DNA from: Patescibacteria group bacterium | GTDB taxonomy: Bacteria; Patescibacteriota; Gracilibacteria; Absconditabacterales; Absconditicoccaceae | Direction of reading: 5' to 3' | Length of the DNA: 64,000 nt | Assembly (NCBI GenBank): GCA_022705745.1 | Contig: JAKJDW010000001.1 | Span: 87,307-151,306 of the forward strand | Shown here: one piece after another, positions 1 to 64,000 of the stretch | Layout: each line of letters starts with the position of its first letter | Numbering within the stretch: the stretch's first letter is position 1 | Position numbers and translations under genes: made by a program | Notes under the pieces: model-generated | What the model was told of the DNA's origin: nothing | Database searches by the model: none | Seen by the model: the letters and a program-made list of their open reading frames with translations, nothing else

Positions 1-1
1 C

Positions 2-640
2 ACAGCAAATGAAGTAAAAAAATATTATTGAATAAAAGATGGTAAAATAAAAGTAATTTATAATGGACTGGATACAGAATTTTGGAATCCAAGAAATGTT
101 TCGAGTAAAGAAATCTTTGAATGGAGAAAAAAACATCAACGGAATGATAATTTTATTTTTTTATATTTTTGACATGCTGGGAAATCGAAAGGAATAGATT
201 ATTTGATACAAGCATTGCCAGAAATATTGAAATTGGAAAATGTAATGATGGTTTTTAACATTATCGACTCCAGAAGGACAAAAAAAGTTTTGGAAGAATT
301 AAAAAAACTTGATGCAAACAATTTACAGATATTTAATGGATTTAGTAAAAAGGATTTGAGAAAATTGGTAGTTTCCGCTGATTGTGTAATAGCTCCATCA
401 ATCTCTGAATGATTTGGTAGTGTCCATAGTGAGGCTGTAGCTATGGGGAAAGTGCTTATTACTACAAAAACTAGTGCAATTCCGGAGGTAGTTTATGGTA
501 AAGTAAAATTTATAAAACCGGCAGATAAGGAATGAATTATTTTGGCTTGTAAAGATGTAATTGAGTGAAAATTTGAAAACATTCCTGAAAAAAAATTTAG
601 TCGAGATAATTCTGTGGAAAAAATTGAAAAACTGTATTAA
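2..640 (+). CDS. glycosyltransferase family 4-like (GT-B), 5' end outside window
   Basis: Open from the left edge, so only the C-terminal part (about 212 residues) is visible. It transfers a sugar from an activated nucleotide-sugar to a glycan or lipid acceptor. Seen: YNGLDTEFWNP, FGHAGKSKGIDYLI near the start of the C-terminal Rossmann domain, then APSISEGFGSVHSEAVAMGK, the E-x7-E type donor-binding region of GT4 enzymes. Several of these glycines are encoded by TGA. It converges with murI, about 100 bases away. The exact substrate cannot be read from this fragment. Confidence 0.85.
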
Positions 641-744
641 TCGTAAGAATAAAATTTGTAAAGTTAAAATTGCTGAAAACTTATCAAATTAGTCAAATAA
701 CTTGATGAACCTTATAAACCTTTAAACTTTTTACCAAGAAGTAT

Positions 745-1536
745 CTAAATACTCATATTTTGCGAAGAAATATCTTTTCACCATATTTTGGATCAAATTT
801 CATCAAAAATTTTTGTGTCTCAAGTTGTATAAAAATCTACTTTTCAGTTTTTTTTTAACTTAGACTCAATCTCTGGATGTTTTGCAAGATAATCAATAAA
901 TTTGACTGCTGAGTTTTGAGAAGGATCTATTATTTTTCATGAAAAAAGTTGGGAAAAATAATCTTTGTAAACGGAGAAATGAGTACATCCTAAAACTAAT
1001 GCTTGTAAGTTGTGGGGGAACATTGCTAGGTATCTATCTATTTCTGTAAGAATTTCTTGTTCTTTTGCTCAAAGCTCTACCATATCTACTAATTTTGGAG
1101 CCATTACAAAATGAAAATCTGGTTTCTGTTTTCATCAAAATCTATAATATAAATCATTGTATATGTCTGATGTGATTGTGGCTTGAGTAGCCAATATTCA
1201 TATAGATAATCAAATATTTTCGGATAACAATATTTCTTCTACTCAAGGAACGGTAATTGATAATGTTTTTTTGTCTGGATATAATGTCTGTCGTTTTCTA
1301 ATAGAATGAGCAGCTGCTGTATTACAAGCTATAATAACTATTTCTGCTCAATTATCAAAAAACCGATTAAGTGCATTAAATGTAATTTTTTGTATTTCTT
1401 CTCAAGATTTTTTTCAAAAAGGACAATTTTTATTATCCGCCAAAAATATATAATCATATTGTGGATATAACTTATGAAAGTATTTCATAGTTTGTAATCA
1501 ACCAAATCCACTATCAAAAAATCATATTTTCCCCAT
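745..1536 (-). CDS. murI: glutamate racemase
   Basis: 263 aa, the usual length for the family. It interconverts L- and D-glutamate, supplying D-Glu to the MurD step of peptidoglycan synthesis. Seen: N-terminal MGKIGFFDSGFGGL (Asp-Ser proton-relay region), ACNTAAAHSIR around residue 75 with the first catalytic Cys, and ALVLGCTHFSVYKD with the second catalytic Cys and His. It is transcribed convergently with the upstream glycosyltransferase and divergently from murD, the enzyme that uses its product. Ends in TAG. The ATG start gives an N terminus matching the family. Confidence 0.95.
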
Positions 1537-1779
1537 TATTTTTTTAAAAAAATAAAAAAATCAGAAACTAATATATAGTTAATTGATTCTTTTGCAATAA
1601 AAGTTTTTTTTATTATAGTGTTGTATGTACATCAGTTCATAAAGTTGAAAGTTATAAAGTTGAAAGTTAATGAATACTTTATATTAAGAACTTTATGAAC
1701 TTTGCAAACCTGTCTGCCCCGCAGTACTGCGGGGCAGGCTTTATGAACTTTATAAACTGTTTAACCTCTTACCTTAACC
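1537..1779. repeat. murI-murD divergent spacer with low-complexity tract and perfect GC palindrome
   Basis: Holds repeated words of the type AAAGTTGAAAGTTATAAAG (about 1635-1705) and a perfect 24-bp palindrome at 1714-1737 whose left half is CTGCCCCGCAGT. Both element types recur in other spacers of the window. The promoters of the two divergent genes must lie here, but no clear -35/-10 pair was recognised. Confidence 0.7.
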
Positions 1780-3033
1780 ATGTTTGTAGTTTTTGGAAAA
1801 TGAAAAGTTGGAAGTAGTTTAAAAAAATTATTGGACAAATTAAGTTTGGAGAACTTTATCATGGATGATCAAGATCGAAATGATGAAATTTTATCAAAAT
1901 CAGAAAAAATAATCGTATCTCCTTGAATAAAACAAAACCATAAACTATATTTGAAATATAAAAACAAAATTTTTTCTGAATTAAATTTCTTATGAGATGT
2001 GGTAAAAAATTTGGGATTAAGCGATAGTTTAGAAATAATTTGAGTAACATGAACTAATTGAAAATCCACATCAGTACACATAATTTACAACCTATTTAAA
2101 TGAATTTTTGAAAAATTACATATAAAAACAAATGTTTATTTGGCTTGAAACTTTTGAACTCCCCTATCCGAAACCCTATATGAAATTATTTCTTGAAAAA
2201 ATGAAAACAAAAATCTAATCATTTTGGAAACTTCATCTTTTATGTTGTACAATTTAAATAATTTTAATTTTGATTACAGTATAATCACAAATTTATGAGT
2301 AGATCACTTGGATTGGCATAAGGATTTGCAAGAATATTTTGATAGTAAATTTAACATTGTAGACTTTACCAAAAACTATGCTATAATGGATAAAGATAAT
2401 ATTAATCTTTATAAAAAAAATAGGACTACAAAAGCAAAGATAGAAGAATTCCAACAAGATTTTGATTTGAATAAAACCAACTTTTTATGAAAACATAACG
2501 AATGAAATTGGAATGCAAGTTTGAAAATAATAAAAAAATATTTTGAAAAAAACAATTTGAAATGGAATGAAGAAATTTTTTGGGAAGTGGCTAAAAATAT
2601 TGAACCACTAGATCATAGAATTAAAATGGTGAAAGAGTTTTGATGAATTAAAATTTACGATGACTGAATATGTACATCTTCACAAGCATTAAATGTTGCC
2701 CTAAATAGTTTTAACGAAAAAATAACATTAATAGCGGGAGGTTATGATAAATGAGATGATTACACTTGGCTCGCGAATGAATTGGAAAAAAAAGTTTGAT
2801 TTGCGTGTTTGATATGACAAACTGCTAAAAAATTTGAAGTAATTTTGAAAGAAAAAAATATTGACTATCAAATATTTGAAAGCTTGAGAGAGGCTGTTCA
2901 CTATGCGATTAGTAAAGCAAAAAATCTTTGAATTAAAAATATTTTATTTTCTCCATGATCGGCAAGTTTCGATATGTTTGAAAATGTTTATGATAGATGT
3001 GATCAATTTTTAAAAATAATTGATATTTTGTAA
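1780..3033 (+). CDS. murD: UDP-N-acetylmuramoylalanine--D-glutamate ligase
   Basis: 417 aa. Cytoplasmic ATP-dependent addition of D-glutamate to UDP-MurNAc-L-Ala. The start at 1780 is chosen because it adds MFVVFGKGKVGSSL, the Rossmann-like N-terminal domain, and keeps the frame open; the ATG at 1861 would cut it off. Seen: ATP loop GVTGTNGKST near residue 90 with all three glycines as TGA, ETSSFML, ITNLGVDHLDWH, NEGNWNA, and the C-terminal EPLDHRIKMV and IYDDGICTSSQALN. It lies next to murI, which makes its substrate. Confidence 0.96.
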
Positions 3034-3406
3034 AAATGCTCTTGAAATTTGTTTTGTGTTTTGTGTATATTCAAATGTTAAACTTAAAAAAATGTGAGTA
3101 ATTTTTAAAGGAAGAAAGTAAATAAAATTGTAAAATACTGTTTAGCTTTTGTAAAAGCTAAAAAGGTCGGGGCATAAGAAATATATTTTAAAAAAATTAT
3201 TAGAAATAAGAATAAAATTTGTTTGTTATTGGATATGAAATTTTTATACTGTGAATTAGGAGTTTGTAAAGTTCTTAAAGTTTGTAAAGTATTAATTAAC
3301 TTGCAACTTTCAACTTTATAAACTTGCAACTTTATAACTTGCAACTTTCAACTTATCACTTGTAACTTTATAAACTCACTATTTTTAACTTTTAACCGAG
3401 ATCAAA
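3034..3406. repeat. 373-base spacer upstream of dnaA
   Basis: AT-rich, with a tract of AACTTTATAAACTTGCAACTT-type words at about 3270-3395. I looked for DnaA boxes (TTATNCACA) on both strands and found none convincing, so I do not call an origin here despite its position next to dnaA. Confidence 0.6.
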
Positions 3407-4876
3407 GTGTTAATAGACATTGTAAATTCATACGACAAAGAGAAGAAAGAATTTCTTTTGGGGATTTGGGAGGATGTGATATTACATCTAGCAAAACAAA
3501 TAGACCCAAAAAAGATTTTCACATTTTTACAAAAAGCAGGGATAATCAGTATTGATGAAAAAGAGCAAAAAGTATATGTATGACTAGCAAATGAATTTGC
3601 TATGAGTCAGGTGAAAAAGTTTTTGGGGAAACAAATAAAAGAGACAATAAAGGAAATTTACAACTCTCAATTTGACACGGAATTCGTAATTTATACTCCG
3701 TTTTCAAACGATAATGAATTGACTGCTGACTTGAAAAAACTTTTACAATTAAAGGAAAATAAAAAAGAACACACTATAGAACCAAAAATAAAAAACAAAT
3801 TGTATGAATTTTTCGGGATATTATTTGATCCGATTTATAATTTTGAAAATTTTGTAGTGTGAGCAAATAATAATTTTGCTTTTTCTGCTGCGAAAGCAGT
3901 TTCTGAAAATCCTTGAACAGCATACAATCCTTTGTTTTTATATGGTAATGTGGGACTAGGAAAAACTCACTTAATGCAAGCAATCGGAAATAAAATTATG
4001 CAAGACGATCCAGAAAAAAATGTAATATATTTACCAACAAGTAAGTTGATTGATGAAATTGTGGAGTCTTTGAAAAAAAATAAATTGAATACCCTTTTGT
4101 CCAAATTCAATAGTATAGATGTTTTACTTTTGGACGATGTTCAATTCTTATCTGGGAAAGACAAAACACAAGAAATATTCCACAATATATTCAATGATTT
4201 TCATATGAACAAGAAACAAGTAATAATTAGTGGAGATCGCCCCCCAAAAGAACTAATAAATATTGAACCAAGACTAAAAAGTAGATTTGGATTGGGACTT
4301 GTAGCAGATATAAAAGCTCCTGACTACGAAACTAGAGTTGCCATATTGCAATCAAAATTAGAACAAAAATGAGAAGAAATAGATTATAATTTTTTGGAAA
4401 AGATAGCAAAATATGTAGTTTGAAATGTGAGAGAATTAGAGTGAGCCTTGAATATTTTGATTACTAGAAAAAAACTTATGTGAAACTCTTTGAGCGAACA
4501 AGATGTCACAATTGCATTGGAAACTTTATGATATGGACAACAAGAAACTATAGATATGAGCAATATAAGTGAATGAAATAAAAAAAGTGAAAAGAATTTT
4601 TCCAACATTGTAGAAATGGTCGCTCAATACTACAATGTTTCAGTGGCAGATCTAAAATCTGACAGTAGAAAACAAGAAATCACAGTAGCAAGACAAATGC
4701 TTATGTACTTGGCTAAAACACATTTTGGATGGACACTAGAAAGAATAGGTGATTATTTTGGTGGGAAAAACCATACGAGCGTGATTTATGCTACAAACAA
4801 TATAGAAAAAAAGAGCAAGTTTGATAAAGATTTAGCACATGACTACAATGTTTTTGTAGAATGGATTGAGGGATAA
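3407..4876 (+). CDS. dnaA: chromosomal replication initiator DnaA
   Basis: 489 aa from a GTG start. Binds DnaA boxes and opens the replication origin. Seen: N-terminal DnaB-interaction-like domain (about 1-95), Walker A GNVGLGKTH at 180-188, Walker B VLLLDDVQ near 240, sensor region SGDRPPKELINIEPRLKSRF, and the C-terminal DNA-binding domain with the DnaA signature KNHTSVIYATNNIEKK near residue 455. In-frame TGA codons occur at conserved glycines, for example VVGNVRELEGAL. Followed after about 120 bases by the restriction-modification cluster. Confidence 0.97.
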
Positions 4877-4993
4877 GGGAGTTGGAAAGCCTGCGACGGG
4901 TTTATAAAATTATAAAGTTAAAAAAATACTATGGAAAATAATAATTGTTTTGATAATATTTTTGATAGATTTATTGTGTGTATATAGATATAA

Positions 4994-5848
4994 ATGACGA
5001 CAATTCAAAAGACAAAGACAACTAATTACAAGCCCTTTATAAAACGAGTTTGAGGCAAAAGGCAGCTTTTGTCACAATTAGAAAAGTTTTATCCTAAATA
5101 TTTTAATAGATATTTTGAACCATTTCTTTGATGATGAGCAATGTTTTTTGATTTAAGAAATAAATTTTGAACGACATTCCCTGCATATCTTTTTGATATA
5201 AATGAAGATATGATAATTACTTATAATGTTATAAAAAATGATGTACATTGATTGATAAAAGAACTTGAAAATTATCCGTATGATAAAGATTTTTATCTTA
5301 AAATAAGAGCTTTAGACAGAAGAGCTGATTTTAATGAATTATCAGAAATAAAAAGAGCTGCAAGATTTATTTATCTCAACAGAACTGGATTTAACTGACT
5401 TCATAGAGTAAACAGTAAATGATTTTATAATGTTCCTATGTGAAAATATACAAATCCTACAATATGTGATAAAGAAAACTTAATAGCTACAAGCGAAGCA
5501 TTAAGGAATACAACTATCAAAGACAGTGATTTTGAAAATATATTAACATATGTGGAAAAGTGAGATTTTGTTTACCTTGATCCTCCATATGATCCTTTAA
5601 CAGAAACCGCCAATTTTACCAGCTATAATAAAGATTGATTTGGAAGAGAAGAACAGATAAGGCTTTTTGAGACATATAAAGCATTGGATAGAAAATGATG
5701 TTTTGTGATGTTATCAAATCATAATACTCCATTTATTAATGAACTTTATAAAGATTATAGAAAGGAAATTGTGTTAGCAAAAAGAGCAATTAATTCTAAT
5801 GCTTCAAAAAGATGAACTGTTGAAGAAACTGTTATTTTAAATTATTAA
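4994..5848 (+). CDS. dam: Dam-like N6-adenine DNA methyltransferase (D12 class)
   Basis: 284 aa. SAM-dependent adenine methylation of a short site, probably GATC by family resemblance. Seen: PFIKRVGGKRQLLSQL at the N terminus, SAM motif FEPFLGGGAMFFDL in which GGG is three consecutive TGA codons (5129-5137), YLNRTGFNGLHRVN, and the catalytic motif VYLDPPYDPL. First gene of a tight three-gene cluster (10 bases to the nuclease gene), so it most likely protects host DNA from that nuclease. Target specificity is inferred, not shown. Confidence 0.93.
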
Positions 5849-5858
5849 AATAAATTTT

Positions 5859-6383
5859 ATGAAAAAATGATGAATTGGTTGATGAAACACTATTAGTTGA
5901 CTTCATTTTGAAAAAAAGGTTGATTTTTTAACCTTAATATCTCAAATGAAAAACTATGAAGTTAAAGGTTTTGATATTTATTTTTGTGGTAAGAAAATTG
6001 CACAAGCTTACAAAAAATGGGAATTATATAAATATTTCTTGGAACCTCACGGAATAAACTATAAACAATATATTGCATCGCAAATATTGCCTGATAATGC
6101 AATTTATGTTATTATAAAAAATACGATGTTTATTGTAGAAATTAAATTTCAACAAGTTTGATGATCTGTAGATGAAAAACTCCAAACTTGTTGATTTAAA
6201 AAAATGCAATACACAAGGTTATTAGCTCCTTTAGGAATAAATGTTGAATATTGTTACGTTTTAAGCGAATGGTTTAAAAAGAAAAAATATAATGATGTAT
6301 TAAACTATGTTCAATCACAAAAGTGTTCCTATTTTTTTGAGACTTTACCATTAGATTATCTTTGACTTCCTACTTCAAAATAA
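5859..6383 (+). CDS. PD-(D/E)XK type II restriction endonuclease-like protein
   Basis: 174 aa. Probably the nuclease of the flanking methylases. Seen: N-terminal GGGNTISGLHFEKKVDF, then LPDNAIYV with Pro78-Asp79 followed by IVEIKF with Glu94 and Lys96, which together form a PD-(D/E)XK active site. After it comes a conserved-looking stretch DEKLQTCGFKKMQY, and the C-terminal third has several aromatic and Cys residues. Five of the first nine residues are TGA-encoded glycines. Wedged between two methylase genes with gaps of 10 and 45 bases. The site it cuts is not deducible. Confidence 0.8.
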
Positions 6384-6428
6384 AAATTATTATAAAAAAT
6401 AATCTTGTAAATCTTACACTTTGCACAT

Positions 6429-7172
6429 ATGACTAAAATACTACATCCAAAAGATTTTGAATTAGAAACATCCACAGTACGATCTTTTTCTCGTCGTTGA
6501 AAATGGGCAACACATAACAGTAAATATCGTTGAAACTGGTCGCCAGAAGTTGTGAGAAATTTAATTTTAAGATATTCTGAAGAATGAGATTTGCTACTTG
6601 ACCCAATGATTTGATGATGAACAACAGCAATTGAAGCAAAATTATTAAATAGGAATCTTATTGCTTGTGATATAAATCCCAATGCTTTGGAAATTACAAA
6701 AAAAGCATTAGACTTTGAATGCAAGACTAATGCAAAAATAGAATTAAAACTGAATGATACAAGATCTTTAAAGTTTTTGGAAAATGAGAGCATTGACTTT
6801 ATATTAACTCATCCACCATATTCAGATATTATAAAATATTCTGAATGAAAAATAGAAAAAGACCTATCTAATATTCGTGATATTGATAAATTTTGTGATG
6901 AAATGGAAATTGCAGCAAAAGAATATTTTAGAGTTTTGAAACCATGAAAATTTTGTGCAATTTTAATGGGTGACACAAGGAGAAATAAACTTTATCAACC
7001 GATGGCTTTTAAAGTCATGGATAGATTTTTAAAAGCATGATTTCAACTTAAAGAAAATATTATTAAAGTTCAACATAATTGTAAAGCAACATGATTTTGG
7101 GTAAAAAAATCTCAAGAAGCAAACTTTTTATTAATTATGCATGAACATTTGTTCGTATTCCAGAAGTTATAA
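6429..7172 (+). CDS. second DNA methyltransferase of the R-M cluster (N4/N6 amino-MTase)
   Basis: 247 aa. Seen: LLLDPMIGGGTTAIEAKLL (SAM-binding FxGxG-type motif after the N-terminal region, a beta-like order), and the catalytic motif FILTHPPYSDIIKYSEG, an (S/T/D/N)PPY variant with His. Then VLKPGKFCAILMGDTRRNK and IIKVQHNCKATGFW. Third gene of the restriction-modification cluster. Possible roles are methylation of a second strand or of a different base. HPPY-type proteins also include RNA methylases, so an unrelated function is possible but the context argues for DNA. Confidence 0.82.
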
Positions 7173-7197
7173 TTTTATAAAATATAATTAAATCAAA

Positions 7198-7458
7198 ATG
7201 TCACAAAATTTAGAGGAAAGAGTACTAAAAATAGAACAAAGAAATCAAAAAGTAGAGCTAGACAAAGCATGGGAAACCAGCTGGACTAGAAGATTTTTGA
7301 TTGCAATAATGACTTACATTACCATAGTTTTGTTCTTTTTGGTCGCCAAGTTACCAAAACCTTTTATAAATTCCATAGTACCAACAGTTGGGTTTGTATT
7401 ATCTACTCTATCACTCCCCTATTTTAAGAAATTGTGGATAAAAAAAAGAAAGAAATAA
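7198..7458 (+). CDS. small two-helix membrane protein
   Basis: 86 aa. A charged N-terminal coiled region (EERVLKIEQRNQKVELDKAW) is followed by two hydrophobic segments (about 32-50 and 57-73) and a basic tail KKLWIKKRKK. This arrangement is seen in short conserved bacterial proteins of unknown function. Not part of the R-M cluster by any visible link except proximity (25 bases downstream). Confidence 0.7.
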   Translation: MSQNLEERVLKIEQRNQKVELDKAWETSWTRRFLIAIMTYITIVLFFLVAKLPKPFINSIVPTVGFVLSTLSLPYFKKLWIKKRKK

Positions 7459-7524
7459 CTACAATTTATTAAAGGATTAAGAATAGTTTATATCAAAACT
7501 TTTATACTATAAAATTTAGAAAAA

Positions 7525-8085
7525 ATGAAAAAAATTACTTTATTTATTTTGATTGGATTTAGTGTTGTTTTACTTGGATGTAAGAATCAAGGGATTGTTA
7601 ATGAAGATTGGAATTTAATAGACAATAATGAGGAAGAATTAGTATCAGATGAATTAGAAATTTTGGAAGATTATGAAAATATAGAAGAAAATAACGATAG
7701 TACAGAAATTATTGAAGAGAAAATAGAGGAAGTAGTAGAAGAACAAGTAGAAGAACAAGTAGAAAAACAGGTGGAAGATGTAAAAATTTCTAATACTCAA
7801 GCTTCAAAAACCAATACAGTAAAAGAAGATAATTTAGCTAAGTGTTTGACTTCTAAATGAATAAAATTGTACGGTATGGCAGGATGTCCATATTGTAAAG
7901 CTCAAATAGAACTATTTGGAGATGATTTTCAATATATAAATTATATCAATTGTTCTGAAGATCCTAATGTGTGTGTAGAAAAATGAATTTCCGGAGTACC
8001 TGCTTGGGAGTTTATTGATGGAAGTATAAAATCTGGTCTACATAGCTTAGAAGACCTAGCTGATTTAGTAGGATGTAATTTATAA
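7525..8085 (+). CDS. thioredoxin/glutaredoxin-fold lipoprotein
   Basis: 186 aa. A lipoprotein signal ends at GFSVVLLGC (lipidated Cys19). A long acidic Glu/Val-rich linker follows (about 35-100), then a redox domain KLYGMAGCPYCKAQIELF with CPYC at 121-124 and the cis-Pro region GISGVPAWEF. It resembles the thioredoxin-like domain found at the end of VKOR proteins and may drive disulfide exchange outside the membrane. Its stop overlaps that of trpS on the other strand. Confidence 0.85.
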
Positions 8086-9060
8086 GTTAAAACCTACTTT
8101 ATCATAAATATCTTTGATTTTTTTCTCAGAAATTTCGTTTACATATTTAGCATTTTTTGCTAACAAATCTTTTACTTCTTGATCAGAAATTTTATTGTAT
8201 TTTTCTTGTATTGGACGCAAAAAGTCCATCATTTTTTCGAATAAATATTCCTTTGCATATTTATAACTTAATCATCATGCTAGGTATTTCGCCCTAAGTT
8301 CTTTATCTTCTGTTTCTGTGAGAAATAGTTTACAAAGATTGTAAACATTACATTCATCTGGATTTTTTGACTCCTCTACTGTCTGTGAGCCTGTCGGAAT
8401 CTGTTTTATTTTTTTTAGAATAGTGGCTTCATCATCTAGCAATCCGATATAGTTGTTGTAAGACTTTGACATTTTACTGCGACCATCTGTTCAAATTATA
8501 AGTCACAATTCTGGATTGATTTTTGCTTCTGGTAAAACAAAAGTTTCTCCAAATGTATTATTAAATTTTTGAGCAATATCTCTAGCGTATTCTACATGTT
8601 GTTTTTGATCTTTTCACACTGGGACCAAATCTGCATCATATAATAAAATATCTGCCGCCATCAATATAGGATAACAAAAAACTCAAACTCAAATTTCTTT
8701 TGCTTTTCATTTATTTAGAGCATCTTTGTATGAATGCATTCTTTCCATAAATCACATATGAGTAATACAAGTCAAAATCCAGTTTAGTTGGGCATGACCA
8801 GGGATATCTGCAGGATTGTAAATCACAAATTGTTTTGTATCGGCTCCACAAGCTAAATAAAGCTTGATTGCCATCATTGAATTATTTTTCATTTCCTCTT
8901 GATTATGAATTTGTGTAAATCCATGCATATTTGCGAGAAATAAAAAAAATTCTGAATCTGGATTTGCCTTGGCTAAATCTATCATCTGTTTGATAGAGCC
9001 AAAATAATTTCAAAGATGTAATTGTGATCAAGTCGGCTTTAATCAAGTAAGAAATCTCAT
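8080..9060 (-). CDS. trpS: tryptophanyl-tRNA synthetase
   Basis: 326 aa, typical for bacterial class I TrpRS. Charges tRNA-Trp. Seen: GLKPTGSQLHLGNYFGS with the HIGH-type motif HLGN at 15-18, the [16 protein letters not shown] region, and KMSKS at 196-200. Start ATG at 9060. UGG must still be decoded by this enzyme, while UGA has been moved to glycine. The gene ends on TTATAA shared with the convergent lipoprotein gene. Confidence 0.97.
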
Positions 9061-9086
9061 TTGGAGGGTAATTGTTGAAATAAAAT

Positions 9087-10712
9087 TTATTGACTAATAA
9101 CTGATTTTATAAGTCAAAGAAATAATGGATGTGGTTTGTTGATCCTAGATTTGAACTCTGGATGAGCTTGTGTTGCTACATAATATTTGTGATTTGGGAA
9201 TTCAATAAATTCTACAATTAGTGCATCAGGTGAAATTCAAGATATAACAAGTCAATTTTGTTGTAATATATCATGATACTTTGGATTGACTGCAAACCTA
9301 TGCCTATATCTTTCTACAACCAAATTTTTTGATAAATCAATTTGATTAAACTCTTTGTATAAATTTCGGACCTTTGTATCTGTTTTTAAAATGGCATTAT
9401 AAGATCATAGACGCATATTTGGTCATTTATTTTCAAGATTTTTTTGTAAAAACATAGTATCTATCACACTATTTTTTCAATCTGGCTTGAACTCACTAGA
9501 ATTTGCATCAACAGTATTACAAACATTTCTTGCAAAGGCTATTGTTGCTATTTGGAGTCCAAGACATAATCATAAAAATGGAACATTTTTTTCTCTACAA
9601 AAATTAGCTATATTTATCATTCATTCTATCCCTCTATCGCCAAATCAACACGGGATCACAACTGCTAAAATATTCTTTTGATTTATTAGATTTCTAAAAC
9701 TATCACTCCAAAAGTCTGACTCATAATTTTCTGAATCTACTCGTTCTATTTTTATTTTTGTATCATAGAAAGCTCCAGCATGTTTTAAAGATTCTAACAC
9801 ACTAAGGTAAGAATCATCTAATTGAGTATATTTTCCAACAAGGGCTATCGTAATTTCTCTTTGAGGATTGAGTAGTTTATTTACGGTAGCTTCCCAAGAT
9901 GACATATCTGCTTTTTTTTTCTCTCCAAACATTCTTTCAATAATATATTTATCCAATCATTGCTCTTGAAAAGAAAGTGGTACTTGATAAATATTTTGAT
10001 CAATTGTTTCTATGATACAATCCTCTTCTAAATCACAAAAAAGGGATAATTTTTTTTTGATTCCATTTTCTAATGGTACTGGACTCCTACAAATTAAAAC
10101 ATTTGCTTGAATACCGAGCTCTCTAAGTTTGATAATAGAATGCTGAATAGCTTTTGTCTTCATTTCTCATGAAGTGGATATTGTAATAATAGGGGCTACA
10201 TGGACAAATAAAACATTTTCTTTTCATAAATCATGCCTAAGTTGTCTCATAGCTTCTATAAAATGTGGTCATTCTATGTCTCAAACTGTTCATCATATTT
10301 CAATAATAGCTACATCATTTCATTCTACTAATTTATAAACTCTATCTTTTATTTCATCGATAACATGTGGGATCACCTGTACTGTTTTTCATAAATAATC
10401 TCATCTCCTTTCCTTTTGCATCACAGAGTAATATATCTGTCAGGTGGTCATACTGCTATCTCTTGTTAATTCTTCATTGATAAACCTCTCATAGTGTCAC
10501 AAATCTAAGTCTGTTTCGAATCAGTCAGTGGTTACAAAAACTTCTCCGTGTTCATATGGAGACATAGTCCCAGCATCTATTTGTAAATATGGATCCATTT
10601 TTGCCATAGTCACTTTGTATCCAGCAGATTTTAAAATTCTACCAATAGAAGCTGCTGTAATTCATTTTCCTAATCCTGAAATAACTCCTCAAGTAACGAA
10701 TATTAGTTTCAT
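9087..10712 (-). CDS. pyrG: CTP synthase
   Basis: 541 aa, full length. Makes CTP from UTP with glutamine. Seen: N-terminal synthetase domain [20 protein letters not shown], then [20 protein letters not shown], the class I glutamine amidotransferase domain with nucleophile Cys in LCLGLQIA, and the His/Glu pair in [12 protein letters not shown] near the C terminus. It is directly upstream of trpS with a 26-base gap, probably the same transcript. Confidence 0.97.
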
Positions 10713-10921
10713 TGTGAGTAAGTAAAATTTATAAACTATTAAAACGAGAGCGTGTAAGGATAATAAATAAATTTTTAATTTGATTACATTTTTCTTTTTA
10801 CTCTTTTATAATTTTTTTGCAAGTAGTTTAATAAAAAACTTTAAAATTTGTATTGAAATGAAAGCTATCTTAAATATACATTATTTAGTGATTTTTGATT
10901 TATCTTATTTTTTGTTGTAAA

Positions 10922-12691
10922 ATGTTAAACAAAAAACGAATAAAATTGCTGACGCTCGGCATTTTTCTTCTGTGATCTGTATTCTTTGTATTTGCAGAAA
11001 CTGGAGGAAATCTTGAAGGAAATAATTTACCACAAATTATGATAGACACTGGAACAAAAACTATTTATATAAGTTGATATGTAAATACTGGGATAGTTGA
11101 TACTTGAGTAGCCAACACCTGATGAACAGTCCAAGAAACCCCAGTTTTGATAAATACTGAACCAAGAGATTTAGAAACAGAATTTGCTGAGGCTTTAGCT
11201 TGGATGTATGCAAACTGATTAACAAAGTATGATAATAAAGAAGACTATAGAATGTTTGATTTAGTTTCTCGTGAAGAAGCTGGTAAAATTATATGACAAG
11301 CATATGTTGCCTTGGGATATCCAGATATAGAAAAAAATTCTAGTTGTGATTTCTGAGATGCAAGTAAATTTAATCCAAGCTTAGCACCACATATTGCTAA
11401 TGTTTGTAAACGATGATTATTTAAATGATCCAATTGAAATTATATGCCTCTCAATAATTTAACAAAAGCGGAGGCTATGGCGGTACTTTTGAGAATGTTT
11501 GAATGAAAGATGTCTTATGAGCTACAAATTCCTTGGCGAGAACAATATTATACTAAATGAAAACTTATAGGATTAACTAATATTGAAGATATAAATAAGT
11601 TTGATAAGGGATTGGAAAGATATGAAATAGCTTTGATGGTACATAGACTAAGAAGTATAGTAACAAATCCTCAGTTGAAAACTATGGCACTAAATTTATT
11701 ATGACAAGTACTTACTCCAAATACTGTAGGAATAATGGATGGCTGAACCGTTATAGCAAATCTCGATACTTTGGTTTGAGGAATAGATCCTTACAAAGAT
11801 CCAGAACTTTTGGAAGCAATTTATCGGATGTACGACAATGCTCTAACAATTCATAAAAATCCAAATGATTACAGGCCATTTGATACATTAAATAAAGTAG
11901 CAGCGGCAAAAATTTTTGATAAATTTTCAACTATGCTTGGCTTGTCTGGTAGTGAGGCTTTTTTACCTAATCAATGTGAATTTACAGACATAGGGGATTT
12001 AAGTAATGAAGACCAGCAATATATAGTAAATGTTTGTAAAAAATGAATTATGAAATGAAATAATAAAAAGTTTGTCCCTGATAGCAAATTAAATAAATCA
12101 CATTTTGTGGTTTCTCTAGTTAGGATGTTTCAATGAAAATACCTAGATGAAAATGTGAGTCCTTGGTGGCAAAACTATTTCAATGAAGCAAAGGAGCTTG
12201 GGATAGTTGTTCCTAGTGATGCTATCACTTTTGATACTCCTATTAGTAGATATGAGGTGGCTTTATTCTTGTACAAATTCAACATAAAATATAAGATGTT
12301 GAGTAATTTGAACAATGACAGGATAGCAAATGAAATAATTAGTACAGTAGAAGGATCTATTAGTACGGGAATAAATGGTAAATTAAAATCAAATGTATAT
12401 TTGGACTCAAATTTACTAAAAAGGTGATCATTTGACCTATGATATATAGAAACTTTTGGAACTAGATATAAAATAGTTAAATCTTCTGAATCCACATATT
12501 TTGCTGACAATTTTGTGTGGTATGGGAATGTATTTGATTTAGCAAGTGATGAAGAGCTGGGAACAATTAATTTTGTAGTAAGTAATTGATGATATGTAAT
12601 AGAAGCAACGATAAGATTTGATGGATGAGATACCTATAAAATACTGCCGATTCAATGAACTAGTGCATATTATTTATTACAAGTATTATAA
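10922..12691 (+). CDS. secreted SLH-like repeat protein, candidate S-layer or wall-bound protein
   Basis: 589 aa. Signal peptide KLLTLGIFLLGSVFFVFA, a Gly/Thr-rich linker, then SLH-type modules. Recognisable units are CDFGDASKFNP...VCKRGLFKGSNGNYMPLNNLTKAEAMAVLLRMF and CEFTDIGDL...VCKKGIMKGNNKKFVPDSKLNKSHFVVSLVRMF, plus a further SRYEVALFLYKF segment. The two Cys in each unit are conserved between copies. SLH modules normally bind wall polymers. The C-terminal 130 residues are beta-rich looking and unassigned. Long spacer upstream (about 210 bases). Confidence 0.8.
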
Positions 12692-12736
12692 TTTAAATAA
12701 AAAATATTGGAAATTTTAGATACTAACACGGTCCTT

Positions 12737-13684
12737 GTGAAGGTAAAAACGATAAATATAGATTCTGTGGTCCAAGACAATCAAGAAAATCTTAGACCTG
12801 ATAGTTTTGATAGTTTTATATGACAGGAACATATAAAAAAAATTTTACAAACTGCTATAAATAGTGCAAAAAAAAGAAAAGGAAGTATGGGACATATTTT
12901 GTTTTGTGGACCTAGTGGGTTTGGAAAAACTACTATGGCTCATATCATTGCAAAGCAAAGTGGTGTAAATATGAAAGTAGTGACAGGTTATGCTATCAAC
13001 AAACCTGCTGAAATAGTAAGTATTTTAAACAGTTTGGAAGAATGAGATATTCTATTTATCGATGAAATTCACAGACTCAAGCCAAATGTAGAAGAAGTTT
13101 TGTATATTGCTATGGAAGATTTTGTGATAGATATGGTAATGCCAGAATGAGGAAGTGTGAGAATACCTTTGAATAAATTTACCTTAATTGGTGCTACCAC
13201 CAAATGAGAATGACTTTCCAAACCGATTAAAAATAGGTTTGTTTACGATTTTCATTTTATGGACTACAATGATGAGGAAAAGAAAATTATTATAGATAAA
13301 TATTTAAAAAAATATTGAGTAGCAACAAACCAAGCAGTAATTGAAAAAATTTACAGTAAAGTGGATTCTGTGCCTAGAGAAATACACAATTTATGTATTA
13401 AAATAAGAGATTTTTTTGTAACCGAATGAAAAAACGAAAAAGAATTCACTCAAGATTTACGAAAAAGGTTTTTGATTCATAGTAAGATAGATGATGGCTG
13501 AATGTCTCCTATTCATCAAAAATATCTAAATATTTTAAAGAGAAACGACAGACCTATGGGTATAAAATCCATTGCTATACAATTGTGAATGAATGAAAAG
13601 GCCGTAGAAGAGGACATAGAACCCTTATTGATAAAATTATGAAAGATAGAGAAAACAATTGGATGAAGAATCCTCGTGAGTTAA
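12737..13684 (+). CDS. ruvB: Holliday junction branch migration helicase RuvB
   Basis: 315 aa from GTG 12737. An in-frame TTG at 12707 is an alternative start. Hexameric AAA+ motor that drives branch migration with RuvA. Seen: [16 protein letters not shown], Walker [10 protein letters not shown], Walker [11 protein letters not shown], sensor [19 protein letters not shown], and a C-terminal winged-helix region [27 protein letters not shown]. Ends with GGRILVS. ruvA and ruvC are not in the window. Confidence 0.96.
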
Positions 13685-13828
13685 AAGTTATAAAGTTGCA
13701 TTCTCCTACCACGGGTGCTGTTCGCGGAGCTATCCAATTGCACCCGGGTGGTAGGATAAGGGGGGGTAGGCAAGAACTTTACAAACTCTAAGAACTCAAT
13801 TAAGCTTTAGCTTTTAATTCTTTAAAAA
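13685..13828. repeat. spacer with 23-bp repeat shared with position 48806
   Basis: Contains TTGCACCCGGGTGGTAGGA within an identical 23-bp word at 13734-13756, also present at 48806-48828. A preceding CCTACCACGGGTGC gives it a partial inverted partner (CCTACCACgggtgc and gcacccGGGTGGTAGG). Flanked by ACTTTACAAACT-type words. Confidence 0.75.
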
Positions 13829-14080
13829 ATGACTTTAGATGCATCACTAACATCCAGTTTAGACACTCAAACACTATTAGCTAATATGATTATTTTATGA
13901 TTTATAATTATTGCAGTAATATGGGAAATGATACGAAAAGGTATAGCTTTATGGAAAGCTGGTAGAAACAACCAATTAGCACGATTTATCTGTATTTTTA
14001 TATTCAATACGGTTGGAATACTACCAATTATCTACTTAATTATCAATGCAGTTAAAAAAAATAAGAATAAAAATAAATAA
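13829..14080 (+). CDS. small membrane protein (DUF5652-like)
   Basis: 83 aa. Two hydrophobic helices: about 18-36 (LLANMIILGFIIIAVIWEM) and 53-72 (FICIFIFNTVGILPIIYLI), separated by the conserved-looking KGIALWKAGRNNQLARF and ending in Lys/Asn. This layout resembles the DUF5652 family common in CPR genomes. No strong Shine-Dalgarno sequence. Function unknown. Confidence 0.7.
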
Positions 14081-14107
14081 CCAATAAAAACAGAAAGGAG
14101 GTAAATT

Positions 14108-14233
14108 ATGAGAAAAGCAAATGCAAGGAGAAGAGCTACGAGATCAGCTCTTAGAACTTTAAAAAAAATTGAAAAAATTAAAAAGGAACGCACAAAAACA
14201 AGAGGAGTTCCTAAGTACAAACAAAAAACATAA
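14108..14233 (+). CDS. 41-aa highly basic protein with strong ribosome binding site
   Basis: Begins MRKANARRRATRSALRTL and is about 40 percent Lys plus Arg. The upstream AAAGGAGGTAAATT is a near-perfect Shine-Dalgarno sequence, rare in this window, and argues that this short frame is real and highly translated. It reads as a nucleic-acid-binding peptide, but no family is recognised. The next gene has the same SD element, so the two are likely one transcript ending at the terminator at 14618. Confidence 0.65.
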   Translation: MRKANARRRATRSALRTLKKIEKIKKERTKTRGVPKYKQKT

Positions 14234-14250
14234 AAGAAAGGAGGTAAAAC

Positions 14251-14598
14251 ATGAAAAAACAAAAAAAAACCTACTACTCAGTAGTGAGTGGAGCTTTGAA
14301 AAGAAAGCTTATAGGTAGGAATGTAGAATCATTTGAACTGATAGAGCGAGATAAGAAAAAATTTTATTTTTTCTCCAACACAAAATCCAATTATACTAAC
14401 TTAGATAGAATATTGGACAAAGTGATATCAGCGATATCATACTCAAATGAGGGAGTTAGCTTTGTTTTTGGGGAAATCCAAATGAAAAACGGGAAACATT
14501 ACACATTTATTTGTGAAATAAACCCAATTTTCATAAGAGAAGGTAATACTTCTATCATAAGTCCCCCAAAAACATTACAAATAATAAAAAAAAATTAA
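14251..14598 (+). CDS. 115-aa protein of unknown function, strong SD
   Basis: Preceded by GAAAGGAGGTAAAAC, matching the SD of the gene before it. The protein is basic at both ends (MKKQKKTYY, LQIIKKN) with a central alternating pattern (GVSFVFGEIQMKNGKHYTFI) suggesting a small beta-sheet domain. No TGA codon occurs in it. No signal peptide or membrane segment. Followed directly by a good terminator. Confidence 0.65.
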   Translation: MKKQKKTYYSVVSGALKRKLIGRNVESFELIERDKKKFYFFSNTKSNYTNLDRILDKVISAISYSNEGVSFVFGEIQMKNGKHYTFICEINPIFIREGNTSIISPPKTLQIIKKN

Positions 14599-14617
14599 GT
14601 CATGGAAAAGCTATTGA

Positions 14618-14676
14618 TAAATCCACCCGGCTTTTAGCTTATATCTGATTGCAGATTGTTAGGGTGGATTTTTTTC
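14618..14676 (+). terminator. rho-independent terminator
   Basis: Stem AATCCACCC (14620-14628) pairs with GGGTGGATT (14662-14670), followed by a T run. Ends the transcript of the two small SD-led genes. Confidence 0.8.
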
Positions 14677-15218
14677 AAACAAATCATAGTTCCGTATGAC
14701 AACAGAAATAGCCACCATTATAATAAATCACTTTATAACTTAACAAACCCACTCTACAATACTGTGGGGTGACGCAGAAGGACAACAATTTTTTTCATTT
14801 TATCATGAGCGAAGTTCGTATTTATGGAATAATAACACTCCCATCACCACCTTTGTAGCCCCGCAGAATTGCGTGGCTACATTATTTCATCATTTTAACA
14901 TTTCAACACTTTATCATTTTATCATTTCAACATTTTATCATGAACAAAATTCACCCCTGCTTAGCGGGCAAACCATAAGTAGTAGAAACAAAAAAACTGT
15001 CTCCCTTTTTCGAAAGGAAGTGAAGTCCTCTCCCGACACATCGGGATCTCACTTTGTTCGAGATCTATCGGGACAAAGGGAGTTGCTCTAGTGTAGTGGG
15101 ATTTAATATTTTCTCCACTTTTGCACGAATCTTCTAAATTAACATTGATATAGTAATCGAAATTCTTAAGTTAAAAAATGTTGGAAATAGAATTTTATAT
15201 TTCAAATAATATTAAAAA
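14677..15218. repeat. 540-base non-coding spacer with several repeat types
   Basis: Contains: an imperfect palindrome at 14855-14880 (GTAGCCCCGCAG...TGCGTGGCTAC); a run of CATTTTATCATTTCAACA-like words at about 14880-14945; and at 15032-15073 a double hairpin CCCGACACATCGGG followed by GATCTC...GAGATC, closely matched at about 55660-55690. No convincing gene. Confidence 0.65.
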
Positions 15219-15803
15219 ATGAAACAAACTTTATTAAATCTAACTAAGTGATTTTTATGAGAATCACAAGCTAGAAATCGTTACACTTTATATGCAAATG
15301 TAGCAAAAAAAGAATGATACATACAAATCGCCAACATTTTTTTGGAAACAGCAGAACACGAAAGACAACACTCAAAACGATTTTTTACTATGTTACAAGA
15401 ATTAAAAGAAAAAGAATGAATAACTGATGACATGATAGAAGTTCCTAGTACTGCAGCAGTAAAATATGGTGACACTATGACAAACCTAAAAACAGCTATG
15501 GAATGAGAACATGAAGAGTATTCAGACCTTTATCCAGAATTTGCAAGAGTAGCAGAAGAAGAGTGATATCCAGAGTTTGCAAAAAGAATAAGATCCATCA
15601 TAGTTGCTGAAATACATCATGAAGAAAGATACAAAAAATTATATGAACAACTAGAAAAAGAAACAATTTGGAATAAGGAAGAAGTTATTACTTGGGTATG
15701 TACAGAATGTGGTTACACCCACAAAGGAAAAAATCCACCTGAATTATGTCCATCTTGTGATCACCCTATCGGATATTATATCAGAAAATGTGAAGAGTAC
15801 TAA
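15219..15803 (+). CDS. rubrerythrin
   Basis: 194 aa. Peroxide-reducing non-haem iron protein. Seen: N-terminal ferritin-like four-helix domain with metal ligands in ESQARNRYTLYA, ETAEHERQHSK, EGEHEEYSDLYPEFA and EIHHEERYKKLY, then a C-terminal rubredoxin-type site WVCTECGYTHKG...LCPSCDHP with two CxxC pairs. Suggests protection from oxygen in an anaerobic or microaerobic lifestyle. Monocistronic, ending at a strong terminator. Confidence 0.95.
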
Positions 15804-15828
15804 AATTTTAAGTTAAAAATAACAAAAA

Positions 15829-15858
15829 AAACTCTAAAAATTTTTAGAGTTTTTTTAT
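15829..15858. terminator. bidirectional rho-independent terminator
   Basis: AAAAAAACTCTAAAAA faces TTTTTAGAGTTTTTTT. It can serve rubrerythrin on the plus strand and the convergent small gene on the minus strand. Confidence 0.85.
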
Positions 15859-15874
15859 TTAGTATAAAATTTAT

Positions 15875-16165
15875 TTATGCATATGTATTATCTGGAGACT
15901 CTCCTAATGTTTCTGCCTTTGCTCATGATTTAGCTTCTATTTCTTTTGTTTCTATTGCTTCAATATTTTTAGATTCCTTGGTTATATTTTCTGCTAATTG
16001 AGGAATTCTTGTTTTAACAATATTTACAAAAGTACTTCTATCTGGTTCTTCTCACAATCCTTTCTCAAGCATATCTTCCGCCTTATTTGCAACATCTTCT
16101 ATATTTTTAGTTCACTCCTTTGATTTATCAACATATTCATTCTGATTTAACTGATTTATATTCAT
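15875..16165 (-). CDS. 96-aa hydrophilic protein of unknown function
   Basis: Begins MNINQLNQNEYVDKSKEG and is rich in Glu, Lys and Asn with predicted long helices and no membrane segment. Second gene of a two-gene unit: its start is 3 bases after the stop of the gene upstream. Shares the promoter at 16553-16580. No family recognised. Confidence 0.6.
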
Positions 16166-16168
16166 TTT

Positions 16169-16519
16169 TTAAAAATTAGTAGATAAAATTTGTTCTAGCC
16201 ATAATTCTGGATCTCATTCTTGTTGACGATCTAAAGCCTCTGCTTGTTGTATTTTCTCTAATACCAAGAATAAGCTCTGGAGTTCATCCAATCACTTTTG
16301 TAGATCCATTTGCTCGATTTTTTCCAAGCTAGATACCAGTACTTTATAAATTCAAACTAATATCCTATCCGTATAATTTTTGCTACTTACGGAATTAATT
16401 AGTTTTACAAATATCTCATCCAAAGTTTCAAATTTTCTTAGCAAAGAAAGAAGTTTCTCTTTTTTCAATTGAGAATTAAGTGCTTGAAATTCTTCTATTG
16501 CTTTGCTATAAACAGACAT
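16169..16519 (-). CDS. 116-aa coiled-coil-like protein of unknown function
   Basis: Mostly helical, heptad-like sequence (KAIEEFQALNSQLKKEKLLSLL). The ATG at 16519 is preferred over the in-frame GTG at 16546 because the -10 box of the promoter lies at 16553-16558, putting transcription start at or inside the GTG. Four TGA codons are read as Gly. Forms a unit with the gene at 15875. Confidence 0.62.
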
Positions 16520-16552
16520 TTGTATATTGAATATAAAGTTTGGCACATGTAA

Positions 16553-16599
16553 ATTATAATCAAAAAAAAAATCCTGTCAAATTTTGAAGAACTTTTTTT
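16553..16599 (-). promoter_or_regulatory. sigma70 promoter with conserved upstream block
   Basis: On the minus strand: upstream block AAAAAAAGTTCTTCAAAAT overlapping TTGACA (16575-16580), a 16-base spacer containing T10, and TATAAT (16553-16558). One of at least six promoters in the window with the same upstream block. Confidence 0.85.
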
Positions 16600-16749
16600 G
16601 ATAAAAATAATCTAAGCTCAACACTTTTTTTTGTTTTTTTTGGAATACCACAAAGGTTGTTACTATTGCCAGCAAATCTGTTGCTGGAAATGAGTGTTTG
16701 TATCTCAATTCATTGTAAGAGGTGAATGAATTTAGCTATTCTTAATATT
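16600..16749. other. short non-coding segment with two small hairpins
   Basis: CCAGCAAatctgTTGCTGG (about 16669-16687) and AATTCATTgtaagaggtgAATGAATT (about 16706-16731) could fold into adjacent stems. It might be a small RNA or processing region for the tRNA. No gene seen. Confidence 0.35.
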
Positions 16750-16821
16750 TGACCCGACCAGGAGTTGAACCTGGGTTACAATCTTCGCAGGATTGTGTCT
16801 TATCCACTAAACGACCGGGTC
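16750..16821 (-). tRNA. tRNA-Arg (anticodon GCG)
   Basis: Full cloverleaf on the minus strand: acceptor GACCCGG with a matching TCGGGTC 3' side, anticodon stem CAATC/GATTG with loop CTGCGAA giving anticodon GCG, and T-arm CAGGTTCAACTCCTG. No encoded CCA. It reads CGC and CGU directly, unlike the usual ACG (inosine) tRNA. Confidence 0.93.
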
Positions 16822-16929
16822 CACTATTGTTTTATGTATGAATTACCGAATAATATCATATCTTATAACAAAATATACCAAAATCGCAAGTAGTATTTTA
16901 AAAGAAAATAAGAAAAATAGTAAAAAAAT

Positions 16930-16957
16930 TTGCAAAATAAAAAATTCTTGCTATAAT
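16930..16957 (+). promoter_or_regulatory. sigma70 promoter
   Basis: TTGCAA (16930-16935), 16-base spacer, TATAAT (16952-16957), 36 bases before the ATG at 16993. Confidence 0.75.
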
Positions 16958-16992
16958 AAAGTAACAAAAATTTATCTTTAAAACAAAAAAAA

Positions 16993-17604
16993 ATGACTGA
17001 AACAAAAAAAAATCCTGTGAGTATATCAACTGATGAACTGATTGAAAAACACAGACAAATGATTCAATTTGTAAAAAACACTATTTCTGGTATAGAAACT
17101 GACTTAAAGAGAATTAAAATTATATTAAATAAATTATCAAAATTTGATCCAAAAGATCAAAATTCTTTAAATGACAAAGAGTTGGAAGAAACTATCGGTG
17201 CAACAGATTTGAAATCATATAAAGAAGATAATGTACAGGTAGTAGAATGAAAATTTGATGGATATTTTATGGTATGAGCAGATCAAAAAAAATATCCAGT
17301 TCCATTAAACTATTCTAGTAAAACAAAATTGGTGCCATGAGATATTTTAAAATTAAAAATCCTAGATAATGGCCAATTTGTTTATAAATTAATTAATCCT
17401 GTGGAAAGAAAGCATGTTAGAGCTATTCTTAGTATGACAGATGAAAACAAGTTTACTGCCGTGACAGATGATGGAAAAACATATTTTTTGAACCAAGCTG
17501 CTGTTACATTCTTTAAGGGGAAACCTGGAGATGAGCTATTTATTTTAATAAATGAAAAAGATAAAGGAGGTTTTGCAGCAATTGAGGCAGTAATAAAAAA
17601 ATAA
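16993..17604 (+). CDS. conserved CPR-type protein of unknown function
   Basis: 203 aa. N-terminal helical segment (about 10-55), an acidic stretch, then beta-rich repeats: FDGYFMVGADQKKYPVPLNY, SKTKLVPGDILKLKIL, and a second similar half HVRAILSMTDENKF...GDELFILI. The two halves look like tandem small beta-barrels, which would suit nucleic-acid or ribosome binding, but that is inference. Monocistronic with a clear promoter and terminator. Confidence 0.72.
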
Positions 17605-17639
17605 AACCACTTATAATAAATACTTATAAATAACAAAAT

Positions 17640-17668
17640 AAAGCCGAACTAATATAGCTCGGCTTTTT
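17640..17668 (+). terminator. rho-independent terminator
   Basis: AAAGCCGA pairs with TCGGCTTTTT across an 11-base loop. Confidence 0.82.
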
Positions 17669-17961
17669 ATATGATCAGGTAGAAAATCTCTTTAATAACA
17701 TTAACATTTTAACCAAAACAAACGAGGGGAGGGAGGGTTGAGATTTTCTCCTGACAAAAAGCAGTATAATGATATGAAAACAAAAATCAAGCCTTTAAAA
17801 TATCATTTTGAAGCTTTGGCTAGGGGTTGATAATAGTTGGTATCAAAAACAATAGTGTGAAAAGTATTATGGATAAGATAGTTTGAAATACAAACCCCTG
17901 ATTAAGTATTGAAAACTTAAATCATTTTGTTAAATTTTTTGTGTTTATTCAATATTTTTTT
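17669..17961. other. non-coding spacer with a long inverted repeat
   Basis: TCAGGtAGAAAATCTC (about 17675-17690) pairs with GAGATTTTCTCCTGA (about 17740-17754) around a purine-rich loop containing GAGGGGAGGGAGGG. No ORF covers it. Candidate structured RNA or long-looped regulatory stem. Confidence 0.4.
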
Positions 17962-20361
17962 ATGTTAAAAATTTTTATAACAAATAAATTTAAATACAAT
18001 AAAAAATTAAAAGATTTCTATTGAACTGCGGAATTTTATATTTTTTTGATATTTCTGTTTTTATTTCTTGTACTTCTTATTAGACTTTTTTTTGTTCAAA
18101 TTATTCATCACAAAAAATATGATGATATTTTAAATAGACAACACATGAGTCAATCTTTTTTAAAAGCAGAAAGGGGGGATATTTTAGCTTACGACAAATC
18201 TCATAATGAAGTAAAGTTGACTGAAAACATCTCTATATACAATGTTTTTATAGATCCAAAATATATTTGAGATAAAGAACGCTTTATTGAGCTATTTTGG
18301 CCGATAGCTTACACACATCTATGTGAAATAAATGGTATGGAAAAAGTAGAAAAAATAGATTGTATCAAAAATCTTGAAATTTTTGCAAAAAAAGATCTTT
18401 TGCCAAAAACTCCTGAATTCTTTTATATGGGAAGCGGAATAATGAGCGATGGATATGATAGCTATGATTGGACAGGATTTTATGAACAAACAGAAGCTAT
18501 ATTATCTGGATTTAATACTTGAACAGCCGAAACTTTGATAAGATGAGCTTTGGACAAAAGGATTCAAGTAGGGATAAAAAAAGAAAACTATATTTGATTT
18601 TTTTCTAACAAAAATTTTCTGGCTGAATTGGAATGATTGGGGTTGAAATATATAAATATAAAGTATAATAACTATGTTTATATAGTGCCCACCAAAATTG
18701 CAAATGTTTCTAGAGAATGAGCTCCATTAAAAAAACTTTTAGCTAAATATGATTATTTGAACAATTATCCTGATTTTGATAAAAATTTTTACCAACAAGA
18801 ATATAGATATATTAAACTACTGTCTGATGTAAATCCGGTAGTAGCACAAATGGTTAAAGATTTGAAAATAAAGCATTATAATGAAACAACGAGGGATAGA
18901 ATTCCAATATTGCATGGACTAGGATTAGAACCTTTTGTAAAAAGATATTACCCTTATGGGTCTTTTTTGTCCAATGTGTTGGGGTATGTTGATAAAAATT
19001 GAGTTTCCTTTTATGGAATAGAACAATATTTTGATGATATGTTGCGTTGAAAAGATTGAAAAATAATTGGTCGTGCCTCAGCTTGGATTGGATGAGTTGG
19101 AGCAAATGAATTTGAAATAGAGGATGTAATCAATGGGAATGATGTCTATTTAACTATAGATATATGAATTCAAAAAGAAGTAGAGTTGATGGCAAAAAAA
19201 CGACAGGAAAGTTTGCAAGCTGACTCTGTGAGTATTCTTATTTATGATCCAAATAATGGTCAAATAAAAGCCTCTATCAACTACCCCTCATTTGATCCAA
19301 ATAATTACAACGATGTGTATATGCTCAAACCTTTGGGAATTGATGAATCGTTTATTGTGGATAATGATACTTATATGGATGTTCCGATTTATATTATAAG
19401 CTGATGAGAGACTAAATTAGCTACCACAAAAGAAAGGGTTAATATTGAGCTTAAAAAATATGTAACAAAAAATATTTATGGCCCACAGGTTTTTGTTGAT
19501 AAAAACATAGCCATGGCTTACGAACCTGGAAGTATTTTTAAAGCATTTACTGTAGCAATCGGTTTGGATACGGATGAAATTCGTTTGTATGACTTTTATC
19601 ACGATCCTGGGGAGGTGAAAGTTTGACCTTATACTATAAAAAATGCTGATAATAAAAACTGTATGTGAGACAAGTCTTTTATGAATGCATTTACCTATTC
19701 TTGTAATATATGAATGGTGAGAATTGTACAAGCAGTGGGGAAAAATAATTTTTATAATTATCTAAATAAATTAAATTTTGGTCAAATGACAAACATAGAG
19801 TTGGCATGAGAAGATCCTGGTTCTATGGACTTGGTTACTGTGGTTTCAATGGCAAGATTTTTGAATAACTCATTTTGACAGGGATTATTAAGTACTCCAA
19901 TTCAACTAGCAGCAGCTTATAGTGCTATTGTAAATGGTGGTCACTATATTAAACCGACTATAATCGCATGAACCTATGACAAACAAACTTGAAAATATCA
20001 TGAAAATAAAACTCAAATATTGAGACAGATTTTTAAACCAGAAACTGCTGAGGAAATCAAAGAAGCCCTATTTATGATTATGGAAACCAATCCTGACTAT
20101 GTAAAAATGATGAGAGTAGAGTGATTTACTCTTTGAGGAAAAAGTTGAACTTCTCAAATATCATTTAGATGAAAATATATGCAAGGTTTAGGCTGGACAA
20201 ACACCTCATTTATAGGATTGGTAACAAAAGAAAATCCAGAATATGTTGTAATTGTCCAAGTTCGTAGGCCTAGAGCCACAATTTGGTGAGCACAAACAGC
20301 TTGAAAAGTTTTCTCTGAGGTTGGAAAATTTTTGATTGGATATTCATTTATAGAGAAATAG
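17962..20361 (+). CDS. class B penicillin-binding protein (transpeptidase)
   Basis: 799 aa. Cross-links peptidoglycan at septum or side wall. Seen: one N-terminal membrane helix (about 24-44), the PBP dimerisation/pedestal region (FLKAERGDILAYDKS, GYVDKNGVSFYGIEQYFDD), and the transpeptidase domain with Ser524-x-x-Lys527 in EPGSIFKAFT, the SxN motif Ser580-Cys-Asn, and KSGT at 727-730. The order and motifs match FtsI/PBP2-like proteins; which of the two is not decidable. Ends in TAG. Confidence 0.95.
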
Positions 20362-20371
20362 CCACAACCCC

Positions 20372-20407
20372 TACTACCTGCCCCGTAGTCCTACGGGGCG
20401 GGTGGTA
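20372..20407. repeat. GC-rich palindrome
   Basis: GCCCCGTAG and CTACGGGGC separated by TC (20380-20399). Member of the palindrome family also at 1714, 25329 and 48646. Confidence 0.8.
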
Positions 20408-20438
20408 CTTAACTTTTAACTTTCAACTTTCTTGTGTG

Positions 20439-21275
20439 ATGGAAACGATTAACTTGATAGAATTTATTAAAAATTGAGAAAATTTTGAAAAAATGGTTAA
20501 AGGATTTGAACAGATAGTTTCAGATTTTGATTTTTGAAAATTAGAAAATTTTGTGCATATTAAATCTTTTACAGATTTTAAAATAATAAATCAAAAGAAA
20601 AAAACATTATTTATCTTAGGTCATTTACTACTAGATAATGTGATAGATTATTTAAAAGATATAACAGAATACTCTATTTTAGATTTGAATTTTGGTAGTA
20701 TAGGATTTAGTAAAAAAATATGAATATCTCAAGTAGGCATATTACAATTAGTAGCTTTATGAATAGAAATATATGAGCCATTTGATTTATCATCATTTTT
20801 GTCAAACTTAGATTCATCTGGGAAAAAGTATTTCAGAATAAATAATTTTGATTTACCAGAAAATTTACGGGATATTTATGATAATACAGATATGGTTTCG
20901 TTGGAGGAGTACGGTTTTGAAGGTTGAAATTTTGCAATCATTACGACTTGATCGATGTTGATTGAAGTTCTTAGACTTGGTGAGTTATTACAAGCAGATG
21001 GATTAGAATTCCAGATTTTTATTTTGAATAGATTAGATAAATTGGAGTCTAGTACTTTTTGAAACATAAAAAATTTAATTTTTATTTTTGATGGGCTAAA
21101 TTTTAAGTATGAATATCTTATCAGAAAAGTTTTTTGAGATAAAAATCTGAAATTTATCACACCGAAATACAATAAACTTTCTACGATCTTGGATGACTAT
21201 ATAATGGAAAATTTAGAGTTTGATGCACAAAGTCTCAAAAATAGGTTGAAAAAAAGTGGGATAGAGGGATTGTAA
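20439..21275 (+). CDS. unknown protein with a transketolase C-terminal-like segment
   Basis: 278 aa. The C-terminal half contains GFEGGNFAIITTGSMLIEVL and a following LGELLQADGLEFQIFILNRL, the pattern of the C-terminal domain of transketolase/DXS/E1-beta proteins, but no thiamine-binding or catalytic domain is present. The N-terminal half is acidic and aromatic with no recognised motif. It may be a free-standing regulatory or degenerate relic. Located after the PBP with no clear partner. Confidence 0.5.
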
Positions 21276-21494
21276 AAATTTTTTGGAATATGGTAATAGT
21301 TTATAATTGTTAATATAAAAATGACCACGACCATTCCCTATACTAACTTATGCTTGAACCAACTATTCTTTGTTATACGAATAAAAAGACTCTAATCTTC
21401 TTGAAAAAAAACTTTTAATCATTAATAATATTTTTAAGTGTGTTTCATGATGAAACTATGGTTTTGTTGTTTTTTAGATTATAAATAAGCAAAA

Positions 21495-21860
21495 ATGTTT
21501 GGAAAAGTTGGAGAAATGAAAAAAATGTATGACAAGTACAAAGCTCTTCAAAAAGCTTTACAAAATTTAGTAATTAGAGCTAAAGAATGAAAATATATGT
21601 TAGATTGAGAAGAACAAGAATGAGCTCTGGTAGTAGATATAAGTTGAGAAATGAAATTAAGAGATGTTAGTATCAATGATCGGTCTCTATTATCTCCAGA
21701 GAAAAAAACAGAATTAGAAGAATTGATAGTAAAAACTTTTCAAAAAGCACAAAACAAAGCTCAAGAAATAGTAGCAGAAAAAACAAAAGAAATCCTTGGA
21801 TTTGATCCAAATGATATGGCTAGTATGATGGCTGGTGGAGGTATTCCAGGACTAAGCTAA
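21495..21860 (+). CDS. ebfC: YbaB/EbfC family nucleoid-associated protein
   Basis: 121 aa, close to the family length. Small DNA-binding dimer often encoded near dnaX and recR. Seen: MFGKVGEMKKMYDKYKALQKAL, ALVVDISGEMKLRDVSINDRSLLS, and the Gly/Met-rich tail MASMMAGGGIPGLS. Four glycines are TGA codons. dnaX and recR are not adjacent here. Confidence 0.92.
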
Positions 21861-21982
21861 TTACAAACAATCAATAAAAACAAAACATTATTAACCCAAA
21901 ATAGTGATTTTTTGTTGACAAGTAATTCATCAAGTCACTCTCATTAAATAAATAAATTCAATATTTATTTTTTAAAAAAGTT

Positions 21983-22687
21983 ATGAATAAATATTTGGCA
22001 GGATTAGCTCTTTTATGAGGTCTCACATACTCTTGATGCTGTAAAGGCCAATTTTTTGATAAGACTTTTTCAAAAATAAAATCACAAAAAGAACTTACAA
22101 TAGATACAAGCAAAAAACTTATTAGAAATAATGTGCTTTTTACTATAGATGATTGACCTAGCATTTATGCAAACGAAATAGCAAAAACATTAGATTCACT
22201 ATGATATCAATGAATATTTTTTGTTGTAACAAGATGAATAAATCAAAAAACAAAATGAGATCTTATAAAAATATTGAAAATGTGACATCATATATGAAAT
22301 CATAGTTATTCTCATCCAAACTTCCAAAATTTAAATTTAGAAGAAATAAAATATCAAATACTACAATCTGATTCAATAATAAGCTCTATTTACAAAGAGG
22401 CATGAATCAGATGGGAGAAGAAGTATATTAGATATCCTTATGGTAATCCCCCGATAAAAAAAGATATAGATGAGATAAACAATCTATTAGACTCATTAAA
22501 TTACCAAAAACCTATGTTTCGACATATGAATACCGACTTGCTTGATCGAAAATCAAGTCCTAGTGATGAAAAAGTTAATCAAATGAAGGATGGAGATACG
22601 ATATTATTACATGAAAGAAAATACACTCCACAAACTATATCAAGAATCGTAAATTCTATTGATAACAAAAAAGAAAACAATAAATAA
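21983..22687 (+). CDS. polysaccharide deacetylase (NodB-type) lipoprotein
   Basis: 234 aa. Removes acetyl groups from cell-surface glycans such as peptidoglycan or chitin-like polymers. Seen: lipobox LTYSGC, catalytic motif 1 TIDDGP at 54-59 (two Asp), motif 2 HSYSH at 107-111 (metal ligands), and motif 3 IRYPYGNP. Lipid-anchored, so it acts outside the membrane. Ends just before tRNA-Ser. Confidence 0.92.
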
Positions 22688-22697
22688 CAAACAAATT

Positions 22698-22782
22698 GGA
22701 AGGTTGGCAGAGCGGTTGAATGCGCACCGTTGGAAACGGTGTTTACCGCAAGGTAACGGGGGTTCGAATCCCCCATCTTCCG
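22698..22782 (+). tRNA. tRNA-Ser (anticodon GGA)
   Basis: Acceptor GGAAGG..., anticodon stem CACCG/CGGTG with loop TTGGAAA (GGA), a long class II variable arm TTACCGCAAGGTAAC and T-arm GGGGGTTCGAATCCCCC. No encoded CCA. Confidence 0.95.
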
Positions 22783-23000
22783 ATTTTTTTGATACTAAAA
22801 TTTTTATCCAAAATATATTCTAATAAAGTGTAGAGAACATGCTTATCAAGCATTAACTTCTCATTAAACATAATCAAACCTTGTATTCCGTAAAGAATTC
22901 TTAAATTATTTTAAACTTCAAAAAACCGCAAGATAATTTCTTATAGCTTTTTGCTTAAAAAATTATTATCATACTTGATAATTCTCAATTATTGTAGAGA

Positions 23001-24455
23001 TTATTTTTGTCCTTTTCATGCTATTTTTAATAAATGTAAAACATCACCTAATAAATTATTTAAAGCAACACTCTTGCTTTTAAGTGATATTATTTCTATT
23101 CTTTTTATAGACTCCTCTACTCCAAACTTTTCTATCAACAAATCGGCCAATAACCTAGCATTTTGATCAACAGAGGGGTCTAAATCTTTTTTACTATTAA
23201 ATAAATTTAACAATTTTTTATTATTAGACTGGTGATTGTAAAGATCACAGGTAGCTGAATAAAATTTATTGCTATTTAAATTGATAATTGCTCGATCTGC
23301 TTCTCATATCATCCAATGAGTCAATCAGTATGTATAATCGATATTGAAGTAAATCATACCCAGTATTTCTGGTGTTTTCAACATGAAGTCTTTTAATGAA
23401 ACTAGTCGTTGATTTTTTAGATCATAATCATTTCTATACGATTGTCTGGAAAGCTCCTGATTGTATGCTCAAGGATATCGAACAGCTGTAGTAGCAACCT
23501 CATCTATAAAAATAGGTTTTTTGAAAGATTTTAATCTTTTTAGAGTATCCCAATCCTTATCATTTAGTATTTGTTCTGGTAACAATCGATGTCTATTGTA
23601 CGAAGCTTTTCATCGGTTATAAAAAGTCACTCAAAGAATATCTACATATTTATTTCCCGGATAATAATCTTCAAAAGTATAACAATTTTGTTGTTTTTCT
23701 GTTTCTACTTTATAAATGGGATATTCTATTTGAACAGTATCTTTTATAATATTATATTTGATTGGTCTATTTAATAACTTATCAAGTTGACTTTGAGCTA
23801 TTGGAACTTTTTTTTCTATAATCTCAGTTTTTCTACCTGTTGAAACAAAAATCTGATGTTTTATTTCTGTAAACTTACTTTTTTGATCACATGTAATCAA
23901 AGAAGCTGTTTGCGATGGTGTGGATTTTGTGGGCATATCTCGATGATTTACGGACATATCAAAAAGAATATTATTTTGATCCAATCATAATTTTCTAGAT
24001 AAATTTCGGACATGAATTCGTGCTTCTTTGAAAGTATCTGGATTGGATCATCGAGGATACCATCACCCATTCATCTCATGCATTGTTCTAAAAATTACCT
24101 TTAAGTTGTTCCTTTTTATCAGCTGAAAAAAAATTGTATATTGATTATCAAATTTTCAATCTGCAACTTGTTTGGCAGAATAATTGTTTGGAGATAGTGT
24201 GATATGATATATTTTATTTGCCCCAAATTTATCACTTAAATTGTTTAGTATATCTAACATTTGTCACTCATCTCGAGGGTCAAAAATAAAAGCAACTATA
24301 GGGAAATTAAATTTATGTTTTGACTCTATTTTCTGGATATTGTCGATCGTGTTATCAAATGATTTAATTCAAAAAAGATAAGCGCTTGTGAACGAAAAGC
24401 TAGTAGTAATAAGTAAAATTGGAGATATGATGTAAGAAAATATTTTTTTTACCAT
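23001..24455 (-). CDS. GH26-like glycoside hydrolase, secreted or membrane-anchored
   Basis: 484 aa. N-terminal signal or anchor segment (about 4-24). Catalytic-type motifs of clan A glycosidases resembling family 26: VIFRTMHEMNGGWYPRG with the acid/base Glu near 126, and KKPIFIDEVATTAVRYP with the nucleophile Glu at 319. PGNKYVDILGVTFYNRG lies between them, as in mannanase-like enzymes. The C-terminal 90 residues are helical and extra to the catalytic barrel. The substrate polysaccharide is not known. Confidence 0.85.
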
Positions 24456-24535
24456 ATGTAATCAAGAAAACTATTTTATCTAAAAACTTATATAAAATAT
24501 TTTGTATAAAAATTATAAGTTTAGCTATATTCCTA

Positions 24536-25201
24536 TTATTCAATCAACTCTTCTACAGTTTCAGACTCTAATGGATCTACATCTTCTGGTAAGTCTATTT
24601 CTGCTTCTACAGAACTAGTATCTATTTCATCTTCTGAACTAATAACATCTGAAACATATTGTGTACATTTTGCTTCTTGATATTCTTCACAAGAAATCTC
24701 CGTACATAATGATATTTCTCCATTTTTTACTTCACAAGTATTACAGCCATCAAAATAAGATAAACAATTTGTTAAATCTATTTCATCTTCCTCTCATACC
24801 TTTTGCAAACATTTAGGCTCTGATGGAGTTGCACAATACATTAATGTACATGCAGATGGTCTTCCATTTTCTACTGTACAAGTATTACAGCCATCAAAAT
24901 AACTTACACAATCTGTCAAATCCATTCATGTCCATTCGTATTCCAAGCATCTTGGTTCTTCTGTAGTATCACAAAACATTCTTGTACATCACTTAATTTC
25001 TCAGTCCTCTACCATGCAAGTATTACATCCATCAAAATAACTTATACAGTCTGTTAAATCAACTTCTACTTCAACATTTTTACTTACTGTAATATTCAAG
25101 TACCCGAAAACTTTTTGAGATAAATCGTGTTCTGGCTCCAAAAATAAAAACACAAATCAGGCTACAACTAATAGCAATAATAAAATAAGGAAATTTTTCA
25201 T
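24536..25201 (-). CDS. secreted cysteine-repeat protein (three tandem modules)
   Basis: 221 aa. N-terminal hydrophobic signal/anchor (FLILLLLLVVAGFVFLFL), then three modules of about 45-50 residues. Each starts DLT(D/N)C(I/V/L)SYFDGCNTC, followed by V-x-(D/N)-G and a C-T-x-x-x-C pair, with a further Cys near the end. The six-Cys spacing is kept in all copies, suggesting disulfide-bonded or metal-free knots. An acidic C-terminal tail follows. Likely extracellular adhesin, inhibitor or binding protein. No named family is confidently assigned. Confidence 0.8.
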
Positions 25202-25457
25202 TTTTTATATTTTAAAAGGATAAAAAACAGTTTATCCCTGCCTTTGCCGGCAGGCAGGCTGTCAATAGACAGATTTTTCAAGTTCTTAAAGCTAGTAGTC
25301 CCTCCCTTGGGGGAGGATGCTCTCCCCTGCACCGTAGGACTACGGTGCGGGGATAGGTGGGGGTTTTACCCCCATCTAGCTTCGCGCTCAGCTTCCCCCG
25401 AGGGAAGAATGTTTTTGTAAAGTTTGCAAAGTTCTTTATAACTTTTAACTTTATAAA
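25202..25457. repeat. repeat-rich spacer (MITE-like element plus palindromes)
   Basis: Holds CTGCCTTTGCCGGCAGGCAG (about 25239), a palindrome at 25329-25348 (GCACCGTAG/CTACGGTGC), and an element at about 25300-25410. That element's ends CCTCCCTTGGGGGAGG and CTTCCCCCGAGGGAAG resemble, in inverted orientation, those at 48699-48793. Confidence 0.75.
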
Positions 25458-26000
25458 CTAACCATTAACTATATTATGCATAATTCAATTTATTAACTTC
25501 GGGGATCATCCATCATCATATCTTTTGGACAATTCTATTAACTCGTTCAATAATATTTCTTTGGGAGTTTCCAAAACTTTTCGCTCTATATATCAAAGGA
25601 CAAAGAGAGCTTGATTCATTGTATTCATTTCCGGAAAAGAAAAACTTTGTGTGTGGGAATTAACCTGAGATACTACTTTTTGATAATACTTTTCAAATAC
25701 TGATCAAACCTTAAAAACATAATCCATATCTATATTTTCCACATCTCGTTTATTAAAAAATATATTTATAAAATATTCTAAGTCCTCGTCCTCATCTATC
25801 TGCATTTTTGATCTAATCTTTTGCTCTAATTCTTTTTTTGCTTTATCAAATAGTTCTCATTGAGACATAAAAATATTCTCCACAAATAAAATATCACTAG
25901 ATATTAAATTTATTTGTTTTTCTAAATTAATAAAAAAACAGCGTTGATAAAAATAACTCAACACTATTTTTCTTGCATTTATTCTATTTCAAACCTTCAT
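25458..26000 (-). CDS. nusB: transcription antitermination factor NusB
   Basis: 180 aa. Binds boxA RNA with S10 during rRNA transcription. Seen: NARKIVLSYFYQRCFFINL at the N terminus and the characteristic C terminus LNELIELSKRYDDGGSPKLINGIMHNIV. The middle is more divergent than usual. Last gene of the minus-strand information-processing block, following rpmF after a 30-base gap. Ends in TAG. Confidence 0.85.
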
Positions 26001-26030
26001 GTTTTAAAGTTTGCTTTAATTGTTAAACTT

Positions 26031-26264
26031 TTAAGCATCAACTACTGTATCTTTACTTTTGGTTTTGATTGTAATAACTTGTTTACCTTTGTAGTATCAA
26101 CAATGAGGACACACTCTATGTGATAGTTTGGGTTTACCACAATTATTACATTTCGACACAGAATATTTGTTTGATAACTTTTTTAACTGCAATCTTTCCC
26201 GTGTTGAATGTCTTGTATTTCTAACGCTCTTTGTAATCTTTTTTTTAGGACTAATTCCTGCCAT
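26031..26264 (-). CDS. rpmF: 50S ribosomal protein bL32
   Basis: 77 aa. Seen: AGISPKKKITKSVRNTRHST and the zinc-binding pairs KCNNCGKPKLSHRVCPHCG. The C-terminal half is extended by a Lys/Thr-rich tail compared with the usual 56-60 aa. Between rpmA and nusB on the minus strand. Confidence 0.93.
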
Positions 26265-26293
26265 TTAAATTTAACTAAAAAAAATAAATATAT

Positions 26294-26923
26294 CTATTTG
26301 CTTAGCTTTTTGGTAGTTGGTTTTTTTGTGGTAGTTGCTTTCTTGGTACTAATTGTTTTTTTAGCAGTATTTGTTTTTTGGGTACTAGCTACTTTTTTAG
26401 TATCTGCTTTTTTGGTGGTAGTTACTTTTTTGGTGCTAGCTACTTTCTTGGTACTAACTGTCTTTTTAGCAACATCTGTTTTTTTGACTACTTTTGGAGT
26501 GGTGATCGATGGTTTTTTTGTAATAGTTGGCCTCTTTGTGGTTTCTTTTTTGATAACAGCTTGATCCTTTGTCTCTTTTTTAGTTTCTTTTTTGATATCT
26601 TTTTTGATTTCTCTTTTTTCTAATCATTTATTTTTTTCAATAAAACTTGATGAAACAACATTTACAAATGTTTTGAGATATTTTCTTCCATCAAATTTAG
26701 AAATATTAGCTTTTGAAAACTCAACCACTCCATCAATAGCTGCATGAATAGAAAAATCTTTTCACATATATGTATTTTTACCAACTTGATATTTAGTTCA
26801 TTTTTGTCTTAAAATAATGTTTCATGCAAGAACATTTTGTCATCAAAATACCTTTACTCATCTATACTTTGGTTTTGAGTCTCTAAGGTTTTTTGCGGAT
26901 CACGCTGCTTTTTTATGAGCCAT
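26294..26923 (-). CDS. rpmA: 50S ribosomal protein bL27 with long Lys/Thr-rich C-terminal extension
   Basis: 209 aa, more than twice the usual 85. Residues 1-95 are a normal bL27 with AHKKAAGSAKNLRDSKPKYR, GVKVFGGQNVLAGNII and NTYMGKDFSIHAAIDGVVEF. After about residue 100 the chain becomes a repetitive (S/T)-T-K-K-x tail of about 110 residues (for example KKVASTKKVTTTKK). The tail is histone-H1-like in composition and may bind rRNA or DNA. No frameshift is needed. Ends in TAG. Confidence 0.93.
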
Positions 26924-27038
26924 AATTATTCATTAATTTATAAATCAAAACAATGAGTTATCTTATACTAATTCAAGTTTTGTTGTCAAGATTAAATACT
27001 TGAGCTTATAATATTTAAATAGAAATTAAAATTCCCAT

Positions 27039-30848
<3,810 letters not shown>

Positions 30849-30958
30849 TAGAAATAGTTTAAACAAAAATAAATACTATAGTTCATCAAGTTTGTAAAGT
30901 TCATAAAGTATTAATTAACTTGCAACTTTATAAACTTTTAACTTTCAACTTGTTACTC
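30849..30958. repeat. rpoB-rpoC spacer with low-complexity words
   Basis: Contains AACTTGCAACTTTATAAAC-type words (about 30890-30955), the same class seen in other spacers. Confidence 0.6.
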
Positions 30959-34594
<3,636 letters not shown>

Positions 34595-34705
34595 ATTGTT
34601 TGAAATTTTTAGGGGAAGTAAATATTTGAACAGATCGCTTAATAATTGATGGATATGATTAAGATATTTTGATTTCTTCAAAAAAATCTTAGTATGAAAA
34701 ATACA

Positions 34706-34861
34706 TTAAGGTCTTTGTGGTGTTAGTTGTTTTCTACCTTTTTTTCTTCTATTAGATAGAATTCTTCTTCCTGTCCGTTTCTTCATCTTCTCTCTAAATC
34801 AATGTGTCCTAAGTCTTTTTAGCCATTTATATTTTCTAACTCTTCTCAACTTACTTGCCAT
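34706..34861 (-). CDS. rpmH: 50S ribosomal protein bL34
   Basis: 51 aa. Seen: RTHGFREKMKKRTGRRILSN followed by RRKKGRKQLTPQRP, the hallmark of bL34. In most bacteria rpmH sits next to dnaA and rnpA; here it is in the rpo block between the S6-S18 fusion and rpoB. Confidence 0.93.
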
Positions 34862-34935
34862 TTTAGCTTATTTCAAAATAAAAATTTTTTATGTTTTTGA
34901 ATCCTATTTTTTTTGAAGCTTGTTTACAATGTGTT

Positions 34936-35499
34936 TTAAACAAAACTCAATAATCACAAACCTCTGGCCCTAATGATTGCTTTTCTTAGTTTTTTTTGGG
35001 TTTTTACACGATTTTTTGTATATTTTCTAGGTTTTATAGAACCAAATCTAGTTAAATACTTTTTTAGAATAACTATGGATTTCCAGTTGATATATTTCTC
35101 ATTTTCAGGATGAGATAAGAATGATACTCTATTTCCAAATTTTTTATTATCTCGAGAATCAACAATTTTTTGTAATTCTTTTTGTAATTTTTCAAATTCA
35201 AAAAATATTTGAGTAGAATCCATTTTAAAAATTTGATATCTTACGATAATATTGGAATATAGTAAAGACTTTTTAACTGAATCCAATCAATCATTATTTA
35301 GGTCCATATAATAGGAAACATAATACATTCTATTGTTTCACCTAATAGATTTCACATCATAGGATGTCTCTTTTAGGCCAATATCGTCTTTCTGAAGAAT
35401 GTTTTTTTTGAATTCTTCTTCGAATTTAGATAAAAAATCTTTTCTCTCTGAATCTTTGACTTGAGAATTTAACATAAAAACTAATTCGTACTTTTGCAT
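34936..35499 (-). CDS. rpsF-rpsR: fused 30S ribosomal proteins bS6-bS18
   Basis: 187 aa, one continuous frame. Residues about 1-95 match bS6 (MQKYELVFMLNSQVKDSERK at the start, GNNRMYYVSYYMDL, IIVRYQIFKM). Residues about 96-125 form a linker. The rest is bS18: YINWKSIVILKKYLTRFGSI, KPRKYTKNRVKTQKKLRKAI and IRARGLGLLSF. S6 and S18 bind each other on the 30S platform, so a covalent pair is structurally sensible. No separate rpsF, rpsR or the usual intervening ssb occurs in the window. Confidence 0.9.
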
Positions 35500-35531
35500 T
35501 TTAATTTAATCACAAATATAAATTTGATATA

Positions 35532-36332
35532 TTATTTTACAGCCAATCTGATATAAGACTTAAGCTGGAATCATTCTGGAATTATGTTTTTTATTTTTTT
35601 TGAACCATCTCTAATGTATTCTTGTTCCAATAAAACATCTTCAGCCAAAGCTTTAGTTAGTTTTCATTTTAATATCTGATCAAGTATATTTTCTGGTTTC
35701 CCAGAATCTAACAGTTCTTGACGGAATTGAGATTCCATTTTAGAAATAATATCGCTTGGAACAGAATCAAAATCTAAATATGAGGGATTCATAGCGGCAA
35801 CTTGTAAAGCTATTTCTTTTGCTATATCAGAATTTGCTCATTCAAAAAACACTATAGATGCAACTTTATTACCTGGATGATTATAAACAAAACCATTCTC
35901 ATTTGTAAGTATAATATCATCTAATTGCATATTTTCTCATATTGCTCACACAGCCTCTTTTACCAACACATCCAAACTCTCAGATAAGTTTGTGGGAGCG
36001 TCTTGTTTTGATAAGAAAAACTCATTTTCTGATAATAGTTTGTCTAAAATATCATCACATAATTTGATAAATCACTCATTTTTGGCAACAAAATCAGTTT
36101 CACATAAAAGTTTAACTCAAGCTATTTTGCCGTTTTGGCTCACAACTTTTACAATTCATTCTTTTGTTTCTCTGTCTGATCTTTTACCAGCCTTTAAAAC
36201 TCATTTTTCTTTTAAAATTTCTTGTGCTTGTTGCAAATCCCCATTTGCTTCTATCAAGGCATCTTTACAATCTTTTAGAGGAGCAAAAGTAGTTTCCCTA
36301 AGTTGTTTTAATAAGTTTATATCTATACTCAT
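35532..36332 (-). CDS. tsf: translation elongation factor Ts
   Basis: 266 aa. Nucleotide exchange factor for EF-Tu. Seen: LKQLRETTFAPLKDCKDALI, LLCETDFVAKNEGF, HPGNKVASIVFFEG, ALQVAAMNPSYLDFD and LLEQEYIRDGSKKIK. Follows rpsB, its common partner, with one membrane protein gene between them. Confidence 0.96.
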
Positions 36333-36356
36333 GGTATTTGTTTTTATAATTAAAAA

Positions 36357-36869
36357 TTATTTTTTCTCTAAATCCTTTTCTATTTCGGATTTATTTGTTT
36401 GATCTTGGATATCAGACTCAATATCGCTAGTTGTTGGTAAGTTGTGTGGCTTTGAAGGTGAGGGTATTTCAAACAATTCTATAAACCATGATCATAATGC
36501 AGAAAAGTTTGCAACAAATGATTCTTTTGAATTTGTAAAGTATTTCCCATCCCAAGCCTGTTTTACACTAATTATCCAAACGGTTAATAATATCAATAAA
36601 GGAATAACTCATAAATACTTTATAATAGGCAAAAACAATAAAACCATATCAAATACTAACACCAAGAAGAATACTATCCACCGACCAGAAGCTTGCTTCA
36701 GATGATAGTGCTCAAAAATACTGATGTCTTTTTTTGCTATAGAAACCATAATACCAAAAAACAAGTACATCATGATTGCTCTTTTTTTTTCTAAGCTACT
36801 AGGCATATAGTTGTTGTCCATAGCTTTCACATTTGTAGCAGTAGACTGAAAAGGATTTTTGATTTTCAT
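36357..36869 (-). CDS. multi-span membrane protein of unknown function
   Basis: 170 aa. About three or four hydrophobic helices (roughly 35-50, 68-90, 95-112) and an acidic, Ser/Pro-rich C-terminal tail. Seen: MPSSLEKKRAIMMYLFFGIM and HYHLKQASGRWIVFFLVLVF, a pattern found in short bacterial membrane proteins. Sits between rpsB and tsf, so it is probably co-transcribed with ribosomal genes. Function unknown. Confidence 0.72.
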
Positions 36870-36882
36870 ATATTTTTTTAGA

Positions 36883-37542
36883 TTAGGATAAGATATAATT
36901 CATAACAAAATCTATACTTTTATAACTTAGCATATTTGCGATAATGTCGTTATCTCACAAATATTGATCATAGTTTGTGGAAGATATCACTATACTATCA
37001 ACAGCTCATTGAGCTGGTAATTCTCTAACAAAATTTCTCATCATAGAGCCATCTACAACTATCACCAATCATGGTTTAGTGGTAAGATTTTTTACTCATT
37101 CATAGATCTTTTTGGTTCTGGATAATTTTCTTTTGTAAACCAGTTGCTCCTTTTTGGTCAAAGAAGCAAATTCTTCGGTTTCCACAAAAGCACTCATCTT
37201 GTTCATTGAGCTGATCCTCGTTTTGAAAGTATCAAAATTGGTCAAAAATCATCCAGGAGCTTTGTAATTTAAATAAGATACTCAGTACCTTTCTCCTAAA
37301 GTTTTCATTTCTGTGGCATACATCTTTTTTTCACATACTACCAAAACCTCTTGTCCTGATTTTTTGACATCTTGAACCTTCTTTTTTGCTTTGTTTAGCT
37401 GTCCCAAAATCATTTCAGGATTTAAAACAACTATGTTGTTTACAATATCCAATCGATAATTGCTTGTTTTGGGATGAGCTTCACTTTTTAAGGTACCAAT
37501 ATGCACTTGTGAATCTACTATTTGTTTTACAGTAACACTCAT
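36883..37542 (-). CDS. rpsB: 30S ribosomal protein uS2
   Basis: 219 aa, slightly short for S2. Seen: VKQIVDSQVHIGTLKSEAHP, NYRLDIVNNIVVLNPEMIL, YLNYKAPGGFLTNFDTFKTR, and PGLVIVVDGSMMRNFVREL in place of the usual NPDAIFVIDPxxE region. Divergent but unmistakable. Part of the rplJ-rplL-rpsB-tsf series. Confidence 0.92.
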
Positions 37543-37645
37543 TATTGGTTTTCAGAATTAAATAAATTTTTTCTAAAGCTTTTGGTACTAAATACTTTTT
37601 TAGTTTTTTAAAAACAAAAATCAAGTAAGTGTGCCAAAATTTAGA

Positions 37646-38032
37646 CTACTTTATAGTTACTGTTGCACCAGCTTCTTGTAACTTGATTTTGAACGATTCT
37701 ACTTCATCATCTTTTGCATTTTCTTTTAGTATAACAGGAGCTTTTTCAACTAAATCTTTGGCCTCTTTTAATCAAAGTCACAATAATTCTTTTACAACTT
37801 TAATTACATTGATCTTTTGTTGACCAATTTCTGTAAGTTCGATGTTTGCAGCGACATCTCATCCAGTGGCAACGGTGGCATCTCATCCAGCTGGACTTCA
37901 TGTAGCAACTACAGTAGCAGTAGCAGTTACGCCAAACTCCTCTTCAAAAGCTTTAACAAGCTCATTTAGTTCGATTGCACTCATCTCTTTTACCAATTCC
38001 ATGATTTTTTGTGCGTTCTTTGATAATTCCAT
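37646..38032 (-). CDS. rplL: 50S ribosomal protein bL7/L12
   Basis: 128 aa. Seen: N-terminal dimerisation helix [20 protein letters not shown], an Ala/Thr/Gly-rich hinge (several Gly as TGA), and the C-terminal domain with [20 protein letters not shown] and [13 protein letters not shown]. Directly after rplJ on the minus strand. Ends in TAG. Confidence 0.96.
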
Positions 38033-38165
38033 TCTCAATACTAATTTAATAAATAAATATTTGTAAGTTTACAATATTAGTTGTTCCAATAGCTTATAAG
38101 GACAAAATATCACAAACATTTTGACCTAATAAGCAATTGAAAACAAAAAACATTGAATAATTTCT

Positions 38166-38795
38166 TTACTCTGAAGTTGTTTGTGCTTTAGAATTTTCTG
38201 CAAGTTCAGTATCTGTTGTAGAAACAGCCTCTTCTTTTGCTTCTTCTTGAGTTTCTTCAGAACTTTTTTCCTCTTGAATTTCTTCAGACTTCTTTTTTGC
38301 AATTTGATTTAAAACACTGGTAAGCGATTGAACAGGATAATTGAATAATCGAACCAATTTAGATAGCAATTCTTCTCTACTTGGTATATTTGCCAATTCA
38401 TCGATATAATTCAAATCTTTTCGCTCACCATCAAAATATCATAACAAAAACTCAAAGCTTGATGTAGAATCTTTATCTTTTTGGAAAGTTTTAATGTATT
38501 TATTTATTACTTTCAATGGAGCATATTCCTCTCATTTTGCATAAACTGCAACAGCAGATCCAGGAATTTGGCTAAGATCTATTTCTGGGTATCCTGCTTC
38601 TTTTAAGGCCCTCAAAAAAAGTCTCTTTCTGATAACATTAAATTTACCACTTTCATTCCTAACATTTTTTCTAACTTCCATATCTGTGGAAACAGCTAAT
38701 CCAGATTGTCTGATAATTACTAGATTTTTTGCTTCTTGTAAATCCTTGACATACTCCTTGATTAAATTTATTTTCTTTTCTTTGGTAATAGCCAT
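38166..38795 (-). CDS. rplJ: 50S ribosomal protein uL10
   Basis: 209 aa from ATG 38795. Seen: AITKEKKINLIKEYVKDLQE, FNVIRKRLFLRALKEAGYPE and ELANIPSREELLSKLVRLFN. The C-terminal tail of about 45 residues is unusually acidic (Glu/Ser/Thr repeats) and longer than in model bacteria. Preceded by an L10-type leader and a promoter, so the block starts here. Confidence 0.94.
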
Positions 38796-38898
38796 TTTAG
38801 AATTCAAAGTTTAAGTTTTAAATAAGATTTGGACAAGTCCTAATAGATTAAGATTTTTATTTTAATACATTTTGAACAAAAATCTTGTTGGTTTTTGA

Positions 38899-39014
38899 AT
38901 TAAAAAAAACCACATCCGAAGATGAAGTTATATACAAAAAAATAATTTTTGATATAACCTAGGTAGGAGCTTACTTTTCTAAAATTAGAATAGCCTACTG
39001 TCTCCGGCGATCAG
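38899..39014 (-). promoter_or_regulatory. ribosomal protein L10 leader with terminator-like hairpin
   Basis: On the minus strand the 5' leader of rplJ contains TCGCCGGAGACAGTAGGC, then GTAAGCTCCTACCTAGGT, the conserved elements of the L10 leader (an autoregulatory site for the L10-L12 complex). Then a TTCG-capped hairpin (ACTTCATC-TTCG-GATGTGGT) is followed by a T run, an attenuator. Homology to RF00557 is by eye and should be confirmed with a covariance model. Confidence 0.85.
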
Positions 39015-39018
39015 CGAA

Positions 39019-39046
39019 AATATATAAATTTATAATCAAAATGCAA
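39019..39046 (-). promoter_or_regulatory. promoter of the rplJ block
   Basis: Minus strand TTGCAT (39041-39046), 16-base spacer, TATATT (39019-39024). The start of transcription would fall just before the L10 leader. Confidence 0.65.
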
Positions 39047-39249
39047 TAGAAAATGAAAGATTTTTGATAAAATTAGTTTAATATAAATATATTTAGAAAT
39101 GGACAAAGAAATTTAGATTAATATTTCATGCTTAAATAAAAAAAAATGATTAGCGACTTTTTTTTATTATTTCTATTGCAAAATAAAATATTTTTCATAT
39201 TTTATTTCGTGGAAAATTTTTGATTTATTTTCTACAAAAAAGGAGCAAA

Positions 39250-39324
39250 ATGCCTTGCAAAAAAACTACAACTGCAAAAAAGCCTAAAGCTAAAAAAGCA
39301 CCTGCTAAAAAAGCAAAAAAGTAA
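39250..39324 (+). CDS. 24-aa Lys/Ala/Pro-rich peptide
   Basis: MPCKKTTTAKKPKAKKAPAK and four further residues, about half Lys. SD AAAGGAGC lies 4 bases upstream. Followed by a strong terminator, so it is a dedicated transcript. Composition matches histone-H1-like C-terminal tails and the tail of bL27 in this window. Possibly a nucleoid-binding peptide; too short for family assignment. Confidence 0.6.
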   Translation: MPCKKTTTAKKPKAKKAPAKKAKK

Positions 39325-39348
39325 TTTATTTAAAAAACGATTAAAATA

Positions 39349-39376
39349 AAAAACCCGATTACTCGGGTTTTTTTGC
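39349..39376 (+). terminator. rho-independent terminator
   Basis: AAACCCGA and TCGGGTTTTTTT around a four-base loop (ttac), right after the 24-aa peptide gene. Confidence 0.85.
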
Positions 39377-39476
39377 ATTTTATAGTTAAGTTACAAGCCA
39401 AAAGCCTGCCTGCCCCGTAAAGTTACAAGTTGAAGGTTTGTAATACTTGATGAACTTTATAACTTTTCTTTACAGT

Positions 39477-40301
39477 TTATCTATTTAAATTGAATATTAC
39501 ATTGTAAGCAAACCATCCGTCAAGATTTTTGAAAACCTGTAAAGAACCTGTTTTGTCTTTAGGTTTAAGTCAAAATCAATCTTGATATGGGAATAAATTG
39601 GCTAAATTTTTAATACGCACTTCTATATATTTGTCATTATCATAGACAAAATAGTTCTTTTTATTTGTGATGACAAACTGACCAATATTTAAATAAGTCA
39701 TCCCTTTTGTCTTGATAAATTCATTTGAAAAAGTTGATGAAAAAAATAGTTCATCTTCTAAATCAAATGTATTTCGAATATGTTTAGATTTTTTCTTTTT
39801 CTTTTTTTCATATAATTCTACATTATCAAATAACCAGATAATTTTTTCTCACTTTTCCAATTTAAAAGGTAGATCAAAGTCAGATTCAAAATCTACATTA
39901 GGTAACTCCTTATTTGCCACATCTCTTACTACCAATGCTTTGATAAATTTTTGAAATAATCAATGCTGGTCCAAAAACTCTTGATCAAAATTAAAAACCT
40001 TTTTAAATTTAGTTAGTCTCAATTCTTCTTCGTGAGTAATTATTCAGTCATACAAGAATTGTTTTACTATTTTATTGTATACAGAAATATACAGTTTATC
40101 TAGCTCTTTTGGTGTGATATAAGATTTTTTTGCTAAATTTATTACCTTTTCTTTGATTTCTGTCATATCCTCATCTCCAAAAAATCCAAAATATATCATT
40201 TTTCAAATTCTATTTTTGTTTACATCGTGTAAAATAGAACATTCTTTGTGTTTTTTTTTCAAAAATCAGGCATCTTCTCAACAATATTTACATAATCCCA
40301 T
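39477..40301 (-). CDS. zinc-ribbon protein of unknown function
   Basis: 274 aa. N-terminal CKYCGEDAGFLKKKHKEC gives a possible four-ligand Cys/His zinc site. A mainly helical middle follows (SYITPKELDKLYISVYNKIV), then a beta-rich C-terminal half with a Lys-rich loop (EKKKKKKSKHIRN) and ends KNLDGWFAYNVIFNLNR. No catalytic motif recognised. It has its own promoter of the shared class, so it may be co-regulated with the LRR genes. Confidence 0.68.
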
Positions 40302-40356
40302 TGCATTAAAAGTTAATATATAAATTTTCTGATCATTGAACTTTCTGATCAACCAT

Positions 40357-40403
40357 ATTATAATTATTTTCTTTTATTTGTCAAATTTTTGAGAACTTTT
40401 TTT
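40357..40403 (-). promoter_or_regulatory. sigma70 promoter with conserved upstream block
   Basis: Minus strand: AAAAAAAGTTCTCAAAAAT upstream of TTGACA (40379-40384), 16-base spacer, TATAAT (40357-40362), driving the zinc-ribbon gene. Confidence 0.88.
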
Positions 40404-40721
40404 GTGAATTGTTAAGCCCAATTTAAGCTAACAAAATATAAAGTAAACAAAAAAACTAAAATTATAAAAAGATTTAATGTTTTTGGTTAGTAAAAGTTTG
40501 AAAAAAAACCTATTAAAACAAATAATCTTGATAAGAGATGGGTGAATAAATTAGTGTAAAAAAAAACTTAAAAGAAATAAGAACTTATGACGGTTATGCT
40601 TGCAAGTAAACCCCTCAAGAGCCAAATGAACGCTCGAGATTATTTTACAGCAAAATCATCAAGCAAAATTCTCTTGCTCGGTGATTGATAATAAAATATG
40701 TATATTTGTTTAAAATTAATT
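40404..40721. other. non-coding region with hairpin-forming segments
   Basis: At about 40652-40686 AATCATCAAGCAA pairs with TTGCTCGGTGATT. A second possible stem is AGAGC/GCTCG near 40618-40640. No T run follows on the minus strand, so a simple terminator for the LRR gene is not shown. No gene seen. Confidence 0.4.
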
Positions 40722-41936
40722 CTATGTACTTCATACTATACCATCCTCTGATATAGTAAATACTATATCTCCACTATAGATTCCGCTTGGTAAATCTGCA
40801 GGAATTGTAACCTGTAATTGAGTAGAGGCTGATATCTCACATATCATACCGTAGTTTTTTTTAAATAAAGTTTGTGGAGATGAAATATCTGTAAATAAAC
40901 TTGGTAGTTCACCGGTTAAGGTACAGTCTCAACTAGTAATATTTGGTCTACTAATATGTTTAAGTTTTACTCCTGAAGCAGGAATTTGATTGCCTGCTGG
41001 ACTAATTAAAGGGAATGCTTGAACAGTTATTTGTACATCAGCACCTCCTTTTCCTAACTCACATGTATATCCTAGGTTATTGGATTCCAACACTTGTTCA
41101 GCAACAGAGTGACCAGTTTGCATTGAAGTATAATCAGAAAAGGTACAAGTATTTTCTCATCCACTAATAGTTTGAGTTTTTCTCCAATCTCCTTGGACCA
41201 AAATATGTTTTAGATCTATAAAGTCTAATAAACCTGAAGACAATTGTGTATAATATATATGGTTATTATGAACATTTAGTCAGTCTCTATCTCATAAACT
41301 TGTTAATCCCATAATTCCTTCTCATATGCTACTTATTTCATTATTAGCAAGATTTAACTCCTCCAAAACACTCTCAGTATTAAATACTATTTGTTCCACA
41401 CTTGTTAATTTGTTATAACCAAGCAATAAAATTTTTAAAGAATCAGGAAACTCCACTCCGGATATGCTTGTTATTTGGTTACTAGAAAAATTTAATATTT
41501 GCAAAGAGCTAGGGAATGCTGTTCAAGATAGGCTTGTTATCTGATTGAAAGCAAGGTCTAAATTAACTAGGGAATTGGGAAATGCTACTCAAAATATGCT
41601 TGTTAGTGAATTCTGGGAAAGATACAATTCTCTTAAGTCTCTATGATTTACAAAGGCATCACTTTCTATACTAGTAATTCATTGATTGGATAAATCACAA
41701 GAAGTAGCACCAGTAGCACAGCCCATGGATACAACATTTCCACTGGTTAGTGGTTTTGTCCCCCATTGTGCAGAACTTTTACCCAAATCCAATGTGCTAA
41801 AAAGTCATACAAATAGTAATGCAATTGTTACTATTGCGAATGCTCATAATGTCCCAAAGAGATACCTCTTTCCATGCCTTTGGAAATAATTATTGGTACT
41901 CTTTGTGTATCTAAAGAAATGATTAATTTTATTCAT
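40722..41936 (-). CDS. leucine-rich-repeat surface protein A
   Basis: 404 aa. N-terminal basic stretch, then one membrane helix YLFGTLGAFAIVTIALLFVG, so it is anchored by its N terminus and exposed outside. About six LRR units follow, for example LRELYLSQNSLTSIFGVAFP and LQILNFSSNQITSISGVEFP, then a C-terminal beta domain ending in LPSGIYSGDIVFTISEDG. Cys pairs suggest disulfides. Paralogue of the next gene: the first roughly 58 residues and the promoter are nearly identical. Probably an adhesin or host-binding protein. Ends in TAG. Confidence 0.85.
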
Positions 41937-41976
41937 TTTTTATTGAAATAGAAAGATAAAAACTTTTTCATATTCA

Positions 41977-42023
41977 ATTATAATTAAAAAAAAAATCCTG
42001 TCAAATTTTTGAGGACTTTTTTT
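41977..42023 (-). promoter_or_regulatory. promoter of LRR gene A with conserved upstream block
   Basis: Minus strand: AAAAAAAGTCCTCAAAAAT upstream of TTGACA (41999-42004), 16-base spacer containing T10, TATAAT (41977-41982). Confidence 0.9.
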
Positions 42024-42272
42024 GGTGGCTATAATCAAGTAACAAGTGTAAAAAAACAAGACAACAAAAAAAATAAAATAAGACAACCATATTTACTTAA
42101 AAAACTAAAAAATATCAATTTTTTTCATTGTTTTTTAGAAAACTACTTTATTTTTGTTATTGTGTATTTTGGTATTAATATTTATTGGTATAGTTATTGT
42201 TCCATTTTAACCATAAATGTAGCAAAAAAACTCTATGAACTTGTTCAAGCGTTTATTGATATTAAATTTTTA
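42024..42272. other. non-coding spacer between the LRR genes
   Basis: AT-rich. A plus-strand ORF of 112 codons can be opened over 42009-42347, but it overlaps the LRR B 3' end, has no family features and lacks an SD sequence, so it is not called. Confidence 0.5.
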
Positions 42273-43574
42273 TTATTCATTAATAGTAAATACCACATCT
42301 CCACTATAAGTTCCTGCTGGTGTACTTTGAGGAATTATGATTTTTAATTGAGTTTCATTTCCATATCAACATGCTCCCGCCCCCTGCTTACTAAACAAGG
42401 TTACTCCACTTGCAATGTTGCAATAAGTGGTTCCTAATTGAGGTACTATACTACACCCCTCTACTGGACTAACTCCAGTCAAAACTTGTCTCATACTTAC
42501 ATTGGAAGCAGGAATTTGGTTATGTTCTAAGCTAATTAAAGGAGATGATTGAACAGTTACATATGATCCAGATTTTCCACCTATAGTACAATAATAAGCA
42601 GAAGTTTCAGATTCCAATTCCATACTAGCTATACTGGTAGTAGCTTCCATTGCAGAATAGCCAGAAAAAGAACAGCTGGATCCTCATCATCACAAAATTT
42701 CTATCGTAATATTTTTATTATATGTTCAAGAACTAGAAGGTGGGGTAAAGGTTTGAGTTTCTCTCCGACCTGTTTTTGATTTTTGATCTATAAAGGCCAA
42801 AAGCACAGAAGATAATTGAGTATAGTTGATATGGTTATTGTTAATATTTAGTCATCAATCGTTTCGTAAATTTATTAACTGAGTAGTATTTTCTGGCATT
42901 GCATTTAATTGATTAAGACTCAGATCTAAACTCTGCAAAGAACTAAGAGATACTACTTGATCTATGTTTTTTAGAAGGTTGAAAGACAAATTTAATCTCA
43001 GCAAAGAACTAGGAAGCACCGCTCAAGAAAGGTTTGTTAATCCATTGCTGTAAAGATTTAAATATTGCAAAAAGCTAGGGAATGCTATTCAGGATAGGCT
43101 TGTTAATCTGTTGCTGGCAATATTTAAATTCTGCAAAGAGCTAGGGAATGCTGTTCAGGATAGGCTTGTTATCTTATTGAAAGCAAGGTTTAAATCAACT
43201 AGGGAATTGGGAAACGCTACTCAAAATATGCCTGTTAGTGCATTCTGGGAAAGAGACAACTCTTCTAAGTTTCCATGATTTACAAAGGCATCGTTTTTTA
43301 TGCTAATAATTCATTTATTGGATAAATCACAAGAAGTAGCATCAGTAGCACAGCCCATGGATACAACATTTCCACTGGTTAGTACCACTTGTGGTGGTGA
43401 CTGCTGTGCAGAACTTTTACCCAAATCCAATGTGCTAAAGAATCATACAAATAGTAATGCAATTGTTACTATTGCGAATGCTCATAATGTCCCAAAGAGA
43501 TACCTCTTTCCATGCCTTTGGAAATAATTATTGGTACTCTTTGTGTATCTAAAGAAATGATTAATTTTATTCAT
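42273..43574 (-). CDS. leucine-rich-repeat surface protein B (duplicate of A)
   Basis: 433 aa. Same N-terminal anchor and start as protein A, then about eight LRR units such as LQNLNIASNRLTSLSGIAFP and LLRLNLSFNLLKNIDQVVSL. A beta domain follows with GGKSGSYVTVQSSPLISLEH and a C-terminal AGTYSGDVVFTINE. The middle differs from A in repeat number and sequence while the ends are conserved, as expected for a variable surface family. Cys-rich C-terminal part. Confidence 0.85.
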
Positions 43575-43614
43575 TTTTTATTGAAATAGAAAGATAAAAA
43601 CTTTTTCATATTCA

Positions 43615-43661
43615 ATTATAATTAAAAAAAAAATCCTGTCAAATTTTTGAGGACTTTTTTT
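43615..43661 (-). promoter_or_regulatory. promoter of LRR gene B with conserved upstream block
   Basis: Same arrangement as at 41977: AAAAAAAGTCCTCAAAAAT, TTGACA (43637-43642), 16-base spacer with T10, TATAAT (43615-43620). Confidence 0.9.
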
Positions 43662-43923
43662 GTAGACTACAATCAAGGAAAATACCTAACAAACATAAAA
43701 AATACAATTTGTATTTTTTTTACGACTTAATTACTATCTAAAAAACTTTATCAAATAATTATTTACTGTTAAATTCCTTATCTACTAACTAAACTAAACG
43801 ATGGTGTAAAATCAAAAATACAAAAAAATATTAGACATGTGTTTTTGTTTGAAAATGAAATATAAAATCTTCTTGAAATTAACAAATAAATTTACATACA
43901 TTAAGTTGATGGGGAATTTGTCT
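43662..43923. other. non-coding AT-rich segment before tRNA-Gly
   Basis: No ORF or repeat recognised. Confidence 0.4.
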
Positions 43924-43997
43924 GCGTGTGTAGCTCAATTGGTTAGAGTGTATCCTTGCCAAGGATGAGGTTGCGGGTTCGAGTCCCGTCACGCGCT
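43924..43997 (+). tRNA. tRNA-Gly (anticodon GCC)
   Basis: Acceptor GCGTGTG with CACGCGC, anticodon stem ATCC/GGAT with loop TTGCCAA (GCC), T-arm GCGGGTTCGAGTCCCGT. No encoded CCA. Reads GGC and GGU. The tRNA-Gly(UCA) required for UGA=Gly is not in this window. Confidence 0.95.
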
Positions 43998-44004
43998 AAT
44001 CTTG

Positions 44005-44030
44005 AAAAAAAACCTGAAATGGTTTTTTTT
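44005..44030 (+). terminator. rho-independent terminator of tRNA-Gly
   Basis: AAAAAAAACC and GGTTTTTTTT around a short loop (tgaaat), starting 8 bases after the tRNA. Confidence 0.8.
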
Positions 44031-44097
44031 GATACTAAAAAATGAATAAAAAAAACGCCCCAAAAGGAGCGTTAGGGGTTGGAAAGGGAAATAAAAA

Positions 44098-45483
44098 TTA
44101 GTGTTTAGAAGGCCTATGGCGTGCATCTTTAATAATATTATTATAAGAATTAGATATAGAATTCATACCACCAATAGGATCACTTACATATTTCTTAGCA
44201 GAATTATTTGATTTATTATTTTTTATTCGATAGCTATAAGTTTTATACGCTGCGCTCTTCAGTTCGTTGAATATATCTACAAAATAAATTTTTTTTGTAT
44301 TATGCTGTCTAATATTTTTTATGAGCTTATTGCAATAATATGCCCAAACACTACCATATACCTGTCAATTCATTGATATGCCAGTGTTACGAACCTTTTC
44401 TATAAATTCATTTCCCTCTATTGAATTTATTTCCGTTTTTATATTAACATCTTGCTTTACAAGAGCAACAGAATGAGGATATACTCAAGGCATTTCTTTT
44501 CGGTCTTTATCAAGCAGATTTAAATAGGCTTCTAAAAAATTTCCAATTGTATATTTATAGTTATCGTTTACAAATTCGCTATCTGCCATTTTTGCATAAT
44601 GAAAAAGGAGTTCACAATCTTCTATACTACCATAACAGACTAAATCTCAAAAATATTTATTTATATCTAAAATACCATTACAATCTCCATGCGACCAAAC
44701 TTCAATATCTATTTTACTAAACAGATATCAAGGAAATTGCTTTTCTAAGATATAGCAAGCATGACTTGGAAAGTCTTCAACCGTTCATCAGAAATCTTTT
44801 GATGTTCAAATTATTGTAATGATCTTTTCTACTGGGTCTATTTGTAGATATCCCCCAACCACCTCATCTGTTTTAGATGTTTCTAATGTATCAGCAAGAG
44901 ATTTATGTCTTCATCCAGAAGGTAATGAAATAAACTCAGAAGTTGTTTTATTATATAACCATTTTTGTGTGGGATTTCCTATTTCAATAAAGCATTTTTT
45001 AAGATTGGGATCATTGATATATTTTTTTTGTTCTTCCACTTGTTCTTTATATCTCATAACTTTTCAATCTTCAATGCCTGCATAGTTTTTTAATAATTTT
45101 AACTCTGATTCAGATAAATTTTCTTTCTTTTTTTCAAACTCTTTTTCCATTTTAGCAATAGTTTTATTCACTCTTGCATCATACTCCTCTTCTGTCTCAT
45201 ATACGAAAGCTTGTGCTTTTTCCTTTGCATTCTCAAACTCCTCTTGCAAAAAGAGTTGATTCATTCTTTCCAACTTTTCTGGTGTTAGAGAAGTCATTCT
45301 ATCTAAACGCCTCTCTTTTTGAGCTTCTTGAATAAGTGGATCTTGAAGAAGATTTTTGAATAGTCATCTCTTCGTTTTCTCCTTTAGAACTTCATCTTCT
45401 GTTGGCATTTTATTAATAAACTCGTTAATTTTGTTAATCTTGTCCTTTCTGTAAGTTTGTGGGTTACTTGAAGTTGTTTTCAT
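44098..45483 (-). CDS. 461-aa protein of unknown function under a poly-G-containing promoter
   Basis: Hydrophilic and cytoplasmic by composition (no signal or membrane segment). N-terminal third helical and highly charged (KTIAKMEKEFEKKKENLSES). A more globular middle follows with VGGYLQIDPVEKIITIIGTS, HACYILEKQFPGYLFSKIDI and EVWSHGDCNGILDINKYFGD, then a basic C terminus. No family recognised. Its promoter carries nine G in the spacer, suggesting on/off switching. Confidence 0.7.
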
Positions 45484-45519
45484 TTTTTATAAATTAAATA
45501 ATAAAAATTGTTTAATGCA

Positions 45520-45564
45520 AGTATAACCCCCCCCCAATTTGTCAAATTTTTTGTGACTTTTTTT
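45520..45564 (-). promoter_or_regulatory. putatively phase-variable promoter (G9 in spacer)
   Basis: Minus strand: upstream block AAAAAAAGTCACAAAAAAT, TTGACA (45540-45545), spacer AATT-G9-T (14 bases, G tract at 45527-45535), TATACT (45520-45525). The other promoters of this class have 16-base spacers, so two more G would restore the normal length. Confidence 0.75.
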
Positions 45565-45733
45565 GAATTTGATTTGACTTTTTTTGTTTTTGGTATGAAA
45601 AAAGGGATGTAATTTTAAAAAAAACCTGGAACGAAGGTTTTGGTTTGGGATATCTTTAAACTTACAAAGAAAATATATGAGTTTGAGTTATTGAAAACTA
45701 AGAAACTAACTTTAAATTTTGTCTGCAAAAAAA

Positions 45734-46003
45734 TTAACACATAAGTGCTTTTCTCAATTCTTCATTTCAATTTTTGAGCATTTCTTCCCTTCTTTTTTCT
45801 ATTTCAGATAATTCTTTTTGTGTTGACTGCCCCAAATCCAAAAGCTTATTTCTCCACCCATATTCTGTTTTTCAAGCTTCTGTTTTTAGAAAAGAAGAAT
45901 TAGGACAAAGCGCTGAGTCGTAATCTTCATATAAATAGAAATCTTCCATTGATGCTGGCTCATAATATTCACACGGTTCATGATACAAATCAAAATTTTC
46001 CAT
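45734..46003 (-). CDS. 89-aa acidic protein of unknown function
   Basis: Begins MENFDLYHEPCEYYEPASME, with an acidic aromatic N-terminal half and a charged helical C-terminal half (KELSEIEKRREEMLKNGNEE). Upstream of the phase-variable-promoter gene but on its own; 46 bases after the O-antigen-ligase-like gene stop. No family recognised. Confidence 0.55.
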
Positions 46004-46048
46004 TTTTATTAAAAGAAAATAAATACTTATTGAACAATAAATATTTCC

Positions 46049-47419
46049 TTACAATAGTCAATACAATTTTTGTGATAATGTGTTTTTGTGATAATTTGCA
46101 TAGTAGACAGCAAATAGGCTTACAAAAGGATAAACTATCATCCTATCTACAAAACTATGTAGAACCATTCATTCTATACTTAGTCCAAAGATTCATAAAG
46201 AAAAAGCTAAAAGAACCAATGACATATTTTTGATATCTTTAGTCCCTTTTTTTTCAATCCAATTTTCTTTCCAAGCCCAAAATCATATTAAATGTAAATA
46301 AATATACAAAAACATCCATCATAAGAAAACAATTAATCAATATTCTAGCCATATTTGTAAATACTGGTTTTCTGGATTGTAGGCTTGTCAATCGGGTAAA
46401 TGATGAGAGGCTGGACCAGCACTAGCCGCTCATAGCCCCCAAAACCAAGAACTTTTGATTTTTTCTATAGCTAAAAACACCTCTTTGATATGTCATGTAT
46501 TGGAGTACTGCCTATGAATAATTTGATCTTTCCCATAATAAGTAACTACTCCAAGTAGTAATATTGTAGGAACAAAAAAGTATAAAAATAATTTTTTCCA
46601 ATTTTTTCAATACAAAAACAAAAACATAACTATTGTTTGTGCTATCCAAGCTCACCAAGCGGCTCTAGAAAAAGTAGAGAGCAATATCAAACCATAAAGT
46701 CATCACCAAAATATCCAAGATTTTGGTCATTTTTTGTACAAAACAGTGATGAAAAATAAGGGCCAAAATGCTACTAAAAAAAATCATAAACTAATTGGTC
46801 TTTCAAATAAAAATTGATTACGAACAAATCATTCTTTGTATTGTGTATAATAAACCGCAGGTGGCTGTGAACCTACTTCTCATTCATAAGTCCATGGATT
46901 GTAACCAAAAAATCTCATAAGATTGGGAACTAATCGAATCAATCATCGTCGAATCAGGGCTCATCAAAGAATATATTTAATTATTTTGGTATATCGTAAA
47001 TTTAAGGATTCTGTTTTGTCATCAAAAAATAGATAAGATATCAAATAAAATAGGATAAACAAAAAGAAGCCCATCATGCTATATCTGATAGAGATTATGA
47101 AATTGGTAATACTGGAATTTAAAAACGATATAGCAAAAGCTATTACATTTATGGTCAAAAATATGAAAACGAATTTTTTCAAAGGGAAGTTTTGTCGTAA
47201 TTCTTTTAGCTTTTCTCTATCAAGTTTTTTAACCAGATATCGTGCCACAAATATAGATAGAACGAGAATTAGAATCTCTTTTCGCATTCGAATAATACTC
47301 ATTACTGTTCCCTCAATTTTAAGAGCATAAGTTACAAAAGTATGTAAGAAAAACTGTAATACCAACAATCACAAAAACCATTTTATAATTAATTCTAAAT
47401 TCTTTTTTATTCGAGTCAT
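46049..47419 (-). CDS. O-antigen ligase/polymerase-like membrane protein (Wzy/WaaL fold)
   Basis: 456 aa with about ten or more hydrophobic helices. The Wzy_C-type loop is visible: SSWFWGLGAASAGPASHHLP with Gly-rich turn and His, then NPENQYLQIWLEYGLIVFLG (TGA codons at Gly), the pattern of O-antigen ligases and polysaccharide polymerases. Acts in the membrane on lipid-linked glycans. Co-directional with mraY 53 bases upstream. Ligase versus polymerase cannot be told from sequence. Confidence 0.85.
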
Positions 47420-47472
47420 TATTTTAGATTAAGATTAAAAAGAATAAGTTGTGACAATTAGGTACCTTATGC

Positions 47473-48540
47473 TTAATCAACAATCGTTCCACTCATTTGG
47501 TAAAAAATCATGATAATGGCTATTATAGCTAAAAGGGCTTGGAGCATCCAAGCTTTCATAACTATTGTAGTTTCGTGGTGTCATTTATTTTCCAAAAGAT
47601 GATGAAATGGGGATACTGTAAATAATTTCTTTTTAAATCTTTTTTTCCAAAATATTTGTAAAGTGCTAGAAAGTATATCTAATATAAAAAGTAGAAACAT
47701 AATAGTAAATGGAACAAAAATTCCCATTCTCATATTTAACAAATATAATAGTGAAGCGAGCAGTCATCACATAGCAAAAGCGCCACTATCTCACATAAAT
47801 ATTTTTGCTGGGAATATGTTGAAAAACATAAAAGACGCTAAAATGGCTGTAACAATAACAACTAATGTGGTGGCTATGTAAGTCTGATTTACTAGTGTAA
47901 CAACTCATAAAACAAAAAATATCACAGCCATTAATCCTCCAGCTAATCAATCGAGTCAATCTACGATATTGATTGCATTTACTATACTTATGGTGATTAA
48001 AAATGTGATAATTGGATAGAATATTCATATAGAAACCTTTCAAGCAAAAGGTCGTAAATTTATATAATCTACTCAGAGTTTAGCATAAAACCATCGGCTA
48101 ATAAAAGCGGAAAAAACAAACATCATAATAAGTTTTGCTTTTGCACTAAGTCATTTTTTTCTACCATATCATCTAATATTGAGAACATCATCTAAAAGAC
48201 CGATCAATCACATACCAAAAAATCCGGCCAAAAGAACATAAGTTTCTTGTCTATTTAGCAAACTATTATTGATCCAACCAAGCTTTTGCACCAGTAAAGA
48301 AGCTAATATCATTATGAGTGTAATGATAAGTAATAAACCTCATCACATAGTAGGAGTTCATGCTTTATGCTTGTGTAATTTGGAAAAAATAATAGATTTT
48401 TCTCATGTAATGGCTTCCTCACGGATGGTTTTTCATACTTTTAGTTTTTGTAATATTTTAATATATATTGGATAAAAAAACAATCACATAAGGAATGCTA
48501 TTAAGGCAAAAATTAGAATACTATTTAATTTTACTAACAT
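47473..48540 (-). CDS. mraY: phospho-MurNAc-pentapeptide translocase MraY
   Basis: 355 aa, about ten membrane helices. Transfers phospho-MurNAc-pentapeptide to undecaprenyl phosphate (lipid I). Seen: HKHKAGTPTMGG, GLLDDVLNIRGYGRKKG with the catalytic Asp pair, NAINIVDGLDGLAGGLM, and the Mg/substrate loop MGDSGAFAMGG. Many of these glycines are TGA codons. Partner of murD and murI in this window. Confidence 0.96.
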
Positions 48541-48838
48541 AATAATTACAAGAAAAATACTAAATTGAAATTGAATATAAGATTTACTAGAAAAGTTTCA
48601 ACAGAAAAAAATAGTTACAAGTTAGTTTGTAAAGTTGAAAGCCTGCCACGCAGTACTGCGTGGTTTGTAAAGTTTACAAACCTTTAAGCTTGAAAACATT
48701 CTTCCCTTGGGGGAAGTTGTTCTAGTGTAGTTGAGGGTAGTTGGGGGTAAACCCCCACCTAGCTCCACAAACATCCTCCCCCAAGGGAGGAATCCTCAGT
48801 ACTAGCCAATTGCACCCGGGTGGTAGGAAAAGAAAACT
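48541..48838. repeat. repeat-rich spacer: GC palindrome, MITE-like element and shared 23-bp word
   Basis: Palindrome 48646-48663 (CCACGCAGT and its complement, perfect 18 bp). Element 48699-48793 with ends CTTCCCTTGGGGGAAG and CCTCCCCCAAGGGAGG, opposite in orientation to the one at 25300-25410. The 23-bp word identical to 13734-13756 at 48806-48828. Confidence 0.78.
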
Positions 48839-49918
48839 TTAATCGCTCACTACTGAGCTATAACCTAATTGTCCGCAAGCAGATTTTACTTCTCTACCCA
48901 TACTATCACGAATAGTGACGGTCAACCCTCCATCTCCAAGAATTTGTTTGAAATTTTGGATTTCCTTGATACTAGTTTCTTGGAAATCTACAAGAGGATT
49001 TTCGTTGTAAGGAATTAGATTTACATGACAGAGCTGTCATTTTAGGAGTTTGACCAAAGCTTTTGCATTAGCTTCTCCGTCTGTCACTCATTTAATCATA
49101 ATGTATTCATAAAAAATCCTATTATTTGTAGCTTTTATATAATCGTTTAGAACTTCCATCAATTCAGGGATTTGATGAACTCTCGCACTTGGAACTATCG
49201 TTTCACGGAGATTTTGTATAGGAGCATGTAATGATACTGCCAATCAAACACCAATCTTATCTTGGATAAGCTTTTTGATCCCATCTATTACTCAAACAGT
49301 AGAAATAGTAATATGTCTTTGGGATAAAGAAAATCTTTCTCTTTGTAGAAGTATTTCTATAGTTTTTTTTAGATTGTCGTAGTTTAGTAAAGGCTCTCAC
49401 ATTCACATAAATACAATATTTCTAACAGCTCGCAAAGTCCCATCTTCTTTTTTTCAGAACTTATTTTTGATATAGTTATTCACATACAACACCTGAGAAA
49501 TAATTTCTTGCCAAGTGAGATTTCTTTTTAATCACATTTTACCTGTCACACAAAACGCACATCACATCGGGCAACCAACCTGACTGGAAAGGCATAATGT
49601 AATTCTGTTTAACTTTCATTTCACATGCTTACTCCAGTGATACATCAATACTGCCTCTATAAAATATCAATCAAGCGTTTTGAAAGAAAATTTTGTAGTT
49701 TGTTCATCCTCCAAAACCTTATCTATGGTTAAATTCAAAATATCAAATTTATTTGAAAGCTCTTTTCTCATATCCTTGGACAAAGTAGTCATACTGTCCC
49801 AATCTATATTTTGATTTTTGAATAATTCATAAAAAATCTGTTTAACTCTAAACGGTTGGATTTTGTGCTCTTTAGCGTATTTTAGTAAAATATCTTCATC
49901 AAAGATTACAGGCAACAT
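48839..49918 (-). CDS. rlmN: 23S rRNA (A2503-C2)/tRNA methyltransferase RlmN
   Basis: 359 aa. Radical SAM enzyme. Seen: iron-sulfur motif C116-x3-C120-x2-C123 in GCPMGCAFC, AVRNIVFMGMGEPLLNYDNL, ISTVGVIDGIKKL, VSLHAPIQNLRETIVPSAR and the C-terminal catalytic Cys in VKSACGQLG. Methylates A2503 of 23S rRNA and A37 of some tRNAs. Starts with ATG 49918. Confidence 0.96.
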
Positions 49919-50174
49919 TGATAATTATATTTGTTAAAAATGGTCATTGAAAGTAATAAATTTGCTTTAATTTAAGAAAAACACAGTTTAATGTCGTTTC
50001 AATTTTTGCTATTTCGTCGAACAAAATGAAGGAGTGGTCTGATGTAATAAGTTTATAAAGTTGCAAGTTACAAGTTTATAAAGTTACAAGTTAATTAATA
50101 CTTTACAAACTTTACGAACTTTATAAACTTGATAAACTTTACGAACTTTACAAACTTGATAAACTTTATGAACT
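49919..50174. repeat. spacer with low-complexity tract
   Basis: The tract at about 50044-50174 consists of words such as AACTTTATAAACTTGAT and ACTTTACGAACTTTAC, the same class as at 1635, 3270 and 59036. Confidence 0.6.
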
Positions 50175-50618
50175 TTATAATAATCCTCCTTTTTCTATTT
50201 GCTTTAATAAATCTTTACTTATTTTGCCATCTTTTTGTTCTATAACTTGCTTTTTTTCTTCTATTTTAGATTTTTTTATCATCAAGTCTACTGGATTTTC
50301 TTTTTCGAAATTAATTTGAAATTTTTGTGGAACATCATATATTTTATTTCTAATAAGCTTGGCTATATACTCCAAAAGTCACATTTCGGATACTTTAAAA
50401 AATGCCATTACTATAAAAATAGCCAATACTGGCACTGCAAACACAATGCCTGCAGCAGTAGATCCAGATTGAGATGCTGCTTTAAAAATGGCTAATGCTA
50501 ATCATACTCAAACTGCTAATAAAAATAATTGAATTATTGTAACAGAAACTGGACCTAAATTTAAGGTCATTCATGCCAGCAATCATTTTTTTATATTCTT
50601 TGGGAAAGTAACTTTCAT
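50175..50618 (-). CDS. two-helix membrane protein, possibly PrgI/VirB3-like
   Basis: 147 aa. N-terminal MKVTFPKNIKKGLLAGMTLN, two helices (about 25-45 and 60-80), then a charged cytoplasmic tail of about 65 residues. The layout (Pro-containing start, Gly-rich helices, LGPVSVTIIQLFLLAVGVGL) is reminiscent of PrgI-family proteins associated with type IV secretion, but the match is weak. Convergent or tandem neighbours are also membrane proteins. Confidence 0.55.
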
Positions 50619-50702
50619 GTAATAAAATAACTAAAAAATAAATATAATCTCGTTAGCCAAAATAATTATATCCAAAAAAAAAAAAATTGCAAATTTTTTC
50701 CA

Positions 50703-51272
50703 TTATAATTCTGTATCAGTATCTTCTATTTTGAGAGCTACTTTAAATTTGCTGGTAATAAGGACGGTTACCAGAGCATGAACTAGGATTAAATATGGGG
50801 TGTTTAAAATAAATTTTTGCAGGTAAATATTGTTTGTAAATCATTTTGCAATTTCTATCAATTTTATTGGATCTAAAATATCTATGCCCAAAAATATAAT
50901 TTCTAAAGTTAATACTATGCTCAAAACTGCCATTGGGACAAAAAGTATATATAGAGACTTTTGCATGATTTGATCACCAGAAATATCTACATTAATTTTT
51001 GATGTGCGATAGATCAAAAAAAGTAACACGACATACACTACAAAAATTATTGTTAGCTTCCCATCAGCTAAGAATTTAGCCAGTCATGTCTCTCACATCG
51101 TGTTGATAGCTAAATCAATTGATGTAGATATAGCGACGGACAATGTTCAAAGTATATAGTTTCAAAGTATTATTTTTATCATTTTGTCCAATCAAATAAT
51201 AAAAGACAAAACAACAATAACTGCTACTCCTCCGGCAAGTAAATATGTGATTAATGTCTGTGTCATTTGCAT
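50703..51272 (-). CDS. multi-span membrane protein of unknown function
   Basis: 189 aa, about five helices. Seen: ITYLLAGGVAVIVVLSFIIG, SVAISTSIDLAINTMGETGL and LYILFVPMAVLSIVLTLEII. Alternative start at the second Met (51266). Located 84 bases upstream of the previous membrane gene on the same strand, probably co-transcribed. No catalytic motif. Confidence 0.65.
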
Positions 51273-51516
51273 TTAGAATTTGAATAAATTATTTGAAAAT
51301 TATATTTGTAGTATATATATAAATAAATGTTTTTCAATTTTAAAAACATCAAAATTCTGAAAAAGAGTTAAAACAACCCCTTTTTTTTCCAAAAAAGCTT
51401 TTACTCTTTCTGTCATAGTTTCCTAACTTAAATGGATAAAGAATCTGGTATGTACCTCAAGGTTCTTTTTGTCTCTATATATAACCCTGGGTATTGCATC
51501 AAAAGTTTGATTTCTT

Positions 51517-52833
51517 TTATGGAGTAATTCTTTGTACATCTCTTGGGAAGAGTTCTGCTTCTTTGATGTTTTCTAATCCAATAAGTTTTTGAATAAATCT
51601 AGTAATTCCAAGTCCAAAACCTCATTCATCAGGCATCCCATACTTAAAGGAATCTAGGTAATGCTTTAAGCCAGGATGTTCTGGATTTTGTCCTTGTGCT
51701 TTAATTTGATCTACTAGTTTTTGATAATTTACTTCGCGCTGAGTTAATGTTACTATTTCTACCCCTCTAAAGAGAAGGTCTGCACGATCTGCTATATTAG
51801 GATTTTCTTTATTTTGGTGATGATAGAACTTGGCATCAGACCAAGGGAATCAATCTACAATTACAAAATCCGAATTCCAGTGTTTTGCCGAATATTCACA
51901 AATAAATTTTTCTTCTGATGGTGCTAGATCTTTTTCTTTACGATAATCTTCACCAGTTTCTTTGAGCATTAGTTCGTGTAAGTCATCAACACTAATACGA
52001 GGAAATTGATCTACAAGAAGTGGTTTTGTAGCTCCAAGTGCTGTGAGCAAATGTTCTGCTTCGGTCCATGTTTGTTTTACTACAAAATTTGCGAATTTTT
52101 CTGTCATTTCAATAATGTCGTCAAAACTATCAATAAACCCCATCTCCATATCAAGCATCAAAATCTCAGAAAGATGTCTGCTCGTATTACTTTTTTCAGC
52201 TCTATAAGCTCTTCCAATTTCGTAAACTCTTTCAAAAACTGGTACCATCATTTGTTTGTAAAATTGAGGAGATTGAGCTAAATAAGCCTTACGACCAAAA
52301 TAATCAATTTCAAAAACCTCTGCTCATCATTCAGTTGGGAATCCGATAATCTTTGGGGAGTTTATTTGTGTGAATCAATTTTGATCAAAAAAAGCTCTCA
52401 TATTTTTTTCTATGATGGCTGCAAGTTTGAATATTTTCATTTGTGTAGGATGTCTCAAAGCTACTACTTTATTTTCTAATAAGGTCTCTCAGTCAGCATG
52501 AATTTCATCTTTGGAAATATCTATTGGACTTGGGTAAACCACTTTTCTGATAACATTTACTGAGGCCTTTTGAAGTTCAAAACGGAACTTCCCTTTTGGC
52601 ATTTCTGCAACAGTTCCTTTTGCAGAAAGTATAGTTCATAAAAGACATCACTCAAGTTTTTTAATTTCATTTGCATCTTCAAAAACCACTTGAGCAAGTC
52701 CGTCTCTATCTCTTAGTATTAAAAAAGCTAAATTTGCTGATACCACACGAACAGTATGAAGCCATCCACGAATTTCTACAATTTCTCAAACATGTTTTGA
52801 TAATTCTCAAGAAAGGAGCATATTTTTGTACAT
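51517..52833 (-). CDS. aspS: aspartyl-tRNA synthetase, archaeal-type/non-discriminating
   Basis: 438 aa, the shorter archaeal-type form lacking the bacterial GAD insertion domain. Class II motifs: [17 protein letters not shown] (OB-fold), [20 protein letters not shown] (motif 1 area), [20 protein letters not shown] (motif 2), and [20 protein letters not shown] (motif 3). Ends with [12 protein letters not shown]. Such enzymes often also make Asp-tRNA-Asn for amidotransferase conversion; that role is possible but not shown. Confidence 0.95.
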
Positions 52834-53160
52834 AAAATTAATTAATAGATAATATAAAACATATTGAAAATATACAAAACACATCTTTTTTCAAGAGGGA
52901 ATATTGTGATATTAATTATAATTCAAAAAGCACCACTAATAGATAAGATAATAAATGGGAATTTAAATCTTAAAGAATATTAGTGATGCAAATGGATAAT
53001 AAGAAAAGATGCCATCTAAATCAAGAGGAAGTTAATTATAATTCAAAAAGCACCACTAATGGATAAGATAGAAATGCTAATTTAAATTTTATTCAATATT
53101 AGTAATGCAAAGGGGGGAAACTGATATTTAAATCCAGAGGAAAGAATAAAAATTTATAGG
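52834..53160. repeat. aspS upstream region with tandem 120-bp hairpin units
   Basis: Two copies of a unit start at about 52891 and 53021, with a partial third start at about 53132. A 40-base block (TTAATTATAATTCAAAAAGC onward) recurs at 52911 and 53031, exactly 120 bases apart. On the minus strand each unit gives GCATCACTAAT or GCATTACTAAT pairing with ATTAGTGGTGC followed by TTTTT, a terminator-like stem with a long loop. A plausible aspS promoter TTGTAT-N17-TATTAT lies at about 52850-52878. Confidence 0.75.
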
Positions 53161-53931
53161 CTATATAAACAAGGGATAGCTACGAGAAAGTTTGGAAAGA
53201 GATTGAAAGTCTGTAACTTCTAATGCTTGATAGATGACCTCATCTTTATGATGAAAACCAAGATAAGCGCGGGCTTCTGGTTTTGATTTAACGATTCTCC
53301 ACCTTTTTCACCTGACAAGGAATGCAGTTCCGTCCTCTAAAACAATTCGTTTTTTGTTCGTCCTTTTGATAAATTCGGGTAAAATTTCCTTTCTTTTGAC
53401 ATCTCTATCAAAATGGGGGCAAAAATACAGAGGAACAAAATCCAAACCTTTTACAATAATAAATCCAGTATCTTTGTCACTAAATTTTCTTGAATCGGAC
53501 ATCCCCCCGTGAAACCAACAGATTCCCCCCGCACTAATTCCAGCAAGAATGATTCACTTTTTATGTGCTTGTTGTAAAAGAGAAATGAGTCAGACTTTCT
53601 TCCACAAATTAAGCATTTTGAGTGTGTTTCCACCTCACACATAAATAATGTTTGCCGAAAAAACTTTTTTCTTCAATATTATTGGATCAATAAGTTTATT
53701 GTGAAGCAAAAGTGTATTTACATCACATCCAAGCGAGGTATAGTAATTAGTAAAATTTGAAATATAACTCTTGTTGTCTCAACTTGCTGTAGGGATGAAA
53801 AGCACTTTGGGAGATTTTTTTCAACTAATAGTTATTAACTCGTGATCAATTACTTTTGTTTCTATTGGTCTTTTTTTGCCATTGAAAAATCCTCATATTT
53901 CTCCTCATCAGATTGAACAAATAACTTTCAT
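53161..53931 (-). CDS. peptidase S51 (dipeptidase E/cyanophycinase-like)
   Basis: 256 aa. Ser hydrolase with Asp/Glu-directed dipeptidase activity in its family. Seen: CSIGGGEIGGFFNGK, VLFIPTASGDNKSYI, YVGGGNTLKMLNLW, GISAGGICWFHGG with nucleophile Ser133, and LYFCPHFDRDVKR containing the His of the family's active-site area. Ends in TAG, upstream of the tandem hairpins. Role probably in peptide degradation and amino acid supply. Confidence 0.92.
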
Positions 53932-53970
53932 TGGGTTTTATTGAGAATAAAAAACTATTTTTATAAAATT

Positions 53971-54936
53971 CTATGCAAACTCTGCAAAAAGTTGATACAT
54001 TATCAGTAACAACATAAATATTACTATAGCACCTAAAATAACTCAAACAATAATATTTTTTGCTTTTTTCATATTTTCAGATTTTCATTGATCTGTAAGA
54101 AACAAAAAACCGGAGTAAAATACCAAAAGCACCAAAACAGCTCATATTATAAATCCAAGTATTTTTGCAACCTCTATAATAAACTCTGTTGCTTGTGTTG
54201 TAAAATTTGGTAGTTGTGCAATATAATAAACATAATCTATTACTTTTATAATTACTAATGCTATAATTACATTTATGATTCATTTTATAGCCGTTTTTGT
54301 TTTGGTTGCTTGATCGGAAACTGACATCATTTTAAAACCATAAACAACAACCATAACTATAGCAACAAAAAATGCTAAAGCCTTTAAGGTTGAAATAATT
54401 TTGAAAAACAAAGAATCTGGTCATCACTGTAGAGCGTCCACTAATCATTCAGTTCACTTAACATTTTCAATTCAAAGAGAGCTTCAAAGTATCCATGTAG
54501 CTCCAAAAAACAAAACAGAACCATATAGTATGTATATCAAAGATTTTAATGATGATCTTGCTTTTTCTGGGTTTCATCATTGTAGAAGTAAATTGATCCC
54601 AACTACAACCAAAAAGATTACTAATATTGCAAATCAAATATATCTAGCCACATCCCATATTTTTCAACCAGCAACCGTAGTTTCACATCATACAACGGGA
54701 CTAGCATTTGGATAAAATAGACATTTTATATTTTGTTTCAGAGATTTATTAGTATCAATTCATAAATCAATAACATTTTCTACTCTTCATTCCTTGTCTG
54801 GTTCCGAACTCGTAAGATAGTCTGTAAAATTATTCCTAAAAGATGGGGGAATTCAAACAGCCGCACCCACCTTATTTTGAACCAACAAAAATCAAAGAAC
54901 TCATATTATGAATAAAAAGTATTTTAATAATTTCAT
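53971..54936 (-). CDS. membrane protein with repeated VirB2/TrbC-pilin-like helix pairs
   Basis: 321 aa. Signal peptide (FLFIIGVLGFLLVQNKVGA), then three pairs of helices with the repeated pattern helix, polar GxxxxKxKxxxK-type turn, helix: for example INLLLQGGNPEKARSSLKSL, YGFKMMSVSDQATKTKTAIK and YSGFLFLTDQGKSENMKKAK. This resembles the two-helix VirB2/TrbC pilin unit fused in tandem. Co-directional with a single-unit paralogue upstream. Probably a cell-surface or secretion-linked membrane protein. Confidence 0.68.
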
Positions 54937-54970
54937 TGTTAAATATTATATTATATAAAATGTTTTTCGT

Positions 54971-55475
54971 TTAATAACCAGAATCTCATGTTGATCATCC
55001 AAATAATGATGTAACGAGCGCCACCATTACTTTGATGATAAAATAAAATCAACTAAGTAAAAATACCCCAACAACTATATACATCACTTTTGATTTTATT
55101 TTGCTTCGATCTCATTCTTTGTGAAGTCAGCCTGTTACCAACAAAAATCAAAGATATATCAATGCAACAACAGCTAAAACAAGACCAGCATATATTGTTC
55201 GTTGAAGATATGGGTCCATGTAGATCCTAATATAATCTAATGTGTTTGTAATTTTAAAAGACCTTGCATATCATCATTGTTGATCTGTCACTCAATCTAG
55301 AGCAGTTTCATGTATATTATAATTTCATTCATTACTACCACTATCTACGAATGTATTAAAAATTTGCATCGGATCTGATCACCAGTTTCCCCATTTCCCG
55401 TGTTGTGCGAAAGATATTCAAAAAATTGCTAGTAAAAATAAAGTTATGCTCAAAATTTTTATTAATGTTTTCATT
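54971..55475 (-). CDS. VirB2/TrbC-pilin-like protein, frameshifted in its signal peptide
   Basis: Reading from ATG 55475 gives MKTLIKILSIT in one frame. The remainder of a perfect signal peptide (LFLLAIFGISFAQHG) and the whole mature protein lie in the next frame, because a T4 run at about 55440-55443 has one T too many. The mature part has a Trp/Gly-rich start, then two helices TIYAGLVLAVVALIYLGFLL and MYIVVGVFLLSGFYFIIKVM with GGLHKEGDRSK between, a pilin-like pair. It could be an inactive allele, an assembly error, or a switched gene. Coordinates span both frames. Confidence 0.6.
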
Positions 55476-55504
55476 TTTTATTCTAAAAAACTAAATCCTT
55501 GGAA

Positions 55505-55552
55505 ATTATATTCATAAAAATATTTTTTGCAAATTTTGAGATACTTTTTTTG
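55505..55552 (-). promoter_or_regulatory. promoter with conserved upstream block
   Basis: Minus strand: AAAAAAAGTATCTCAAAAT upstream of TTGCAA (55527-55532), 16-base spacer, TATAAT (55505-55510),  30 bases before the pilin-like gene. Confidence 0.8.
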
Positions 55553-55872
55553 GTTTAAAGTTGCAAGTTGAGGGTTACAAGTTGAAAGTTTGTAAAGTTT
55601 GTAAAGTTGAAAGTTGAAGATTGATGGTCAAATCCCCCTTCGAACAAAGTGACCCAATATATCGGGATCTCATTTTGTTCGAGATCTATCGGAGAGTAAG
55701 GGGGACGAAGGGGGATTTTAGACTAATGAATGGTTTTTAACTCCCTTAACTCACTCATTTACGGAATTCTTTGTAAACAAGGGGACTAAATAAAAACCCT
55801 CATTTATCACAAAATCCCCCCTACCCCCCTTATTTACGGAGTTCTCCGTAACAAGTAAAGGGGGCTAAAACT
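55553..55872. repeat. repeat-rich spacer
   Basis: Low-complexity AAGTTTGTAAAG words (55557-55620), then an inverted structure 55630-55720 (AATCCCCCTTCG... CGAAGGGGGATT) enclosing GATCTC...GAGATC, which matches 15032-15073. A further AATCCCCCCTACCCCCCTTA tract precedes the membrane gene. No gene seen. Confidence 0.68.
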
Positions 55873-57198
55873 TTACAACTCATCCTCTTCTGTGACTTCT
55901 TTAATTTTGTTAATATACCTTATGGAATAGTATAATGATATTCACTGTATTCAAACATATAAAAGTATTATAGGGAACAATAAACCTCCAGCCAAATCAG
56001 TATGGAATAGCAAAACTATATTTACTACCAAGGCTAACATAGTGGTAAATATCCAAAACAAATAATCCATTTTCCTAAGATATTCTCAGGCCTTTGTTCT
56101 GTGAACATGAAAAACCATCATTGTTGACAATATATTTCGTATTATTCCTAAAAATACTATAGATCCAATATCTCATGAAAATGCGGAAAATAAACTAATA
56201 TATATAGCAAAATTTATTACCAAAAAAGTAAGCAGTCTTTGCAATATGGAAGTGTAGTTTAATCTTTTTAACAAATATACATTTGCTATAAATCAAGCTG
56301 TTACCAATCGATAAAACATTTGTTCTATATTTCATGTTAGACTTAAAGCATTTTGAAAATATAAATATATTAAAATTAAAATTATCAATGTATTTGCGAA
56401 TTCTAATCCATATTTTACAAAACTTGGAAACCCTGCAACAAAAGAATACATTTTATTTGAAAAATCTCTATTTTTATTTATTTCTTTTAACACTCTTTCT
56501 CAAGCTAATATGCGTCTAACAGAAATCTCTTTGATTTGATCTTCCGTTGGTGGTTTATTGGAAAGTATACGAAAGATATAAATATAAAGGACACTCAAAA
56601 TAAAAACAAAAATGCTTAGAAAAATATAAATATTGTTTATTTGTTTAAAGAGTATCATTCAAAAACTTCATAGCATCAAAATAAAAAATTGGTATTCTAA
56701 ATACTTCTCCACCTGATAAAATAATGACAACACAAAAACTATAAAACCTACTATAGCAAGGGTCAATGTTCGTACATAAAACAACAAATTTAGGCTTATC
56801 GTTATCTCATAATTTCATAAACTATAAAGTAACAAAAATATAATGAAAATATAGTACCCAAACTGAGCTATTTTTTTTCAATCCTCATATTTAAAGATAT
56901 AAGACCCAAGCCAAAACAAGATATTTATAGACATGATGGCGAAAATGGATCATATGGTGTTTATGTCAAAAAACTTAAATAATAAAAATAATCCAAACTG
57001 TATAAGGATTCGTACAAAAAATAAAGCATAATTTTGTAATATGCTATTGGTTTTGTATTTGAGGGAAAGTCAACTAATGTTGTATATAAAAAAAAGAAGA
57101 AAAAGTAAAATTGGTATAAGTCACAGATACCAAAATCATATTATATAAAAATATAAAGCAAAAGATATTATTGATAAGATAAGTAGAAATATTGTCAC
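55873..57198 (-). CDS. large multi-span membrane protein of unknown function
   Basis: 441 aa from a GTG start at 57198, preceded by TTAAAAAGGTG. About eleven hydrophobic helices. A central cytoplasmic part contains RILSNKPPTEDQIKEISVRR. Later segments include AGFPSFVKYGLEFANTLIIL, HVHRTKAGEYLRKMDYLF. Composition resembles glycan polymerases or flippases but no signature was found. No clear promoter. Confidence 0.68.
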
Positions 57199-57619
57199 CT
57201 TTTTAATTTAAAATGATAAATTATCTTTTATTTAGTTAAAGCATAGAACAGGATAAGATTAATTATAAAATAATCAATAAAATGTTTATTTTTGTTTATT
57301 TTGGAACTATGTGTTGATATTATATTTATTATTTTTGTATTCTTTTATACCAATTATATGAAAATGCATATCAATTTTTGTAGGTAAAAACTGTATTTTT
57401 ATTTCTGAATAATCATTATTTATTGAAAAATAAAGAAAAATCAATATATAGAGGTGTTGATTTTTTTAAACAAAAAATTGGACAAATTATTGTGTTTATA
57501 GTGATACTTGCGATAACACATTGTTTATAATGTATTGTTTGTAATGGTGATTTATTTTCAAAAACAAATATCCAAGTTTATTTATTTATAAATATAATTT
57601 TATTTTTTTTGATTAAAAC
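57199..57619. other. 421-base divergent non-coding region
   Basis: Very AT-rich between a minus-strand and a plus-strand gene, so it must hold two promoters. Candidate elements such as TTGGAC and TATAAT near 57477-57541 have unsuitable spacing, so none is called. No ORF or repeat from the other families. Confidence 0.4.
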
Positions 57620-59035
57620 ATGCAAATAGTAAAAGGTTGTGGAAGTGTTTTAGACCAATATTTTGCTGAAAACACTATGTCGATTCATATCAAAGAAAAC
57701 AACCCTCTTTTGAAAAAAAATGGAGGTCCTGGTGGACGAAAACCAGAACTTGGTAGCAAAGTTTTGGACAAAAAATTTGTAGAAAAATTAATTGATGATA
57801 TTTTTAAAGAAGTAGAAACTAGGCATGATAGTATTTTGGAGATAGATAGAAATCTTTCAAAGATAATACAACTTGGACCATACAGAATTGTAATCGTATA
57901 TCCCCCACTTTCTGATGGACTAGAAATTACGGTAGTCAAACCAATTAAAAAATTATCTTTGGATGACTATAAAATAGAACAAGAAGTTTTAGATTGGTTC
58001 AAAACATCTGCAAAATGAATTCTCGTTTCTGGAGCTCCTGGAAGTGGGAAAACAACATTTGCACAGGCTTTGGTGGAATTTTACGAAAGAGATAAAAAAA
58101 TAATTAAAACTATCGAATCTCCGCGCGATTTGATGGTTCCGGAAAATGTGGTTCAATATAGTTTTACTCATGGATCACACGATGAAGTTAGAGATATTTT
58201 ATTGCTTTCTAGGCCAGACTATACTGTCTATGATGAAGTGAGAAATAAACCAGATTTTGAGTTATACAAAGATCTCAGACTTACTGGTATTGGATTGATT
58301 GGAGTCATACATGCAACTAGACCTATTGACAGTATTCAGAGATTTTTGGGGACAATAGAAATGTGAATTATTCCACAGGTTTTGGATACAGTTATGTTTA
58401 TAGATAAAGGTGAAATCAAAGAAATTCTACAATTACATCTTACTGTAAAAGTTCCAGCAGGTATGCAATCTGAAGATTTAGCTAGGCCAGTTATTGAAGT
58501 TTCCAGTTTTTTTGACAAAGAAGTCGTGTTTGAAATTTATACTTTTGGAGAACAAATAGTAGTGATCCCACTTTGAGAGGATATTTTTTCTCAAGAAAGG
58601 CCCTCAAAAATGGATGAGTATGCTAAAATAGCTATTGATAAACAGTTGCAGGAACTGATGCCTTGTAGTTTTATATCCAAAATAAAGTGAGGTACAGTAT
58701 ATTTATTTGTACCAAAATCAGAAAAATGAGCTATTATATGAAGAGCAGGGAAAAATATTCAAGCATTGGAAGAAGAAATTTGACTAAGAATTGAATTAGA
58801 AACTTTTGATGATTTACCGCTGTTGGATATAGATGTCAAAATAGAAAAACATGGTAATACGATAGTAATTTATTTCCCAAAGCATTATGTAGAAAGAAAT
58901 GTATATATAATGATATGAAAAGACTTATTGCACACTCAAACAAACGATCATGCACAGTTGATAATAAAAAATAAAAATTATGTAAAAATGATTTGATCAA
59001 AATGATTCGTTTTAGTGGATTATGAAAGCATATAA
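57620..59035 (+). CDS. COG1855-type PilT-family ATPase with KH domain, PIN domain missing
   Basis: 471 aa. Seen: an N-terminal segment (IHIKENNPLLKKNGGPGGRK, LGPYRIVIVYPPLSDGLEIT), Walker A GAPGSGKTT at 138-146, ESPRDLMVPENVVQYSF, LLLSRPDYTVYDEVRNKPDF with Walker B-like Asp/Glu, GLIGVIHATRPIDSIQRFLG, and a KH-type RNA-binding loop EKGAIIGRAGKNIQALEEEI near 370-395. In the archaeal family an N-terminal PIN nuclease domain precedes this; here the gene begins after it. Thus a predicted RNA-binding ATPase without nuclease. Confidence 0.85.
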
Positions 59036-59194
59036 ATAATGAGTTTATAAAGTTACAAGTTGAAAGTTTGTAAAGTTACAAGTTGAAAGTTATTAATACT
59101 TTACAAACTTTATAAACTTTATGAACTTGATGAACTTTACGAACTTGATAAACTTTATGAATTTTAAGAACATTTAACTTTTAACTAACTTAGT
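59036..59194. repeat. low-complexity tract between ATPase and pyruvate kinase genes
   Basis: Words of the type TTTATAAACTTTATGAACTT repeated over 59040-59190. Confidence 0.75.
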
Positions 59195-60604
59195 ATGGCT
59201 AATTTCAATTTTTCAAAAATCATCGCATGAGTATGACCCGTTTTAGCAAAGGAAACAGTTCTATCAAAAGTTATCAACATGGTAGATGTTTTTAGACTTA
59301 GTTTGTCTGGTGGGTTTGACGATAATAACAAAAAATATATTGAAACAATTATGAAGTTGGACAATAGTAAAACTATTATGATGGAAACTAAGTGATGCGA
59401 CATAAGAGTAAAAAATTTAGTGGATATAAAACTAAAAAAATGAGCTACTATAAATATAGACTATTCAGAATATGCACAAGAGTGAGATAAACAAGTTTTT
59501 ATAGATTATCAGAAATTATGAGAATTGTGAGTTGGTGCAAAAATTAGATTTGAACAAAGCGATATTTTAGTAGAAGTTAGTGAAATTGTAGCTGACGATA
59601 ACATAAATTGTAAAGTGTTGGAATGATGAACACTTTTACAATTTGATAGAGTTAGATTTTTGAATAATCCAATAGATTTTGGTGTTTTGACAGAAAGAGA
59701 TAAAAAAGATATTTTACGATGATTGGAATATGGGATACATATGATTGCTTTATCTGGTGTCAAAAGCCCAGATGATATCTTAGAATTAAAATCATTTTTA
59801 AGTGAACAAAATAAATGAAATATGAAAATTGTAGCAAAAATAGAAACCTTGGAATGATTGAAAAATTTAGATGCAATTAATGCTATTTCAGACAGTATTA
59901 TCTTTGTTTTTGACAAGATAACAGAAGAAATGAAAGCATTAAAATTAACAAAGGAGGGCTTGATAAAAAAAATACAAAGTACTGGTAAGCCTGTTGCTGT
60001 TAGTTTTATTTCTAGCGTATGAAACAAGGACTACCCGTTTAGAACAAAGGAGTGAATCAAAGAATTCTGTGATTTATCCATAGATTCTTTCGTTTTAGAA
60101 CATATTATAGAAGAGGAAGAAACTCTACCAATTATTACTGAAACTTATGAGTTATTGGAAAAATGTGAATCAGAAGTAAAAGATGTAGAAGCTAAAAGAT
60201 TTGATAATGATGAGGATTTTGCTGTTAGAGATTATATCATCTATAGTGCTTACAGAATAACTAGAGAGTTGGATATAAAAGCTATAGTTTGTTTTACTGA
60301 TAACGGATATTCTTCTGCGAGACTTTCATCTTTGGCTCCAAAGGTGCCTGTAATTACTTTTACTAAGTCTGATGAAACCTATAGATTTTTGAATATGATA
60401 CGAGGAGTTAGGTGATATAAAATTTCAGAATCTTTTAATTACGAAAATCTAAAAAGAATAGGTAAAGAAATGATTAGAATAATTTTCAAGTGAAATATTT
60501 CTTTGGATGATAAGATTGTGATTGTTCAGTCAAATGAATACCAAAAAGATGAAAGAAGCGATATGATTAACGGAGTAGAATTATATAAATTCAAAAATAT
60601 CTAA
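59195..60604 (+). CDS. pyk: divergent pyruvate kinase, active site altered
   Basis: 469 aa, family length. Fold markers: IIAGVGPVLAKETVLSKVI, VFRLSLSGGFDDNNKKY where the canonical RxNxSHG has become RLSLSGG, METKGCDIRVKN (for LDTKGPEIR), IVAKIETLEGLKN (catalytic Lys and metal Glu kept). The canonical ARGDLG metal loop is replaced by IIFVFDKI, so a metal-binding Asp is missing. C-terminal domain AIVCFTDNGYSSARLSSLAP is normal. Either a changed enzyme or a non-catalytic relic. Confidence 0.82.
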
Positions 60605-60728
60605 TTTTTTGTCCTTATTTTTTTGTATTTGTGTTCTAATCTATTTATAATATCATTAGTTGTAAACAAGAGTTTTAATATCTAATGAAGTTTTTTTAAT
60701 AATAAGATTTAGCGAGGAAATTTTCGAT

Positions 60729-60756
60729 TTGACATTTGTTTGTTATTGTTTATAAT
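60729..60756 (+). promoter_or_regulatory. promoter of the giant gene
   Basis: TTGACA (60729-60734), 16-base spacer, TATAAT (60751-60756), about 84 bases before the ATG at 60840. Confidence 0.8.
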
Positions 60757-60839
60757 ATGCTTGTATCGTTGTAATAATTTGCAAATTTTATATTTTGGTA
60801 TATACTTATTTTAGTATTTTATGTACTGTAAATAAGACA

Positions 60840-63800
60840 ATGGGAAATACAAGACAAAAACTAAACAATATGAATTCAATAAACAAGGTAGATTCCAATC
60901 TTCAAGAAGGATTGCAAAACTTGTTCGAATTGCAAAAGTGATTAAAATCGCAAGATTTTCAAAACCTTTTAGAAACTTTTGGTGATTTAAATACAGACTC
61001 TATAAACTTGATTTCTAAAATTCTTTCAGAAAACAAGATCAAAGTTTTAGATTTAACGAGTCTAAGCATAGATGTAAATAATATATTAGAATATGATGAA
61101 AGGGATGAGTTAAATGATAATCTACAAAATATTATCGGACACATATTCATAAAAAAGTTATACGATATAGTTGCTCCTGATAATGAACTTTTGAATCTTT
61201 TCATACTAACTTTTGGTGAATTTGAGAAGATAAAAAATAAAAAAACATCATTTAAGTCTATAAAAATTAATATAAAAGATTTTTTAGAAAAATATCCAAA
61301 TTTGTTAGATGAAATAAAAATTTCAAATCAAGAAGTTTTTGATGGTTTAAAGAGGAATAGATACAATGTAAATGAAAGAAATAGTTTTTGAGATCAAGAC
61401 CTTTCTAATCAGCACATTATTGCTACTCTATTATCTTGGCAAAACAAAGAAACTATTCGTAAGTTGGATGGACATCAAAACAATGTTTACTCTCAAATAC
61501 AAGAAGTAGGAAAACCAGTTGACGGTGAATTTCCATTGTGTGAATCTAATGACGAAATATTGAGATTAAAGGAGGAGATATATGATATTGAGGAAGATTG
61601 AACAACAGATAGGCAAAATGAAATTAATAAAATTAATAAATCAATCCGAAAAGAATACTTAAAGAAGATGGGAGGGAGTAAGGAAAATAATGATGTGGTA
61701 GAAGTTTTGGAGAAATTAGTAGAAAATAATTTTAACTTTTGAGAGCTAGACTGAAAAGAACAAACTATATTTGCAAATAAGTTTATTGAAAAAACACTTT
61801 GAAGTAACAATGAGTTTTTATCGAGTTTGAATGTTGATAATGAAGCTTACAAAGATTTTTTAAGAGAACTTTTTGACTTTGAAAAACTAGAGCATGAATT
61901 AAAAATTACTCTTGCAGATGGTAACGAAATAATCTTAGATATTAAAAAATGATTTCATTCATGAGAACATAATCAATTTTTGGATGTAGAAAACTTTAAA
62001 GAAACAAAAAACTTTCCGATATTTTTTGATATAAATTTAGAAAAAAATCCTCCAGAGATAATAGAATTGTTGGAACATAAAGAAAATGGACTTTTGAGTT
62101 GTGCTCAAAATCATGATGGAGTATTTAGCTCTTATTTCACAAAAAATTGAGAGATTTGTTTAGGTAACAACTATAAAATAAAATTGGAATGAGTAGATCT
62201 AACTGTAGATGAACTTGATTCTATGTTTAATAAAGATAAAGATGATTTAGAAATTTTATTGAAAAAGTTTTGACTTTGGGAAAAAACTAAAACACATTTT
62301 TATGAAATAACAAAAAATAAAGAACTATTAAAAAGCTTTGCTGACAATCCTCATAGTGGTTCCATTTTTGAAGAAATGTTAAAAAAATTAGATTTGGAGA
62401 TAGAGTCAAAAAATCTAAAATTTGATTTGAATAATATTAATAAAATAAGTCACTTATATATTTTTTGAAAAAGTGATTTAGAGTCAGAAGTTGAAGGAGA
62501 ACAGCAATCTACTTGAGTGATGGATAAAGAAAGTTTGTCAGGATTGTTAGGGTTAAACGAAATGCGTTGAACAGATACTGGTGAAAGTCTTGCTAGAGAG
62601 ACTTTTGAAGATTTAGAAAACTACGCTTATGAAGAGGACCCTTATTATAATTTTGATGAAATAAAAAATAAATATAATTCATTGGATCAAGATTGAAAAA
62701 ATAAATTTGAAGAAATTTTGGAACAGCTTTCTGATGAATCTGATGATGAGCCTACAAAAAACTTAACAAAAGAATTGTTAGATTATTTACACTGAACAGA
62801 AGATGACAATGAAAATAAGGAAGATGAGGAGACACCAAGAGAACATATAGAAGAAACAGAAGAAGAAAAGTTTATGAAAGAACGAGAGTCTTTAGCTTGA
62901 TACGACTTTTATTGAGAAGAAGACAAAGGATTCCGTGTTGGTACTAGACTATTTATTAATACTGGAGGATCGAAATTACCACCAATGGATAAAAATGACT
63001 CCTTTTTTGAGTTTGAAATAGTGAGCATTTGATCAAGTACTTTTAATGTAAAAGTTGTATGAAATGAAATACAATCTGATTCAGTAGGACAGATTTTTAC
63101 ATTACCAAAAACGGCAGAACATTTAAGTAAAATAAAAAGTTCTGGAGAGGTTTTTAAAGTAGCTAAAATTGATGGAAATGATTGGGATACTTCGATCAAA
63201 AATATAATAAAATCTAATTTTTTCAAAAATCTTAATGTTTTTGGAGACAAAGAATGACAGGTAAAATTAAAAAATTGAAAACTTGTTAATAATAAATGAG
63301 AAGAAATACATTCTTTTGGTAGGTCGAATGCTATATGGGATTGAAATAAAAAAGGTAGACCATGACAAGCACGGGAACATACAACATATGAAATTAAAAA
63401 TGTAAATAAATCTAAATGAACGGTTAAAGTTGCTTGTAATTTTGAATGACAAGATGAAAATGATTTGTCTAAATTTCTAAATTATAAATATGAAAATGAA
63501 TTATCATTTGAAAAATTTATATTATTGATGGAATCAAAAGGACTTCGTGCTTATACAAAACAAGAATATGAAGATAGGGTAGTAGAGTATAATATAGATT
63601 GTAAAAAACATGAAAAAGTTGGTTATCCTCAAAAGGGTCTGCTTAAGTTTTACTCCTTGGCTGCCATAGGAGGAGCTTTAAAAAATGGTTTTAAAACTAT
63701 ACAAGATTGAATTAAAAAAGTACGCGAAGACCAAACAGAAGATTTTGAAAATTTTTTATATTCACAATGATGACTTAATTTATATAGTAAACTGTGATCT

Positions 63801-64000
63801 CTTACCTCTATCTTTGGGATATTTCCAACAATGTCAGAGGCATTTGATCGTGTACAGTTAGAATTTTATAATGAAAGAGAAAATAAAACTTGGAAAAAAA
63901 TTGAGATTTGGTACAAAATGTATGAATCAGATCCCCATTTTTCTAGTTTACGAAACAGTCAATTGAAAGACTTACTTACAACTCCATGATATGTTGGATG
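60840..64000 (+). CDS. very large protein of unknown function, 3' end outside window
   Basis: At least 1053 codons, open to the right edge. No signal peptide or membrane helix in the visible part. Largely charged and helical. Acidic stretches at about 585-690 (EDDNENKEDEETPREHIEET) separate a helical N-terminal half from a second half with beta-rich modules: GTRLFINTGGSKLPPMDKND, FFEFEIVSIGSSTFNVKVVG and later EHTTYEIKNVNKSKGTVKVA, which look like two copies of one fold. The part after 880 has a short hydrophobic segment FYSLAAIGGALKNG. Similar giant proteins are known in CPR genomes. No function assigned. Confidence 0.75.

Follow-up and report, generated by a model that had tools for sequence, protein, structure and literature searches.

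Ribosomal proteins S6 and S18 encoded in one reading frame in Absconditabacteria and other Patescibacteria lineages

Few proteins are as conserved as the ribosomal proteins of bacteria, each of which has its own gene; S6 and S18, too, come from separate genes in nearly all bacteria. An earlier, sequence-only reading of the window analysed here (64,000 nucleotides of contig JAKJDW010000001.1, from a Patescibacteria group bacterium) had proposed that a single frame codes for both proteins. Is this a genuine fusion gene, how could it have arisen, and what would its product do in the ribosome? The features relevant to these questions are the following.

34936..35499, minus strand: rpsF::rpsR fusion gene, 187 amino acids plus a TAA stop codon, read with genetic code 25
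35209..35499, minus strand: bS6 domain, residues ~1-97 (Pfam match at residues 3-92)
35128..35208, minus strand: junction, residues ~98-124, formed by the S6 C-terminal helix (102-116 in the model) and then a short flexible loop
34939..35127, minus strand: bS18 domain, residues ~125-187 (Pfam match at residues 134-184)
35532..36332, minus strand: tsf (EF-Ts; PF00889), directly upstream of the fusion
34706..34861, minus strand: short basic ORF between the fusion and rpoB, which we take by eye to resemble ribosomal protein bL34 (rpmH)
30959..34594, minus strand: rpoB, which lies downstream of the fusion; this gene order is shared across the family

The fusion ORF runs from an ATG at 35499 to a TAA at 34936-34938. 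Its three in-frame TGA codons (residues 54, 71 and 182) are Gly codons under table 25, and translation with table 11 breaks the ORF into pieces. With code 25, the frame is open throughout, and no stop codon or frameshift, which the sequence-only reading had named as evidence against a fusion, occurs between the domains. Both domains matched their Pfam profiles above the curated cut-offs and over essentially their whole lengths, as that reading had anticipated: Ribosomal_S6 (PF01250) at residues 3-92 with 34.4 bits (cut-off 27; profile positions 1-90 of 90) and Ribosomal_S18 (PF01084) at residues 134-184 with 52.4 bits (cut-off 21; positions 2-52 of 52). The NCBIfam model of S18 (TIGR00165) was also passed, with 42.6 bits against a cut-off of 38.75. 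The NCBIfam S6 model (TIGR00166) aligned over positions 1-94 of 95 and scored 25.1 bits, under its equivalog cut-off of 42.9. Thus, the S6 half is a diverged domain of the bS6 family according to Pfam and to its fold, and it lies outside the NCBIfam equivalog.

The domains had been described as separated by a linker of about 30 residues. A junction does exist, but most of it is inherited and little of it is new. Residues ~98-117 correspond in the alignment to the C-terminal tail of the unfused S6 proteins of relatives, which already ends in an FxxFxxLxKK-type helix followed by an acidic tail. Similarly, residues ~118-133 align with the N-terminal extension of the relatives' unfused S18, which starts with a KKxxxF-type segment. 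A separately started S18 made from inside the fusion is unlikely, as the window gene has no ATG, GTG or TTG codon at residues 98-134 and no such codon is conserved there across 30 fused genes of the family.

The window genome is a 1.06-Mb draft of 66 contigs that is 94% complete. A six-frame HMM search of all of it yielded exactly one PF01250 and one PF01084 match, both in the fusion ORF; hence, the separate rpsF or rpsR that would have spoken against the proposal is found nowhere else in this genome. The sole ssb gene sits on another contig. A second copy in the missing part of the draft is formally possible; it is ruled out for the single-contig genome G027. None of the 30 fused genomes contained a stand-alone rpsF or rpsR in the same type of search. 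Of the 49 family genomes, 47 carry exactly one S6 and one S18, and the contigs of the other two (G004 and G070) begin inside or just before rpoB, the usual downstream neighbour of the fusion.

A survey of related genomes, as the sequence-only reading had suggested, revealed the same fusion in relatives named candidate division SR1, Absconditabacteria or Gracilibacteria. Intact fusions of 185-189 residues are encoded in 30 of the 49 family genomes, with 32-68% identity to the window's protein; 16 other genomes have separate genes, two lack the region, and in the last one (G025; locus L054, minus strand) the S6 and S18 halves are out of frame, owing to a one-base shift within a run of A in the junction. 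This shift may be due to faulty assembly, to slippage or to a real split that is under way. Longer open frames of 238-266 residues in g9 and g19, which looked like additional fusions, were discarded: an in-frame TAA or TAG divides the genes, and S18 has its own ATG. A search of viral contigs gave no relatives.

The window's frame is open only if TGA is a sense codon, and its genome is a draft. One might therefore suspect a wrong genetic code, an erroneous assembly join or a frameshift error, but the likelihood of such an artefact is negligible. The fusion is shared by 30 genomes, one of which is the single-contig complete chromosome of the SR1 bacterium RAAC1_SR1_1 (CP006913.1). In seven fused relatives the full frame contains no in-frame TGA and is open regardless of the code, which rules out a genetic-code artefact, and chance is excluded by the in-frame joining of both domains in so many related genomes. 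In addition, pooled pN/pS values from 14 pairs of relatives are 0.27 for the S6 part, 0.32 for the junction (residues 98-124) and 0.17 for the S18 part, and these ratios are conservative since synonymous sites are partly saturated. The junction is thus under purifying selection and is therefore translated in the fused frame.

The unfused relatives indicate how the gene may have arisen. We placed the genomes on an rpoB tree, a quick, single-gene reconstruction with several long branches. Its deepest lineages (G005, G021/G029, G017 and G006) have the usual bacterial order rpsF-ssb-rpsR, in keeping with the earlier statement that rpsF and rpsR are usually separate, often with ssb between them. 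In G007, G009-G013 and g19, rpsF is directly followed by rpsR, typically 17-66 bases away, and some of these adjacent pairs share one frame with a single stop codon between them. Finally, a crown clade of 30 genomes in eight genera has the fusion wherever the gene can be read, except for the frameshifted copy of G025. As these states are preserved in living relatives, we propose that ssb would first have left the ancestral rpsF-ssb-rpsR operon, that rpsF and rpsR would then have become close neighbours, and that the rpsF stop codon and the spacer would lastly have been turned into a coding junction.

On this tree, a single origin does not account for all fusions of the window's family (f1). 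The rpoB tree allows G008 to be placed together with the crown clade (AU p 0.41), and it rejects one clade of G028 with all fused genomes (AU p 1e-5). Furthermore, the junction of G028 differs from that of the crown clade and resembles the N-terminus of unfused S18 proteins. The AU test and this different junction require either a second fusion, in G028, or later splits in its neighbours. One old fusion followed by reversion to separate genes in G007 and in G010/G012/G013 is unlikely. The tree needs three state changes in total, and their minimum count alone leaves the direction undecided; however, beyond the rejected clade and the distinct G028 junction, each split would have had to regain a stop codon, a spacer and a start. 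A second fusion event in G028 is thus probable.

We also used a fusion profile to search 353 genomes at class level and 380 at phylum level. Fusions were found in G238 (L154), which belongs to another family, and in five of the six genomes of family f41 (L158-L162), which belongs to another class; both lineages use the standard genetic code. Both Pfam domains are above cut-off in all six of these proteins, their junctions are unlike that of the crown clade, and every fusion that we found has the order S6-S18. Together with the probable event in G028, the sequences of G238 and f41 suggest about four origins of the S6-S18 fusion, if splits are rare. In at least three f41 genomes, the fusion adjoins a gene that by eye looks like ruvX.

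We next considered the predicted structure of the fused chain. AlphaFold2 run on 30 natural sequences gave a model with a pLDDT of 90.3 and a pTM of 0.84; the strands (E) and helices (H) of its S6 half are E2-11, H16-29, E34-44, E57-67, H69-78 and E85-92. Among the solved chains listed by the fold comparison, which were S6 chains, the best match of this half is Porphyromonas gingivalis S6 (9i5x_b), with a VIA Z of 14.7 and an rmsd of 1.5 over 95 residues. The pTM over 187 residues, an indirect measure of domain arrangement, implies in our reading that the two domains are confidently placed relative to each other in the model. C-terminal residues of ribosome-bound S6 in 9i5v_b, 7jil_k and 1fjg_F align with model residues 130-142, near the start of S18, which is weak evidence for a junction located where both partners meet. 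A model of the f41 fusion from 14 sequences has a pLDDT of 82.6, a pTM of 0.78 and a disordered junction. A sequence search of deposited structures found no PDB chain with both domains.

The junction loop is the sole stretch of the window's model with very low confidence, with pLDDT values <50 around residues 120-122. In the crown clade it carries a conserved KKxGQK motif, which reads KKFGNR in the window; G122 and K124 are nearly invariant (K124 is replaced by R in the window). These features could be expected if one chain were translated and then cut in this loop, at about residues 118-124, so that the ribosome would keep separate S6 and S18 proteins. We nevertheless regard cleavage as very improbable. 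The motif is absent in G008, G028, G238 and family f41, so that there is no common cleavage site, and a basic segment before S18 is equally expected for contact with rRNA. We know of no protease that cuts such a junction.

Thus, the product is very probably one chain, in effect an S6:S18 heterodimer joined in advance, which becomes part of the 30S platform in place of both proteins, and whose gene arose stepwise. The single frame, the single copy, purifying selection, the operon intermediates, recurrence and the confident joint fold prediction all lead to this interpretation. We infer both the presence of the intact chain in the ribosome and the reasons why the fusion was favoured. In the proposed mechanism, bS6, joined through its C-terminus to the N-terminus of bS18, would fold against it as in the known heterodimer, and the chain would bind the 30S platform as one unit. 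S6 and S18 have been shown to dimerize with each other before they bind the S15-rRNA complex, and this heterodimer also represses its own operon in Escherichia coli (PMC4647458, PMC10931766). In the fused chain, the two proteins would be synthesized at a fixed 1:1 ratio and at a high effective concentration, the bimolecular step of heterodimer formation would disappear, and rpsR would no longer need a start signal of its own. The fusion would also abolish the free C-terminus of S6, a target of RimK modification in E. coli (PMC10931766).

A fixed S6:S18 ratio is a plausible reason for the fusion. A reduced genome is by itself no sufficient explanation, since relatives without the fusion have equally small genomes. 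The join might also be selectively neutral: ssb moved away, loss of the rpsF stop codon was tolerated, and the fused gene persists by drift in small populations. This proposal concerns why the fusion exists and is compatible with the best explanation of its anatomy; we hold it to be possible rather than probable. Adjacent but unfused genes have persisted in many relatives (G007, G009-G013 and g19), the sequences and lengths of the junctions vary between lineages, and translation without Shine-Dalgarno (SD) signals is shared with the unfused relatives. In contrast, drift does not readily fit a fusion that evolved about four times, always in the same order, and that the eight crown genera have kept apart from one frameshifted copy.

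As to SD signals, an SD core precedes one of 48 ORFs in the window, against 0.9 expected from composition, and G makes up only 6% of the bases upstream of the starts. Unfused relatives and outgroups show a similar scarcity of SD cores, with fused and unfused genomes alike in this respect, in small samples of 8 to 21 ORFs each with naive start calls. In the E. coli control, naive starts had an SD core in 10 of 19 ORFs, against 4.8 expected, and annotated starts in 12 of 15. In Bacteroidia, the platform region holds the 3' tail of 16S rRNA, and a pocket formed there by bS21, bS18 and bS6 prevents SD pairing (PMC9976891). As this pocket includes the two proteins joined here, a link between the fusion and the absence of SD signals seemed attractive at first. 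We considered that the fusion, with about four origins in Patescibacteria, always on a largely SD-independent background, might remodel the 30S platform and be a functional adaptation of SD-less initiation or of ribosome assembly rather than a neutral event, a proposal that we find rather doubtful. SD loss as the specific cause of the fusion was rejected: since the scarcity extends to unfused relatives and outgroups, SD loss came first, and it does not explain which lineages fused. It may have eased fusion, as a permissive background only, in that rpsR had no start signal worth keeping.

Regulation of the operon was addressed through the rpsF leader. No Rfam match at gathering score was found there in the window, and none up to an E-value of 1 at 20 fused and unfused loci, although Rfam 15 may hold no model of this type. 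The operon may perhaps not be autoregulated at all in this lineage. The minus-strand gene order in the window is rplJ, rplL, rpsB, a hypothetical gene, tsf, the fusion, the bL34-like ORF, rpoB and a gene that we take by eye to be rpoC. Upstream of rplJ-rplL, an L10 leader (RF00557) scores just over gathering at 38892-39025 (minus strand); autoregulation of rplJ-rplL thus seems to have been kept, while the S6-S18 fusion has no visible leader. The hypothetical gene between rpsB and tsf (36357-36908, minus strand) codes for 183 residues with long hydrophobic stretches resembling membrane segments and has no Pfam match. Further away, two adjacent minus-strand genes (40722-41936 and 42273-43574) encode proteins whose first ~50 residues are nearly identical and whose subsequent leucine-rich repeats (PF13855) differ; the pair resembles tandemly duplicated genes for exported LRR proteins.

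The fusion is a variant of a known module and not a new kind of system. It shares protein families, operon order and one copy of each protein with the bS6:bS18 heterodimer of E. coli and Thermus, and the same place in the 30S subunit is expected. However, it is one polypeptide instead of two made from separate rpsF and rpsR genes; it has neither a free S6 C-terminus, which precludes RimK-type glutamylation, nor a free S18 N-terminus, and ssb/priB no longer lies between the genes in the fused lineage. The rpsF-ssb-rpsR operons of G005, G006, G017, G021 and G029 are orthologous, of the same family and likewise located beside rpoB, but consist of three separate genes, the unfused ancestral state. 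The eukaryotic ubiquitin fusions UBA52 and RPS27A also combine a ribosomal protein with another protein in one frame, and they are cut after synthesis. Their partner is not ribosomal, whereas both halves are ribosomal here and touch each other in the subunit. We came across no description of an S6-S18 fusion in our search of open-access papers; a listing of this architecture in domain databases is possible.

What makes this case notable is that the fusion is recurrent, that its intermediates are living, and that its two proteins were known before to be incorporated into the ribosome as a heterodimer. The fusion is also a marker character for the classification of Absconditabacteria, and its gene would be cut by table 11 annotation in many of these genomes. 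Absconditabacteria (SR1) are tiny host-dependent bacteria, and the fusion is directly testable on their ribosomes. As a natural experiment, it would help to show whether 30S assembly is limited by heterodimer formation, how S6:S18 autoregulation is replaced by a fixed ratio and which form the 30S platform takes in bacteria that make no use of Shine-Dalgarno signals.
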